Source of the DNA: Bacteroidales bacterium
GTDB lineage: Bacteria > Bacteroidota > Bacteroidia > Bacteroidales > F082
DNA: 64,000 bases
Reading direction: 5' to 3'
NCBI GenBank assembly: GCA_015493525.1
Contig: WGCY01000053.1
Coordinates: 62,001-126,000 of the forward strand
Shown: piece after piece, positions 1-64,000 of the stretch
Layout: every line of letters begins with the position of its first letter
Numbering within the stretch: position 1 is the first letter of the stretch
The notes under the pieces: model-generated
The model's database searches: none
What the model saw: only the letters and a program-made list of their open reading frames with translations
Told to the model about the DNA's origin: nothing
Position numbers and translations under genes: made by a program

Positions 1-477
1 GCCATTCTGGATGCCGATAAAGAGGGCTTTTTGCGTTCCGAGCGTTCACTGACACAAACAGCAGGACGTGCCGCCCGGAATTTGGACAGTAAAGTGATTT
101 TCTATGCCGATAAAATGACCGGCTCCATGCAGCGAACCATTGAGGAAACCAACCGCAAGCGTGAGAAACAAATGGCTTACAATGCCAAACATGGTATTAC
201 GCCCCGGCAAATTATTAAATCCACCGATGCCATTATGGGACAGACGGTTGTGGCCGATTCCGGAAAAGAAAAGGAGAAAGCTTACATTGAAAAAGCGGCG
301 GATATTGCAGCAGACCCCGTGGTGCAATATATGAACAGGGATGCCATTAGGGAAGCCATAGAAAAGACAAACAAGGAGATGCTGAAAGCTGCGAAAGCGT
401 TGGACTTTATCGAGGCTGCCCGTTTACGGGATGAAATAAAAGGATTGAAAAAACTCTTAGAGAAAAAAGCATTATGA
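1..477 (+). CDS. uvrB: UvrABC system protein B, C-terminal part (5' truncated by window start)
   Basis: Frame 1 is open from base 1: AILDADKEGFLRSERSLTQTAGRAARN (UvrB helicase motif VI region) with a C-terminal UVR motif (EMLKAAKALDFIEAARLRDEIKGLKK). Confidence 0.95.
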   Translation, partial: AILDADKEGFLRSERSLTQTAGRAARNLDSKVIFYADKMTGSMQRTIEETNRKREKQMAYNAKHGITPRQIIKSTDAIMGQTVVADSGKEKEKAYIEKAADIAADPVVQYMNRDAIREAIEKTNKEMLKAAKALDFIEAARLRDEIKGLKKLLEKKAL

Positions 478-1877
478 AACACGACATTATCCCCACAAAA
501 AGAAAAGCACTCAAAATAAATATAGACACGAATTTTTACGGAAGCTTTGCCGAAATAGGAGGGGGACAGGAAGTGGCGCGACAGTTTTTTACCGCCGGGG
601 GAGCCTCCGGGACCATTGCCAAAACCATCTCCGCTTACGACAAACGCTTTAGCGATGCCCATTATAACGAGCGGAAAGAGGGACGCTATGTATCGGAAGA
701 CCGATTGCAAAAAATGCTGCGCAATGAATACCATGAAGTGGAAAAACTACTGGCTGAAAAACGCCCGGGAAGTTGCTTTTTCGCTTTTGCCGATACGGTA
801 GAGACATTAAATTATACCAAGACAAATTATGCCCATGGCTGGATGGGCGTAAAGTTTCAATTGCAGCCCGGTGCCAAATCCAATACGGTTGTCCTGCACG
901 TAAAACTCCTGGAAAACGATGGGCTGCTGCAACAGGCCACCCTCGGCACCCTCGGCGTTAACCTGCTGTATGCCTGTAAATATTTCCACAACGAACCTTC
1001 ACGGTTTCTCATTTCGCTCATGGACAACTTGTCGCCTGACAGGTTTCGTATTTCGGCAATACACATGTCCGGCCCGGATTTGGATTATGTAGATAACCGG
1101 TTGCTTGCCATGCAACTGGTAAAAAATGGTATGGCACACGCCATGATGTTCGACAAACAGGGGAATGTCCGGCAGCCATCGGACATGCTCTACAAAAAAA
1201 ACGTATTGGCTTTTCGGGGTGGTTTCCGCCCGGTTACCTACGTGGTAAAAGATATCTTGCGCAAAAGTATGGAGCTGTTCCAAAAAGATGAAACCTACGA
1301 AGAGGAAAACACACTTTCGTTTTGCGAAATCTCGCTGAATAACCTGCTGTCCAAAGGGGAGGCAGACGACCGCGATTTCCTGGAACGTATTAAAATGCTC
1401 AACGACATAGGCCAAAATGTGATGATCTCCGATTTCAGGGAGTATTATAAGTTGGTTGACTTTTTTTCGCAGTTTAAGTTGAAAAACCTTCGCGTCGTTA
1501 TGGGGGTCCCCACACTGGAGAAAGTCATGGACAAGCGTTACTACGAAAATATGAAAGGGGGCATCTTGCAGGCGATGGGCCTGCTTTTTCCAAAAAACAT
1601 GAAACTTTATATTTACCCGACGCTGAGGTCAAAAAAGAATAAAACGGAAATGATTGATTCGGGAAATATCGAAATAACTCCCGATATCCGAATGATTTAC
1701 GATTACCTTATTCAAAACCGGTTTATCTTGAATTTGAAAAGCGATTTGCCCCAGCATCTTTTCATCAAATCGCGGGAAGTGCTGAAAATGATCCAGGAGG
1801 GCAATCCGGAATGGGAGCATTTCGTCCCCATGTCCATAGCAAAGACCATCAAGGAAAAACAACTATTTTTGAAATAG
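474..1877 (+). CDS. Conserved hypothetical protein of unknown function, translationally coupled to uvrB (4-nt overlap)
   Basis: 467-aa ORF, ATGA overlap with the uvrB stop, no antisense competitor of comparable quality. Confidence 0.8.
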   Translation: MKHDIIPTKRKALKINIDTNFYGSFAEIGGGQEVARQFFTAGGASGTIAKTISAYDKRFSDAHYNERKEGRYVSEDRLQKMLRNEYHEVEKLLAEKRPGSCFFAFADTVETLNYTKTNYAHGWMGVKFQLQPGAKSNTVVLHVKLLENDGLLQQATLGTLGVNLLYACKYFHNEPSRFLISLMDNLSPDRFRISAIHMSGPDLDYVDNRLLAMQLVKNGMAHAMMFDKQGNVRQPSDMLYKKNVLAFRGGFRPVTYVVKDILRKSMELFQKDETYEEENTLSFCEISLNNLLSKGEADDRDFLERIKMLNDIGQNVMISDFREYYKLVDFFSQFKLKNLRVVMGVPTLEKVMDKRYYENMKGGILQAMGLLFPKNMKLYIYPTLRSKKNKTEMIDSGNIEITPDIRMIYDYLIQNRFILNLKSDLPQHLFIKSREVLKMIQEGNPEWEHFVPMSIAKTIKEKQLFLK

Positions 1878-1925
1878 AAATTGCATCTCGCCAAAAGCCA
1901 AAGGCCAAAGAGCGGAAAACAGCCG

Positions 1926-2336
1926 TCAGAAGCTTTTGAAAATCCGGGCTTGTGAAACGCCGGGTGCTTTCACATCAATATCCAAAAAGTAGCCGAAAGG
2001 CGTTTGTTCACATTCGTAACCGGCATTTTTCATGCGGGCTTCGGCCTTGTCGAAAAGTTCTTTGGTAAAATGCGGTTCCGCTTTGCTTTCCGATAAATGG
2101 GCAAAAGAATGAAGGACAACTTTTCGCGTGCCGTTTTTCTTCGCCCCCCATTTCAGGTTCTTGACCAATTTGGTTTCCACCGGTTTCGCATGCTCTTCAT
2201 CGGCCTCTTCGGTTTGTATAAAAGCCACCAGGCTGTCTTCAAAAACAGCCCCTTCCTCCATATCGGGAAAATCTTCCAGTGTTTTGCTGACAGGCTTGTA
2301 GGCAAAACGCTCGCAATAAATCATCAATAATTTCAT
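1926..2336 (-). CDS. Free-standing archaeal-type threonyl-tRNA synthetase editing domain (tRNA-Thr_ED / DTD-like fold)
   Basis: 136 aa; MKLLMIYCERFAYKP start, central SFAHLSESKAEP and terminal TPFGYFLDIDVKAPG motifs resemble the N-terminal editing domain of archaeal ThrRS (PFAHLS..LAKP / APFGYYKAF). Confidence 0.75.
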   Translation of the reverse strand: MKLLMIYCERFAYKPVSKTLEDFPDMEEGAVFEDSLVAFIQTEEADEEHAKPVETKLVKNLKWGAKKNGTRKVVLHSFAHLSESKAEPHFTKELFDKAEARMKNAGYECEQTPFGYFLDIDVKAPGVSQARIFKSF

Positions 2337-2396
2337 GATCCGAATTTTTCACAAAGATAAAAGATTATTCAACCAGTTAAAGTTACCTGATTTTCA

Positions 2397-2560
2397 GGGC
2401 AGCGGCCGCGTTATCCGCTATAGTCCCGCCTGTAAAAAAGGTGTTCCGCTACGGCATTCAGAGAGCTTCCGCCGGTCGCTTCTGCCTGCCTGCTACACAT
2501 CCTTTTCACAGGCGGGGGCTGCCGCTTCTATCGCTGCTGCATGGCCCACGCGCCAAAACC
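2397..2560. repeat. GC-rich intergenic element with imperfect inverted repeat
   Basis: CCCGCCTGTaAAAAAGGTGT (2425-2444) pairs with ACACatCCTTTTcACAGGCGGG (2495-2516); composition differs from the flanks; no plausible CDS. Confidence 0.5.
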
Positions 2561-2592
2561 TTTCCCTGATTTTCCATCTTAAACCAATTATG

Positions 2593-2622
2593 ATTCCAAA
2601 TTTCCAATAAGGAATTTGGAAT
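2593..2622. repeat. Inverted repeat ATTCCAAATTtCC-AATAA-GGAATTTGGAAT
   Basis: 12-bp stem with one bulged T, intergenic, 3' of dinB. Confidence 0.5.
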
Positions 2623-2627
2623 TTTAT

Positions 2628-2642
2628 CTCGCTTAAAGCGAG
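2628..2642. repeat. Small stem-loop CTCGCT-TAA-AGCGAG
   Basis: Perfect stem with TAA loop; similar stem-loop at 56666-56680. Confidence 0.45.
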
Positions 2643-2719
2643 AGTTAATGCCGATATAACAGCAAAAGGAGCAACTCGAACGTAGTGAAGATATGCGACA
2701 TTTTGATGTATAATCGGTA

Positions 2720-3862
2720 TCATATCCCACATCCTCTCCGTATGGCCGATTTTCCAAACCGTTTCCTGATGTTGTCCATGGCCTGATAAAGGTTGGCCAG
2801 CTCCGGTTTTTCATCAAAAAGGCGCAATTGCTGGTTGCCGCTGATAAGCTGGCTAAAACGCACCCCCACCAGACGGATAAGCATCCGGCGTTGGTAAAGC
2901 CGGCCGAAAAGTTCCAGTGCCATTTTAATCAAAACATGGTCTAAAGCAGTGTAGGGGAGGCGTTTCTGTAGTGTGTGGGTATCGAAATTGGTGTAGCGTA
3001 TCTTCACAGTGATGCAGCCTGTGAGCTTTTGCTTTGTCCGCAATTCAAAGGCAACTCTCCCGACCATTTCTATGAGTATGTGGCGCAATTCGGTCAGGTC
3101 AGTGGTGTCCCTTTCAAAGGTGCGTTCGGTACCAACAGACTTTTGTTCAGTATAAGGTGTTACCGGCGAAAGGTCGATGCCGTTTGCTTTTTTCCAGATG
3201 GCAAGTCCGTTTTTTCCCATGACCTGCATCAGCATTTCCGGTGGGACCAAACTGAGCGTATGGATGGTGGATACGCCCATGGAACGCAACAGCCGGTAGC
3301 TTTTTTGTCCCACCATGGGGATTTTCCGGATGGACAACGGGGACAAAAACGATTTTACCTTTTCGGACGGAATATACAGTTCACCGTTGGGCTTTGATTC
3401 ACTGGTAGCCATTTTTGAGACGGTTTTGTTGACCGACAAGCCGAAAGAGATAGGTAACCCGGATTCTTTAATGATGCGTTGGCGCAGCTCGTGCGACCAT
3501 TGCAGGCTGCCGAAAAAACGGTCCATACCGGTAATGTCGAGATAATGCTCGTCGATGGAGGCCTTCTCGTAAACAGGGGCACTTTCGGCAATAATATCGG
3601 TTACCAACCGCGAATATTTACTGTAACGTTCCATGTCGCCCCGGATAAAGACAGCATCGCCACACAGCTGCTTCGCCATACGCACAGGCATGGCCGAATG
3701 GACACCAAACCGCCGGGCTTCGTAGCTGCAACTCGCCACCACACCACGACCGGAAAGGCTGCCGATAATCACCGGCCTCCCCGTTAACTCACTGTTTGTC
3801 AGTCGCTCCACCGACACAAAAAAGCTGTCCAGATCCAAATGAACAATTGTCCGTTCCCCCAT
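2720..3862 (-). CDS. dinB: DNA polymerase IV (Y-family)
   Basis: MGERTIVHLDLDSFFVSVERL...ASIDEHYLDITG...GLSVNKTVSKMATSESKPNG motifs. Confidence 0.94.
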   Translation of the reverse strand: MGERTIVHLDLDSFFVSVERLTNSELTGRPVIIGSLSGRGVVASCSYEARRFGVHSAMPVRMAKQLCGDAVFIRGDMERYSKYSRLVTDIIAESAPVYEKASIDEHYLDITGMDRFFGSLQWSHELRQRIIKESGLPISFGLSVNKTVSKMATSESKPNGELYIPSEKVKSFLSPLSIRKIPMVGQKSYRLLRSMGVSTIHTLSLVPPEMLMQVMGKNGLAIWKKANGIDLSPVTPYTEQKSVGTERTFERDTTDLTELRHILIEMVGRVAFELRTKQKLTGCITVKIRYTNFDTHTLQKRLPYTALDHVLIKMALELFGRLYQRRMLIRLVGVRFSQLISGNQQLRLFDEKPELANLYQAMDNIRKRFGKSAIRRGCGI

Positions 3863-3915
3863 CGCTAAAAATATTTTGACTAAATACTTGACATTTAAAA
3901 TATATTGTGTACTTT

Positions 3916-3932
3916 TGATTAAAATTTAATCA
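3916..3932. promoter_or_regulatory. Perfect 17-bp palindrome TGATTAAAaTTTAATCA upstream of dinB; candidate operator
   Basis: Perfect dyad ~55 bp upstream of the dinB start; its core ATTAAAATTTAA recurs at 5299-5310 just upstream of the S24 repressor gene. Confidence 0.4.
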
Positions 3933-3980
3933 TTTTTACGACGGTAATATAATCATTTTAAAAACAAAAACGGAAAAGAA

Positions 3981-4504
3981 ACCACGAAGTCCCGCGAAGG
4001 ATATCACAAAGCTGCACAAAGCGAAAAACACCAAACGCTCATTCGGATTTGTAATCCGAATGCCATAGCAGTCGGTATTTCAAATCCCGACCAGTATTGG
4101 GAAAACCTTCGTGTCCCTTTGTGAAAACCCTTAGTGTCCTTCGTGGTAAAAAAAGGAACCACTAAGTCGCACAAAGTGCATCACCAAGGCACACAAAAGA
4201 AGAAAAGGCCTTCGTGTACCTTCGTGAAACCCCTTAGTGTCCTTCGTGGTAAAAGAAGGAACCACTAAGTCGCACAAAGAGCATCACCAGGCACATAAAG
4301 AAAAAAACTTTCGTGCCCCTTTGCGAAAACCCTTAGTGCCCTTCGTGGTAAAAGAAGGAACCGCTAAGTTGCACAAAGTACATCGCCAAGGCACACAAAG
4401 AAAAAAAACCTTCGTGTCCCTTCGTGAAAACCCTTAGTGCCCTTCGTGGTAAAAGGAAGAACCACTAAGTCGCACAAAGAAAAAACCCTTAGTGCCCTTC
4501 GTGG
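3981..4504. repeat. Upstream half of ~100-bp imperfect-palindrome tandem array (about 5 units)
   Basis: Units start with ACCACNAAG at ~3981, 4158, 4261, 4360 and 4461, and end with ...CTTAGTGYCCTTCGTGGT. Both arms consist of CACNAAG / CTTNGTG sub-repeats spaced ~9-13 nt. Confidence 0.95.
4040..4091. repeat. REP-like double hairpin nested in the first array unit
   Basis: CATTCGGATT-TGT-AATCCGAATG (4040-4062, perfect 10-bp stem), spacer ccatagca, then GTCGGTATTT-C-AAATCCCGAC (4071-4091, one mismatch). Confidence 0.8.
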
Positions 4505-4534
4505 TAAAAGAGTAAAGACTTAAAGTAAGATAAA

Positions 4535-4912
4535 ATGGATGTTTACACTGAAGATGTTTTTAAAGAGATTCTGGATTGTTCTTTTCGGGTACACACAGTA
4601 TTAGGCCCCGGGTTGCTGGAAAATGCTTATGAAGAATGTTTGTTTTATGAATTAAAACAGGCAGGCTTGGATGTTGAAAGGCAAAAGTCTTTACCACTTA
4701 TTTATGAAAAGGTAAAACTGGAAGCCGGATACAGGATTGATTTGATGGTGGAAGGTAGGATAATAGTTGAAATAAAATCTGTTGAAACTATGGCCGATAT
4801 TTACATGGCCCAAATACTAACTTATTTAAGGTTGTCCGGTTGCCGGCTTGGCTTACTAATTAATTTTAACGTAAAACATTTAAAAGATGGAATCAAACGA
4901 GTTATTTTATGA
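4535..4912 (+). CDS. GxxExxY protein (PD-(D/E)XK nuclease-like fold)
   Basis: GPGLLENAYEECL contains the GxxExxY signature; RIDLMVEGRIIVEIKSVE matches the D...ExK core of PD-(D/E)XK folds. Confidence 0.93.
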   Translation: MDVYTEDVFKEILDCSFRVHTVLGPGLLENAYEECLFYELKQAGLDVERQKSLPLIYEKVKLEAGYRIDLMVEGRIIVEIKSVETMADIYMAQILTYLRLSGCRLGLLINFNVKHLKDGIKRVIL

Positions 4913-4913
4913 T

Positions 4914-5290
4914 GAAATCACCAAGGCACACAAAGAAAAAAGCCCTTCGTGTCCCTTTGTGAAAACCCCTTAGTGTCCTTCGTGGTAAAAGAAGGAACCA
5001 CTAAGTCGCACAAAGAGCATCACTAGGGCACATAAAGAAAAAAGCCCTTCGTGCCCCTTCGTGAAACCCCTTAGTGCCCTTGGTGGTAAAAGAAGAACCA
5101 CTAAGCTGCACAAAGAGCATCACCAGGGCACATAAAGAAAAAAGCCCTTCGTGTCCCTTTGTGAAAACCCCTTAGTGCCCTTCGTGGTAAAAGGAAGAAC
5201 CACTAAGTCGCACAAAGAGCATCACTAGGGCACATAAAGAAAAAAGCCCTTCGTGTTCCTTTGTGAAAACCCCTTAGTGCCCTTCGTGGT
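4914..5290. repeat. Downstream half of ~100-bp imperfect-palindrome tandem array (about 4 units, first one 5'-truncated)
   Basis: Truncated left arm ATCACCAAGGCACACAAAG begins about 3 nt after the GxxExxY stop codon; further units at 4997, 5097 and 5199. Confidence 0.95.
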
Positions 5291-5324
5291 AAAAAAATAT
5301 TAAAATTTAAAATCCAAAATCAAA

Positions 5325-6125
5325 ATGCATTTCAAAGACAACATTAAATTACTCAGAAAACGCAAAGGCCGCACGCAGGATGAAGTGGCTTTTGCCCTGG
5401 AGATGAAACGCTCTACGCTGAGCGGTTACGAAAACGACGTGGCACAGCCCAACCTGAATGCACTCATGCGCTTCTCCGAATATTACGGTGTCGCCATCGA
5501 CACGCTGGTAAAAGTGGACTTATCCTCCCTTTCGGAAAGCCAGCTATCGCAACTGGAGCGCGGCTACGACAGCTACGTGAAAGGCAGTAACCTGCGTGTG
5601 CTGGCCACCACGGTGGATCAGGACAACGAAGAAAATATAGAGCTGGTAAACGAAAAAGCCAAAGCCGGTTATGCCACAGGGTATGCAGACCCCGATTATA
5701 TTAAGGTACTGCCTACTTTTAAGCTGCCATTTCTGTCCAAGCAGAAAAAATACCGCACGTTTCAGGTGAGTGGAGACTCCATGCTGCCCATTCCGGATGG
5801 CTCTTACGTTACCGGCGAATTTGTACAGGATTGGAACACCATCCGCAACCATCATGCTTATATTGTGTTGACGAAAGAAGATGGGGTAGTCTTTAAAGTC
5901 CTGGAAAACAAAGTAAAAGAAACCGGCAAGTTAAAGCTCTATTCCCTGAACCCCTTGTACCTCCCTTACGAATTGCCGGTAACCGAAATCAGGGAAATCT
6001 GGAAGTTCGTCAATTACATCAGCTCCGAAGTCCCGGAACCCAACAAAGAAAAAGACCAGCTTGCCGAAGAGGTGAAACAACTGAAACAACAGGTACAGGC
6101 CATACAAATGAAATTGAACCTGTAA
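5325..6125 (+). CDS. LexA-like transcriptional repressor, XRE-type HTH plus S24 autopeptidase domain, C-terminal coiled coil
   Basis: N-terminal HTH (LRKRKGRTQDEVAFALEMKRSTLSGYENDVAQPN); S24 motif VSGDSMLPIPDGSYV with Lys in VVFKVLENK; candidate cleavage region EKAKAGYATGY. Confidence 0.92.
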   Translation: MHFKDNIKLLRKRKGRTQDEVAFALEMKRSTLSGYENDVAQPNLNALMRFSEYYGVAIDTLVKVDLSSLSESQLSQLERGYDSYVKGSNLRVLATTVDQDNEENIELVNEKAKAGYATGYADPDYIKVLPTFKLPFLSKQKKYRTFQVSGDSMLPIPDGSYVTGEFVQDWNTIRNHHAYIVLTKEDGVVFKVLENKVKETGKLKLYSLNPLYLPYELPVTEIREIWKFVNYISSEVPEPNKEKDQLAEEVKQLKQQVQAIQMKLNL

Positions 6126-6429
6126 AAAAAGTTAAAAAGTTTTTCCATTTTTCTTGACTTTTGATTTGTTTTTATATTATTTTTGCGAGTGATTATTTAC
6201 TTACAAAGAGTAAAAACGAAAAGAAGAGTATTATCTGTTTGTTAATCAGTATATAAAGGGTAAAAAGAACAGGGAATAAAGAAAGAGAACGGGAAAAAAG
6301 AGAAGATAAAATCACTTATGTTTGCAAAAATTTGACGAAATAAATGAAGGTAGCAATGAAAAACAGGGTTAATAAACTTTCTAAATAAAAAATGATAAAA
6401 ATTCAAATGAAACGAAAGGAGAAAATATT

Positions 6430-7734
6430 ATGGTAAAAAAACTGATGCTTTTTCTGCTCATGTTGCCACTTTTTGGGCAAGCGCAGGATAGTTTGCAATA
6501 TCAAAAAGTAGAGCACATAAAAGTACTTTTTGATTCGTTGAAGACCCATCCGCAAACGATGGCCGATCAACTGAATATGGAAAAGGCCCTCATGGGCAAA
6601 CGTATGGTTACGGGCATGCTGTATCCGCGGATAAATGCATTCGGACGGTACGAATACGCCAGTTCGCCCAGCGGAATGTTGCCACTCGCACCAAATGATT
6701 TGATAAAGATGGTTCAGGATAAAACTGTTCCCCAGCCCTTTAGCCAAAATATATTCAGGGTAGGGGTAGGGGTTTCCATGCCGGTATTTGCCTTGTCCAT
6801 CTATTCTGCATCGGCAAAAGCCAAAGCCATGTACAGTTCTGCCCAGGCAAAGGCCCATATCAATCTACTGCAAAATGAAGCACTGATAGTGAGTACCAAT
6901 GCCAACTTACAGTACCTCAACGCACTGATAAAAGCTTTGGAAGGCAAAAAAGTCTCCCTTTCCAAGACGTTGGACATCATAAAACTTCAGGTCAAAAACG
7001 GCAGGGCTTCCAAAACCGCCTTGCTGAAAATTCAAAATGCCTTGAACGAAGTGGGCATCATAGAAAACAATGTGTTGCAGCAACAGCAAAAAGCACTTGC
7101 CGCCATTCGGTCGCTGACCGGCATTTCGCTTGATGCCCCGGTACCCATGAAACAGGTCGGCACTTATCAAAACGGCAGCCTCCAGGTTCTTGAGCCACTG
7201 CGGAAAAAGACCGAAGCAGACAAACTTGCCTGGCGCGCCGAAAAAGAAAAACTGGTACCGGCTATTTATTTTAATGGGAACTATAACCACAGTGCGGCCA
7301 AAGCCTATAACAACAACCTTAACATTAACGAGAATTTTGGCACCATGGCCCTTACGCTGAATATCCCTATTTTCGTTAAGTCACAATATGCTTCCATTAA
7401 AAAGAGTAAACTGGATTACGAAAGTTCACAAAATGATTTGAAAAAAATGGAGCTGGAACTGGGCTCGCAGGCCCACGCCCTCGGAAACAACCTGCCCCTT
7501 TTAAACAATTCGGTAAAACTCTACCAACAGAGTGTAAAAGATAAAAAACAGTTGCTTAAAATAGCCAAGGTAGCTTACCTCTCGCATAGGATGACCGTGG
7601 AAGATTACCTTAAATATGAGGATGCGCTGGTTTTGGAAGAGTCGCACCTCTACAGTGCCCTGGCCAAGAAATGGCAAACGCTCATGCAACTGGCTGTAAT
7701 ATACGGAAATAACATTGAACAAATTGTGAATTAA
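6430..7734 (+). CDS. TolC-family outer membrane efflux protein
   Basis: Signal peptide MVKKLMLFLLMLPLFGQAQ; coiled-coil OEP pattern; first gene of an RND operon. Confidence 0.9.
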   Translation: MVKKLMLFLLMLPLFGQAQDSLQYQKVEHIKVLFDSLKTHPQTMADQLNMEKALMGKRMVTGMLYPRINAFGRYEYASSPSGMLPLAPNDLIKMVQDKTVPQPFSQNIFRVGVGVSMPVFALSIYSASAKAKAMYSSAQAKAHINLLQNEALIVSTNANLQYLNALIKALEGKKVSLSKTLDIIKLQVKNGRASKTALLKIQNALNEVGIIENNVLQQQQKALAAIRSLTGISLDAPVPMKQVGTYQNGSLQVLEPLRKKTEADKLAWRAEKEKLVPAIYFNGNYNHSAAKAYNNNLNINENFGTMALTLNIPIFVKSQYASIKKSKLDYESSQNDLKKMELELGSQAHALGNNLPLLNNSVKLYQQSVKDKKQLLKIAKVAYLSHRMTVEDYLKYEDALVLEESHLYSALAKKWQTLMQLAVIYGNNIEQIVN

Positions 7735-7761
7735 ACAACCGGAAATAAAAATCATAGTATC

Positions 7762-8817
7762 ATGAAAAAGAATAAAAAAACAATTATCTGGACTATTGTT
7801 ATCCTGCTCATTGTCATTGCAGGGATTTTAAAAATTAAGCATGCCAAAAACAAAGAGGCCAAACTTCCTCCTGCCAAAGCGTATGCCATTGTGGTCAAAA
7901 CCATAAAGCCACAGGAAAAAAAGGTACAACTTACACTTCCGTACCTTGCCCTGACAAAAAACGATAAGGATGTGATGCTTGCTTCGCGTATTGCTGCCCG
8001 CGTCAACTGGATGAAAGCTTCGGGAAGTAAAGTAAAGAAAGATGAAGTAATTGCCAGGCTGGACAATACCAGCATTATGTCCGGTATCAACAGCGTTTCT
8101 TCTCAAATTGAAGCCCAGGATACCGTATTGAAAAACATGGAAGCCACCCATCAACGTACTTTGCAGCTCTTGAAAGTTCAGGGTGCCTCCATAGAACAGT
8201 CGCAGGCCGAGGAGAGCCGCATTGCCGGATTGAAATCACAGATAGAATCTCTGAAACAAAAACTGAACGATTTGAATAATACGCTGACTTATGCCATTAT
8301 CAAATCACCGGTGGACGGCCGTATTTCCAAGACCATGGTAAACAAAGGCGATATGGCCATGCCCGGCCATCCGGTAGCTGCCATAAGTGCCAACAACGGT
8401 TTTTACCTTTTGCTGCGCGTACCTACCGACCTGAAAGTTTACGGCGTTTTCCTTAACGGAAAAGAGTATGATGCCATTCCGCTGCACAGCACTTTCAACA
8501 GCCTGGCCGAATACAAAGTATACGTCAGCAACAGCGAGATGACCAGCGGAAACCGCGTGGAAGTAACCGTTATCGTGTACAAAGGAACAGGACTTGAATT
8601 GCCCTTTGATGCTGTCCTGAACAGAAATGGCAAAAGCTATGTCATGGTCAGAAAAGGCGATGTGGCCGTGCCGGAAGAGATTATCCCGGTCCAGAGTGGC
8701 GAACAGGGAATGGTGGTCGCCAACACAGATTTGGAAGGAAAAGAGTTGGTCATAGCCAAACAGGACATTTTATTGAGATTGTTGGGTGGTACTTCACTTA
8801 AAGTAAAGGAGGACTAA
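7762..8817 (+). CDS. RND efflux periplasmic adaptor (HlyD/MFP family)
   Basis: Lipoyl/barrel-sandwich motifs (SRIAARVNWMKASGSKVKKDEVIARLD; IIKSPVDGRISKTMVNKGDMAMPG). Confidence 0.92.
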   Translation: MKKNKKTIIWTIVILLIVIAGILKIKHAKNKEAKLPPAKAYAIVVKTIKPQEKKVQLTLPYLALTKNDKDVMLASRIAARVNWMKASGSKVKKDEVIARLDNTSIMSGINSVSSQIEAQDTVLKNMEATHQRTLQLLKVQGASIEQSQAEESRIAGLKSQIESLKQKLNDLNNTLTYAIIKSPVDGRISKTMVNKGDMAMPGHPVAAISANNGFYLLLRVPTDLKVYGVFLNGKEYDAIPLHSTFNSLAEYKVYVSNSEMTSGNRVEVTVIVYKGTGLELPFDAVLNRNGKSYVMVRKGDVAVPEEIIPVQSGEQGMVVANTDLEGKELVIAKQDILLRLLGGTSLKVKED

Positions 8818-8820
8818 ATT

Positions 8821-11800
8821 ATGTTTGATTTTTTCTATAAACGGCCTTATTTGTTGTTTTCCATCATTGCAGGCTTTTTCTTCATGGGAATAGTGGGGCT
8901 GGCTACCCTGCCTAAAAACCTGTTCCCTGATGCTACGCCGCCCGAGGTGTTGGTCATTACCAATATCCCCGGTGCAACGGCCCAGGTAGCGGCCAATACC
9001 ATTTCAAAACCTATTGAAGAGGAAATTTCCCGTTTGGGAATGGTAACGGATATCAGCTCCGTCAACGTAGCCAACTTTTCTATCGTGCTGGCCGAGTTCA
9101 GTTATAAAAAAGGACTGAATGCCGCTGCCGTGGATGTGGCCAACGCCCTTTCCATTGCCAAAGCAAAATTGCCTAAAAATGTCAACCCGGCCATTTATAC
9201 GGTGGGCGACTTCACCCTTCCGGTGGATGTAATCTCGTTATCGCCTAAAAACAAGAATATTACGCTTCCGGAAATAAGGAAAATAGCACAAAGTTTTATT
9301 AAACCGTATCTCCTGAGTAACCCGGGTATTGGCAATGTGGAAGTCTTTGGCGGCTACCAGAGTGCCATTAACATAGATATCGACCCGTTTAAGGCCAAAC
9401 GTTATGGCGTGGATTTTTCGAAGATTGCCATGGCACTACAGGCATTGAACCATGATATCCCGGTAGGCTTCGTAAAAGGGAAAAACGGATTTTACACCAT
9501 TACTATTTACGGTGAGAAAGACCAAATTGGGCGTTTAAAACAGATTCCGATTTTGCCCAATGTCCGCCTGGGCGATGTGGCCGATGTGAAATGGGGCTAT
9601 CAGAAACGTACCAGCGGTTACATTGGGAACGGAAAACAGTCCATTGCCCTGAGTATCCAGCGTTCACCGGGAGGCAGTGTGCTCGATGTAAGCAATGTGG
9701 CCCGCAAAGAGATGAAAAAACTGGAAGCCGAATATCCGGACATCCGTTTTCAGATTTCCGATACGCAACGCGACCTGATACAGCTGTCCAACAAAAATAT
9801 GTTGGAAGCCCTTCGCGATGCTATTTTTTATACCTTGCTTGTGGTGCTTTTCTTCCTCGGAAATTTCCGGGCAATTATCGCTGCAGGCCTCTCTATTCCC
9901 ATGGTATTCTTCAGTACCATTGCCGTGATATGGCTTGGCGGTGGTGAACTGAACATTGTGATTTACACCGCCATTATCCTCGCGTTGGGAATGCTGACGG
10001 ACGATGCGGTGGTGGTGTTGGAAAATGTGGAACGGCATCTTACCGATTTGAAGGAAGATCTGAACACTGCCATTACCAAAGGTACAAAAGAGGTGGTTCC
10101 CCCCGTATTTGCCGGAACAATGGCTACCATTGCCATTATTTTTCCGTTGATGTATGTGGGCGGCTTTCCGCAAAAAATCTTTAAACCTTTGATTTTTACC
10201 CTGATCATCGCTTTGATTTTCTCTTTCCTGCTGGCCATTACCTTTATCCCGCAATTATTGAAAGTGATGTACAAAAATGGTACAGGAAAAACTAAGTTTG
10301 AACTTTGGCTCGACAAAATGTACAATCGTTCTCTGGGACGGCTGGTGGAGCCTTATGTTAAAGTGGTAAAATTTTCCAATGGCAAACACCGTGTCCTGCG
10401 CCGTTTACTGCTTACTGTCGGCGTTTTAATCATTCTTATTATAACGGTAAAGACCATTATGCCAACCATTGGACGTGATGCCATGCCGCCTATGGACACG
10501 GGAATTATCAAAGCCCAGGTGGCCTTCAGCTCCAACGAGACAGTGGACCGTGCAGAAAATAACCTGCAACCATTTCTCAACTGGCTGGACAAACAAAAAT
10601 GGGTTAAAATGAGCTCGGTGGCTTTCGGTAATGAAAAAGGGGTTCTCAGCCTTGGAAGCGGTAACCTGCCTTCGGAAGCGACCATCACCATTAATGCGGT
10701 GGACCGTTTTCACAGGAAACTGACCATCTGGCAACTCGAAGACACCATACGGAACAAAATTGCCGAGTTGCCCGGGGTAAAAAGAAATGATGTCTTCGAC
10801 TTTGGTGCCACGGCTGTCTCAACGGTTAAAGCATCTCTCGATGTTCGTCTGAAATCGCCCTATGTGGATGGCCTGGGCCAAAAAGCCGATCAGGTAAAAA
10901 AAGCACTGGCAAAAGTGAAAGGGCTGACTTCCCTGTCAACCAGCTGGGACAAAGATTTCACGGAAGTAAAACTGGATGTGGATGAAAACAAGGCATTGAG
11001 CTATGGCATTACGCCTTATCAGATAGCTATGCAACTTCCTGTAAAAGGACAGGTTGTGGGCCTTAACGGTAATTTCCAGTCCATGAATACGCAGTTTGTA
11101 CGCCTTTACCTCAAAGGCAAATTTGGTGAAAACATTCAGGCTCTCCGGTTGCTCCCCATAAAAACCAGATTTGGTGAGGTGCCGCTGGAAACATTGGCCA
11201 AAGTATCAAAACAGCTGACGTATGCCAAAATTGAACGGGATAAACTGATGTACAGCGTGGATGTGAACGGCTACCGCTCAAAACGTCCTATTTCCCACCT
11301 TACCACGGATGCCGTACATGCTTTGAAGAAAGTAAACCTGTCAGGGGTTATTGTGAGCCAGGAGGGCGACATTGCCACCATCAACGACAGCTTCGCCCGA
11401 ATGATTAAAGCTATTCTTCTCGGTGTGGTTATTTTGCTCATGGCCCTGATTGCCATATACAAATCAGTACGTATGTCATTGATTATGATTTTCGTACTGC
11501 CATTGGCCATGATTGGTGCAGCCTGGGGCATGTTGTTGTTCCATAAGCCAAGCTGTATGCCGAGTTTGTTGGGGATACTGCTGTTGTTTGGCATCATCAT
11601 TAAGAATGCCGTACTGCTGGTAGACTTTTATCAGGAGTACCGTGCCGGGGGCGACTCACCTTTCGAGAGTGCCCTGGAGAGTGTCCGTGTCCGTTTCCGC
11701 CCGGTTATGATGACGGCATTCGGTACCATTGCCGGAATGATTCCCATTGCCATGGAAACAGCCGTCGGGTTGGAAAGGTTAAGCCCGCTGGCGGATGTGG

Positions 11801-11913
11801 CTATCGGCGGCCTGCTTATAGGTACCCTGCTGACACTGATATACGTCCCCATCTTTGCCTATTCTTTTGACACAAAAGACAAAAAGAAGCAAACGGTGGA
11901 AATAAAAGAATAA
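8821..11913 (+). CDS. RND efflux transporter permease (AcrB/HAE1-like)
   Basis: 1030 aa; LPKNLFPDATPPEVLVITNIPGATAQVAANTISKPIEEE; TM4 ALGMLTDDAVVVLENVERH. Confidence 0.95.
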   Translation: MFDFFYKRPYLLFSIIAGFFFMGIVGLATLPKNLFPDATPPEVLVITNIPGATAQVAANTISKPIEEEISRLGMVTDISSVNVANFSIVLAEFSYKKGLNAAAVDVANALSIAKAKLPKNVNPAIYTVGDFTLPVDVISLSPKNKNITLPEIRKIAQSFIKPYLLSNPGIGNVEVFGGYQSAINIDIDPFKAKRYGVDFSKIAMALQALNHDIPVGFVKGKNGFYTITIYGEKDQIGRLKQIPILPNVRLGDVADVKWGYQKRTSGYIGNGKQSIALSIQRSPGGSVLDVSNVARKEMKKLEAEYPDIRFQISDTQRDLIQLSNKNMLEALRDAIFYTLLVVLFFLGNFRAIIAAGLSIPMVFFSTIAVIWLGGGELNIVIYTAIILALGMLTDDAVVVLENVERHLTDLKEDLNTAITKGTKEVVPPVFAGTMATIAIIFPLMYVGGFPQKIFKPLIFTLIIALIFSFLLAITFIPQLLKVMYKNGTGKTKFELWLDKMYNRSLGRLVEPYVKVVKFSNGKHRVLRRLLLTVGVLIILIITVKTIMPTIGRDAMPPMDTGIIKAQVAFSSNETVDRAENNLQPFLNWLDKQKWVKMSSVAFGNEKGVLSLGSGNLPSEATITINAVDRFHRKLTIWQLEDTIRNKIAELPGVKRNDVFDFGATAVSTVKASLDVRLKSPYVDGLGQKADQVKKALAKVKGLTSLSTSWDKDFTEVKLDVDENKALSYGITPYQIAMQLPVKGQVVGLNGNFQSMNTQFVRLYLKGKFGENIQALRLLPIKTRFGEVPLETLAKVSKQLTYAKIERDKLMYSVDVNGYRSKRPISHLTTDAVHALKKVNLSGVIVSQEGDIATINDSFARMIKAILLGVVILLMALIAIYKSVRMSLIMIFVLPLAMIGAAWGMLLFHKPSCMPSLLGILLLFGIIIKNAVLLVDFYQEYRAGGDSPFESALESVRVRFRPVMMTAFGTIAGMIPIAMETAVGLERLSPLADVAIGGLLIGTLLTLIYVPIFAYSFDTKDKKKQTVEIKE

Positions 11914-11938
11914 AAACGTTTGACGGATGATTATTGTG

Positions 11939-11970
11939 AAAATGGCTCAGGCTTCTGCCTGGGCCATTTT
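11939..11970. terminator. Bidirectional intrinsic terminator-like hairpin overlapping the 3' end of the MFS CDS
   Basis: AAAATGGCtCAGGC-TTCT-GCCTGgGCCATTTT between convergent genes. Confidence 0.65.
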
Positions 11971-13242
11971 GTCTTTTTCGGTAACAATCATGGGCGATTC
12001 CTTCGTCATTAGCGTGAACACAATGACCATGGGCATAAGGATGCAGAAAAGCAACATCCAGTTGTTGAGAAACCGGTTGTTGTCGATGCTCATCCCGGCA
12101 ACGAACAACAAGCCCGAAATCTGTCCAATCCACAGCAGCAATCCCTGCGAAATGGATTCCGGAGCAGGATAGCTTATCTCGGCAGCATACTGAAAACCGA
12201 CAGGGCCGGCACTCATAATAAAGAATCCCAGAATAAAAGCCGAAGCGAGGGCGATATCATAGATTACGGCCGGATTATGAAAAAAATAGCCTGTAATACT
12301 CAAGCCGAGCACACCCGGAAGTGCCCCCGCCGTACAAATTACAAGAAAACGCTTGCGCATACGGAATTTATCCGACAAAGCGGGAATAATAAGTGCGCCA
12401 AAAATACCCCCGATAAGCATCAACCCGCCAATGAGGCCGTTGGAATCCTGTACGCCAAGATTGGCCGAAATGGAATCTGTCATGGAGCTAATGGCATTGA
12501 ATATCCCCAACCCTACAAGAAAGACAAAAATCATCAGTATCATATCCCGCTGTCGCAGAATATGTTTGAGCCCCTTAAAAAAACTATGGCGGACCAAATC
12601 ATCGGCGGCAGCAGGCGTGGGTGGCTTTTCTTTCAACAGCAAAAGTGTAACGACAGCCACCCCAAAAGTAATCCAGCCGTAAACCATGAGCATGTGGGGA
12701 AACCCGCTCCCGTACCCGGGCAGGCCGGGATGGGTACCAATAAAGGCCGGGGTAATCAGCATGGCAAAAATAATCCCGAGATATTGTGCCAGAATGGCCA
12801 GCCCTGCTGCCAGACCGCGTTCCCGTAAGGGAAACCAACGCACGGTTACAGCCGTTACGGCATTGAGTACGAAAGGCTGTGCAATGGCCAGCCCTATTTG
12901 GGCAATCACCACCATCCGGAAACTGTCGGCATAAAACCCTTTCAGCAATCCCGAAAGCCCGGCGATGACAGCCCCGAGGCCTATGGCTTTGCGAATACCG
13001 TAAGTATCAATGATATAGGAAGCAGGGATACTGATAACAATGTAAACCAGCATGTAAACCATGGCGAGAAAATCGATGTTGAAAAAGGAATTGGGATTAA
13101 ACTGTCCGCTATAATAAACCTCTGCCGGCCTTTCCACAGCCGCATGGGTAAGCCACTGCAACTGAATCACTATCGAAATCAACATAAAAACAGCAAGGAT
13201 AACCCATCGGTATCCGTACACTTTGTAAGTAGTCTTTGCCAT
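11947..13242 (-). CDS. MFS transporter
   Basis: 431 aa, 12 hydrophobic segments, MFS loop motif DTYGIRKAIGLG, DKFRMRKRFL. Confidence 0.9.
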   Translation of the reverse strand: MAKTTYKVYGYRWVILAVFMLISIVIQLQWLTHAAVERPAEVYYSGQFNPNSFFNIDFLAMVYMLVYIVISIPASYIIDTYGIRKAIGLGAVIAGLSGLLKGFYADSFRMVVIAQIGLAIAQPFVLNAVTAVTVRWFPLRERGLAAGLAILAQYLGIIFAMLITPAFIGTHPGLPGYGSGFPHMLMVYGWITFGVAVVTLLLLKEKPPTPAAADDLVRHSFFKGLKHILRQRDMILMIFVFLVGLGIFNAISSMTDSISANLGVQDSNGLIGGLMLIGGIFGALIIPALSDKFRMRKRFLVICTAGALPGVLGLSITGYFFHNPAVIYDIALASAFILGFFIMSAGPVGFQYAAEISYPAPESISQGLLLWIGQISGLLFVAGMSIDNNRFLNNWMLLFCILMPMVIVFTLMTKESPMIVTEKDKMAQAEA

Positions 13243-13365
13243 GACAAAAAATTTTATGATTGAGCAACCGTTGTACCCGTTTAGGAGCTTACAAAGCTAA
13301 ATACTTTTTTTAATTTGTAAAAATGAGGTTCATTTACAAATTGAACTTATGACGCCCAAACATAA

Positions 13366-13391
13366 AAAGAGCCTTGTAAACAAGGCTCTTT
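13366..13391. terminator. Intrinsic terminator downstream of mnmE
   Basis: AAAGAGCCTTGT-AA-ACAAGGCTCTTT perfect 12-bp stem. Confidence 0.8.
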
Positions 13392-13427
13392 GTGGGTCTA
13401 TTAAGTGTTTTCTGTTTATATATTGAA

Positions 13428-14837
13428 TTACTTCCCGATACAAAACTTTCCGAAGATATTTCCCAGTATTTCGTCCGAGGTAACCTCGCCGGTGATGGAG
13501 CCGATGAAGTACAAAGCCTGCCGTACATCAATGGCAATCAGGTCGGTGGGAACGTTTCTTTCAAAACCGGCCTGTACCGTATTGACAGACTCCAGTGCCC
13601 TTACCAGGGCCTCATAGTGGCGGGAGTTGTTTACCAGAATATCATCGCCCGCACTGTCATTCTTAACATGGTTAACCAGCGTTTCGGCCAGCAGGTGGAT
13701 GTTTTCTTTCCGCTTGGCTGAAACAAAAACCGTTTCCAGTTCCAGCAGCTCTTTCAGATGGCCGGGAACTTCTTTTAACTTGTCTATTTTGTTGGCTACC
13801 AGAATAAAATGTTTGTTTTTGTTATGAATGTACGAGGTAAACTCCTCCAATAATGCGGCCGCCTTTTCTTTGTTCAGGTGGCTGATATCACAAACGTAAA
13901 GAATAACCTTTGCCTGCTCTATTTTATCACGGGTTCTCTCAATGCCCATATTTTCAATTACATCTACCGATTCGCGCAGGCCTGCCGTATCAATAAAACG
14001 GAAAGTATAACCGTCAAGGGCAATGGTATCTTCGATGGCATCGCGTGTGGTACCCGGAATCTCCGAAACGATGGCCTTTTCTTCATTCAGGATGGCATTC
14101 AGCAGGGTGGATTTCCCCACGTTCGGTTTACCGATAATGGCGACAGGAATCCCTTTTTTAAGCACATTCCCCATTTTAAAGGACTCTTTCAACCGTATGA
14201 TTTCCTGTTTTATCTCTTCCAGAAGATGGGAAAGCTGTTCCCTGTTGGCAAATTCCACCTCTTCCTCGCTAAAATCAAGTTCCAACTCCAGCAGCGAAGC
14301 AAAGTTAACCAGCTTGGCACGCAGATTGGCCATCTTTTTGGAAAAGCCACCGCGCATTTGCCGGATGGCCATGCGATGGGCAGCTTCTGATTCGGAAGCA
14401 ATCAAATCGGCTACCGCTTCGGCCTGTGTCAAATCCATTTTGCCATTCAGAAAAGCCCTGAGCGTAAACTCCCCGGGGCCGGCCAGCCTGGCCCCGTTAT
14501 CGAGCAGGGTTTGCACCAAACGCCGTTGGATGTACTCGGAACCATGACAGGAAATCTCCACAGCATCTTCGCCGGTGTAGGAGTGGGGAGCTTTAAAATA
14601 ACTCAGCAAAACTTCGTCCAAAACTTTTTCTTTGCCCACAATCTCACCAAAATAAAGATGATGACTTTGAATATTCTCCCGTGTGAGTATTGAACCTTTT
14701 GGCTTAAAGCATTTTAAAGCCGTTTCCAGGCTGCTTTTGCCGGAAATCCTGACAATGGCAATGGCCCCCATGCCCGGGGGCGAAGCAATGGCAACGATGG
14801 TGTCAGAATTATAACCTGTTGATTGTAAGCTTTTCAT
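13428..14837 (-). CDS. mnmE: tRNA uridine-5-carboxymethylaminomethyl(34) synthesis GTPase MnmE
   Basis: DTIVAIASPPGMGAIAIVRISG; GKPNVGKSTLLNAI; DTAGLR; C-terminal GKFCIGK. Confidence 0.97.
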   Translation of the reverse strand: MKSLQSTGYNSDTIVAIASPPGMGAIAIVRISGKSSLETALKCFKPKGSILTRENIQSHHLYFGEIVGKEKVLDEVLLSYFKAPHSYTGEDAVEISCHGSEYIQRRLVQTLLDNGARLAGPGEFTLRAFLNGKMDLTQAEAVADLIASESEAAHRMAIRQMRGGFSKKMANLRAKLVNFASLLELELDFSEEEVEFANREQLSHLLEEIKQEIIRLKESFKMGNVLKKGIPVAIIGKPNVGKSTLLNAILNEEKAIVSEIPGTTRDAIEDTIALDGYTFRFIDTAGLRESVDVIENMGIERTRDKIEQAKVILYVCDISHLNKEKAAALLEEFTSYIHNKNKHFILVANKIDKLKEVPGHLKELLELETVFVSAKRKENIHLLAETLVNHVKNDSAGDDILVNNSRHYEALVRALESVNTVQAGFERNVPTDLIAIDVRQALYFIGSITGEVTSDEILGNIFGKFCIGK

Positions 14838-14953
14838 AAGCCAAATGGTTATTATTTATAAAAGACAAAAATAAGCAAGAATCTTTACATGATTCAATAA
14901 AACGTATTACCTTTGGCACATTAAAGTTTTATTGAATATAAAAATTTGTTTAA

Positions 14954-15826
14954 ATGAGTATTTTAGTCAATAATGATTCAAAAGTTCTCGTCCAGGGGTT
15001 CACCGGTGGCGAAGGTACTTTTCATGCCTCTCAAATGATTGAGTATGGTACAAACGTAATTGGCGGGGTAACGCCCGGAAAAGGTGGCCAGCAGCATCTT
15101 GGCAAACCTGTTTTTAATACGGTTAAAGATGCCGTTGTGGAAACCGGTGCCAATGTTTCTGTTATATTTGTTCCACCGCCGTTTGCCGGCGATGCCATTA
15201 TGGAAGCCGCTGAAGCAGGCATTAAAGTGATTATTTGTATCACCGAAGGTATCCCTACCGAAGACATGGTGAAAGTAAAAGAGTATTTGTCTGACAAAGA
15301 TTGCCGTCTGGTTGGGCCTAACTGCCCGGGTGTGATTACCCCCGGCGAGGCAAAGGTGGGCATTATGCCCGGCTTTATCCATGCCAAAGGCAAAGTGGGC
15401 ATCGTCTCCCGCTCAGGAACCCTTACTTATGAAGCCGTTGACCAACTTACCAAAGCAGGATTAGGCCAGACGACGGCCATTGGTATTGGTGGAGATCCTA
15501 TTATCGGTACGACCACAAAAGATGCCGTGGAACTCTTTATGAATGATCCTGAGACCAAAGGGATTGTGATGATTGGTGAAATTGGCGGAAACATGGAAGC
15601 TGATGCTGCTTATTATATCAAAGAAAACGGAACCAAACCGGTGGTAAGTTTCATTGCCGGGGCAACAGCCCCAAAAGGGCGTACCATGGGGCATGCCGGT
15701 GCCATCATTGGTGGCAAGGCAGATACCGCCGAGGCCAAAAAAGCTATTTTGCGTGAATGTGGTGTTCACGTTGTTGATTCTCCTGCCGATTTGGGAAGCA
15801 AGATGCTGGAACTTATCGGAGAATAA
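14954..15826 (+). CDS. sucD: Succinate-CoA ligase subunit alpha
   Basis: [52 protein letters not shown]. Confidence 0.96.
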
Positions 15827-15850
15827 TTTTTTCATAAATTTTGTTAGTTT

Positions 15851-15878
15851 CAGGCTGTCAGCATCTGCTGACAGCCTG
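15851..15878 (+). terminator. Intrinsic terminator downstream of sucD
   Basis: CAGGCTGTCAGCA-TC-TGCTGACAGCCTG followed by TTTTG. Confidence 0.85.
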
Positions 15879-16022
15879 TTTTGTTTCTACTCAGCAGTAA
15901 ATATTCCCATTGCAAGAATTTTTCTGATCTTATTTTTCTTGTTAAGTTTTATTTTATCTGGACTAATTACAAATAAGAATATTTTGTAATTTTGCTCGAT
16001 AACTTTCAACAAGAAAAGACAC

Positions 16023-18068
16023 ATGTCAGAAACGAGGCAGTTTACATTAGATAACACAGACAAAGAAACACTGGGCCGATGGTACAGGCTAATGACGTTG
16101 GGAAGGCAATTGGATGAAAAGGCACCCAATTATCTCAAACAGGCACTGGGTTGGTCTTATCATGCGCCCTATGCCGGACATGATGGTATCCAGCTCGCTA
16201 TCGGCCAGCTGTTCAACAGGGAAACGGATTTCCTTTTTCCCTATTACCGCGATATGCTCACGGCCATTTCCGCAGGGCTTACTGCAGAGGAAATTATTTT
16301 AAACGGTATCTCCAAAGCGGCGGATGTGGCCAGCGGCGGAAGGCATATGTCCAACCATTTTGCCAAACCCGAATGGCATATCCAAAACGTTTCTTCGGCC
16401 ACCGGTAACCATACTTTACATGCGGTGGGCGTGGCGCGTTCCATTAAAATCTGCAAAAGCGGGGGAGTGGCCATCAGCTCGCAGGGCGAATCTTCCACCT
16501 CCGAAGGATATGTGTTTGAAGCCATCAACGGGGCGGCCAAAGAAAAGCTACCGGTAATTTTTGTTTTCCAGGATAACAAATACGGTATCTCCGTTCCACA
16601 AGCTGACCAGTCGGCCAATGTTCGTGTGGCAGAAAATTACAGCGGCATTCGCAACTTGAAAATCATGTATTGCGACGGTAAAAATGTGTTCAACTCCATG
16701 AATACCATGCATGCCGCCAAAACCTATGCCCTGGAAAACAGCCTTCCGGTTATTGTTCATGCCAACTGCGTCCGGATACATTCCCATTCCAATTCCGACC
16801 GGCACGAGCTTTACCGCGATGAAAACGAACGCCACTGTGTTACCCTTTCCGACCCGCTGACCCGTTTCAGGGTACAGTTGCTCCATTCGGGCAAATTCAC
16901 GGAAGGAGAACTGGACACCCTGGACAAAGAGGCCAAGAAAGTCATTTCTGCAGCACACAAGAAAGCCATCAAATCAGCGGACCCCGATCCGAAATCCATT
17001 TTCGACTTTGTTGCCCCCGAGCCTTACGTAAGCCAAAAATATCCCGAAGGGCTTCACGATGGTTCCGAAGGGAAAAAAATGCGCCTGATTGAAGCATTGA
17101 ATTCCACGTTGAAAGATGAATTTCGTTGCAACCCGGATACTTACATTTGGGGGCAGGATATGGCCAACAAAGAAAAAGGCGGAATCTTTAATGTCTCCAA
17201 GGGAATGCAGAAAGAATTTGGCCCGGTACGGGTCTTCAATGCGCCCATAGCCGAAGACTACATTGTGGGTACCTCCAACGGGATGACCCGCTACAACGAC
17301 AAAATCAGGGTGGTGATTGAAGGGGCGGAATTTGCCGATTATTTCTGGCCTGCCATGGAACAGCTGGTGGACAGTTCGCACGATTACTGGCGGAGCAACG
17401 GGCAGTTTTCGCCCAACGTAACCATCCGGTTGGCATCGGGCGGTTACATTGGGGGCGGTTTGTACCATTCACAAAATATCGAAGCGGCGTTGACTACGCT
17501 ACCGGGACTGCGTGTGGTTTATCCCTCTTTTGCCGACGATGCGGCGGGACTGCTGCGAACGGCCATCCGGTCGCGGGGGCTCACCCTGTTTCTGGAGCCC
17601 AAAGCCATGTACAACGACCCTTTGGGGGAAGCAGTAGTGCCGGAGGATTTTGAGGTACCTTTCGGCAAGGCCAGGATACGAAGGGAAGGAACCGACCTCA
17701 CCATCATCACTTATGGAAATACGGTTCCCATGAGCCTCCAGGTGGCCGGACAACTTCAACAGGAAAACGGCCAAAGTGTTGAAGTGGTGGACATCCGTTC
17801 GCTGGTTCCGCTGGATGAAGAGACAATCCTGAATTCTGTGAAAAAGACCAGCCGGGCCTTGGTGGTACACGAAGACAAAGTGTTCGCCGGTTTTGGCGGC
17901 GAGATTGTTTCGCTGATTACCGAAAAAGCATTCGAATATTTGGACGCCCCTGTCAAACGGGTCGGCTCAACATTTACACCGGTCGGCTTCAACCGGATTC
18001 TGGAAAAAGCTATTTTGCCCAACACGGAGAGGATTGCTACTGCAGCAAGAGAGTTGCTGAGTTACTAA
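16023..18068 (+). CDS. 2-oxoacid (branched-chain/pyruvate) dehydrogenase E1, fused alpha and beta subunits
   Basis: TPP-binding alpha part (GGRHMSNHF, SSQGESSTSEGYVFEAIN) followed by beta part (VEGAEFADYFWPAMEQLV, VVDIRSLVPLDEETI). Confidence 0.9.
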   Translation: MSETRQFTLDNTDKETLGRWYRLMTLGRQLDEKAPNYLKQALGWSYHAPYAGHDGIQLAIGQLFNRETDFLFPYYRDMLTAISAGLTAEEIILNGISKAADVASGGRHMSNHFAKPEWHIQNVSSATGNHTLHAVGVARSIKICKSGGVAISSQGESSTSEGYVFEAINGAAKEKLPVIFVFQDNKYGISVPQADQSANVRVAENYSGIRNLKIMYCDGKNVFNSMNTMHAAKTYALENSLPVIVHANCVRIHSHSNSDRHELYRDENERHCVTLSDPLTRFRVQLLHSGKFTEGELDTLDKEAKKVISAAHKKAIKSADPDPKSIFDFVAPEPYVSQKYPEGLHDGSEGKKMRLIEALNSTLKDEFRCNPDTYIWGQDMANKEKGGIFNVSKGMQKEFGPVRVFNAPIAEDYIVGTSNGMTRYNDKIRVVIEGAEFADYFWPAMEQLVDSSHDYWRSNGQFSPNVTIRLASGGYIGGGLYHSQNIEAALTTLPGLRVVYPSFADDAAGLLRTAIRSRGLTLFLEPKAMYNDPLGEAVVPEDFEVPFGKARIRREGTDLTIITYGNTVPMSLQVAGQLQQENGQSVEVVDIRSLVPLDEETILNSVKKTSRALVVHEDKVFAGFGGEIVSLITEKAFEYLDAPVKRVGSTFTPVGFNRILEKAILPNTERIATAARELLSY

Positions 18069-19378
18069 CTCCGATTTCTGATTTCCGGGCGAAACATCTG
18101 CTTTATCGTTTCGGCAAAACGCTTCACATCCTCTTTTCGGAGAATCCATTCTGAAAAACGGGTTTGTGTCTGCCTTTGGAAAAGGGTATATTGGTAAATT
18201 ACGCTAACGAGATAGTTCAGGGAGGCTGTTGCCGCAGCACCAATGTAACCGAAAGGAGGAATCAGCAAAAAAGCAAACAGCAGCGTAAAAACAAAACCGA
18301 TAATATTGGCACGGAGGTTTATGGCAGGCTGGCCCGTCCCCGAAAAGTAATGACTGAAAATTGTGTTGGCTGCCAGTGCCATTACTCCCGGGCTGAGAAC
18401 AAAGACAATCGTTTTTATAACACCAAAATTCCGGCTTAAAGCAAGCTGGTATATATTTTCAGGAATCAAAAGAAGTATCAAAAGGGCCATAAAAGTCAAC
18501 AGCAAAGTAAATTTCATAAGCCGGATGCTCAATATACGGGCATACTCTTTGTCATGGCTGTTGGATATGGCACTATATTGCACGAGTGAAATACTCTGCC
18601 CGATTAGCCGCAGCCCTTCGGTAAGTTGCACACCGGCACTGTAAATGCCCAAAGGTGAAAGGCCGGCAAAAATTCGAATGAAATAAAAGCTTAACCGTTT
18701 ATTTCCGATGTGAAGCATTACTGCCGATTGTGTGGGCAAACCGTAACGCAAAATTTCAGCGGCGACAGTTCTCCATCCTTTGAGGGTGAAATTACTCATC
18801 CTTTTGGCAACATAGTAAATCCCCAAAATGCTCCCGGCACCCCATGAAGAGTACATGGCCAAAACATAGGCTTGTGGACCGTTTGCCTTATCCAATAACA
18901 ATTCCACAATAAATACGGCAAGAAACAAGATAATCTGAATGCTAAAAATAAGATTATAAAGGGGAATTCGCTTCTGTCCGATGAGCAGGTTATAGTGGAT
19001 TTGCATGAAGCCATTGAGCAAACCCAACAACAAAATGTCCATACCAAACCCTTTGGGGACAACAACAGCAAAAAATGAAGGAAAAAAATGAAACACCAGC
19101 CATCCCGAACCAGCAAAAAGAAAAATAACAAGCAAAATCCAAAGATAAGAGGCAAAAAGTAATTGTACCGTCCTGCTACGCGAGGCAAAATAGATGAGCG
19201 ACCCGCCTGCCAGTAACCCCATAAGGAGTTGTATTACCGTTACATCAAGTACTATCAGGCTGATTATGCCAAAACCTTTGCTGCCGACAACATTGGTTAT
19301 CAGCAAAAGAATGACAAGGTTAAACAATGCGTTTAGAATACGCGTTCCGGCCGTTTGAAGAATATTTTTAAAAACCAT
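18065..19378 (-). CDS. Polysaccharide biosynthesis protein / Wzx-like oligosaccharide flippase
   Basis: 437 aa polytopic membrane protein, N-terminal TRILNALFNLVILLLITNVVGSKGFGIISLI typical of MVF/Wzx proteins. Confidence 0.8.
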   Translation of the reverse strand: MVFKNILQTAGTRILNALFNLVILLLITNVVGSKGFGIISLIVLDVTVIQLLMGLLAGGSLIYFASRSRTVQLLFASYLWILLVIFLFAGSGWLVFHFFPSFFAVVVPKGFGMDILLLGLLNGFMQIHYNLLIGQKRIPLYNLIFSIQIILFLAVFIVELLLDKANGPQAYVLAMYSSWGAGSILGIYYVAKRMSNFTLKGWRTVAAEILRYGLPTQSAVMLHIGNKRLSFYFIRIFAGLSPLGIYSAGVQLTEGLRLIGQSISLVQYSAISNSHDKEYARILSIRLMKFTLLLTFMALLILLLIPENIYQLALSRNFGVIKTIVFVLSPGVMALAANTIFSHYFSGTGQPAINLRANIIGFVFTLLFAFLLIPPFGYIGAAATASLNYLVSVIYQYTLFQRQTQTRFSEWILRKEDVKRFAETIKQMFRPEIRNRS

Positions 19379-19530
19379 GATAGAAAAACAAAAGTAATTG
19401 TTTCAGAAGAACTTTTTAACAAAGTTTAGGATTTGTTCACAGTTTCCCTGCCTACTTTTGAAAAAAAAATCAGTTAAAATCTGATTAGGTCAGGCAGGAA
19501 TAACAATTTTTGGCAGGAAAATTGCAAAAC

Positions 19531-19563
19531 TTTGTATCAATGCTAAAAATATTTCTATTTTTG
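19531..19563 (+). promoter_or_regulatory. Bacteroidetes-type promoter (TTTG-N21-TATTTTTG)
   Basis: TTTG at 19531-19534 and TATTTTTG at 19556-19563, 38 bp upstream of the next start codon; matches the TTTG/TAnnTTTG consensus. Confidence 0.5.
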
Positions 19564-19601
19564 CCACTCAATAATTTATAATTAATTTAAATAACGTACT
19601 T

Positions 19602-20267
19602 ATGAAAAAATGGATGACGAAAGCACTTGTTGCCATTGCAGGTTTTGGCGTATTGGCTTTTATGTCAGGTTGCTATCCTGACAATACGCTAACAGTGAGT
19701 CAGGCCGACAATGTCTTAACCCGCTACAATGATTCGGTAAACTTCCAAAGTTTACACACTTATTACATGCCCGACACCATTGTATGGCGTGACACAACCA
19801 CTACCGACCCGGTTGAAAATCAAACGGCGTATCTTAACGAAATAGCTTCTCAAATGCAGGCAATGGGATACAAGCGATTTACTTTGGCCGACACTGTGGG
19901 CAGCAAAGTACCTAATGTAATCCTCTATGTATCTGCTTCGGAGCAAAGTTTCCTGGTAGGTGGATGGTATGACCCCTGGTATGGCGGTGGCTGGTATGGC
20001 CCCTGGTATCCCGGTGGCGGATGGTGGTATCCACCTTATTATTATCCCCCCATTCCGTGGTATTCAGAATATAAAACAGGTACGCTTATTATGGAAATGG
20101 TCAATCCCAATGACTATGATATCATCAAAGGAGATACCGTTGCCCGTGTTTACTGGAACGGTGCTTTGAACGGACTGCTTGAGGGCAGCAACATTAAAAC
20201 CCGTGTTCTGGATGGTATTGACCAGGCTTTCAAACAGTCTCCCGAAATAAAAACTTCTTCTAAGTAA
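19602..20267 (+). CDS. DUF4136-like lipoprotein with W/Y/G/P-rich segment
   Basis: Lipobox-like LAFMSGC; GGWYDPWYGGGWYGPWYPGGGWWYPPYYYPPIPWYSEYKTGTLIMEMVNP. Confidence 0.75.
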   Translation: MKKWMTKALVAIAGFGVLAFMSGCYPDNTLTVSQADNVLTRYNDSVNFQSLHTYYMPDTIVWRDTTTTDPVENQTAYLNEIASQMQAMGYKRFTLADTVGSKVPNVILYVSASEQSFLVGGWYDPWYGGGWYGPWYPGGGWWYPPYYYPPIPWYSEYKTGTLIMEMVNPNDYDIIKGDTVARVYWNGALNGLLEGSNIKTRVLDGIDQAFKQSPEIKTSSK

Positions 20268-20285
20268 CCCTGAAAAATAAAAAAG

Positions 20286-20882
20286 ATGAAAAAGATAAAA
20301 ACAATCATAATCAGTGCCGTGTTTATTTTCACAGGCATGACAGCTTTTGCCCAGGGTGGTGGTATTTGGAACTTTCAGTACGATATGGGCTTTGGTATGG
20401 GAAAAACCCAGGATTTTATCAGTGCCCCCAGTTTTCGTGGATTAAGTATCGAAGGCCGTGGATTTATTTCCGAGCACATCACCATTGGTGGCCGGTTTGG
20501 ATGGCAAACGTTTTACAAAGACTACGGAAAAGTAACCAGAACAAGTGGAACGCAGACAATAACCGGGTACAACAAAAAGTATATCAACGCTATGCCGTTA
20601 ATGGCCACGGTACATTACTATTTTACCACTTCAAAAGTGTACTCCTATATTGGTATCGGCATCGGTACTTATTACCTGGATATCAGGGATCAAATGGGCA
20701 TCTATTATTTCCCGGACAAAACATGGCGGTTTGGATTTTCTCCTGACATTGGTGTTGTTGTTCCCATTGGCCATAATGTGGGATTTACCGGCAACATACA
20801 TTATAATTATGCTGCCAAAACCAAGGACAGCGATACACAATCGTGGATTGGAATCGGTGTGGGATTTTCCTATACTTTTTAA
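20286..20882 (+). CDS. Outer-membrane beta-barrel protein
   Basis: Signal peptide ending TAFAQ; alternating strands, terminal aromatic (GIGVGFSYTF). Confidence 0.75.
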   Translation: MKKIKTIIISAVFIFTGMTAFAQGGGIWNFQYDMGFGMGKTQDFISAPSFRGLSIEGRGFISEHITIGGRFGWQTFYKDYGKVTRTSGTQTITGYNKKYINAMPLMATVHYYFTTSKVYSYIGIGIGTYYLDIRDQMGIYYFPDKTWRFGFSPDIGVVVPIGHNVGFTGNIHYNYAAKTKDSDTQSWIGIGVGFSYTF

Positions 20883-20907
20883 GGATTCCAACATTTGAAT
20901 ATTTGCC

Positions 20908-20935
20908 AAAAACGCCGGAGAAATCCGGCGTTTTT
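20908..20935 (+). terminator. Intrinsic terminator
   Basis: AAAAACGCCGG-AGAAAT-CCGGCGTTTTT. Confidence 0.85.
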
Positions 20936-21019
20936 GTTTTCAGGGAATCCTTTCCCCGCAGAAAACCATTGCATCCTGACAATTATGTTTTATTTTTGAA
21001 GCCATATTGAATCCGAAGC

Positions 21020-22984
21020 ATGAAACTCTCTGTCGTTATTGTTAATTACAATGTGAAGCATTTTCTTGAGCAGTGCCTTATCTCCGTGAAAAAGGCCATG
21101 GAGCAGCTGGAAAGTGAGGTGTTTGTAGTGGACAATAACTCGGTGGATGGCTCGGTGGAAATGGTCCGTGAAAAGTTTCCCAATGTGAAGCTTATTGCCA
21201 ATAACCAGAATCTGGGATTTGCCAAAGCCAATAACCAGGCAATCAGAAAAGCAAAAGGGGAATATATCCTGTTGCTTAACCCTGATACCGTTGTGGAGGA
21301 CAATACTTTTAGCAAAGTGGTTGCTTTCATGGACAGCCATCCGGATGCCGGTGGGCTGGGCGTAAAAATGGTGGATGGCTCCGGCAAATTTCTTCCCGAA
21401 TCAAAACGCGGATTGCCTACGCCGGCCACGGCTTTTTATAAAATATTCGGCTTGTCGGCCCTTTTTCCGCATTCAAAAAGGTTTTCCCGGTATCATTTGG
21501 GTTTTCTGGATGAAAACAAAACACACCGGGTGGATGTACTGGCCGGTGCTTTTATGTTGCTCCGTAAAAGCGTATTGGATGAGATGGGCTTGCTCGATGA
21601 GGACTTCTTCATGTATGGCGAAGATATTGACCTGTCCTACCGCATAACCCGGGCAGGATACAACAACTACTACTTCCCGGAAACGCGGATTATTCATTAC
21701 AAAGGGGAAAGCACAAAGAAAAGCAGCGTGAACTATGTGCTGGTTTTTTACCGGGCCATGGTCATTTTTGCCAAAAAACATTTTTCGGCAAAAAGGGCCG
21801 GCATCTTTGCGTTTTTTATCAATATTGCCATTTATTTTCGTGCTTTTCTGGCCCTTTTGTCCCGCTTTTTTAAGAAGGCCCTGCTTCCCATACTGGATAT
21901 AATTGCCATGTCGGTTGGCGTATTTCTCGTAAAAATGTTCTGGGAGAGAAATATTGTCTATCCCCACGGAGGGCATTATCCCGGGCTGTTTGTGGAATTT
22001 GTTTTGCCTTCGTATGTACTCATTTGGCTTTTGGCCGTATATTTTAGCGGCGGGTATGACAAACCTGTACGGATACGGCCTGTTGTTACGGGAATCCTTT
22101 CGGGGACGGTGTTCATCCTTGTGCTCTATGCCCTTATGCCGGATGATTTGCGGTTTTCACGGGGACAGATTCTTACCGATATGGCATGGGCCGTTGTAAC
22201 GTTGCTGCTGTTACGGTTTTCGCTTCACGCCATGGGGATTTCCGGGTTTAAAATGGGAAAACAGGCAAACAAACGCTTTTTGGTGATCGGAGATGCAGAT
22301 GAAGCCCGGCGTGTGGCCTCCATTCTTGAGGATTCTTATGTCATTCCCGGTTTTGTGGGGCTTATCAGCCCGAACGGGGAAACCGAAAAAGAAGAAGGTT
22401 TCATCGGGAACATTTTACAGGTGAAAGACATAATCCCTATTTTCTCCATTGATGAAGTCATTTTTTGTTCCAAAAGCGTTTCTCATCAGACCATTATAGA
22501 CAAAATGACACAGTGGAAATCGGAGCGGGTTGATTTTAAGATTGCCCCCGAAGACAGCCTTTCCATCATTGGCAGCCATTCCATCAACACGCAGGGCGAA
22601 CTCTATACCGTTGATATCAACTCTGTCGACAAGCCGGCCAACAAAAGGAGTAAACGGATACTGGATATTACTTCTTCATTCTTGTTCCTGCTGTTTTCTC
22701 CGCTTCTTTTGTTTCTGGTAAAACAGCCATTGGGTTTTCTGAAAAATATTTTTAAGGTCCTGTTTGGTTCCAGATCATGGGTTGGTTATGCCCGGGTACA
22801 GGGAGAGAGTCTTCACTTGCCTGAAATAAAATCCGGTATCCTTTCACCTACCGATGTAATGAAAACCGGCGTTCCTGACAGGGATACTTTGCAGAAACTC
22901 AATGTTTTGTATGCAAGAGATTACAATGTGCAAAAAGATTTGAACCTAATATTAACCGCTTTCCAAAATCTGGGACGGCCATAA
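21020..22984 (+). CDS. Family 2 glycosyltransferase fused to membrane/Rossmann/sugar-transferase-like C-terminal region
   Basis: N-terminal GT2 (LSVVIVNYNVKHFLEQCLISV, LLNPDTVVEDN, DEDFFMYGEDIDLSYR); C-terminal TMs, nucleotide-binding-like KRFLVIGDADEARRVASILE, then KRSKRILDITSSFLFLL. Confidence 0.85.
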   Translation: MKLSVVIVNYNVKHFLEQCLISVKKAMEQLESEVFVVDNNSVDGSVEMVREKFPNVKLIANNQNLGFAKANNQAIRKAKGEYILLLNPDTVVEDNTFSKVVAFMDSHPDAGGLGVKMVDGSGKFLPESKRGLPTPATAFYKIFGLSALFPHSKRFSRYHLGFLDENKTHRVDVLAGAFMLLRKSVLDEMGLLDEDFFMYGEDIDLSYRITRAGYNNYYFPETRIIHYKGESTKKSSVNYVLVFYRAMVIFAKKHFSAKRAGIFAFFINIAIYFRAFLALLSRFFKKALLPILDIIAMSVGVFLVKMFWERNIVYPHGGHYPGLFVEFVLPSYVLIWLLAVYFSGGYDKPVRIRPVVTGILSGTVFILVLYALMPDDLRFSRGQILTDMAWAVVTLLLLRFSLHAMGISGFKMGKQANKRFLVIGDADEARRVASILEDSYVIPGFVGLISPNGETEKEEGFIGNILQVKDIIPIFSIDEVIFCSKSVSHQTIIDKMTQWKSERVDFKIAPEDSLSIIGSHSINTQGELYTVDINSVDKPANKRSKRILDITSSFLFLLFSPLLLFLVKQPLGFLKNIFKVLFGSRSWVGYARVQGESLHLPEIKSGILSPTDVMKTGVPDRDTLQKLNVLYARDYNVQKDLNLILTAFQNLGRP

Positions 22985-22999
22985 GTAGATGGCCAAATA

Positions 23000-23818
23000 A
23001 TGAAACAGACCATGAAAAAGATAAAGAAATCACTCAGGGCCGTGGGAGCTGTTCTCAGAAATCCGTGGTTATTGAACAATGTGTTGAACGACGACACCGT
23101 TTGGGAAAATTATCTGAAAAGGGAAAGCTATCCTGCAAACGGATTACCGGTGGTGGAGTTAGATGACTTGTTCCCCGATTTTACAGAAACATTAAACACT
23201 TTCGCTTTTCTCGATGGGGGTTCGTTGCCAACGGATATTGCCCTGCTGAAATTGCTGGCTAAAAGGTTTCCTGCCTGCCGTTACCTTGAAATAGGTACCT
23301 GGCGGGGCGAAAGTGTGGCCAACGTGGCGGATGTGGCCGGAGAGTGTTACACGCTCAACCTTTCCAAAAAAGAGATGCTGGAAAAAGGGCTGGAGGAGAA
23401 ATACGCTGGTTTACACGGCTTTTTCTCCAAAGGGAAGAAAAACATTACCCACTTGGAAGGCAATTCCCTGACTTTCGATTTTGCCGGGCTGAACCAGAAG
23501 TTTGATTTGGTTTTTATTGACGGTGATCACCATTTTGAGTCGGTAAAAAAAGATACGGAAAATGTTTTCGCCCATCTTGTTCACGAAAATAGCATCGTGG
23601 TCTGGCACGACTATGCCTACCATCCAGAGAAAATGCGGCCCGAAGTGTTGGCTGCCATTTGGGAAGGGACACCTGCAGAAAACAGACAATCCCTTTTCCA
23701 TATGGCCAACACAATGTGTGCCGTATATCTCCCGCAGGCCGTGAAAACGCACACTTTGGAAACGCCCGTAACCCCACGGATGAATTTCACCGTAACGCTG
23801 GCTTCCCGGAAGCTTTAA
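23000..23818 (+). CDS. Class I SAM-dependent methyltransferase (Methyltransf_24-like)
   Basis: RYLEIGTWRGESVANVADV; FDLVFIDGDHHFESVKKDTENVFAHL. Confidence 0.8.
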   Translation: MKQTMKKIKKSLRAVGAVLRNPWLLNNVLNDDTVWENYLKRESYPANGLPVVELDDLFPDFTETLNTFAFLDGGSLPTDIALLKLLAKRFPACRYLEIGTWRGESVANVADVAGECYTLNLSKKEMLEKGLEEKYAGLHGFFSKGKKNITHLEGNSLTFDFAGLNQKFDLVFIDGDHHFESVKKDTENVFAHLVHENSIVVWHDYAYHPEKMRPEVLAAIWEGTPAENRQSLFHMANTMCAVYLPQAVKTHTLETPVTPRMNFTVTLASRKL

Positions 23819-23913
23819 TCCCGATAAAATGGAGATTAGCCGGAAATTTAAAGAAGTATAGGGAGAGATTTTCACAGGGAAGCCATTAAAATATTATTTT
23901 TGCGGTTTGAATT

Positions 23914-24327
23914 ATGAGTAGAATTTTGGCGATAGATTACGGACAAAAACGCGTGGGGCTTGCCGTTACGGATGAGTTGCAAATAATTGCTACAGGACTG
24001 GAAACTGTGGCAGCTAAAGATATATGGAAATATATTTCCAATTACCTGCAACATGAACAGGTAGAGGCTATTGTAGTAGGTGAACCGCGCGATATGCAGA
24101 ACCGTCCTTCAGATTCGAGCCGCTTTGTGGAACCTTTTGTCAGGAAGCTGAGAAAAACTTATCCCGATTTAAAAATCGACCGGTTCGATGAACGCTTTAC
24201 CTCTAAAATTGCTTTTCAAACCATGATTGATGGCGGTTTGGGGAAGAAAAAGCGACGCAACAAGGCCCTTGTCGATACCATCAGTGCCACACTCATCCTC
24301 CAATCATATCTTGAATCAATAAAATAA
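23914..24327 (+). CDS. ruvX: Holliday junction resolvase RuvX/YqgF
   Basis: RILAIDYGQKRVGLAVTDELQIIATGL; VVGEPRDMQNRPSDS; DERFTSKIA; VDTISATLILQSYL. Confidence 0.95.
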   Translation: MSRILAIDYGQKRVGLAVTDELQIIATGLETVAAKDIWKYISNYLQHEQVEAIVVGEPRDMQNRPSDSSRFVEPFVRKLRKTYPDLKIDRFDERFTSKIAFQTMIDGGLGKKKRRNKALVDTISATLILQSYLESIK

Positions 24328-24337
24328 CAAAACTTTT

Positions 24338-24907
24338 ATGTTACCTATTACAGCGTATGGACATCCCACACTAAGGAAAAAAGGGGCAGAAATCGACAAA
24401 GATTATCCAGGACTGGAGAAACTTATTGAAGATATGTTTCAATCCATGTATGAGTCCAATGGCGTAGGACTTGCCGCCCAACAGGTAAACAGGGCTATCC
24501 GGCTGTTTTTGGTGGATGCCACGCCTTTTGCCGAGGAGTATCCTGAAGCAAAGGATTTTAAGCGGGTTTTTATCAATGCACAGGTCATTCGTGAGGAGGG
24601 TGAACCCTGGGAGTTTGAAGAAGGGTGCCTGAGTGTTCCGGGCATCAATGAATTTGTTTCGCGGAAGCCGGTAATTTATATGGATTACTACGACAAAGAT
24701 TTTAATTTTCACGAAGAAGAACGTTTTGAAGGTATCCAGGCACGCATCATGCAGCACGAATACGACCACACCGAAGGCATCTTGTTTGTCGACCGCCTCC
24801 CATCTTTTAAGAAATTACTGTTGAAAAGAAAGCTCAGCGACATCAGTATGGGCAAGCACAAAGCCACTTACAAAATGATCTATCCCAAAAAAAGGATAAA
24901 GCATTAG
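24338..24907 (+). CDS. def: Peptide deformylase
   Basis: GVGLAAQQV; EEGCLSVPG; QHEYDHTEGILFVDRL. Confidence 0.97.
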   Translation: MLPITAYGHPTLRKKGAEIDKDYPGLEKLIEDMFQSMYESNGVGLAAQQVNRAIRLFLVDATPFAEEYPEAKDFKRVFINAQVIREEGEPWEFEEGCLSVPGINEFVSRKPVIYMDYYDKDFNFHEEERFEGIQARIMQHEYDHTEGILFVDRLPSFKKLLLKRKLSDISMGKHKATYKMIYPKKRIKH

Positions 24908-24918
24908 GAAACTTTTTT

Positions 24919-25506
24919 TTAGTTTAAGTTCGGGTTTACCGGAAATTTATCCCACAGCCGGTATTCGCTGCCCAGTTTACGAATGAGTTTTTTCCAGAGA
25001 AGCTCTGATTTCGTTTTAAAAATAATCTCGGCAGAAGCCCGTGTAACGGCCCAGGAATTTCTTTTTAGCTCGTCTTCCATTTGGTTGGCACCCCAGCCGG
25101 CATATCCCAGAAAAAACCGGCTGTTTTCAGGCGTTAACTTTTGAAGATGGGCGAGCTCCCTGACATCTTCCATGTTCCCGCCCCAGAAAAGTCCTTTGAT
25201 CACTTCAATAGAATCACTTATCTCATTACCGAGCATGTGGATGAAAAACAGGCGGTTCGGTTCCACAGGCCCGCCAATATACAAAGGCACATTCATGCCC
25301 GGAAAGTCTTTCGCCACTTCGCTGAGCATTTTGCTGACAGGCTTATTGAGCACCAAACCGAACGAACCCTCTGCATTGTGTTCGGCAAGCAGTATAACCG
25401 CCCTGCCAAAATAATAATCGCCCATAAACGGCTCTGAAAGCAGCAACCGGCCTTTTGCAGGTTTCAGGTTATTGGATTTAATTTGTATCAGCCGGTCGAT
25501 TTTCAT
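24919..25506 (-). CDS. YqgE/AlgH family protein
   Basis: KGRLLLSEPFMGDYYFGRAVILLAEHNAEGSFGLVLNKP; FLGYAGWGANQMEDEL. Confidence 0.95.
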   Translation of the reverse strand: MKIDRLIQIKSNNLKPAKGRLLLSEPFMGDYYFGRAVILLAEHNAEGSFGLVLNKPVSKMLSEVAKDFPGMNVPLYIGGPVEPNRLFFIHMLGNEISDSIEVIKGLFWGGNMEDVRELAHLQKLTPENSRFFLGYAGWGANQMEDELKRNSWAVTRASAEIIFKTKSELLWKKLIRKLGSEYRLWDKFPVNPNLN

Positions 25507-25567
25507 TTTTCCTTTTATTGCATTATTTTTACGACAAATTTATAATCAAAAAATATACCAAAACGTT

Positions 25568-26953
25568 TTGGATAAAGCAAACAACAACAATAAGTTTCAG
25601 GAGTTGCGAAAAAACTACCCCTACTTTGTTTTTCAAAGTTATTCCATTTTTCGGACAAAAACAAATTTACAAATAAAATTTGTCTTCGACCTGGCCGGGA
25701 AATATCTGTTTCAGCCCGAATTGGAGGTTCCATTTCGTGATTTTTATAACCTGGAAAACATGCCGGATGGGGAGATGGAAAACCTGGCTTTTCATATTGG
25801 AATGGTAGAGCTGGTTAGTTACTGGAAAACTGCCTGTCCGCCAAAAGTCATTGTGCGCACCGGACAGCTCGACAAAAAACAGGTTCTTTGGTGGAAAAAA
25901 CTTTATTTTAACGGACTGGGCGAGTTCTTCTATCTCAATGGCATTGAAACGGACATCCGTTCATTTATGGAAATCGTTTCGGAAGGGCACGCAAAAGAGG
26001 TTTCCACGGCAGCACTGGACGATCTTCAGGTACTGGTTCCCATAGGCGGGGGAAAAGACTCGGCAGTTACGCTGGAACTCCTGAAAAACAACGACTTACA
26101 ATTAAGGCCCTTTTTGCTGAACCCCCGTGAAGCGAGTATACGGACCATCCATATTGCCGGCTTCTCAGAACCGGATTCCATAATCGTTAACCGGAAACTT
26201 GATGCCGGGCTGTTGGAACTTAACCGGCAGGGTTTTCTGAACGGGCACACACCTTTTTCGGCTTTGCTGGCTTTTGTAACGGCCTTTACCGCTTTGTTGT
26301 CAGGCAGCAGGTACATTGCCCTCTCCAACGAGAGCAGTGCCAACGAAAGTACTGTCCCCGGTTCGGATATCAACCATCAGTATTCTAAGTCATTTGAATT
26401 TGAACAGGATTTCAACTGGTACCTGAAAAGCTATATCCATCCCGAATTGCATTACTTTAGCTTTTTGAGGCCACTGAACGAATTGCAGATTGCCGCTTTG
26501 TTTTCAAAATTGCCACAGCATCACTTTAGCTTCCGAAGCTGCAATGTGGGCAGCAAAACGGACAGCTGGTGCTGCCAATGCCCGAAGTGTCTGTTCACCT
26601 ACGTTATGCTCTCGGCATTTTTGCCACAGCAAAGAATGGAAAAGATATTTGGCAAAAACCTCTTCCGCGATACCGCACTAAAAAATATTATGAACCAATT
26701 AGATGGGGAGGTTGAGGTAAAACCCTTTGAATGTGTGGGCACGCCGGAGGAAGTGAACGCTGCTTTGGGATATTTTTCCGGCAGTCAAAAGGAGGCTGTT
26801 AAATTCCCCCTGATCCAAAATATTGAAGATCAAGAGGAAAATCGGAAAGCAGACAGTTTTCGGAAATTGCTCCATCACCTGAACCGGGAACATTTCCTTC
26901 CGGAGAATTTTTTAAAAATTATAAAGAAGAACATGGCCCATGTTACCCTTTGA
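25568..26953 (+). CDS. murL: MurL-like UDP-MurNAc-L-Ala-L-Glu epimerase (start uncertain; TTG at 25568 proposed, ORF open further upstream)
   Basis: PP-loop-like VPIGGGKDSAVTLELL; SRYIALSNESSANESTVPG; DSWCCQCPKCLFTYVMLSAF; followed with overlap by a MurD-type ligase. Confidence 0.72.
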   Translation: MDKANNNNKFQELRKNYPYFVFQSYSIFRTKTNLQIKFVFDLAGKYLFQPELEVPFRDFYNLENMPDGEMENLAFHIGMVELVSYWKTACPPKVIVRTGQLDKKQVLWWKKLYFNGLGEFFYLNGIETDIRSFMEIVSEGHAKEVSTAALDDLQVLVPIGGGKDSAVTLELLKNNDLQLRPFLLNPREASIRTIHIAGFSEPDSIIVNRKLDAGLLELNRQGFLNGHTPFSALLAFVTAFTALLSGSRYIALSNESSANESTVPGSDINHQYSKSFEFEQDFNWYLKSYIHPELHYFSFLRPLNELQIAALFSKLPQHHFSFRSCNVGSKTDSWCCQCPKCLFTYVMLSAFLPQQRMEKIFGKNLFRDTALKNIMNQLDGEVEVKPFECVGTPEEVNAALGYFSGSQKEAVKFPLIQNIEDQEENRKADSFRKLLHHLNREHFLPENFLKIIKKNMAHVTL

Positions 26954-28232
26954 AGAAACATTCAAAAAGGCAAAATCTGTCCTTATCCTTGGATTCGGGA
27001 AGGAGGGACGCGCTACATACGCCTTTCTGCGGAAATATTTTCCAAACCTCCAAACAGGCATTGCCGACCGCAATACAGCCCTTGCCAAAGAGCCGCTTAC
27101 GGCTTCCCTGCATCTCGGCAAAGACTATCTGAAAGCCATTTCCGGTTATGAAATAGTCATGAAATCTCCGGGGGTATTTCTTGAAAATGTCCAGGAAAAG
27201 GAGAAAGCAAAGATTACTTCACAGACAGATTTGGTTTTACAGGCATTTTCAAAAAAGATTATCGGGATAACCGGCACAAAAGGCAAAAGCACCACGGCAA
27301 GCCTGGTTTACCATCTGTTAAAAAAAACAGGAAAACATGCCCTGCTGATGGGAAACATTGGCTTCCCCGCTTTTAATTTTATTGAGGAAATTGAAAAAGC
27401 AGATTGGATTGTCTATGAGTTATCGGCCCACCAACTGGAAATGGTCCATGCCAGTCCGCATATTGCCGTGTTGCTGAACGTTTTCCCCGAACATCTGGAT
27501 TATTTCCGCACTTACGAACAATACCGCAAGGCGAAAATGAATATTTTTTATTTTCAACAGCCCGGTGACAGTGCTTTTTGTGGCGAAGACATTCCCGAAG
27601 CCACAGGCTGTGAAACGATAGAAGAAGAGTTGAATGCTTCACAACCGGACAATCTTTTACAACTTTCCGGTTTGGCAGGTGAACATAACCTGAGGAATAT
27701 CCAGGTAGCTTTTCGTGTCCTGCAAAAGCTGGGAACGCCACCGGAGGATTTACCACCTGCGCTTGCCGGTTTTCAGGCTTTGCCGCACCGTTTGGAGTAT
27801 CTTGGGAACTTTGGCGGGGTTTCTTTTTACAACGACAGCATTTCCACTGTGCCACAAGCAACCATAGCTGCCGTAAAGAGTATTCCGCAAGTGGACACAC
27901 TCATTCTTGGCGGCTTTGACCGGGGAATCGATTATTCGGAACTTGTCGCGTTTTTAGCAAAAACGCCTATTAAGAATTTTTTCTTTCTTGGCAAAGCGGG
28001 GGAGCGCATGTTGCAGCTTTTCGGGCATTGGAATACTCACAAGAACTTATTGTTGGTAAATAGTTTACAGGATGTTTTCGCAAAAATGGTTCAACTTCCT
28101 AAAGTTTCCTGTTGCCTTCTGTCGCCGGCGGCTGCCAGCTACGACCAGTTTCATAACTTTGAACACAGGGGCGATTTGTTTAAGCAGCTTGCCATCGAAT
28201 ATGGAAAGGGCAGGGAAGTCCCTCCGGAATAA
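26940..28232 (+). CDS. Mur ligase family, MurD/MurD2-type UDP-MurNAc-L-Ala--glutamate ligase
   Basis: IIGITGTKGKSTTASLVYHLL; YELSAHQLEMV; NVFPEHLDYF; LPHRLEYLGNFGGVSFYNDSISTVPQATIAAV. Confidence 0.85.
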   Translation: MLPFEETFKKAKSVLILGFGKEGRATYAFLRKYFPNLQTGIADRNTALAKEPLTASLHLGKDYLKAISGYEIVMKSPGVFLENVQEKEKAKITSQTDLVLQAFSKKIIGITGTKGKSTTASLVYHLLKKTGKHALLMGNIGFPAFNFIEEIEKADWIVYELSAHQLEMVHASPHIAVLLNVFPEHLDYFRTYEQYRKAKMNIFYFQQPGDSAFCGEDIPEATGCETIEEELNASQPDNLLQLSGLAGEHNLRNIQVAFRVLQKLGTPPEDLPPALAGFQALPHRLEYLGNFGGVSFYNDSISTVPQATIAAVKSIPQVDTLILGGFDRGIDYSELVAFLAKTPIKNFFFLGKAGERMLQLFGHWNTHKNLLLVNSLQDVFAKMVQLPKVSCCLLSPAAASYDQFHNFEHRGDLFKQLAIEYGKGREVPPE

Positions 28233-28246
28233 ACGACAACAAAAAA

Positions 28247-28264
28247 ACGGGGCTTTCGCCCCGT
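28247..28264. terminator. Intrinsic terminator between convergent genes
   Basis: ACGGGGC-TTTC-GCCCCGT with A/T-rich flanks. Confidence 0.75.
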
Positions 28265-28275
28265 CCGTTTTCTCC

Positions 28276-28617
28276 TTATTTTTCTTCTTTTGGTTCCTTG
28301 TCCGCCTTGGCAGCAGTTTTTTTCGCCGTTGTCTTTTTGGCAGCAGGTTTCTTTGTTTTTTTCGTTTCCGCTTTAACTTCTTTGGTCTCTTTTTTTGCTG
28401 TTGTTTTTTTAGTGGCGGTTTTCTTTGCTGCCGGCTTTTTTGCCGCTTTCTTTTTCACAACCGGCTTTTCTTCTTTCACTTCAACTACTTCTTCTTTTGG
28501 GACATCGGCAACAACCGGTTTCACATATTTATTTGTTGTCTTCTTTCTTCTTCTCAGCCTTCCGTACGAACCGTTTACAATCTTGCCTCGTTTGGTCTTT
28601 TTGTCACCTTTTCCCAT
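28276..28617 (-). CDS. bTHX-type 30S ribosomal protein with long Lys/Ala-rich (histone H1-like) tail
   Basis: N-terminal MGKGDKKTKRGKIVNGSYGRLRRRKK resembles bTHX; remainder is KKPAAKKTATKKTTAKKETKE-type low-complexity basic sequence. Confidence 0.75.
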   Translation of the reverse strand: MGKGDKKTKRGKIVNGSYGRLRRRKKTTNKYVKPVVADVPKEEVVEVKEEKPVVKKKAAKKPAAKKTATKKTTAKKETKEVKAETKKTKKPAAKKTTAKKTAAKADKEPKEEK

Positions 28618-28693
28618 GGTAATATATTTTTAAATGAATGATTTAATTAAATTTTAAGGCGTAAAATTATTAAAAAATCCAAAGCTTCCAAAA

Positions 28694-29383
28694 TTATGAG
28701 AGGCTTTTTCTTTTTTGAAGAAACTCTTTTTCAAAAAGATCGGCATGTTTCAGGGTACGTTTTGCCCATTCAATAAGTGTATCCAGCTTTTCGGCCTCAC
28801 TTAGTTGCCACGGAATGGAAGACTTTCTCAATTTCTCCGTAAGGGTAAAAAGTGTCAGAGCGGCAGAAACCGAAATGTTATAGCTCTCGGTAAACCCATA
28901 CATGGGAATTCGGACATAGTCATCGGCATGGTCAATGGCCGTTTCGGTAAGGCCGTTTAGTTCCGTACCGAAAACCAGGGCGATTTTCCCATCAAGCGGA
29001 ACCTCTTCGAGTGTACGATCGTTGGTATGGGGCGTAGTGGCCAAAATACGGTAACCCGACTTGCGCAGGGATTCGTAGGCAGCCAGCGTATTGTTTTCCC
29101 CGTCATTGTATTTTATCAGGTTGAGCCACTTGGAGGAACCCATGGCCACCTCCGGATTTACCGTGTACCTGTTCCTGTTTTCAATGATATGAACATCCTG
29201 AATGCCTGTGAGATCGGCACTTCGCAATACGGCACTGGCATTGTGCGGCTGATAAATATCTTCGAGTACCACCGTGATATGACGGGTGCGGTATTGTATC
29301 ACTTTATCGAAAAGCTGTCTTCTGTTTTCCGTAAGATAACCCGAAAGAAAAGTTAAAAATTCTTTTTTTGTTTGAAAGTCCAT
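28694..29383 (-). CDS. SpoU/TrmH-family tRNA/rRNA 2'-O-methyltransferase
   Basis: ITVVLEDIYQPHNASAVLRSADLTG; IALVFGTELNGLTE; RIPMYGFTESYNISVSAALTLF. Confidence 0.93.
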   Translation of the reverse strand: MDFQTKKEFLTFLSGYLTENRRQLFDKVIQYRTRHITVVLEDIYQPHNASAVLRSADLTGIQDVHIIENRNRYTVNPEVAMGSSKWLNLIKYNDGENNTLAAYESLRKSGYRILATTPHTNDRTLEEVPLDGKIALVFGTELNGLTETAIDHADDYVRIPMYGFTESYNISVSAALTLFTLTEKLRKSSIPWQLSEAEKLDTLIEWAKRTLKHADLFEKEFLQKRKSLS

Positions 29384-29394
29384 AGTGAAACGGG

Positions 29395-31980
29395 TTATAA
29401 ATCTTTATCAGGATACATGCTGTCCCACCACTGCGGTTGATTTTTGAGATATTTTGCAAACCAGGCAAAAATAGTTTTCTGCCACAAAATACGTTTGTTA
29501 TAATCGACGATATGGTGATCCTGGCCCTTCACCTCCACAAACTTTACGGGACGGCCGAGAAGTTTAAGTGCGGTATAAAGCTGGATACTCTCGCCGGTGG
29601 GGACATTGGTGTCGGAAGTACCCTGGATAAGCAACAGCGGGGTATGGATTTTTTCCGCATTAAACAAAGGACTGTGATCCACATAAAGCTTTTTGTTGTT
29701 CCACGGAAAGCTCCCTGCAGAAGCCACCGAGCTGTACAGATAACCCCAGTAACCCTGTCCCCAGTAAGAAGTTATATCGCTGATGCCTGCGTGGGCAATG
29801 GCCGTTGTGAAGATATCCGTTTGGGTCTGCAACCACATGGTCATATAGCCACCGTAGGAGGCCCCCATACAGCCAACTGCTTTCGGGTCCACTTCGGGAT
29901 GCGCTTTCAGGAATTTTTTGGTGCCTTCAATAATGTCGCTGGCATTTTCTTTGCCCCATCCGTTCACATGCAAAGCGGAGAAATCCTGGCCATAACCAAT
30001 GGCACCGCTGGGTTGCAGGTCATAAACGATGTATCCCATGGCGGCAAACAGGTTTTTCGGATAACGGCCACCAAAATCCCTTGAGGTGGGAACGGTTCCA
30101 CCATAATAATAAACCAATAACGGATATTTTTTGTCAGGGTTATAATCTGGCGGATAGTAAATACGCCCCTGAATGGTATATCCCTGTTTGTTTTTGAAAT
30201 CCCAGTTGGCCGTTTTCCCGAATTGAATGCGGGCAAAATATGCTTTTTCGGGATTGGCCACTTCGGCCTGCTTGTTTTCTTTCAGGTTATACAACCATCC
30301 TGTGGCAGGGTAGGAGATACTGCTTCCCAAGTAACTCATAACGGCTGCGTTGCGTGAAAAACTGACCTGGGTTATCACATCCGTTTTTACAGGGAGTTTG
30401 GCAAACTTGTGATTATCCGGATTGTATTTCCACAGGTCCACATAAGATTTGTCCTGACTTAAAAAGTAAATTTGATGGTCAGCGGGATTCCACCAGGCAT
30501 TGTTAATGGATGGCTTGTAATTTTTGGTGATGGGTTCAACGTTCTGGGTAGCCGGCGTATAAATGTAAGCCTGGATATCGAAATCGTTGGGGATTTTAGC
30601 TTTTTTCAAATGAATGCCTGCTCCGTGAAACATGGCGGCACTACCGGTAACCAGCAATTGCTTCCCGTCGGGGGAATAAACGGCACTACCGCCAAAACCG
30701 GAATTCCAGAGCGTATCCACCGCTCCGGTTCTCAGGTCCATCTGCATCATAATTTGTTTTGTATAAGGCCGTTTTGCATAGTATGGAAAACTTTGCGAAA
30801 ACAAAATATGTGTTTCGTCCGGTGAAATATCCTGCAAATTGTTGGTCAGGTAACCATAGGTAAGTTGTTTTTTACTGTGGTCTGCCGGACGGAACAGATA
30901 CAATTGCGTCCGCATCCGGTACCACGGCCAGCGGTCGGGCATCCCGCGCAGTTCATAAACCCCGTTTTTGTTTTTTTCATATTTTTCCTCAACCGAATAG
31001 ATAATAAAATCGCCTTTCGGGCTCCAGGTATAGCCTGAGAACTTTTTGGGAAGGGGCATGAGGAGCGTTTCCCTGTGCGTTTTCAGGTTGTACGCCATCA
31101 GAGAGGATGTGATGCCTTCTTTGGTAACATAGCTTATGTTGTGTGTCCCTGTTATCCATTCCACCTGGCTCAGATTGCTGTGGCGGGAAGAAAACAGGAC
31201 CGTATTTGTCTCGGGATTTTTGATTTCAACCCAATGGACGGTTTTTCCTTTGGGAGGATACGTTTCGGAATATTGCAACAACACCAGCCGGCCATCATCG
31301 CTGGGAATGGTTGCGGTAAGTTTTTGGCCAAGCAGGACATGTGCCAGGTCCATAAACTGTTGGTTTGATAAAGTGGCCGTTACGGCCCCTTTGTCAAAAG
31401 TTTTGTCATACAATAGGGATACTTTTACCGGAAGAACGGAACCGGAGCCTTTCTTCACAAGCGATTTTACCACCACCATGTATTTTCCCCGCTCCAGTTT
31501 CAACCGTATGTTTTTGGTAACGGGTTTATCGCCATTGCTGTAGCTGGCAGCTTTTTTAGATCCTTTTACGAAGACTTCAAAAGGATGGGAGCTTTCGGCT
31601 TTCAGCGTTAGCTTCACAAAGCGGCCAGCCTGCAAATAAAAAGCCTGCCAGTAAATGGCATACGAGGCTGCATTATTCGTCTTCCATGTTGATTGGGCCG
31701 GGGTTTTGTGCCAAACTAATGTTTCATGGCCACTTTTCAGAAAGGTTTTTCCCTGTATCGGGCCGGTAACCTTTTTTTGGGAAAATTTCAAAAGATCGGC
31801 CATTTGGAAAGTTTTCCCTTCCATATTCGGTTTGTTGTGGAAAGCCGGCATTTGCACTTCCAGCGGCCCTGCCATAAGAAATTGGTTTACCTGTATGTCA
31901 TAATTTGCAGAATCCTGGGCAAATCCGGTTCCTCCAAGTAAAAAAAGGCATCCGATAAAAAACGTCCTGATGATATACAT
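29395..31980 (-). CDS. S9-family prolyl oligopeptidase/dipeptidyl-peptidase-like protein
   Basis: Signal peptide; beta-propeller region; GCMGASYGGYMTMWLQ catalytic Ser; QGTSDTNVPTGES; KGQDHHIVD. Confidence 0.92.
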   Translation of the reverse strand: MYIIRTFFIGCLFLLGGTGFAQDSANYDIQVNQFLMAGPLEVQMPAFHNKPNMEGKTFQMADLLKFSQKKVTGPIQGKTFLKSGHETLVWHKTPAQSTWKTNNAASYAIYWQAFYLQAGRFVKLTLKAESSHPFEVFVKGSKKAASYSNGDKPVTKNIRLKLERGKYMVVVKSLVKKGSGSVLPVKVSLLYDKTFDKGAVTATLSNQQFMDLAHVLLGQKLTATIPSDDGRLVLLQYSETYPPKGKTVHWVEIKNPETNTVLFSSRHSNLSQVEWITGTHNISYVTKEGITSSLMAYNLKTHRETLLMPLPKKFSGYTWSPKGDFIIYSVEEKYEKNKNGVYELRGMPDRWPWYRMRTQLYLFRPADHSKKQLTYGYLTNNLQDISPDETHILFSQSFPYYAKRPYTKQIMMQMDLRTGAVDTLWNSGFGGSAVYSPDGKQLLVTGSAAMFHGAGIHLKKAKIPNDFDIQAYIYTPATQNVEPITKNYKPSINNAWWNPADHQIYFLSQDKSYVDLWKYNPDNHKFAKLPVKTDVITQVSFSRNAAVMSYLGSSISYPATGWLYNLKENKQAEVANPEKAYFARIQFGKTANWDFKNKQGYTIQGRIYYPPDYNPDKKYPLLVYYYGGTVPTSRDFGGRYPKNLFAAMGYIVYDLQPSGAIGYGQDFSALHVNGWGKENASDIIEGTKKFLKAHPEVDPKAVGCMGASYGGYMTMWLQTQTDIFTTAIAHAGISDITSYWGQGYWGYLYSSVASAGSFPWNNKKLYVDHSPLFNAEKIHTPLLLIQGTSDTNVPTGESIQLYTALKLLGRPVKFVEVKGQDHHIVDYNKRILWQKTIFAWFAKYLKNQPQWWDSMYPDKDL

Positions 31981-32254
31981 TTAAATATAGGTTTAATAAA
32001 TATTTTCATGGTAAAAAACATGGTAGATTCCATTTTGTGCAGGACTGTTTTTATGCCAATCTTTCAACTTTACGTGTATAAAAAGTAAAAATAGCGTTCC
32101 CATAAAAGCCATTATCCACCTAACGAATTGTCAAATACCTGCTTAAAAAATGGCAAATCCATTATTTTTTACGAACAAAGGTAAAAAATTGCCGCTTCCT
32201 ATTTTATTATACCGAATAAAAATATACTTTTGCAAGCTCAAAAAAATCCGTACA

Positions 32255-32956
32255 ATGTCGAAAAAGGAACAAAAAGAAAAGAAAACGCAGCAGCAGTTTG
32301 AGAATATTGAAGAATCACTTTCCAGGTCAGAGGAGTTTATTGTTGAACATCAGAAACTGCTAACCATTATTGTTGCCGTTTTGGTTATCATCGTTTTGGG
32401 ATTCTTTGGCGTAAAGAAATATTATTTACAGCCAAAAGAAAAGGAAGCACAGGAACAGATTTATCCTGCCCAGCACTATTTTCAGGCCGATTCACTGGAC
32501 AAGGCCCTGTATGGAGATGGCAACAACCTCGGTTTTGTAGATATTGCCAAAACATACAGCATCACCAAAGCCGGCAACCTGGCCAATTATTATGCCGGTA
32601 TTTGTTTCCTGAGAAAAGGTAATTACGACAATGCCATAAAATATCTGAGCGATTTTAACAGCGATGATGAGATTGCAGGGCCTATGGCCAAAGGGGCACT
32701 TGGTGATGCTTATCTGGAAAAAGGAGATAAAGCAAAAGCCGTTTCTTTTTATCTTGAAGCTGCTAACCTCCGCGACAATGATTTTACAAGCCCCCTGTTT
32801 CTGCTCAAAGCAGGTGAAGTGGATGAGATACTCGGCAATTATGACGATGCCATAAAAGCCTACAAACGCATCAAACAAGACTACTTTAAAAGCCAGGAAG
32901 CCAGAAATATTGAAAAATATATTGCCCGTGCCGAAGAGCTGAAAAAGAACAAATAA
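32255..32956 (+). CDS. TPR-repeat membrane-anchored protein
   Basis: ATG at 32255 (MSKKEQKEKKTQQQFENIEESLSRSEEFIVEHQKLLTIIVAVLVIIVLGFFGVKKYY), then TPR-like repeats; upstream part of the ORF lacks coding character. Confidence 0.85.
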   Translation: MSKKEQKEKKTQQQFENIEESLSRSEEFIVEHQKLLTIIVAVLVIIVLGFFGVKKYYLQPKEKEAQEQIYPAQHYFQADSLDKALYGDGNNLGFVDIAKTYSITKAGNLANYYAGICFLRKGNYDNAIKYLSDFNSDDEIAGPMAKGALGDAYLEKGDKAKAVSFYLEAANLRDNDFTSPLFLLKAGEVDEILGNYDDAIKAYKRIKQDYFKSQEARNIEKYIARAEELKKNK

Positions 32957-32969
32957 CCTGATTATTTTT

Positions 32970-33004
32970 CAAAAAAACCTGATGGACAGCCATCAGGTTT
33001 TTTT
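32970..33004. terminator. Intrinsic terminator
   Basis: AAAAAAACCTGATGG-ACAG-CCATCAGGTTTTTTT. Confidence 0.9.
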
Positions 33005-33037
33005 ATTTCCGTACTTTCGTAACCAAACCCGGCAGAA

Positions 33038-34021
33038 ATGGATACAAAGAAAAAAGAAGATTTGCGGATTATATTTATGGGAACACCCGATTTTGCTGTT
33101 GCTTCTTTAAAAGCATTGTTGGAATCCGGACATAACGTTGTTGCGGTTATTACGGCACCGGACAAGCCGGCAGGTCGGGGCAAAAAAATCAGTCAGCCGG
33201 CGGTGAAGAAATACGCCCTGGAGCAAGGGTTGAAGGTTTTACAACCGCCACGCTTGAAGAACCCGGGGTTTCTGGAAGAATTAAAAGCATTAAACGCTGA
33301 TTTGCAGATAGTGGTGGCTTTTCGCATGCTTCCGGTACAGGTATGGGACATGCCGCCCATGGGGACTATTAACCTGCATGCGTCCCTTTTGCCGCAATAC
33401 CGTGGTGCCGCCCCCATCCATCATGCCATAATCAACGGGGAAAGGGAAACCGGACTGACCACCTTTCTGCTGCAAAAAGAGATTGATACCGGAAATATCC
33501 TGCTTCAGAAAAAGCTAAAAATCGGCCCGGAGGAAACGGTCGGCGAACTTCACGACCGGATGATGATGGCCGGAGGGGATTTGTTGATAAAAACCATTGA
33601 AAAGCTCCTGAAAAATGAAATCAGGCCCATGGACCAGCAGCAGCTTGTTGCCCAAGGAACTATTTTAAAACCTGCCCCCAAAATCTTCAAAGAAGATGCG
33701 CGGATTGACTGGAACAACGACCTGGACACGGTACACAATTTTATTCGGGGGCTTAGTCCGTTTCCCGGTGCTTTTTCCGAACTCCATTCTCCCAAAGGAG
33801 AGAAAATACCTGTTAAGGTATTCAAAGCTTCCCGCGAAAAATATGCAGAACAACTTCATCCGGGAACCATCCTGACCGATGGAAAAACGTATCTCAAAGT
33901 GGCCGTTGTGGATGGCCTCATCCAGGTTCATCAGCTCCAGCTTGCCGGAAAAAAAAGGCTACAGACCGCTGAATTGCTTCGCGGTTTCGTCCTGGACGAA
34001 ACCTGGTATTTCGGCTCTTAA
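33038..34021 (+). CDS. fmt: Methionyl-tRNA formyltransferase
   Basis: RIIFMGTPDFAVASLKALLESGHNVVAVITAPDKPAGRG; INLHASLLPQYRGAAPIHHAIINGE. Confidence 0.97.
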   Translation: MDTKKKEDLRIIFMGTPDFAVASLKALLESGHNVVAVITAPDKPAGRGKKISQPAVKKYALEQGLKVLQPPRLKNPGFLEELKALNADLQIVVAFRMLPVQVWDMPPMGTINLHASLLPQYRGAAPIHHAIINGERETGLTTFLLQKEIDTGNILLQKKLKIGPEETVGELHDRMMMAGGDLLIKTIEKLLKNEIRPMDQQQLVAQGTILKPAPKIFKEDARIDWNNDLDTVHNFIRGLSPFPGAFSELHSPKGEKIPVKVFKASREKYAEQLHPGTILTDGKTYLKVAVVDGLIQVHQLQLAGKKRLQTAELLRGFVLDETWYFGS

Positions 34022-34188
34022 ATGTAACTATATAACCGGAAAAAGCCCGTTTTGGGGCCATTTTATCAACAAAACAGGGGATTTATGAACATTTTTTGTT
34101 ATTTTTTTGCGCAGACCCTTGCTTTTGACCAAATTACTATTATATTTGTTACATCAATAGTTTAAATGTTAATTAAAAATTAAAAATT

Positions 34189-34461
34189 ATGAACAAAGCT
34201 GAATTAATTGACGCTATGGCTGCAGGTGCAGGCTTAAGCAAAGCTGATGCCAAAAAGGCCCTTGATGCTTTTGTAGATTCTACAACTGATGCGCTCAAAA
34301 AAGGCGATCGTGTTGCGTTGGTAGGGTTCGGATCATTTTCTGTTTCCAAACGCTCGGCCAGAAAAGGCCGTAACCCCCAAACAGGTAAAGAAATTGATAT
34401 TCCTGCCAAAAATGTTGTTAAATTTAAAGCAGGTGCCGATTTATCAAAAGGTGTAAAATAA
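34189..34461 (+). CDS. HU-family DNA-binding protein
   Basis: [52 protein letters not shown]. Confidence 0.97.
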
Positions 34462-34478
34462 TTACACTTTTACCTCAG

Positions 34479-34514
34479 AAAAAAACGTTCGTAATTGAAT
34501 TACGAACGTTTTTT
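34479..34514. terminator. Bidirectional intrinsic terminator
   Basis: AAAAAAACGTTCGTAATT-GAATTACGAACGTTTTTTT between convergent genes. Confidence 0.85.
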
Positions 34515-35131
34515 TATGCCTTTGAAACACTGTTTTTCACAGGAAAATAACCGGGGTGATCCAATATAAAACGATACAACAATCCAGCATCTTCACCGGC
34601 ATAACCAACCCCCACACGGGGTGCTGCTATGATTTTATTTTGACCTTTACCAGGGACATCCCCTGCAAGCCAAATTTCATTTCCCAAAAGCGAAACTGCA
34701 TTCTGCTGTAATGTAATGCCAAGTGCCTGGCATACTTTGGCAGGGCCATTGGTGAATTGTTTTCCCCCGGCTGGCATTTTGCGACGGGCCTGCTGTATTT
34801 CAACGCCCACAGTAGGAATAATCCCGCGTATCAAAACAGCGTTCGGAACTCCTTTTGTCGAAGTTACCACATTAAACAAATGGTGCATACCGTAAGAAAA
34901 ATAGACATAACTTATGCCGCCCTCCCGGTACATGGTTTGTGTGCGCTTTGTCCGGCGTCCGCCAAAAGCATGGGAGGCCCGGTCCGTTATACCGGCATAC
35001 GCTTCGGTCTCGGTAATCATTCCCCCGCAAAGATGGTTGCCGATATTACCGAAAAGGTATTTTCCTATCAGTAACCTTGCTGTTTCGACCACATCATCCT
35101 GAAGATAAAAAGAAAGCGGAAGCTTTTTCAC
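34514..35131 (-). CDS. DNA-3-methyladenine glycosylase (AAG/MPG family)
   Basis: VVETARLLIGKYLFGN; ITETEAYAGITDRASHAFGGRRTKRTQTMYREGGISYVYFSYGMH; NGPAKVCQALGI. Confidence 0.95.
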   Translation of the reverse strand: MKKLPLSFYLQDDVVETARLLIGKYLFGNIGNHLCGGMITETEAYAGITDRASHAFGGRRTKRTQTMYREGGISYVYFSYGMHHLFNVVTSTKGVPNAVLIRGIIPTVGVEIQQARRKMPAGGKQFTNGPAKVCQALGITLQQNAVSLLGNEIWLAGDVPGKGQNKIIAAPRVGVGYAGEDAGLLYRFILDHPGYFPVKNSVSKA

Positions 35132-35145
35132 GAAACATCCTGTTT

Positions 35146-35862
35146 TTAGAAATAATAGGTGTAGCCCATGCTTGCCGTAATATACAGCAGGTTCATTTTA
35201 ATCTGCTGATTGTAAGGCTTTCCATCATAACCCGTACCGGTAACTTCTTTAAAATTGGCTTTTGATTCAATAATCCGCCCTTCAAAAAAGAAGCCATGCT
35301 GATGCGACTTGAAATTTATTTTCGTGTCAGCACCGTAAGCAAATGAAAAAGCTTTGCTGCGTTGACGGTAATAAGTAGAAGAGGCATTGTGTTGGGAAGG
35401 GATAATGCTGGTCTCGGTAATTTTATATTCAGGCGAATAGGTGCCCATTGCGCCCACAAGCGGTGCAACATCCCACGAAACCTTATTGCCCAGTGGCAAA
35501 CGCAGATAATAGCGGAGATAAATACCTCCCATGTTCCAGCCTTCGGTACTTTCGTATTCAATTTTTGCATCGTTCATCAGGCCTTCATAATATTTGTCCA
35601 CCTTTTTCATGCTGTATTTTGCCGAATTGAATTCCACATCCACACCAAGGCCAAAATTATTGGTAAACTGGTAATCATAGGATACCTGAATATGATAACC
35701 TGTTGTGGCAACACCGGAAGAGCTGTCGGCAAGGTTATTGTTGCCCAAATCGCTCATGGGGAACATGGCTCCGGCAGAGAGGGCAAAAGTCTGCGTACCG
35801 GCCTGTCCGTATGCCACAAAAGACATGGACACGACAAAAAAGAACAGAATGACTTTTTTCAT
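35146..35862 (-). CDS. Outer-membrane beta-barrel protein (start revised to internal Met)
   Basis: MKKVILFFFVVSMSFVAYGQAG signal peptide; beta-barrel pattern ending GYTYYF. Confidence 0.75.
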   Translation of the reverse strand: MKKVILFFFVVSMSFVAYGQAGTQTFALSAGAMFPMSDLGNNNLADSSSGVATTGYHIQVSYDYQFTNNFGLGVDVEFNSAKYSMKKVDKYYEGLMNDAKIEYESTEGWNMGGIYLRYYLRLPLGNKVSWDVAPLVGAMGTYSPEYKITETSIIPSQHNASSTYYRQRSKAFSFAYGADTKINFKSHQHGFFFEGRIIESKANFKEVTGTGYDGKPYNQQIKMNLLYITASMGYTYYF

Positions 35863-35933
35863 GATGAATTTTCTTAAGTTATAACCAACAAATACAAAGA
35901 TATACATAATCTTCTTCAACCGAAATAAAGCGG

Positions 35934-37862
35934 TTAAAGTTCCAGTTTCAGTTCGTTTGAAAGCAGCAGCCGTTCATCCTTTTGCCTGATAAGTGTCTTA
36001 TTGTCAAGCAACCATTCTATTACAGAAAGAACCTTGTCCTCTTCATGGCCGGAAATAAACGGAACAATCTCGTACAGATGTTTCGGCCCGTTGGCGAGAA
36101 GCAATTTTACCGCTTTCTCAATCTTTTTGAATTCGTTTGCCCCCAATCCCGTCTCGTTCATGGAGAGGCATACATCACAAATTCCGCAACGGTTGCCCAC
36201 ATCTTCTCCAAAATAGCGCAACAACTGTATGCTCCGGCATTCGCGGTTGTTGGTAAGGAAATCAACCAAAGCATTAAGCCTGAGGATGGCCGCATCTTTC
36301 AGCGTCTGGTAATTTTCTTTGGAAAATCCGATATTCAAAACGGGAAGACGTACCGTGTTATAAAAAATCTGGGGCCGGACTTTCAGTGGGAAATAACTCA
36401 GAATTTTTAATTTGCTCAGGTAGGACAAAGTGGCTATTATCTGTTCCGGTTTTGTCTCCATACGTTTGGCAAGCTGCTTTTCGTGAATGTTTACATAGTC
36501 GGAAAACAACCCCCCATAAGTACGGAGGAGTTCTTTCAGTATCCTTTCAAATTTGGCATTCTCCACAATAAAACGGTACAGTTGCTCATTGTTCAGCAGT
36601 ATCTTTAACCGCGAATAGTGGCCACCGGACTCATCAAAAGCGAGAAAGCCCTCTTTTTCCAGTAACTTTATGGCATTGTAGGTTGTGAGGAGGCCAAAAC
36701 CGTAATCTTTCACAAAATCGGTAATGCTGAAATCATAGCCCATATCCTTGCCGGTACCTTCGGGAATGTTGAAATAGTTTCCCAATGCATTGTAAATGCT
36801 GCGAATGGTTTTTATATCGGGAAAAGATTCGGTCAGTTGTTTTTTTGCGTGGCCGATATCCTGGTTGTTAAAAAGGAGCAGGGCGGCAGAAGGTTTCCCA
36901 TCACGTCCGGCCCGGCCGGCTTCCTGGAAATACGATTCGAGACAATCGGGGAGGCTGTAGTGAATTACCTGCCGTACATCGGGTTTGTCAATGCCCATGC
37001 CAAAAGCGTTGGTAGCCACCATGACGCGTATTTGCCCCAGGTTCCAGGCATGCTGCCGCTGGCTGCGGATACGGTTGTCAAGTCCGGCATGGTAGGAGGT
37101 AGCCGAAATCTTATTTTTGATGAGAATATCGGCCAGCTCACGGGTTTTTTTCCGGTTGCGCACATACACAATGGCAGAACCTTTTGTGTTTGCCAGCAAA
37201 TGGATAACCCGGCTTGTTTTGTCGTTCTCCTTGTAAACACGGTATGCCAGGTTATGGCGTTCATAGGTGCTCCTGAAAATATTTCGCGTTTTAAAACGAA
37301 GTTTTTCCAAAATATCGTCCACGACGTTGGGGGTAGCGGTAGCTGTCAGTGCCAGCACAGGGACCTTGGGAAAGAAATTCCTGATTTCGGCAATTTGCAG
37401 GTACGGCGGCCTGAAATTATAGCCCCATTGTGATATGCAATGTGCCTCATCTACCGCAATGAGGTTAACTTCCATTTTGGTCAACGCCATTTGAAAAGTC
37501 TGGTTCAGCAGTCGCTCGGGGGATACGTAGAGAAATTTCAGCTTATTGTGGATGGCATTGGAATAGATAGATTCTATCTCACTGTAATACAGACCTGTAT
37601 AAAGTGCCCTTGCGGCAATTTCCATCTTGCGCAGACGGTCAACCTGGTCTTTCATAAGGGCCACGAGCGGGGTAACCACCAGGCAGCACCCGGACTTTAA
37701 CAGGGCCGGAATCTGGAATGTCAACGATTTTCCACCACCAGTTGGCAACAAAGCAAAAGTATCCTTTCCCGCCAACACAGAATCGATAATCTCTTCCTGC
37801 ATGGGCCGGAATTCCGAAAAACCCCATTTCGTCGTCAATATTTCTTTGGCCTCTTTGCTCAA
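35934..37862 (-). CDS. recQ: RecQ-family ATP-dependent DNA helicase
   Basis: FRPMQEEIIDSVLAGKDTFALLPTGGGKSLTFQIPAL; VDEAHCISQWGYNFRPPYL; Zn-binding CGICDVC. Confidence 0.95.
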   Translation of the reverse strand: MSKEAKEILTTKWGFSEFRPMQEEIIDSVLAGKDTFALLPTGGGKSLTFQIPALLKSGCCLVVTPLVALMKDQVDRLRKMEIAARALYTGLYYSEIESIYSNAIHNKLKFLYVSPERLLNQTFQMALTKMEVNLIAVDEAHCISQWGYNFRPPYLQIAEIRNFFPKVPVLALTATATPNVVDDILEKLRFKTRNIFRSTYERHNLAYRVYKENDKTSRVIHLLANTKGSAIVYVRNRKKTRELADILIKNKISATSYHAGLDNRIRSQRQHAWNLGQIRVMVATNAFGMGIDKPDVRQVIHYSLPDCLESYFQEAGRAGRDGKPSAALLLFNNQDIGHAKKQLTESFPDIKTIRSIYNALGNYFNIPEGTGKDMGYDFSITDFVKDYGFGLLTTYNAIKLLEKEGFLAFDESGGHYSRLKILLNNEQLYRFIVENAKFERILKELLRTYGGLFSDYVNIHEKQLAKRMETKPEQIIATLSYLSKLKILSYFPLKVRPQIFYNTVRLPVLNIGFSKENYQTLKDAAILRLNALVDFLTNNRECRSIQLLRYFGEDVGNRCGICDVCLSMNETGLGANEFKKIEKAVKLLLANGPKHLYEIVPFISGHEEDKVLSVIEWLLDNKTLIRQKDERLLLSNELKLEL

Positions 37863-38020
37863 ACCTTTTTTCTTTTGTCAATTTTTATGTTTCGGTTTCC
37901 TGTTAATACACGTATTATAAAAGGATAAAGATAAGAAAAATCAGAAAAGGCAGCAAATGGTTTTCCTGTTATGCTGTCGATACCGGAAATCCGGCCCAGG
38001 ACATTTATCCCTACAGGCTT

Positions 38021-39283
38021 TTAACCCGCTGATGCATCACGAAGTACATCTTTTGGATAACATAAAAAATATTTTGTCGTCGGTTTGGACAATAAATTGA
38101 TATTCAGCTGGTCCGACACCTCCGTAATATCTTTTACCGTTCCATCTTTCATCAGGATATTGATGTTGTCGGCACCTGGATGATAGGTGTAATTGGCCGT
38201 TTTTTCAAAAAAGACAAAATAGTCTGTTTCCTCGTCCGACAGATGATATTTTCTCTTTGTAGCCTCCCTGATGGTGTCAATTTTGTCCTGATGGAAAGGC
38301 TCATTCTGCATTTCGATACGAAACAGCCGGCGGTTGACCACGGCCTTGCTTAAGTGGGACAAGACCTTATCCGGATGTTGCATCCACAATTTCAAAGAAG
38401 TGTATATATCATAGTCATCCAACAGGGCAAAGGTCTCTAAGACAGAGGGGTCTTTCACAAAATGTGCTTCATCTATATCGTTCTCCAAAAAGAACTGCAG
38501 GGCGGGGGTGGCCGCACGAAGTGGTTCTCCGTTCATTGCCAGCCACTTGGCACGCTTCAACAAATGGATGGCCATGTATTCGGCCACAAGAACCGTTTTA
38601 TGCAGGTACACCTGCCAATACATTATGCGGCGTGCCGTAATAAATTTTTCCACCGAATAAATGCCTTTGTACTCAATAACCGGCTCATCACCGGATATTT
38701 GCAACATATTCAGGAGCCTTTCATAATTGATGGTACCTTCCGAAACACCGGTAAAAAAGCTGTCGCGTTTAAGGTAATCCAGCCTGTCCATATCAAACTG
38801 GCTTGAAATCAGCTTATGCAGAAAATGTTTCTCATACCTGTCTCCAAAAATGGCGAGGGCCATTTGCAGGCTGCCGTTAAATTCATTGTTCAGGTATTGC
38901 ATAAACCACAACGAAATTTTTTCGTGGCTGACATGGTTAACGATGCTGTGTTCCAGGGCGTGTGAATAAGGTCCATGGCCCACATCGTGCAGCAACATGG
39001 CCGTTTCGGCAGCATGTTGCTCCTCTTTGCCGATGGCAAACCCTTTCAGGCGCAATTCGGCGATGGCCCTTGTCATCAGGTGCATTGTGCCGAGGGAATG
39101 ATGAAAACGGGTATGAAGTGCCCCGGGATAAACCATATGCGCCAGGCCAAGTTGTTTGATGCGCCTCAGCCGCTGGAAAACAGGATGTTCTATAATGTCA
39201 AAAATACGTTCATCGGGAATAGAAACAAAGCCGTAAACCGGATCGTTGAATATTTTGCGCTTGTTTACGTGTGTTTTGCTCAT
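38021..39283 (-). CDS. HD-domain phosphohydrolase (dGTPase-like)
   Basis: Start revised to MSKTHVNKRKIFNDPVYGFVSIPDERIFDIIEHPVFQRLRRIKQLGL; HTRFHHSLGTMHL; LLHDVGHGPYSHALEH. Confidence 0.92.
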   Translation of the reverse strand: MSKTHVNKRKIFNDPVYGFVSIPDERIFDIIEHPVFQRLRRIKQLGLAHMVYPGALHTRFHHSLGTMHLMTRAIAELRLKGFAIGKEEQHAAETAMLLHDVGHGPYSHALEHSIVNHVSHEKISLWFMQYLNNEFNGSLQMALAIFGDRYEKHFLHKLISSQFDMDRLDYLKRDSFFTGVSEGTINYERLLNMLQISGDEPVIEYKGIYSVEKFITARRIMYWQVYLHKTVLVAEYMAIHLLKRAKWLAMNGEPLRAATPALQFFLENDIDEAHFVKDPSVLETFALLDDYDIYTSLKLWMQHPDKVLSHLSKAVVNRRLFRIEMQNEPFHQDKIDTIREATKRKYHLSDEETDYFVFFEKTANYTYHPGADNINILMKDGTVKDITEVSDQLNINLLSKPTTKYFLCYPKDVLRDASAG

Positions 39284-39424
39284 AATTTTTGTTAAATTTG
39301 TTTGCTTAGACCGGAAAATCCGGAACTTTGCAATAATCATGGTCAGGGAGACAATTCCCGGTCCAATACTTGAACAAAGATAGTGCATATATTGAACTAT
39401 CCGTACGAATTAAAGCAAACGAAA

Positions 39425-40981
39425 ATGAATAAAACACGCATACTTTGGGCCGATGACGAAATAGTCATGTTAAAGCCCCATATTATTTTTCTCGAAGAAA
39501 AGGGCTTTGAAGTAACCGCCGTAAACAGTGGCAGCGAAGCATTGGAACTCATTGCAGACGAAAATTTTGACATTATCTTTCTGGATGAGCAAATGCCCGG
39601 GCTGAGTGGCATAGAGGTGCTGGAAAAGATAAAAGAGTTACAGCCCAACATTCCGGTGGTTATGATTACCAAAAGCGAGGAAGAGTCGATTATGGAAGAT
39701 GCCATAGGCTCCAACATTGCAGATTATCTGATTAAACCGGTAAAACCGAGCCAGATTCTGTTGTCCCTTAAACGAAACCTGGAAAACAAAAAACTGTCCG
39801 GTGAAAAAGCTACCCAAATCTACCAGCAGGAGTTTCGCAGCATCAGCATGAAGCTTCAGGAGAGGCTCTCCTACAGGGAATGGACTGAAATATACCGGAA
39901 ATTGGTTCGCTGGGATATTGAATTGGAAAAATCGGATGATGAGGGCATCAGTGAAGTTCTGAATATGCAGTTACAGGAGGCCAACACAGCTTTTGCAAAA
40001 TTCTATGAACGCCATTATGCTGACTGGCTATATGGCAAGACAGAAGAAAAACCTGTTCTTTCGCATACACTCCTGAAAAGCAAAGTGTTTCCCGGACTGG
40101 ATGCCGGAAATAAAGTCTTTTTGCTGGTGATTGACAATTTGCGTTATGATCAATGGAAAATCATTGAGCCCATGATTCGGGAATATTTTCTGGTCGATGA
40201 AGATGACCTGTATTATGCCATTCTGCCCACCACTACGCAATATGCCCGCAACGCCTTGTTTGCAGGCATGATGCCGTTGGAAATCAGAAAACGTTACCCG
40301 CGGCTCTGGAAAGATGAGCATGAAGAGGGAACAAAAAATCAGTTTGAAGCCGAGCTGCTGGGCGAGCAACTGAAACGTTACGGGAAAAAGATAAAATATT
40401 CTTATAATAAAATCCTTCGCCAGGAGGAGGGAAGGAAACTCGTGGAAGATATCTCCAACCTCATGGAATATGATTTGAATGTCATCGTGTATAATTTTGT
40501 GGACATGCTGTCCCACGCCCGTACAGAGATGGAAATTATCCGCGAATTGGCCGATGACGAACCTGCTTATCGTTCCTTGATGAAATCATGGTTTGAGCAT
40601 TCCTCGCTTTTTGAGATTATAAAATATCTGTCAGACAAACACGTTAAGGTTGTCATTACCACCGACCATGGTTCCATTAAGGTCCAGCATCCGGTAAAAA
40701 TTGTGGGCGACCGCAATGTCAATACAAACCTGCGGTATAAATTCGGGAAAAGCCTGAACTACAATTCCAAAGAGGTATTTGAAATGACTGATCCCGAAAG
40801 ATTCTTTTTGCCCCGGCAGAATATAAGTACCCGCTGGGTCTTTACCCGCGGTTCCGATTTTTTTGCTTATCCCAATAACTACAACTACTATGCACGCTAT
40901 TATTCCAACACTTTTCAACATGGCGGGATTTCCATGCAAGAGGTTATGATTCCTGTTATCACAATGAGTTCCAAAGAATAA
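39425..40981 (+). CDS. porX: PorX-like response regulator with PglZ domain (T9SS-associated)
   Basis: Receiver domain RILWADDEIVMLKPHIIFLEEKGFEVTAVNSG...DIIFLDEQMPG...VMITKSEEESIMEDAIG...YLIKPVKPSQI plus C-terminal PglZ-like phosphatase (FLLVIDNLRYDQWKII; VVITTDHGSIKVQHPVKIVGDR). Confidence 0.9.
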   Translation: MNKTRILWADDEIVMLKPHIIFLEEKGFEVTAVNSGSEALELIADENFDIIFLDEQMPGLSGIEVLEKIKELQPNIPVVMITKSEEESIMEDAIGSNIADYLIKPVKPSQILLSLKRNLENKKLSGEKATQIYQQEFRSISMKLQERLSYREWTEIYRKLVRWDIELEKSDDEGISEVLNMQLQEANTAFAKFYERHYADWLYGKTEEKPVLSHTLLKSKVFPGLDAGNKVFLLVIDNLRYDQWKIIEPMIREYFLVDEDDLYYAILPTTTQYARNALFAGMMPLEIRKRYPRLWKDEHEEGTKNQFEAELLGEQLKRYGKKIKYSYNKILRQEEGRKLVEDISNLMEYDLNVIVYNFVDMLSHARTEMEIIRELADDEPAYRSLMKSWFEHSSLFEIIKYLSDKHVKVVITTDHGSIKVQHPVKIVGDRNVNTNLRYKFGKSLNYNSKEVFEMTDPERFFLPRQNISTRWVFTRGSDFFAYPNNYNYYARYYSNTFQHGGISMQEVMIPVITMSSKE

Positions 40982-41424
40982 TGAAAGAAGTTATCTTTTC
41001 AAAAAGCCCTGAAGATTTGCCCCTTGCAGCCGAAAAGATTTTGAAAGAGCTGCCATCGGAACGAATCTTTGCCATTTACGGAAGTATGGGGGCGGGGAAA
41101 ACCACCCTCATAAAAGCATTTTGTCATGCCCTCGGCAGTAACGATGTGGTTCGCAGCCCGACATTTTCACTTGTAAATGAATATGGGGACAAAAAGGGAA
41201 ACAGCATATATCATTTTGATTTTTACCGCATTAAACAGATTGAGGAAGTCTATGACATTGGCTTTGAAGAGTATATAGACAGTGGCAACTATTGTTTTCT
41301 GGAATGGCCGGAACGCATTTCGGAACTTTTGCCCGAAAAATACGTATATGTTACCATTGAAGTGGGTGAGGACGAAGTGAGAAAAATCACCTTTTCCCTG
41401 CAAAATTTAATTGAAACACCATGA
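40981..41424 (+). CDS. tsaE: tRNA threonylcarbamoyladenosine biosynthesis ATPase TsaE
   Basis: IYGSMGAGKTTLIKAFCHALG; VRSPTFSLVNEY; YHFDFYRIKQIEEVYDIGFEEY; LEWPERI. Confidence 0.95.
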   Translation: MKEVIFSKSPEDLPLAAEKILKELPSERIFAIYGSMGAGKTTLIKAFCHALGSNDVVRSPTFSLVNEYGDKKGNSIYHFDFYRIKQIEEVYDIGFEEYIDSGNYCFLEWPERISELLPEKYVYVTIEVGEDEVRKITFSLQNLIETP

Positions 41425-42644
41425 CAGATGAAGGAAAAGCTTTTCTGAAGTTATCAGGAGGCGAAGCACTTATGCCGAGGGAAGAGACGCTGGAACGGCA
41501 ACCCCAACAGAAGAAGTTTATCATCGGTATTCCGATGGAAAACGACGAAAATGAAAGGCGCGTTGCCCTGGTTCCCAATGCCGTAAACCTTTTGGTAAGG
41601 AACGGCCATGAAGTGGTTATGGAAGAAAATGCCGGCAGGGCGGCTCATTTTTCAAATGAAATGTATGCTTCGGCAGGGGCACGGCTTACCCAAACGGCTG
41701 CTGAAGTATGGCAATCAGATATCATTGTTAAAATTGCAGCTCCCGACGATGTTGAAACGGAATTAATCCACAAAAACCAGGTTATCTTTTCGGCACTGAT
41801 GCCACAGGACAGGAACATCTCTTTTTTCAGAAAACTGATGGAGAAAAAAACGCTGGCCATCGCCTATGAACTGATAAAAGACAAAACCGGAGCTTTCCCG
41901 CTTGTGCGCTCCATGAGCGAGATTATCGGAAACACTTCCATTATGATAGCTGCCGAATACCTGAGCAGCCCGAAATACGGAAAAGGGGTGATGCTGGGCG
42001 GTTTCTCAGGCATCAGGCCTTCGGAAGTGGTAATAGTAGGCTCGGGAACCGTGGCCGAGTATGCTGCACGGACAGCTTATGGCATGGGTGCACAAATACG
42101 CGTTTTTGATGACTCCGTTTATAAAATGCGTGATTTGCAGAACAAATTGGAATTCAGGATATCCACCTCTGTTTTACAGCCCGTATTGCTCCTGAAAGCA
42201 CTCAAAGAAGCCGATATGGTCGTTGCAGCCAAACACTCTTCCACCGGCCACGCCGCCTGCATCATCCCTTCCGACATGGTGAAGCAAATGAAACATGGTG
42301 CCGTGATTGTGGATGTGAGCATCGACCAGGGTGGTTGTTTTGAAACATCCCATCCCACTTCGCACCAGCATCCTGTATTTCAGGAATATGGCGTAACACA
42401 TTATTGTGTGCCAAACATTGCTTCGAGGGTTCCGCATACGGCTTCTTATTCTTTAAGCAACCATCTTACCGGACTGCTGCTGAAAATTGGCGAAGCAGGC
42501 GACATCAACCATTATATCCTGCGCGACAAGCCTTTCAGCAAAGGGGTTTACATTTACAATGGAGCCCTTACCAACAAAAATATCGCCGATAATTTTGGCC
42601 TGCCATTCCGTGACCTGGATTTGCTTACTTCGGCACTGTATTGA
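41421..42644 (+). CDS. Alanine dehydrogenase family protein
   Basis: IGIPMENDENERRVALVPNAV; SEVVIVGSGTVAEYAARTAYGMGAQIRVFD; VIVDVSIDQGGCFETSHPT. Confidence 0.92.
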   Translation: MTDEGKAFLKLSGGEALMPREETLERQPQQKKFIIGIPMENDENERRVALVPNAVNLLVRNGHEVVMEENAGRAAHFSNEMYASAGARLTQTAAEVWQSDIIVKIAAPDDVETELIHKNQVIFSALMPQDRNISFFRKLMEKKTLAIAYELIKDKTGAFPLVRSMSEIIGNTSIMIAAEYLSSPKYGKGVMLGGFSGIRPSEVVIVGSGTVAEYAARTAYGMGAQIRVFDDSVYKMRDLQNKLEFRISTSVLQPVLLLKALKEADMVVAAKHSSTGHAACIIPSDMVKQMKHGAVIVDVSIDQGGCFETSHPTSHQHPVFQEYGVTHYCVPNIASRVPHTASYSLSNHLTGLLLKIGEAGDINHYILRDKPFSKGVYIYNGALTNKNIADNFGLPFRDLDLLTSALY

Positions 42645-42798
42645 AAAAGGTTGCTTTTTTGTCCCCGGCACAAATAACCTAAGCCTCGCCGCAATAACGA
42701 CGAAGTACTATTAGGCTAATTCAAAGAAATTTGTGGGGAGTATTGGGAAAAATTATCATCAAATGCATACCATTTGATTTCACCCCCAATTTCCTGTA

Positions 42799-43638
42799 TT
42801 ATTTCTGTTCGCTTGTGGAAGTAATGGTACTGCTAATATTCATGGGGATTTCCATACCGTTCTTTTCCACTTTCATTTTGATATCCTGCGTCATATGGGT
42901 TGAAATAGTCCAACCGGTTTTTGTGTTTACCACAGCTTCCCCGCTTTGCGTACCGCTGAGGCTCATGGACTGTCCGGCTATTTTGCTGGCGGTAATGGTT
43001 CCATCAATACCGATGGTAGCCTTTTTACCTGAAAGCTTTTTTAAAGTGTATTTGATATGGAGCACCATTTTGTCCGACTTCATGGGCTTGATGGTGGCTT
43101 CCCAGGTATCGCCCACTTTTACTTTATGCCCCGGAAAGACAATGTAATTGTTTCCCGATTTAATATTCCCGGAGATTTTGTTGCCATCCTTAAGCAAAGC
43201 CGATAAATCATAAGCGGAAATATTTCCCAAATGGTCCATGGTGATGCTGTAAGGTTTTTTAATGATTTTATTCAGGGCATCACCAATCTGTTTGCCCCTG
43301 CCCGAAGCAAAAGTAGTGGGGTCGGAAGAGTCGTAATTGAGCTCCTGTCCAAACATGGTTTGCTTCATGACCATCTTTTCCACCTTGTTCGTAGTTTTTA
43401 TTTCGTTGGGGGTAACCTCACTAATCACGGTGGAAATATCTGTTGTAATTACCTGGTTCATAGTCATGGTTTGCCCCTGTGCCTGCATGTCAATATCCTG
43501 ATTGGCCGTCTGATGGCTGACATATTTTTCTCCTTTTTTCACATTGTATTTCAACATGATTTTTTTCTGTGCAACACTCTGCAACGGGATCATGGGTAAG
43601 ACAAGTGCCAATACCACAAATAATTTGAGATTCTTCAT
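42799..43638 (-). CDS. DUF6263-like exported protein of unknown function
   Basis: Signal peptide; 279 aa beta-rich; GHKVKVGDTWEATIKPMKS. Confidence 0.7.
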   Translation of the reverse strand: MKNLKLFVVLALVLPMIPLQSVAQKKIMLKYNVKKGEKYVSHQTANQDIDMQAQGQTMTMNQVITTDISTVISEVTPNEIKTTNKVEKMVMKQTMFGQELNYDSSDPTTFASGRGKQIGDALNKIIKKPYSITMDHLGNISAYDLSALLKDGNKISGNIKSGNNYIVFPGHKVKVGDTWEATIKPMKSDKMVLHIKYTLKKLSGKKATIGIDGTITASKIAGQSMSLSGTQSGEAVVNTKTGWTISTHMTQDIKMKVEKNGMEIPMNISSTITSTSEQK

Positions 43639-43671
43639 AATTTAAAATTGTTTAAGTGAATTAATTATATT

Positions 43672-45189
43672 TTAAAACGGACTTTCTTCATTATCAGTAT
43701 TCATACGGGAGGGAATGGTGCGGATGCCATCTCCGGGATCATCCTGATAAGCATCATTTGTTCCGTCAGGAGCAGACGATTCCATCTCTTCAAATTTGGC
43801 AAAACGGTCAATAAATTGTAACCGTACATTGGCGGTGGGGCCGTTTCTGTGCTTGGCAATAATAATCTCAGCCTTCCCTTTGGAAGTGTTTCCATCTTCA
43901 AATTGTTCAATGCCGTAATATTCGGGACGATAGATAAACATGACGATATCCGCATCCTGCTCAATAGCTCCCGATTCACGCAAGTCGGACAAAATAGGCC
44001 TTCTGGAACCACCCGGCCTGGTTTCCACTGCACGGCTCAGCTGCGAAAGGGTCAGCACCGGAACGTTGAGCTCTTTTGCCAAAGCTTTCAACGAACGTGA
44101 AATGGAACTGATTTCCTGCTCACGGTTCCCCCGGTTGTCGCGCCCCAGCGTCATAAGCTGAAGATAATCGACAAAAACCATCTGAATGTCATGCTGTTGC
44201 TTTAACCGGCGACATTTGGCACGCAACTCAAAGATGGAGAGGGCAGGGGTGTCGTCTATAAAAATCTTGGCATCGGTAAGGGAATGAATCTTTGAATTCA
44301 GCTGATGCCACTCATATTCGGCCAGATCACCTTTCTTCAGTTTGGAAGCAGGCAACTCGGTTTCGCTGGAGATAAGCCGCGTAACCAACTGAACAGCCGA
44401 CATTTCCAAAGAAAAAACAGCTACCGGTTTCTCAAACCTGACGGCAATGTTTCTGGCCATGGAGAGGGCAAAAGCCGTTTTTCCCATAGCTGGTCGTGCG
44501 GCAAGTATAATCAAATCGGACTTTTGCCATCCGGATGTAACCCTGTCCAATGCAGCATAACCAGAGGGTACCCCCCTGAAATAGGCATCGGAATTTTTGG
44601 CACTTTCTATGTCTGCAATGGCTTGTGTAATTAAAGAAGGCATGTCCGCAAAATTGCGCCTTAAGTTGGCTTCCGAGACACTGAAAAGTCCCTGTTCGGC
44701 CTTGTCCAGCAAATCGAAAACATCCGTCGTGTCCTCGTAGGCATCTTTTATGATATCGGAAGAAATGGTAATCAACTCCCGCTGAATATGCTTCTGTATA
44801 AGGATACGGGCATGATATTCCACATTGGCCGAAGAGGCAATCCGGCTGGTAAGCATGGTGATATAATAAGGCCCGCCCACCATTTCCAGTTCACCCTCGT
44901 TCTTCAGCTCGTTGGTTACGGTCAGAATATCCACAGGTTCCGATTTGGCAAACAAGCGTAAAATGGCCGCAAAAATCTTTTGATGTACCTCTTTATAAAA
45001 TACTTCCGGTTTCAGAATGTCAATAACGGCAGAAACGGCATCTTTTTCCAGCATCATGGCCCCGAGGACGGCCTCTTCAAGGTCCGTAGCCTGAGGCGGC
45101 ACTTTGCCATGCTCAAGGTAACTGCTGCTTACTTTCTGAGGTGTAAAACTTTTTTTAGTTTTTGGTTTCGTTTCGCCCTGTTTTTCCAT
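43672..45189 (-). CDS. dnaB: Replicative DNA helicase
   Basis: PPQATDLEEAVLGAMMLEKDAV; LIILAARPAMGKTAFALSMARN; MVFVDYLQLM; LSDLRESGAIEQDADIVMFIYRPEYY. Confidence 0.97.
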   Translation of the reverse strand: MEKQGETKPKTKKSFTPQKVSSSYLEHGKVPPQATDLEEAVLGAMMLEKDAVSAVIDILKPEVFYKEVHQKIFAAILRLFAKSEPVDILTVTNELKNEGELEMVGGPYYITMLTSRIASSANVEYHARILIQKHIQRELITISSDIIKDAYEDTTDVFDLLDKAEQGLFSVSEANLRRNFADMPSLITQAIADIESAKNSDAYFRGVPSGYAALDRVTSGWQKSDLIILAARPAMGKTAFALSMARNIAVRFEKPVAVFSLEMSAVQLVTRLISSETELPASKLKKGDLAEYEWHQLNSKIHSLTDAKIFIDDTPALSIFELRAKCRRLKQQHDIQMVFVDYLQLMTLGRDNRGNREQEISSISRSLKALAKELNVPVLTLSQLSRAVETRPGGSRRPILSDLRESGAIEQDADIVMFIYRPEYYGIEQFEDGNTSKGKAEIIIAKHRNGPTANVRLQFIDRFAKFEEMESSAPDGTNDAYQDDPGDGIRTIPSRMNTDNEESPF

Positions 45190-45222
45190 TGTTCAAAAAT
45201 ACAAATTGAAGAGGTTATGCGG

Positions 45223-46665
45223 TCAATTGTTCATAAATATTTTCAGGAAATTTGCGAAATCAGACTGGAACTTTAGCATTTTGTTAAGAAATTCATTCGT
45301 TTCTCTTTGTAATTCCGAAAAATCAGGGTTTGGTTCAAATAGTTTTTGTTGCCATTTCATGCCTAAAAGTGCCGGGTCCAGTCCGGGGTTTTTCTCATTC
45401 ATAAAGATTTCGGCAACATGTTGCGGCGAATAATCACCCCTTATAATATAATGGAACAGAAGCCCTTTATCAAAGAGTTCCTTCATGTCGATCAATTTCT
45501 CACTGGCCACTTTTATTAAGTCGGTATTGTCCGTTTCCCTTAAATAATTCATTACATCACTCTTGTCATAAACAATTATGGCATAATTATTTGACAAAAG
45601 TTTTCTAAAATAGGCTTCAAATGCATCCGGCGGATCCTTTTCCTGAATAAAAAATGTCGTATTTTCTGAGATACCCTTTATATTTCCCGTTATCGATGCC
45701 ACCGGAATCCGTTGATAAGGTTTGGTGTTTTTGAGAAAAGGCACCGCCGGCCTCAGGAAGAAGAAAGAGGCCATCACCGGAGATGACAAGTGTTCTGTTA
45801 CAAAGGCATTTATCTTTTCTTTGTCCGCGACTATTTCCCTGTTTTTGGCCGATGTAACCTGTACCTTTTGCAGGGGGGGCAGGTTTAAGGTTTCTATTTC
45901 AGCCGGCTGGTCTTCGCCGGCATAATAACGGGAAAACCGCTCGTTTTCATCAAAAGCATCCAGATAAAGCAGGCTGTTTTCCGCTACTTTCTTCCAGCAA
46001 TGGTTAGTGAAATCGCAGGGATAAGGGTTCCGGCAACGGGTGCCAATGGCTATCTTAGGAGAAGATGCAGCATTCAGGGCTTCCTTTGACTTCTCAATTT
46101 GCCCTTTGATGTATGGCTGTCTGGCTTTTACCTCCTCCACCACGCTCTGTTTGACAAATAGCTGGTCAATATCAAGCACTTCCCCCCGCTTATAATCCGC
46201 ATTGATATAAATGAGGAAAAAGTCCTCCAGCCCGACACCCGAATGGGTGATGACGTAATACTGGAAAGCAGCATCCAGTAGAAATGTCTCCGATATCTTC
46301 ACGGAACTTTTTACCTCATAGGCAAGCCAGCCCTTGTTGCCTTTTACCAGGATGTCCAGCAACACCAGCAACCGGTCATACTGGAATGTGGCTTCATACA
46401 GCGTGTTATGGCTGTTGTGGAGAATACTGTCCATGGTCTCCGCGACTTTTTTGCGATAAAGGGCCGGCGAGTGCGGTTTCATGTCCGTTCCTCCGGGAAA
46501 AAGCTGCTGCGCCAACAACCCGACATCCGTGCCCCGTTTGAAAACAGCCCGTTGCGCATCGCTGAGCCGGTTACGTAAATAGGGACGTTTCTTATTGAGG
46601 TACAACGACTTGAGGCATTGTGTGCCACGGATAAAGGTCGATTTTGATAAAATATGTTTTTCCAT
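45223..46665 (-). CDS. DUF2779-like protein with RecB/Cas4-type PD-(D/E)XK nuclease and probable Fe-S cysteines
   Basis: Start revised to MEKHILSKSTFIRGTQCLKSLYL; LLDILVK...GWLAYEVKSSVK nuclease core; GTRCRNPYPCDFTNHCWK cysteine cluster. Confidence 0.82.
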   Translation of the reverse strand: MEKHILSKSTFIRGTQCLKSLYLNKKRPYLRNRLSDAQRAVFKRGTDVGLLAQQLFPGGTDMKPHSPALYRKKVAETMDSILHNSHNTLYEATFQYDRLLVLLDILVKGNKGWLAYEVKSSVKISETFLLDAAFQYYVITHSGVGLEDFFLIYINADYKRGEVLDIDQLFVKQSVVEEVKARQPYIKGQIEKSKEALNAASSPKIAIGTRCRNPYPCDFTNHCWKKVAENSLLYLDAFDENERFSRYYAGEDQPAEIETLNLPPLQKVQVTSAKNREIVADKEKINAFVTEHLSSPVMASFFFLRPAVPFLKNTKPYQRIPVASITGNIKGISENTTFFIQEKDPPDAFEAYFRKLLSNNYAIIVYDKSDVMNYLRETDNTDLIKVASEKLIDMKELFDKGLLFHYIIRGDYSPQHVAEIFMNEKNPGLDPALLGMKWQQKLFEPNPDFSELQRETNEFLNKMLKFQSDFANFLKIFMNN

Positions 46666-46724
46666 AAAAATTGTCGGGCTAAAACTTTGCCATGAATGGT
46701 TTTCCTCTTTTTCTGCCGTCAGCC

Positions 46725-47435
46725 TCACGAGAAAACGACAAACTCCTCTTTTACCAACGGCAGTCCCTGATAACGGCGGAAAAGCTGAAGCGTAGTGAGT
46801 ACATCTTTCTGACAGTAGGTTGCAATACGTTCCAGGTCTTTGTCTTCCCAATATACTTTGGCCACTTCGCTGCCATCAATGTCATCCTTTGGCGTGGGAA
46901 TGTCAAAAATGGCAGCCAACAGCTCCAGCGAGGTATAGTGTTTATAGTCTCCAAACTTCCACAATTCCAGTGTGTCCAGATGCCGAATTTCCCAGGGCTT
47001 TTTCCCGGCAAGGTCTAAAATGGAAGGCAGTGTAATGCCGTTAACCAGCATACGCCGCGCAAGATAGGGGAAGTCAAATTCCTTGCCATTGTGCCCGCAC
47101 AACAACGAATCGGCCCTGTTGTAATGCTTTGTCAGCAGTTGGGCAAACTCTTCCAGCAGGATCTTCTCATCATCACCATAAAAAGATTTCAGGCGCACCT
47201 CGTTGCCGTTCATAAAACCGCAGGAAACACAAACAATTTTCCCAAATTCAGCATAAATGCCAGCCCGTGGATAAAGATCAGAAGGGGTGAGGTCTTCACC
47301 AAGGTATTTTAGTTTTGTCGCTTTTTTCGTCCATAATTTTTGAAACTTTTCGGGTACCGCATCAAAATCCGGGTAGGCGGGGACTGTTTCAATATCCAGA
47401 AACAGAATGTTTTCCAGCGATAAATTGTTAAGCAT
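46725..47435 (-). CDS. DnaQ/PolB-like 3'-5' exonuclease
   Basis: ILFLDIETVPAYPDFDAVP (DxE); LLCGHNGKEFDFPYLARRM; IATYCQKDVLTTLQLF. Confidence 0.9.
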   Translation of the reverse strand: MLNNLSLENILFLDIETVPAYPDFDAVPEKFQKLWTKKATKLKYLGEDLTPSDLYPRAGIYAEFGKIVCVSCGFMNGNEVRLKSFYGDDEKILLEEFAQLLTKHYNRADSLLCGHNGKEFDFPYLARRMLVNGITLPSILDLAGKKPWEIRHLDTLELWKFGDYKHYTSLELLAAIFDIPTPKDDIDGSEVAKVYWEDKDLERIATYCQKDVLTTLQLFRRYQGLPLVKEEFVVFS

Positions 47436-47592
47436 GGTTTTCGTATTTTTCTTTGAGCAAGATACGAAGATTTTCTTTTGCCCTGCAGGGTAATAAGACC
47501 GTAATACACGAATGAAAATTTACGCCATGATTTGTGGCAGGAACCAGCAGGATTATTGTGAATTTCTTCGGGCTAAATTTTACCTTTGCCGA

Positions 47593-48261
47593 ATGAAAAA
47601 AACAGCTCCCATTGAGACCAGGGATGGCTCCCATACGCTTTTTAATGAAAAGGCGGGCGAACATTACCACTCTGTGTTTGGGGCTGTTCAGGAATCGGAG
47701 CATATTTTCATCAGGGCAGGGTTGGATGCCTGTCATCCGGCACCGGAAACGCTGCAGGTACTTGAAATAGGCTTTGGGACGGGCCTGAATGCCTTGCTGA
47801 GCATGCAATGGGCAGAAAAACACGGCCAATCCATCCGGTATCTCGGTCTTGAAGCTTTTCCACTTTCACAGAAACAGTTGGAACCGTTAAACTATCCTGA
47901 TATGCTTTCAACGGACAAAAGCCTCTTTATGAAAATGCACGACAGCCCTGTAGTGCGGCAGCTATCCCTTCATTTTGCCCTGCAGGTTTTGCATGAAAAG
48001 TTTCAGGACTTTTCAGCGGACAACAGTACTTTTCACGTGGTGTTTTTTGATGCTTTTTCGCCGGACAGCCAGCCTGAGATGTGGACTGTGGAAGGTTTTA
48101 GGAAGTTATACAACGCATTGGTACCGGATGGGATTCTGGTAACTTATTCCTGCAAAGGCGATGTAAAACGTGCATTGAAAGCAGCAGGTTTCAGCCTGGA
48201 GAAATTACCCGGGCCTCCCGGCAAGCGTGAGTTCCTGAGGGCTTTTGCCGTAAAGAAATAG
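47593..48261 (+). CDS. mnmD: tRNA (5-methylaminomethyl-2-thiouridine)(34)-methyltransferase MnmD (stand-alone MnmC1 domain)
   Basis: Start revised to MKKTAPIETRDGSHTLFNEKAGEHYHSVFGAVQES; LEIGFGTGLNALLSM; FFDAFSPDSQPEMWT; GPPGKREFLRAF. Confidence 0.92.
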   Translation: MKKTAPIETRDGSHTLFNEKAGEHYHSVFGAVQESEHIFIRAGLDACHPAPETLQVLEIGFGTGLNALLSMQWAEKHGQSIRYLGLEAFPLSQKQLEPLNYPDMLSTDKSLFMKMHDSPVVRQLSLHFALQVLHEKFQDFSADNSTFHVVFFDAFSPDSQPEMWTVEGFRKLYNALVPDGILVTYSCKGDVKRALKAAGFSLEKLPGPPGKREFLRAFAVKK

Positions 48262-48375
48262 CAACCGTTTTGATTTTGGCTATTCTTTATTGGAATTTAT
48301 TTGTCTTTTAAGATTTGAATTTTGGAACTTCTTGCCAAACAAAACACAAATTTTAAAAGTTAAAGTGTAACGTTC

Positions 48376-48440
48376 CAACCTCCCAACGCCTAACACCTAA
48401 CGCCATAACCCCTAACTCCTTAACGCCTAACTTATTAACT
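48376..48440. repeat. Degenerate CCTAACNCC-type short tandem repeat
   Basis: aacgcctaacacctaacgccataacccctaactccttaacgcctaac, about 8-9 nt periodicity. Confidence 0.7.
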
Positions 48441-48454
48441 TCAAGCTTCAGCCC

Positions 48455-48727
48455 TTACCTGATTTCAAACTCCCTGTACCCCCGGGGCGGGATTTCCTGT
48501 TTTTCCACTTTGCCGACCCGCGCCCAGGAAGGGCCTTCCCCGCACCAGAGGGTAAATTGCTCCAGGTTCTCCGGCCATCCTTCCGCTTCAATATAAACAC
48601 TGCCATCCGGACGGTTTCTGACATAGCCGGTAATTCCCAGTTCTTCCGCTTTTTTCTGGGCATAATACCGAAACCCAACACCCTGTACGCGACCGAAAAC
48701 CTGAAGAATAACCGCCTTTTTATCCAT
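48455..48727 (-). CDS. acyP: Acylphosphatase
   Basis: VFGRVQGVGFRYYAQKKAEELGITGYVRNRPDGSVYIEAEG. Confidence 0.96.
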   Translation of the reverse strand: MDKKAVILQVFGRVQGVGFRYYAQKKAEELGITGYVRNRPDGSVYIEAEGWPENLEQFTLWCGEGPSWARVGKVEKQEIPPRGYREFEIR

Positions 48728-49096
48728 TTTGGAACAATTATATTATTTAAAACAGTTCTTAATTACGAAATAAATTTCATGGTTCAAAAATAGAAATAAA
48801 ATTTCATAACGTATATAATATTCCTGTTAACAGCCCGATACGTATGATTTGCTTTCATAATAACTCATTAAAAATAAAAATATTAGCATTGATAGTATAG
48901 AGATATCGAAACAACATCGAAATATCCCGACACATTCATAGTATGAATAATTTCGGAAACATAGCTTGATTTACCTGAAGAAAAAATGATAAACTTTTGA
49001 GAAATTAAAATAAATTAACATACACAACCGGATGATTTTTATTATATTTACCCCATCGAATTATGAAATTATTAATAAACATTAAATTTTAAATCC

Positions 49097-52000
49097 ATGA
49101 AAAGAAAATTACTATTTACAAAATTAGCAACAATTCTTTTATTGATGCTGGTGAGTGCGTATAGCTTTGCGGATGCTACACTCATTATTTCAAAAGTTGT
49201 GGATCCCAAAGATCATTATCAGGGACGGTTCGTGCAATTGTATAATCTTAGCAATGCCGATATTGACTTGGCAGCAGGAAACTGGTACCTTGTAAAACAG
49301 TCTAATGGAAAAACGCTGTATGATGTTCAGCTAAAGGGTACAATTGCAGCCGGTGGCATTTTTCTTATTGCTACTGACAGTACTGATTTTAATACTTATT
49401 ATGGCTTTTATCCCAATATGATGAGTAAACAGATTAACGGGAACGGGGACGATGGCTACTTCCTTTATCAAGGAGGAGGTAACGCCTCCGGGACCATGGT
49501 CGACGCCTATGGAGTAATGAACGAAGATGGTACGGGTAAGGCCTGGGAATATAAAGATGGAATGGCTGTTAGGAATGCTAGTGTCAACGTTCCCAACACC
49601 ACATGGACAGCTTCGGAATGGACCATTACCCGCCCGGCCAATGTAGCTGACATGAACCCGGCACATTTTACGCACGGAGCTGACACACAGGCCCCCACAT
49701 GGGGCTCGGGCGCACCTGCCGTTTTGCATGTAGAAGATACACATGCCCTTTTAAGTGCTAAATTAGACGAGAAAGGAACGGTTTATTATATCGTAGTACC
49801 TCATGGAAGCGATGGCGCCAATATTGATCAGGTAAAAGCCGGGAAAGATTATGGTTCGGTTACGGTGGTTGCTTCGGGAACCATCGATGTTACTGCACCG
49901 GATAAGATATTCTACGGTTCTGTCTCCGGACTGACCGCCAGTACTTCATACGACGTTGATCTGGTAGCAGAGGACTTGTCGGGAAACACGCAAACATCCA
50001 TAGCAGGTCTTGCTTTAAATACTACAGCGGCCCGCTCGTTGACCATGACCAAACCGGCAAAAAATGACAGTTTCAATTTGGGAGATACTTTAAAAGTGGC
50101 CTGGACTTCTGCAAATATTGACAGCCTTGCCGTCAGCGTGTCACCGATTGGCTCCATGGTAAATGTGGTCATGACGATAGGAACTGTAAAAGCTTCGGAT
50201 GGCGCGTTTAATTTTGCCATTCCCAAAACAGCCCAGCCCGGAGATTATACCCTGACTATTTCCGACTTATACGATACTAGTTTTAAAGCAGCTGTTTCTC
50301 CCATTTCAGTGGTGAACAACCGCAGCTTGCAATTAACTGCCCCCAAGGATAACGATACTGTTTACGTTGGCGATACGGCTGTTTTTACATGGACATCCAG
50401 TAATGTTGGCAGTGTGCTCATAGGTGCCTATCTAAGCCAGGGCGGGCCCGGTGATACCGGCGGTTATGTTATGCTTACCGGAGACCCTGACCATTTTGAA
50501 CCTTCCTATTTTAAACCGGTTGCAGCCGATAAGGGTGTTTTCAAATTTTTCCTGCCTCCTGATATCGGCGGCAGCATCAAGCTGGACTCCGTTATCATCT
50601 GGGATGCAGTCGATATTTCTGAACATTATGGAGATCCTTCCAAGATTCATTTTAAAAGTTATGCTGCACCGGTATTTATCGTGGATACATTGCCCATGGG
50701 TATTACGCATTCCATGCCTGCTTTCGGTATGACCGGTTTTATGCCTACCGGGCACTTCGATGCGGATTTTAGCTGCGATTCCATTATTCGCGGCACCGGT
50801 AACCTCTATTTGAAAAAAGCGGATGGTACCGTTGTTCAGACAATTAGTGCTGCCGATATTAGTATAAATGGAAGCCATATTGATTTCCAGCCGAAGCAAC
50901 CTTTGATGCCCGGAGAGGCTTATTATATTCAGATAGATTCCGGATTTGTAAAATGTGCCGATGGCAGCCAAACCTACAAGGGATTGCCGGCAAACAAATG
51001 GACTTTTACCGTGGCTGCCAGTTCGCTCTATTTCTCTGAGTACATCGAAGGTTCCAGTAACAACAAAGCGTTAGAGATTTTCAATCCCACGAACGCAGAT
51101 GTAAACCTGGATGATTATATCATTGCCGGTTCTTATAACGGACATGGAATCAATTATGACGGAGATGTTTATCATTTCCCAAAAGGGTATGTATTAAAAG
51201 CGGGCGAAGTTTTCGTTTTGGCAAACAGCCAGTCCAGCCCGGATATTCTTGCCCATACTAACGATACGGTGGCCTTTAACGAAGGCGGTTACGTTTGTGG
51301 CTTCAACGGGGATGATGCCCGCGTCCTGATTAAAGTGGTAAACGACAATGGACATGGCGGCGACTGGATGTGGGTCGATGCCATTGGCAACCCGTGGCAA
51401 GACCCGAGCACCGTATGGGATGTGGCCGGTGTTTCTGCTGCCACCAAAGACCATACGCTGCTGAGGAAACGTTCCGTTAAATTAGGCAATAGCGGCGATT
51501 GGGGCCGGTCGTCCGGTACAAATAAGGACAATTCCGAATGGATTGTGAAAGACAAAGATTATTTTGGAAATATTGGGATGCCCACACCCATGCCTTTCAA
51601 TGGCATTACAGTTAACTTTAATGTAGACATGCATTATGCCAAGAATTTTGATCCAAAGAAAGACAGTGTGATCATGGCTGGTAATTTCCCCGGTGCTGTC
51701 TGGAACCAACCGGGAGACAATCCCAAACTGAGAATGTCGGATGCCGATAGCAACATGATTTATTCCCTTACCCTGCATATTGACACCACGGCCATGGAAC
51801 TTCAATACAAATACTTCATCAATGCCGGATGGGGTGGTGGCGAATGGGATGGCGGTGATAACCGGAAAGTCCATTTGTCGGGTGACACGACACTAAATGA
51901 CATCTTTGGTTATATTGACAACAAACTGCCGGCCCTTGACCTGCCGTTCAGTGAGGACTTTACCGGTGTTACCTCCGATGACCCCCTGGCCTTAACGGGA

Positions 52001-52732
52001 TGGATTAATGTAAACCTGGCCGACAGTGCCAACAGGCTGTGGATTGGAAAAGTGTACAAAGGCAACGGCTATGCCCAGTTCTCTTCGTATAAGTCTACTT
52101 CACCCCACGGTGACACTGCCTGGCTGATCACGCCTGCCCTCAACATGGACAATACGACGAATGAAATGCTGTCGTTTGATATTAATGTGGGATACTGGAC
52201 ACATGAGGGCTTGCATGTTTTGGTCTCCACTGATTTCGACCAAACCAAAGAAGGTATTTACGATGCTAAGTGGACCGATATCACTTCTGACTTTACTATT
52301 CCGAAAGAGCCGACAACGGGTTACGGTACTTTTGCCCCTGCCGGAAGTGCTAATCTTTCTTCTTATACCGGCCGGCTGAATATCGCTTTTGTTTACACCG
52401 GCGATGTTGCCAGCGGTAAAACCACTACTTACCAGATTGACAATGTAAAAGTAGAAGGTACCACCGGTATCCGGAACCCGGAAATGTCCGATAAGGTCGA
52501 GTTGTATCCGAATCCCGGAAACGGCCGGTTCCACATGGCCCTGAACGGTACCCTGAAAGGTGCTGTGAGCATGCGCATTGTGGACATTACCGGACGGGTC
52601 GTTCTGGAGAAGAAGTTTGACCATATTCCTTCCACTGTCTCAGTGGATATCAGTACACAACCTTCCAACATGTACTTCATTACATTAAGTGATGGACACA
52701 ACATGATTGTGAAGAAATTCATGAAACGTTAG
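49097..52732 (+). CDS. Large secreted multidomain protein (two lamin-tail-like domains, Ig-like segments, adhesin-like domain, T9SS type A sorting C-terminus)
   Basis: Signal peptide; LTD-like LIISKVVDPKDHYQGRFVQLYNLSNADIDL and LYFSEYIEGSSNNKALEIFNPTNADVNLDDY; C-terminal VELYPNPGNGRFHMAL...VVDITGRVV...YFITLSDGHNMIVKKFMKR. Confidence 0.9.
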   Translation: MKRKLLFTKLATILLLMLVSAYSFADATLIISKVVDPKDHYQGRFVQLYNLSNADIDLAAGNWYLVKQSNGKTLYDVQLKGTIAAGGIFLIATDSTDFNTYYGFYPNMMSKQINGNGDDGYFLYQGGGNASGTMVDAYGVMNEDGTGKAWEYKDGMAVRNASVNVPNTTWTASEWTITRPANVADMNPAHFTHGADTQAPTWGSGAPAVLHVEDTHALLSAKLDEKGTVYYIVVPHGSDGANIDQVKAGKDYGSVTVVASGTIDVTAPDKIFYGSVSGLTASTSYDVDLVAEDLSGNTQTSIAGLALNTTAARSLTMTKPAKNDSFNLGDTLKVAWTSANIDSLAVSVSPIGSMVNVVMTIGTVKASDGAFNFAIPKTAQPGDYTLTISDLYDTSFKAAVSPISVVNNRSLQLTAPKDNDTVYVGDTAVFTWTSSNVGSVLIGAYLSQGGPGDTGGYVMLTGDPDHFEPSYFKPVAADKGVFKFFLPPDIGGSIKLDSVIIWDAVDISEHYGDPSKIHFKSYAAPVFIVDTLPMGITHSMPAFGMTGFMPTGHFDADFSCDSIIRGTGNLYLKKADGTVVQTISAADISINGSHIDFQPKQPLMPGEAYYIQIDSGFVKCADGSQTYKGLPANKWTFTVAASSLYFSEYIEGSSNNKALEIFNPTNADVNLDDYIIAGSYNGHGINYDGDVYHFPKGYVLKAGEVFVLANSQSSPDILAHTNDTVAFNEGGYVCGFNGDDARVLIKVVNDNGHGGDWMWVDAIGNPWQDPSTVWDVAGVSAATKDHTLLRKRSVKLGNSGDWGRSSGTNKDNSEWIVKDKDYFGNIGMPTPMPFNGITVNFNVDMHYAKNFDPKKDSVIMAGNFPGAVWNQPGDNPKLRMSDADSNMIYSLTLHIDTTAMELQYKYFINAGWGGGEWDGGDNRKVHLSGDTTLNDIFGYIDNKLPALDLPFSEDFTGVTSDDPLALTGWINVNLADSANRLWIGKVYKGNGYAQFSSYKSTSPHGDTAWLITPALNMDNTTNEMLSFDINVGYWTHEGLHVLVSTDFDQTKEGIYDAKWTDITSDFTIPKEPTTGYGTFAPAGSANLSSYTGRLNIAFVYTGDVASGKTTTYQIDNVKVEGTTGIRNPEMSDKVELYPNPGNGRFHMALNGTLKGAVSMRIVDITGRVVLEKKFDHIPSTVSVDISTQPSNMYFITLSDGHNMIVKKFMKR

Positions 52733-52749
52733 TTTCTGAATTTGACAAT

Positions 52750-52786
52750 AAAAAAGGTCATCCGCCTCTGGCTGATGACCTTTTTT
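52750..52786. terminator. Intrinsic terminator
   Basis: AAAAAGGTCATC-cgcctctggct-GATGACCTTTTTT. Confidence 0.85.
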
Positions 52787-52805
52787 ATTGATAATAGAAT
52801 TCAGG

Positions 52806-53372
52806 TTAATAAAGCTGCCGGGCAACCCAATCGTTCAACCGCTCAAAAAGCTGTTGGGGCAACAACCGCCGCCAGGGCAATTCATCAAATTCACCCCCGA
52901 AAATCAAGTACTGGTCAATATTCGATTCCTTGAATTCTTCTTTTACATGTTGACGGAAATTAATCCCAATTATCCAGCCATCATCAAGGTTATCAAACCA
53001 TTCGGCAAAATAATCATCCGTATCGGAATGAAAATCCAGCACATTCTCACCAATCAGGATAAAGTAATTTATACCCTGTTCCAAAAGTTCTTCAATAACA
53101 TTCCTGTACAGATACATCACATCGTTATACAAAATGTCGTTCCACTCGCCAAACAGCTCAATGATGGCGTAATGTTGTTCGTATTGTGCAAACAACAGTT
53201 TCAGATAAAGCGTCCGTGAGCCAAAATGATCCCATTGCGGATGGATATAATGATCGTAAATGGCATGTTCAAAATAGATTTCGCTGTTTTGCTTCCCAAA
53301 AAAGGGTGAACGGTCATCCTCAGAAGCAATATAAAGCTCACGCCAATTGTAAAAAGGTTCCAGACTGTGCAT
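52806..53372 (-). CDS. Conserved hypothetical acidic protein
   Basis: Start revised to MHSLEPFYNWRELYIASEDDRSPFFG; 188 aa, coding composition, co-directional with crcB. Confidence 0.75.
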   Translation of the reverse strand: MHSLEPFYNWRELYIASEDDRSPFFGKQNSEIYFEHAIYDHYIHPQWDHFGSRTLYLKLLFAQYEQHYAIIELFGEWNDILYNDVMYLYRNVIEELLEQGINYFILIGENVLDFHSDTDDYFAEWFDNLDDGWIIGINFRQHVKEEFKESNIDQYLIFGGEFDELPWRRLLPQQLFERLNDWVARQLY

Positions 53373-53382
53373 GGTAATTAAA

Positions 53383-53757
53383 TTAAATAGCTTTGGACAG
53401 CAGATAGCCTCCCACAGCAAGAGAAATACCAAAGACGTTTGTTGTCAGGAGATACGAAACCATGTAAATATAATCGCCGCTTTTTATCAGGCTGAAATTG
53501 TCAAAGGCAAAGGTGGAGAAAGTGGTAAAGCTTCCGAGGATACCCACAAAAATAAGGAGCCGCATACCAGGCGAGACATAGGTTCGTGCAAAATAGCCCC
53601 ACAAGAAACCGATAACCAGTGAGCCGAGCAGGTTGACAGTAAGGGTTGCCCACGGGAAATCGCTGTGGTATTTTGCCTCAATGAGTTCGTATATGAGAAA
53701 TCGCAGCACGGCACCAATACTTCCGCCAAAAGCGACAGCCAGTAATTTAATCATCAT
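53383..53757 (-). CDS. crcB: Fluoride efflux channel CrcB/FluC
   Basis: VAFGGSIGAVLRFLIYE; WATLTVNLLGSLVIGFLWG; GILGSFTTFSTFAFDNFSL. Confidence 0.97.
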   Translation of the reverse strand: MMIKLLAVAFGGSIGAVLRFLIYELIEAKYHSDFPWATLTVNLLGSLVIGFLWGYFARTYVSPGMRLLIFVGILGSFTTFSTFAFDNFSLIKSGDYIYMVSYLLTTNVFGISLAVGGYLLSKAI

Positions 53758-54075
53758 TTATAAAGCGAATTTCAGGTTATCAATTTCTTTCAGCAGCGTA
53801 TAAAGCCTGTCCATAATTTGCCGGTCGTTAAGGGTTATTTCGTAGGTAAAACTAACGTAAGTACCCTTGCTGCTTTTATTCTTGCTTTCATATAAATATC
53901 TTATGCCAAGCTCGTTAAACACATTGGTAAGTTGTTTCTTGTTTTCCGTATCACTCAATGCTGCCGTCATCACGGTTTTTAGCCGGTAGGAAACAGGGAA
54001 CTGCAATTCCTGGTTAGTCATTTGTGCAGAAGCACTCCTTTTCATTTTTCCCTGTTTTGGGGCATCATTCATCAT
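53758..54075 (-). CDS. DUF493 (YbeD-like) family protein
   Basis: LQFPVSYRLKTVMTAA...KSSKGTYVSFTYEITLNDRQIMDRLYTLLKEIDNLKFAL. Confidence 0.75.
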   Translation of the reverse strand: MMNDAPKQGKMKRSASAQMTNQELQFPVSYRLKTVMTAALSDTENKKQLTNVFNELGIRYLYESKNKSSKGTYVSFTYEITLNDRQIMDRLYTLLKEIDNLKFAL

Positions 54076-54138
54076 CTATCCGCTTGCTTAAAAAATTTCG
54101 GCAAAAATAACAGCATTTCTTAAATGAAAGCCTCTCTT

Positions 54139-56571
54139 TTAAAAAATATCAGGAAAACGCTGTGGATCATACTGGTGCATCATGTCGTAGGCCATCTCAA
54201 AGACATCCTCCGCATTGGGATTGGAGAAATAATCGCCATCCGTACCATAAGCTGCACGATGTGCCCGGGCAGTCATGGTCCGCGGTTTCATGTCCAGGTG
54301 ATAAAACCCACGTTGTTCTTCTATCACTTTTTGCATCATATAAGCGGTAGCCCCACCCGGAACATCTTCATCAAAAAAGATAATTTTGTTGGTCTTCTTC
54401 AGTGAGTTAAGGATAACTCCGTTCACATCAAACGGAATCAGCGTTTGTACATCGATAAGCTCCACATCAACGCCAAACGCCTCCAATTGTTTTATGGCAT
54501 CAAGGGCAATGCGAACGTCCGAGCCGTAAGTTACCAGCGTTACATCACTTCCTGACCGCAGTACCCCGGGGACACCGGGTTTGATACGGTATTCACCAAT
54601 ATTGGAAGGCCGTTTTTCGCGCAAGCGGTATCCATTCAGCGGTTCAATAATCAAAACCGGCTGGTCCGAAGCAAGATAAGTGTTGTAAAAACCGGCGGCC
54701 TGCGTCATGTTGCGGGGAACAGCCACATGAATACCCCGAATGGAGTTGATCACCATGCTCAAAGGGGAACCGGCATGCCAGATGCCTTCGAGGCGATGGC
54801 CGCGCGTACTGATGATCATGGGGGCTTTTTGTCCGCCACGGGTGCGATAATGCATGGTGGCGATGTCATCGCTCATCACCTGCAGGGCATACAAAATGTA
54901 ATCGAAATATTGAATTTCGGCAATGGGGCGCAAACCGCGCAAGGCCATGCCCAGTCCCTGGCCTATGATACTGGTTTCACGGATTCCCGTGTCGAAAATT
55001 CTGTTTTTACCGTATTTCTCCTGCAAGCCTTCATAAGTCTGGTTAACGCCGCCAATTTTTCCCACGTCCTCCCCAAAAGCCACCACCAACGGGTTATGCT
55101 CAAAGATGTAATCAAAATTATCCCTGAGTATTTCCCTTCCGGGAACATACTCTTCTTTCTCAAACACAGGGGCTATCGGTTTTATGTTTTCCGCCGACCA
55201 TTCCGACTCACTGTATAGATGGGAGCTGTACCGCCTGCGACTGTCGGCCAGTTCTTTTACAAGCCACTCACGGATAGTCGTTTTCAGGATTTTGTTCTCC
55301 ACTTTGCAGTCGCATAAATGGCGGATGGTCTGTCTTGCAGCACTGTAGATATCTTTTCGGATGGGCTCGCCTGTGCGTTTCAATTCGTTACGGATAGCCT
55401 CGGTAGTCTGTTTTTTGGCACAGGGGCAATCGTGGTCAATCAGCGTGAGCAGCTCATCCCTTTTTTGCTTCAGCGGGCGGATGTAATTTTTCCAGGCATT
55501 TTTTCTGGCCTCCTTGGCCCTGATTTGTGCCTCTCTTTCGATGCTGTCCAACTGCTCGGCAGTAGCTATTTTCTCTTCCAGCACCCACTGGCGCATGTGC
55601 TGTATTCCATCCCTGTCTTTTTCTTCCTGAAGCTGATGGGCAGATTTATAACGTTCATGCGACCCGGAGGTGGAGTGTCCCTGTGGCTGGGTACAACCGG
55701 TGATATGGAACAACACCGGTACCTGTTCCCTGCGACAAAGTGCTATCCCTTTTCGATAAGTCTCCACCAGTTTGGGATAATCAAAGCAGGGAGCTTTTAA
55801 TATCACCAGCCCGTTGGTGTTTTTTTCTTTTTGAAACCCGGCAAGAAGTTCAGAAATATTTCCTTTTGTCGTTTGCAGTTTATTGGGGACCGAGATACCC
55901 CACTGGTCGTCCCATACGGAGATGGCCATGGGGACCTGCAATACGCCGGCAGCATTCATTACTTCAAAAAAATGCCCTTCCGATGTGGAAGCATCGCCAA
56001 TGGTGCCGAAAGCCACTTCATGGCCTTTTCTGCTGAATTTGGTCTGTTTTTGAAATGATTTTTCGTTCCTGAAAAGTTTGGATGCCAGTGCCAGTCCCAA
56101 CAGGCGTGGCATCTGGCTGGCAGTGGGAGAGGAGTCGGGGGCACTGTTTTTCTGTTTTGTCAAATCCTTCCAGTCTCCCTTATCGTCAAGGCTGCGACTG
56201 GCAAAATGGTTGTTCATAAGCCTGCCGCCGTGGGCAGGATTGGCTTCGAGGTCGGTATTTCCATAAAGCTGGGCAAAGAATTCTTCCAGTGTCATCATGC
56301 CGGCGGCAAACATAAAAGTCTGGTCGCGGTAATATCCCGAACGCCAGTCGCCCTCTTCAAAAGCCTTTGCCATAGCAAGTTGCGGGATTTCTTTTCCATC
56401 GCCAAAAATGCCGAATTTGGCTTTTCCGGTGAGTACTTCCCGTCTTCCGAGCAGGCTTACCTGGCGGCTTTCGCAAGCTATGCGGTAATCGTTTAAAATT
56501 TCTTCTTTGGATAAATTCAGGGAGGCAGGTTGAATATCGGATTCCTTCATTTTATGTTCTGTGTTTTGCAT
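54139..56571 (-). CDS. 2-oxoacid dehydrogenase E1, fused alpha/beta subunits (second paralogue)
   Basis: AHGGRLMNNHFASRSLDD; FGTIGDASTSEGHFFEVMNAAG; FGEDVGKIGGVNQTYEGLQEKYGKNRIFDTGIRETSIIGQGLGMA. Confidence 0.9.
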   Translation of the reverse strand: MQNTEHKMKESDIQPASLNLSKEEILNDYRIACESRQVSLLGRREVLTGKAKFGIFGDGKEIPQLAMAKAFEEGDWRSGYYRDQTFMFAAGMMTLEEFFAQLYGNTDLEANPAHGGRLMNNHFASRSLDDKGDWKDLTKQKNSAPDSSPTASQMPRLLGLALASKLFRNEKSFQKQTKFSRKGHEVAFGTIGDASTSEGHFFEVMNAAGVLQVPMAISVWDDQWGISVPNKLQTTKGNISELLAGFQKEKNTNGLVILKAPCFDYPKLVETYRKGIALCRREQVPVLFHITGCTQPQGHSTSGSHERYKSAHQLQEEKDRDGIQHMRQWVLEEKIATAEQLDSIEREAQIRAKEARKNAWKNYIRPLKQKRDELLTLIDHDCPCAKKQTTEAIRNELKRTGEPIRKDIYSAARQTIRHLCDCKVENKILKTTIREWLVKELADSRRRYSSHLYSESEWSAENIKPIAPVFEKEEYVPGREILRDNFDYIFEHNPLVVAFGEDVGKIGGVNQTYEGLQEKYGKNRIFDTGIRETSIIGQGLGMALRGLRPIAEIQYFDYILYALQVMSDDIATMHYRTRGGQKAPMIISTRGHRLEGIWHAGSPLSMVINSIRGIHVAVPRNMTQAAGFYNTYLASDQPVLIIEPLNGYRLREKRPSNIGEYRIKPGVPGVLRSGSDVTLVTYGSDVRIALDAIKQLEAFGVDVELIDVQTLIPFDVNGVILNSLKKTNKIIFFDEDVPGGATAYMMQKVIEEQRGFYHLDMKPRTMTARAHRAAYGTDGDYFSNPNAEDVFEMAYDMMHQYDPQRFPDIF

Positions 56572-56741
56572 GGCAAAGATACAAAATTATAATGATTCTA
56601 AATTAGAAGTGGTTTACCTCTTTTTCTAATATTTGATTCTTCAATGACAATAACAAAAATTCTAACTTGCCTAAGGCGAGAGAAAATTCCTGTAATTCGA
56701 TGATTTCAGATTTTTCCTATTTTTGAAGAAACTATACGGTC

Positions 56742-57563
56742 ATGGGAAACAGTGCAGATTTCTTAAACAAACACGGAAAAATCAGAAACAGTATTTACGA
56801 AGAGAAGCTTAAGACCTTACAGATAGAGCTCGTTAAACTTCAGGAATGGGTAAAAGCCGAAGGCAAAAAGGTTGTGGTTATTTTTGAAGGCCGCGATGCT
56901 GCCGGAAAAGGGGGCGTTATCAAGCGAATTACGGAGCGGTTAAACCCGAGGGTCGTCCGCGTGGTTGCCCTGGGTGTTCCTACTGAAAAAGAGAAAACAC
57001 AATGGTATTTCCAACGTTACGTACCCCATCTGCCTGCTGCCGGTGAAATGGTTTTGTTTGACCGTTCGTGGTACAACCGTGCCGGAGTGGAACGGGTCAT
57101 GGGGTTCTGTACGGACGACGAATACTGGGATTTTTTAAGGGCCTGCCCCAATTTTGAGAAAATGCTTATCCGGGCGGGGATAACCATTATAAAATACTGG
57201 TTCTCAGTAAGTGAAGAAGAGCAGGAAAAACGTTTCCAGTCCCGTCTTGCCGATCCCACCAAACGGTGGAAGCTTAGCCCAATGGATGTCAAATCACGCG
57301 GGTTATGGGTAGAATACTCCAAAGCAAAAGATGATATGTTTTCCTACACCGATACCAAATTGTGCCCCTGGTATGTCGTCAATGCCGACGACAAAAAACG
57401 TGCCCGCCTCAATACCATCCACCATCTGCTCCGGTTGATACCGTATGAAGATTTGACCCCCAAGCCCATGGATTTGCCACCGCGCAAAAAAGAAAAAGGC
57501 TACGTACGTCCTCCCATGCAGGAACAGACTTTTGTCCCCGATATATTTGAAACAGGAGAATAA
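56742..57563 (+). CDS. ppk2: Polyphosphate kinase 2 family protein
   Basis: VVVIFEGRDAAGKGGVIKRITERLNPRVVRVVALGVPTEKEKTQWYFQRYVPHLPAAGEMVLFDRSWYNRAGVERVMGFC. Confidence 0.96.
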   Translation: MGNSADFLNKHGKIRNSIYEEKLKTLQIELVKLQEWVKAEGKKVVVIFEGRDAAGKGGVIKRITERLNPRVVRVVALGVPTEKEKTQWYFQRYVPHLPAAGEMVLFDRSWYNRAGVERVMGFCTDDEYWDFLRACPNFEKMLIRAGITIIKYWFSVSEEEQEKRFQSRLADPTKRWKLSPMDVKSRGLWVEYSKAKDDMFSYTDTKLCPWYVVNADDKKRARLNTIHHLLRLIPYEDLTPKPMDLPPRKKEKGYVRPPMQEQTFVPDIFETGE

Positions 57564-57887
57564 AATTTTTTCACCTGATATAACATTCTGTTCCACAGGC
57601 TATAAGTCTGCACGTTACAGCTTTCAGTGGACACTTTTAAAAAAAATATTATCAAATTATTTGTTTTATCCAAAAAACAGATATATTTGTTGCCACAATA
57701 TGAAGCAAAAAAACACATATCCGTTTTCCCACGAACAACATCCCGTTGTAACGGAAATGCATTATATTTTTGTTTCAGCCAGGAACAACAGGCCCCCCTT
57801 CGGGGTATAATATTTTTGCGGAGTTCCGTACTCTGCCCTTTCCGCTTTATTATCAATAATTTATTTTAAAAGAAGTTAGATTTTATC

Positions 57888-58553
57888 ATGCAAGTTACTA
57901 TTAATGTGGCTAATAGCGTCCATGAGAAATATGCTCAAGCTATTTGCGAAATGATTGAAGAGGCTGCCAACCTGAGGGGAACGGGAATTGCCAAAAGAGA
58001 GCCCGAATATATCAGGAAAAAAATCCATAAGGGAAATGCCGTGATAGCCCTGGCAGACAAAAAATTAGTCGGTTTTTGTTACATCGAAAACTGGGAAGGC
58101 CATAAGTTTGTGGCAAATTCGGGTTTGATAGTACATCCCGATTACCGGGAGACAGGCCTGGCAAAAAAAATAAAAACGGAAATCTTTAAACTCTCCGTAA
58201 AAAAATTCCCGGAGGCAAAGATTTTTGGCATCACCACCAGCCTGGCCGTTATGAAAATAAACTCGGAACTGGGTTACAAACCGGTTACCTTTTCGGAACT
58301 TACTGCGGATGAGACTTTCTGGAAAGGGTGCGAAAACTGTACCAACCACGATATTTTAAAACGTACCGGGCGAAAAATGTGTTTGTGTACCGGAATGGTA
58401 TGCGACCCATCGCAACTTTCCAATATCCCCGTAAAGAAAAAGAAAAGCGTTGTGTACTGGCAGCAGTTTAAAAAATTCCTCAAAACACAGGGCAACCATC
58501 TCCCCATGAAAAATGCCATCTATCCTAGAATCAGTAAAATGTTACACAAATGA
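57888..58553 (+). CDS. GNAT-family acyltransferase, probable glutamate N-acyltransferase (ArgA-like) at head of arginine operon
   Basis: GNAT fold (GLIVHPDYRETGLAKKIKTEIF); overlaps argG start; Cys-rich C-terminus. Confidence 0.8.
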   Translation: MQVTINVANSVHEKYAQAICEMIEEAANLRGTGIAKREPEYIRKKIHKGNAVIALADKKLVGFCYIENWEGHKFVANSGLIVHPDYRETGLAKKIKTEIFKLSVKKFPEAKIFGITTSLAVMKINSELGYKPVTFSELTADETFWKGCENCTNHDILKRTGRKMCLCTGMVCDPSQLSNIPVKKKKSVVYWQQFKKFLKTQGNHLPMKNAIYPRISKMLHK

Positions 58554-59743
58554 AAAAGAAAAAAGTATTACTGGCCTTTAGCGGTGGCCTCGACACCTCG
58601 TATTGTGTCAAATATTTCATCCACGAAAAAGCACTTGAAGTGCATACAGCCATCGTCAACACCGGAGGATTTTCGGAGGAAGAACTGCAAAAAATTGAAA
58701 AACTGGCTTACAATCTGGGAGCCAAAACCCATAAAACCATTGACGGAAGCAGTGATTTTTATGAACACATTGTAAAATATCTGATCTTTGGCAATATCCT
58801 GAAAAACAACACTTATCCGCTGTCGGTGAGTGCCGAGCGTATCTTTCAGGCAAAGGCACTGGCAGAATATGCCAAAGCCATAAAAGCCGATTATATCGCC
58901 CACGGCAGTACCGGGGCGGGAAACGACCAGGTCCGCTTTGATTTGGGTTTTCAGCTGACAGCACCCGAACTGGAGATTTTAACACCGGTAAGGGACCAGG
59001 TGCTGAGCCGTACACAGGAGATTGATTACCTGTCGAAATACGGGGTGGAAAGCGATTGGGGGAAATCAAAATATTCTATCAACAAAGGGCTGTGGGGGAC
59101 GAGCATTGGCGGAAAAGAAACGCTCACATCCAATCAGCCGTTGCCCGATGAGGCTTTTCCCTCCAAAGTGGAGAAATCGGTTCCCGAAACACTGGCCATT
59201 GGCTTTGAAAAAGGAGAAATCACTTCCGTAAACGGCAAAAAAACCGAACCGGTAAAAGCCATTCAATTCATCGATTCCCTGGCATCGAAATTTGCCATCG
59301 GACGCGACATGCATACCGGCGATACCATTATCGGCATCAAAGGAAGAATCGGGTTCGAAGCCGCTGCCGCATCCATTATCATCAAGGCACATCACGTGCT
59401 GGAAAAACATACGCTGAGCAAATGGCAACTCTACTGGAAAGAGCAACTGGCCAACTGGTATGGTATGTTTGTCCATGAGGCACAATATTTTGAGCCGGTC
59501 ATGCGCAACATCGAAAACTTCCTGCTGGATACACAAAAAAATGTTTCGGGAAAAGTAATGATTAAGCTGCATCCTTACCATTTTGAGATAGAGGGAATCC
59601 AATCAGAACATGATTTAATGAACTCCGGTTTCGGCGATTATGGTGAGGTAAACAAAGCCTGGACAGGTGAGGATGTGAAAGGCTTTGTGAAGATTATGTC
59701 CAATTCCGTAAAGATTTTTCAAAACGTAAACAAAAAACAATGA
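58550..59743 (+). CDS. argG: Argininosuccinate synthase
   Basis: KVLLAFSGGLDTSYCVKYF; AHGSTGAGNDQVRFDLGF; LTPVRDQVLSRTQEIDYL. Confidence 0.95.
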   Translation: MKKKKVLLAFSGGLDTSYCVKYFIHEKALEVHTAIVNTGGFSEEELQKIEKLAYNLGAKTHKTIDGSSDFYEHIVKYLIFGNILKNNTYPLSVSAERIFQAKALAEYAKAIKADYIAHGSTGAGNDQVRFDLGFQLTAPELEILTPVRDQVLSRTQEIDYLSKYGVESDWGKSKYSINKGLWGTSIGGKETLTSNQPLPDEAFPSKVEKSVPETLAIGFEKGEITSVNGKKTEPVKAIQFIDSLASKFAIGRDMHTGDTIIGIKGRIGFEAAAASIIIKAHHVLEKHTLSKWQLYWKEQLANWYGMFVHEAQYFEPVMRNIENFLLDTQKNVSGKVMIKLHPYHFEIEGIQSEHDLMNSGFGDYGEVNKAWTGEDVKGFVKIMSNSVKIFQNVNKKQ

Positions 59744-60717
59744 TACAGGTAGGAATAGTAGGCGGTACAGGTTATGTGGCGGGCGAATTGCTCCGAATTT
59801 TAATGTACCATCCGAATGTCGGTATCCGGTTTGTGTACAGCCATTCACATGCCGGAAAAAGGGTAAACAGCGTTCACGAAGATTTGTTTATGCTGGCAGG
59901 CCTTACCTTTACGGATGAAGTCATTTTGGACGTGGATGTGGTTTTTCTCAGCCTCGGCCATGGAAATTCCACCAAGTTTCTCCGGGAGCATACTTTCCCG
60001 GCAAAGACAAAAATCATAGACCTGAGCAACGACTTCCGGTTAAAAGAAAAGAACAGTTTCGGAACAAGAAACTTCGTTTACGGACTGGTGGAGAAAGAAG
60101 CCAAAGCCATTGCTTCCGCAGAAAACATTGCCAATCCGGGATGTTTCGCCACAGCCATACAACTGGGGTTGTTGCCCCTTGCCAGCGAGAAAAAATTGCA
60201 GGGTGATGTTCATGTTCAAGGCATTACAGGCTCTACAGGGGCCGGCAGGGGACTTTCGGAAACCTCCCATTTCAGCTGGAGAAACAACAATGTTTCCGTG
60301 TACAAACCTTTTACCCATCAGCACCTTGACGAGATAAAGGAAACATTACTCGATTTTCAACCCGATTTTACCAACGAAATCAACTTTGTACCCGTACGGG
60401 GAAACTTCTCCCGTGGCATTATGATAACGGCCTATACCGAAACCATTTTGTCAGCAAAAGCCCTGATACAGTTGTACCGCGATTTTTATGCAGACAAAAC
60501 TTTTACCGTGGTGAGCGACAGCGTTATCCATCTCAAACAGGTGGTCAACACAAACTACTGTTTGCTCCAGGTACAAAAACACGGGAACAAAGCCTTTGTC
60601 GTTTCCGTCATCGACAATCTGCTCAAAGGGGCAGCGGGCCAGGCTGTGGAAAATATGAACCTGATGTTTGGCCTTGCAGCTGATGAAGGGCTAAAATTAA
60701 AACCAAACTATTTTTAA
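59740..60717 (+). CDS. argC: N-acetyl(succinyl)-gamma-glutamyl-phosphate reductase
   Basis: IQVGIVGGTGYVAGELLRIL; IANPGCFATAIQLGLLPL; GSTGAGRGLSETSHF. Confidence 0.95.
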   Translation: MIQVGIVGGTGYVAGELLRILMYHPNVGIRFVYSHSHAGKRVNSVHEDLFMLAGLTFTDEVILDVDVVFLSLGHGNSTKFLREHTFPAKTKIIDLSNDFRLKEKNSFGTRNFVYGLVEKEAKAIASAENIANPGCFATAIQLGLLPLASEKKLQGDVHVQGITGSTGAGRGLSETSHFSWRNNNVSVYKPFTHQHLDEIKETLLDFQPDFTNEINFVPVRGNFSRGIMITAYTETILSAKALIQLYRDFYADKTFTVVSDSVIHLKQVVNTNYCLLQVQKHGNKAFVVSVIDNLLKGAAGQAVENMNLMFGLAADEGLKLKPNYF

Positions 60718-60753
60718 GTAATTCAATATGAACCAATTAACAAATAAAATAAA

Positions 60754-61566
60754 ATGAAGAAAACAAAAATTACCATTATCGGCACGGGAAACCTGGGGCT
60801 TTCTATCCTCAAAGGGCTGCTGGCCTCTTCGTTGAAAAAAGAAATTGAAATAACGGCCACCAAGCGTAAACTTCCTGATAAGCCATTGATAGAGAGCCAA
60901 CAGGTGCAGTTTACCACGGACAATGTATGGGCAGTAAAAGGGGCGGATGTGGTCATCTTTTCGGTGCAGCCGGGACAATTTCCCCAGGTAGCCGAACAGG
61001 TTAAGCATTTGCTGAACAACAAAGTGATTATTTCAACAATTACCGGGCTGACCCTGAAAGCACTGGAACAAACGCTGGGGAAAGAAAACCAGATTGTCCG
61101 TTCCATGCCCAACACAGCCATCGCCGTCAGCCAATCGATGACCTGCCTGAGTTATAATGGTGGCGAAGAGAGCATTAAAACGGCACAGGCCATATTTAAT
61201 GTACTTGGTAAAACATTGATTATCGAAGATGAACTGATGCAGGCGGCAACGGTTCTCGGTGCCAGTGGCATCGCTTTCTGGATGCGCCTGATCAGGGCCA
61301 CAACACAAGGCGGTATTCAACTGGGTTTCGATGCCGATGAAGCCAAAGCCATAGCCATACAAACTGCCTTGGGGGCCGCTTCCATCTTATCGGAAAATGT
61401 GAATGCCCACCCGGAAAGTGAAATAGACAAAGTAACCACACCGAGAGGATGTACTATTCGCGGCCTTAATGAAATGGAATATAGGGGTTTAAGTTCTGCT
61501 TTAATCAAGGGACTGACAACTTCCTACGAAATGATTTCGCAGATAAAAGTAAACATGGATGCCTGA
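60754..61566 (+). CDS. proC: Pyrroline-5-carboxylate reductase
   Basis: ITIIGTGNLGLSILKGLL; IVRSMPNTAIAVSQSMTCL; VTTPRGCTIRGLNEMEYRGLSSALIKGL. Confidence 0.93.
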   Translation: MKKTKITIIGTGNLGLSILKGLLASSLKKEIEITATKRKLPDKPLIESQQVQFTTDNVWAVKGADVVIFSVQPGQFPQVAEQVKHLLNNKVIISTITGLTLKALEQTLGKENQIVRSMPNTAIAVSQSMTCLSYNGGEESIKTAQAIFNVLGKTLIIEDELMQAATVLGASGIAFWMRLIRATTQGGIQLGFDADEAKAIAIQTALGAASILSENVNAHPESEIDKVTTPRGCTIRGLNEMEYRGLSSALIKGLTTSYEMISQIKVNMDA

Positions 61567-61574
61567 GACTAAAT

Positions 61575-61601
61575 TTAGAATTCAGAAATTAGAATTCAGA
61601 A
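61575..61601. repeat. Direct repeat TTAGAATTCAGAA x2 (period 14) in argD leader
   Basis: TTAGAATTCAGAA at 61575-61587 and 61589-61601, followed by degenerate CCTAAA/TTCTAAA motifs. Confidence 0.75.
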
Positions 61602-61638
61602 CCCTAAAACCTAAATTCAAACTTCTAAAATTAAAAAG

Positions 61639-62769
61639 ATGAAATTGTTTGATGTTTACCCACGATATGATGTGGAGATGGTAAAAGCCGAAGGTGTTTT
61701 TCTATGGGACAGCAACAACCATAAATACCTCGATTTGTATGGTGGGCACGGTGTTATATCCATTGGCCATACGCATCCCGTTTATGTGGACAGGTTAAAA
61801 TCGCAGCTCGGCAAAATGGCATTTTATTCCAATTCCGTAAATATTCCCGTGCAGGAAAGTTTTGCCGAAGAACTGACAAAATTCTCCGGCTATGCGGATT
61901 ACAAAGTGTTTTTGTGCAATTCGGGTGCCGAAGCCAATGAAAATGCTCTAAAATTGGCCTCTTTTTATACCGGCAAAAGACGTGTTATTGCTTTCAAGGG
62001 AAGTTTTCACGGAAGGACATCGGCAACACTTGCCGTTACGGACAATCCCAAACTTTCGTCCGCCCTGAACCGCTCTACTTTTCCGGTGGATTTTCTGGAA
62101 TTAAACCGTACCGACCAGCTCAGGCAAGCGTTTGAGAAAGAGGATATTTGTGCGGTTATTGTGGAAGGGATTCAGGGTGTGGGCGGACTGGATGCCCCCT
62201 CACCGGCATTTTTAAAACAACTCTCTGAGACGTGCCAGCAAAAGGGCGTTTTGCTTATACTGGATGAGATTCAAAGCGGATACGGAAGAACAGGCAAATT
62301 CTTTGCCCATCAATATGCTGGTATCCAACCGGATATTATAACCATGGCCAAAGGAATGGGAAATGGTTTTCCCATGGCAGGTCTGCTGATTCATCCGAAA
62401 ATAAAACCCTGGCACGGGATGTTGGGAACCACTTTTGGGGGAAATCCGCTTGCCTGTACCGCCGGTTTGGCCGTGCTTAAAGTTTTACGGCAGGATGCCG
62501 TTCTCAAGAATGTTTTGGAAGTCAACAAATTTCTGATGAACAAACTGAAAGAAATAAACCAGATCAAGCAAATAAAGGGCAAAGGTTTGATGCTTGGCGT
62601 GGAATTTGATTTTCCCATCCGGGAAATTCGTCAGACGTTGCTTTTTAAACATAAGATTTTTACCGGTTCGTCCGCTGATCCCAACCTGTTGCGTATCCTG
62701 CCACCCCTGACCATTTCAAAAAAACAAATCGCCCTGTTTCCAGCTGCATTAAAACAGATACTATCTTGA
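61639..62769 (+). CDS. argD: Acetyl(succinyl)ornithine aminotransferase, class III
   Basis: YLDLYGGHGVISIGHTHP; FLCNSGAEANENALKLA; LLILDEIQSGYGRTGKFFAHQ; MAKGMGNGFPMAGLL. Confidence 0.94.
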   Translation: MKLFDVYPRYDVEMVKAEGVFLWDSNNHKYLDLYGGHGVISIGHTHPVYVDRLKSQLGKMAFYSNSVNIPVQESFAEELTKFSGYADYKVFLCNSGAEANENALKLASFYTGKRRVIAFKGSFHGRTSATLAVTDNPKLSSALNRSTFPVDFLELNRTDQLRQAFEKEDICAVIVEGIQGVGGLDAPSPAFLKQLSETCQQKGVLLILDEIQSGYGRTGKFFAHQYAGIQPDIITMAKGMGNGFPMAGLLIHPKIKPWHGMLGTTFGGNPLACTAGLAVLKVLRQDAVLKNVLEVNKFLMNKLKEINQIKQIKGKGLMLGVEFDFPIREIRQTLLFKHKIFTGSSADPNLLRILPPLTISKKQIALFPAALKQILS

Positions 62770-62787
62770 CATATAAAAGAATAGGCC

Positions 62788-63573
62788 ATGAAATCAAAAG
62801 ATAAACTGAAGGTTGTAAAAATAGGGGGGAAGCTCATTGATGACAATGCCCGACTAAAAAGAATCCTGGCTGCCTTTGCCCGCCTGGAGGGAAATAAAAT
62901 CCTTGTTCATGGCGGTGGCTCCCTGGCCAGCCGCATCAGCCATTCGCTGGGAATAAAACCCCGAATGATAGATGGGAGAAGAATTACCTCTGCCCGCGAT
63001 ATGGAGGTGGTTACAATGGTATATGCCGGGCTGGTCAATAAACAAATTGTCGCCGGACTGCAAAAGGAGGGAAACAATGCCATAGGCCTGTCGGGAGCAG
63101 ATGGCAATAGCCTTGTGGCACACAAACGGCCCGTAAAAGAGGTGGATTACGGTTATGTGGGAGATATTGAAAAAGTAAATGCAAAAATGGTCAAAACATT
63201 GATAGAACTGGGATTGACACCTGTCTTCAGTGCCATTACCCATGATGCAAAAGGGCAATTGCTGAACACCAATTCCGACACCGTTGCCGCTGAAATTGCC
63301 ATGGCCATGAGCGAATATCTCGAAACGGAATTGCTCTATTGCTTTGAAAAACCAGGGGTTTTGAAAGATCCGGAAGACGAACGCTCAGTGTTGCCCTTAC
63401 TGGATTATTTCCTGTTTGAGAAGGGGAAAAAAGATGGCTTTATCCGGCAGGGAATGCTTCCCAAACTTCATACCGGGTTTCAGGCACTGAAAAAGAACGT
63501 TTCGGCGGTGAAAATTGGCAACGAAACATTGCTGGATGAGAAAACAACACTGTTTACACAATTAAAGTTATGA
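62788..63573 (+). CDS. argB: N-acetyl(succinyl)glutamate kinase
   Basis: KVVKIGGKLIDD; KILVHGGGSLASRISHSLGIKPRMIDGRRITSARDMEVVTMVYAGLVNKQIV; LNTNSDTVAAEIA. Confidence 0.94.
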   Translation: MKSKDKLKVVKIGGKLIDDNARLKRILAAFARLEGNKILVHGGGSLASRISHSLGIKPRMIDGRRITSARDMEVVTMVYAGLVNKQIVAGLQKEGNNAIGLSGADGNSLVAHKRPVKEVDYGYVGDIEKVNAKMVKTLIELGLTPVFSAITHDAKGQLLNTNSDTVAAEIAMAMSEYLETELLYCFEKPGVLKDPEDERSVLPLLDYFLFEKGKKDGFIRQGMLPKLHTGFQALKKNVSAVKIGNETLLDEKTTLFTQLKL

Positions 63574-64000
63574 CAAATCTAATGGAGACAAAAGAACTAA
63601 AAACCAAAGCTTTAGAACTACTGACAGCCTTAATCAAAACGCCTGCTTTTTCGGGAGAAGAAGAAAAGGTACGTATCATTATTCAAGAATGGCTGAACGG
63701 TTTCGGCGTAAGCTATTCCGTTACCAACAACAACATCAAGGCGCAAAATCTTTATTTTGACCCGGCCAAACCGACCATTCTGCTGAACTCGCACATGGAT
63801 ACGGTAAAACCGAACAAAGGATATACCCGCGATCCCTTTTCCCCGGAGACAGAAAACGGAAAATTATACGGACTGGGCAGTAACGATGCCGGAGGCCCGT
63901 TGGTTTCGCTACTCAGTACATTTGTCTATTTTTACCGGCATAAGAACCTGAAATACAACCTGCTCATGGCGGCTACCGCCGAAGAGGAGAGTTCGGGGCC
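63570..64000 (+). CDS. M20-family deacylase, probable acetylornithine deacetylase-like (3' truncated by window end)
   Basis: Open frame from ATG at 63570 (ATGA overlap with argB): ...PTILLNSHMDTVKPNKGYTRDPFSPETENGKLYGLGSNDAGGPLVSLLSTF... M20 metal-binding motifs. Confidence 0.9.
   Translation, partial: MTNLMETKELKTKALELLTALIKTPAFSGEEEKVRIIIQEWLNGFGVSYSVTNNNIKAQNLYFDPAKPTILLNSHMDTVKPNKGYTRDPFSPETENGKLYGLGSNDAGGPLVSLLSTFVYFYRHKNLKYNLLMAATAEEESSG

Follow-up and report, generated by a model that had tools for sequence, protein, structure and literature searches.

In REPtrons, REP/BIME repeats are joined with a RAYT (TnpA-REP) gene into one system (PMC2817692, PMC8266576). The RAYT gene is flanked by inverted REPs, which form arrays in about a third of cases; gene and repeats coevolve, and REP abundance correlates with the gene (Nunvar et al., PMC2817692). 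Could a small GxxExxY nuclease gene surrounded by palindromes belong to a comparable pair? We examined such a gene in the window, by which we mean the whole 64-kb stretch of DNA analyzed here, and related loci in other genomes. The window's genome comprises 2.85 Mb in 53 contigs, and counts within it come from pattern searches. Our results suggest that the GxxExxY nuclease and its repeat are probably a cognate pair that acts as a small mobile or selfish element, and that this repeat-and-nuclease system is apparently widespread and undescribed. A search of mainly open-access literature found neither a link between GxxExxY and repeats nor the heptamer motifs in print, and an earlier description is possible.

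The array occupies positions 3981–5290, between dinB (minus strand, 2720–3862) and an HTH-S24 repressor gene (plus strand, 5325–6125). Direct reading and a repeat search located nine palindromic units in the same orientation, five upstream and four downstream of the GxxExxY gene (z, DNA-folding score):

3981–4147, plus strand: unit 1, with ends ACCACGAAG ... CTTCGTGGT and made longer by an unrelated repeat that is inserted at about 4037–4092
4158–4250, plus strand: unit 2, full (z -2.8)
4261–4349, plus strand: unit 3, full (z -2.8)
4360–4450, plus strand: unit 4, full (z -1.5)
4461–4505, plus strand: unit 5, short form (45 bp) with its centre deleted, the gene's left neighbour
4535–4912, plus strand: GxxExxY / PDDEXK_3 nuclease gene, 125 aa (profile matches, AlphaFold2 model, Foldseek)
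4917–4986, plus strand: unit 6, left arm truncated, the gene's right neighbour
4997–5087, plus strand: unit 7, full (z -3.2)
5097–5188, plus strand: unit 8, full (z -2.6)
5199–5290, plus strand: unit 9, full (z -2.3)

The full units are mostly ~100 bp, with a start-to-start spacing of 99–103 bp, and the units of the array have the ends ACCAC(T/G)AAG ... CTTCGTGGT; DNA folding of six full units gave z-scores of -1.5 to -3.2. The initial annotation had described nine units of about 100 bp, and their number, coordinates, five/four split and orientation hold, whereas the size is approximate, since two units are truncated and one is enlarged. Its description of palindromic units with CACNAAG/CTTNGTG arms is borne out: 32 of the 37 CTTNGTG heptamers on the plus strand of the window lie at 4107–5282, and in a pattern search of the whole genome the paired pattern YTTNGTGNNCYTTNGTG occurred 48 times, compared with 2 for the reversed control. 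The insert in unit 1 (window 4037–4092) is a different dispersed repeat, ATTCGGATTTGTAATCCGAAT ..., that matched ~25 other places in the genome. The flanking genes, dinB for DNA polymerase IV and the LexA-like HTH-S24 repressor gene, make this an SOS-type neighbourhood.

The window protein is a full-length member of its family, matching TIGR04256 (E 2e-43, 147.5 bits, cut-off 35) and PF13366 (E 5e-41, 140.3 bits, cut-off 22). It carries the motifs G26xxE29xxY32, D69, E79-x-K81 and Q93xxxY97, and in an alignment of 64 sequences E29, D69, E79 and K81 are invariant and Q93 and Y97 nearly so, in agreement with the GxxExxY signature and PD-(D/E)XK-like core that had been read from the sequence earlier. 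Searches by sequence against solved structures gave no match. An AlphaFold2 model (pLDDT 96.7, pTM 0.89) was compared by Foldseek, and the nearest solved folds were Cas4 SSO0001 (4ic1, the top match) and lambda exonuclease, with a best probability of 0.99 and a weak E-value of 7e-3. A marginal Cas4b profile match agrees with this result; no defence family matched better. The protein-family searches that yielded PF13366 and TIGR04256 matched no other family and, in particular, no transposase family. GxxExxY proteins are thus best explained as small PD-(D/E)XK nucleases of the Cas4/lambda-exonuclease type by predicted fold. They resemble Cas4, RecB-like nucleases and lambda exonuclease in this fold, in the motif set (E29, D69, E79xK81, QxxxY) and in the top Foldseek matches. 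On the other hand, no CRISPR or recombination partner family lies beside the window gene, and its 125-aa product lacks the four iron–sulphur cluster-binding cysteines of Cas4; of its three cysteines (15, 35 and 103), only C35 is nearly invariant. The PD-(D/E)XK-like fold also sets the protein apart from the RAYT enzyme, an HUH tyrosine transposase of IS200/IS605 kin.

An array beside a small nuclease gene superficially resembles ToxIN, and the tandem repeat could accordingly be imagined as an RNA antitoxin against a nuclease toxin in a type III toxin–antitoxin-like pair. In ToxIN-like systems, however, the repeat RNA lies upstream of a toxic endoribonuclease gene, whereas the window repeats are found downstream of the gene as well as upstream and are dispersed over the genome without it. 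Furthermore, the array repeats matched no Rfam family, and the predicted fold resembles DNA exonucleases. We consider such a pair very improbable.

We picked 80 GxxExxY loci from genome contigs by protein similarity alone; they came from Bacteroidota, Ignavibacteriota, Verrucomicrobiota, Acidobacteriota, Chloroflexota, Pseudomonadota, Cyanobacteriota and other phyla, and 78 were testable. Flanking inverted repeats were sought de novo (positive at z>5), with positions shifted by 2.2–3.2 kb at the same loci as controls. The results show that inverted repeats flanked the gene at 52/78 loci compared with 2/244 offset controls (Fisher p 1e-37), while at about a third of the loci the de novo test found no flanking repeat. 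The arms are inward-facing iterated heptamers of the general form CRCNRAG with a modal spacing of 8–11 bp. Within 100 bp of the gene, CRCNRAG reached 16/kb upstream and CTYNGYG 21/kb downstream, a 20–27-fold enrichment over a background of ~0.8/kb; some copies have other motifs (CRCNRAT or AGGATT-like units). A strict search for CTTNGTG at the 30 Bacteroidota loci with the best scores first looked negative because this motif is only one variant, and the de novo inverted-repeat test resolved this discrepancy. The initial annotation had raised the question of whether arrays co-occur with GxxExxY genes beyond chance, and they do so very strongly, across phyla. At four loci (L243, L253, L260 and L359), the GxxExxY genes are flanked by non-CRCNRAK repeats (AGGATT-, GAATTA- or TGATT-like).

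The gene is thus flanked by its own inverted palindromes, as in REPtrons; some loci lie in arrays, and the setting is chromosomal and intergenic. Repeat abundance also tracks the gene in both systems. GxxExxY was present in 183/395 sampled Bacteroidota genomes, at up to ~11 copies per genome, and the window-type motif in 46/395; GxxExxY was found in 37/46 genomes with the motif compared with 146/349 motif-free genomes (Fisher p 1e-6), and within the window's own genome the repeat classes match the genes. Unlike in REPtrons, the GxxExxY gene is often framed by one arm per side rather than by two whole palindromes, and its repeats are iterated heptamers with locus-specific variants. Carriage by phages or plasmids does not account for the spread, as GxxExxY occurred in no phage records, in 3 viral contigs and in 8 of 72,556 plasmid records, one of which is chromosomal in content. 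This record, labelled a Bacteroides finegoldii plasmid (L264, NZ_OY725952.1), has thrA and radA beside GxxExxY and looks chromosomal.

Each locus has its own heptamer variant, the same on both arms (arm similarity 0.85 vs 0.62 when shuffled), and left/right agreement is strongest at heptamer positions 2, 4 and 5 (z 5–7). The heptamer state tracks the protein tree, with 6 and 8 changes compared with shuffled means of 17 and 18. Two residues were picked in a first locus set, and the prediction was recorded before it was tested on separate loci. There, residue 10 followed heptamer position 5 (A at loci with K/R, G at loci with E/D; 29:5 vs 0:13, p 6e-8), and residue 94 followed position 2 (A at loci with V/I/M, G at loci with L; 41:12 vs 9:32, p 1e-7); both p values ignore relatedness. 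Path-independent pairs lent modest support, with 5 same and 0 opposite for residue 10 (p 0.06) and 8 and 1 for residue 94 (p 0.04). The enzyme and its repeat therefore appear to coevolve, as in REPtrons, although the signal is modest after phylogenetic control. The residue/heptamer correlation points to, and does not prove, recognition of the cognate heptamer by the protein, and it opens the question of how these small nucleases recognize sequences to direct testing. The earlier repeat-targeting reading gains from the arm matching, the tree and the separate-locus residue test, by which every nuclease would have its own heptamer variant.

Could an ordinary gene simply have been inserted by chance into an unrelated repeat array? 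The repeat is found genome-wide, and most copies lack the gene, as such an accident would predict. Nevertheless, the 52/78 vs 2/244 contrast, the arm matching and the residue/heptamer correlation refute this explanation; at the level of sequence comparison they exclude chance for the gene–repeat link, and we regard its probability as negligible.

The window's genome has three GxxExxY genes, all within repeats; the other two lie in CGCAAAG/CGCTAAG repeats (L010) and CACGAAT repeats (L011). Outside the array, we counted 15 CACNAAG, 12 CACNAAT and 7 CGCNAAG same-class heptamer pairs and none of other classes, and these three dispersed classes are exactly those of the three resident genes. A repeat that is genome-wide and has no statistical association with GxxExxY genes, the outcome named in the initial annotation as counting against its reading, is thereby rejected on the statistical side: the repeat is genome-wide, but its classes are those of the resident genes. 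Genome G292 has palindromes at 13 sampled dispersed places, all built alike from heptamers on either side of a TCCTCCTACGC...GCGTAGGAGGA stem, and at least six palindromes matching these single ones form an array around one of its GxxExxY genes. This is the architecture of the window in another genus. Six of the G292 palindromes with the core could be placed in longer single-copy stretches, all of them in gaps between flanking ORFs. G292 also contains CACGAAT/CACGGAT repeats, for which a matching resident gene was not found, and genome G107 has large arrays of the same palindrome kind (L114, L115) and no GxxExxY gene above the family cut-off; the latter are possible orphan repeats. Therefore, repeats can outlive or lack their partner.

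As the main rival to a cognate pair, we considered a nuclease gene of the homing type whose home is in repeats spread by other means. Another enzyme would spread the palindromes, and GxxExxY would cut the heptamers and be copied in by repair, so that it is always found inside repeats. Small PD-(D/E)XK homing endonucleases exist, I-Ssp6803I being one, and GxxExxY is likewise a small PD-(D/E)XK enzyme that plausibly recognizes palindromic DNA. The position of the gene inside or between palindromes and the correlated change of protein and heptamer, which fits recognition of a cleavage site, are also in keeping with homing. On the other hand, the GxxExxY gene is not in an intron, as the genes of I-Ssp6803I-type enzymes are, and is linked to dispersed repeats. 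Moreover, no other mobilizing gene lay beside the palindromes in the loci that we read, and the dispersed classes in the window's genome are just those of its resident genes, a pattern more simply explained if the repeats, too, are spread by the gene product. We therefore regard the homing explanation as unlikely, and still as the strongest of the alternatives.

Matching sites in related genomes differed in their content. At a first Flavobacterium site, some relatives have the element with its gene, some a palindrome without the gene and some only a gap of 20–29 bp, and a second Flavobacterium site shows the same three states (filled, gene-less and empty). The flanks of the closest gene-bearing/empty pair are 85% identical, and at only ~85% identity gain and loss are not separated. 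Similarly, one G292 palindrome is absent from G529, a genome of the same genus. The minimal element, consisting of the gene and its flanking inverted arms, measures roughly 470–600 bp at the sites measured, and its start often coincides with the stop codon of the upstream gene. We found no target-site duplication or exact insertion boundary at the Flavobacterium sites or the G292/G529 site; we discarded the idea of a duplicated TTAA target, as the ends at several loci run on as inverted, not direct, repeats. The element resembles insertion sequences and MITEs in being short, with inverted ends, gene-less derivatives and presence or absence at orthologous sites. It differs from them in that its ends are iterated heptamers, no DDE, HUH, serine or tyrosine transposase is present and no target duplication was detected.

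Among orthologues at the first Flavobacterium site, the median dN/dS is 0.08, which indicates purifying selection. Such strong constraint, together with heptamers spaced by about one helical turn, which would suit protein binding, could also mean that GxxExxY is an autoregulated housekeeping or defence enzyme whose heptamers are kept by the host as operator or binding sites, the dispersed copies being a regulon or chromosome-structure sites. However, operators would hardly account for inverted repeats on both sides of the gene and tandem arrays, or for a patchy occurrence between related species at the same site. In addition, broken GxxExxY gene copies are common, and the best defence-family match is the marginal Cas4b one. 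This makes a host-kept operator system a distinctly less probable explanation than homing.

The cognate nuclease–repeat pair, the reading that we consider likely, draws on the association, the inverted arms, the arm matching, the correlated change, the dispersed cognate copies, the presence/absence patterns, the purifying selection and the predicted fold, all of them seen at the sequence level. Each GxxExxY nuclease would be paired with its own repeat, a palindrome whose arms are iterated heptamers of the CRCNRAG form at about one per helical turn. Gene-less palindromes, single or in head-to-tail arrays, would be non-autonomous derivatives, and the window would show a gene inside such an array. 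As for the binding, cleavage and movement reaction, we infer that the cognate heptamers are most likely bound by the protein, which would probably sit as an oligomer on the palindrome or on a hairpin that the palindrome forms, and would nick or cut there. Cutting would then lead to the copying or movement of units with and without the gene into short gaps between genes, in many cases at a stop codon. The self-propagating unit suggested by the initial annotation is thus supported as an interpretation, self-propagation being deduced from the presence/absence patterns and the dispersed copies.

GxxExxY elements may even form a class of prokaryotic mobile DNA of their own, with no known transposase: a single Cas4-like PD-(D/E)XK nuclease would read an evolving heptamer code and thereby propagate both its gene and the palindromes that lack it. 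We see the arguments for and against this as evenly balanced. PD-(D/E)XK nucleases are not known to transpose DNA by themselves. By our comparison, the system appears to work like a REPtron and is not one, since the defining feature of the enzyme is lacking. If the separate-class reading is true, one origin would underlie much of the stock of short palindromes scattered through the genomes of several bacterial phyla. The cognate-pair reading itself would explain where widespread short palindromic repeats come from and what is done by a protein family that lacks a known function, although it is present in nearly half of the sampled Bacteroidota genomes and also outside this phylum, in several others. 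Such a pair would solve the REP/RAYT task a second time, by independent evolution and with an enzyme whose fold is related to that of Cas4.

Other repeats were observed at the first Flavobacterium site. In one relative (L221), a 384-bp stretch with TGCTGAACTAGTTTCAGCATC-type hairpins at its two ends occupies the same insertion place and is possibly a RAYT/REP-like element, and five others (L207, L208, L216, L225 and L222) have another short repeat, AATCCGTTAAATCCGCGTT, at this site.
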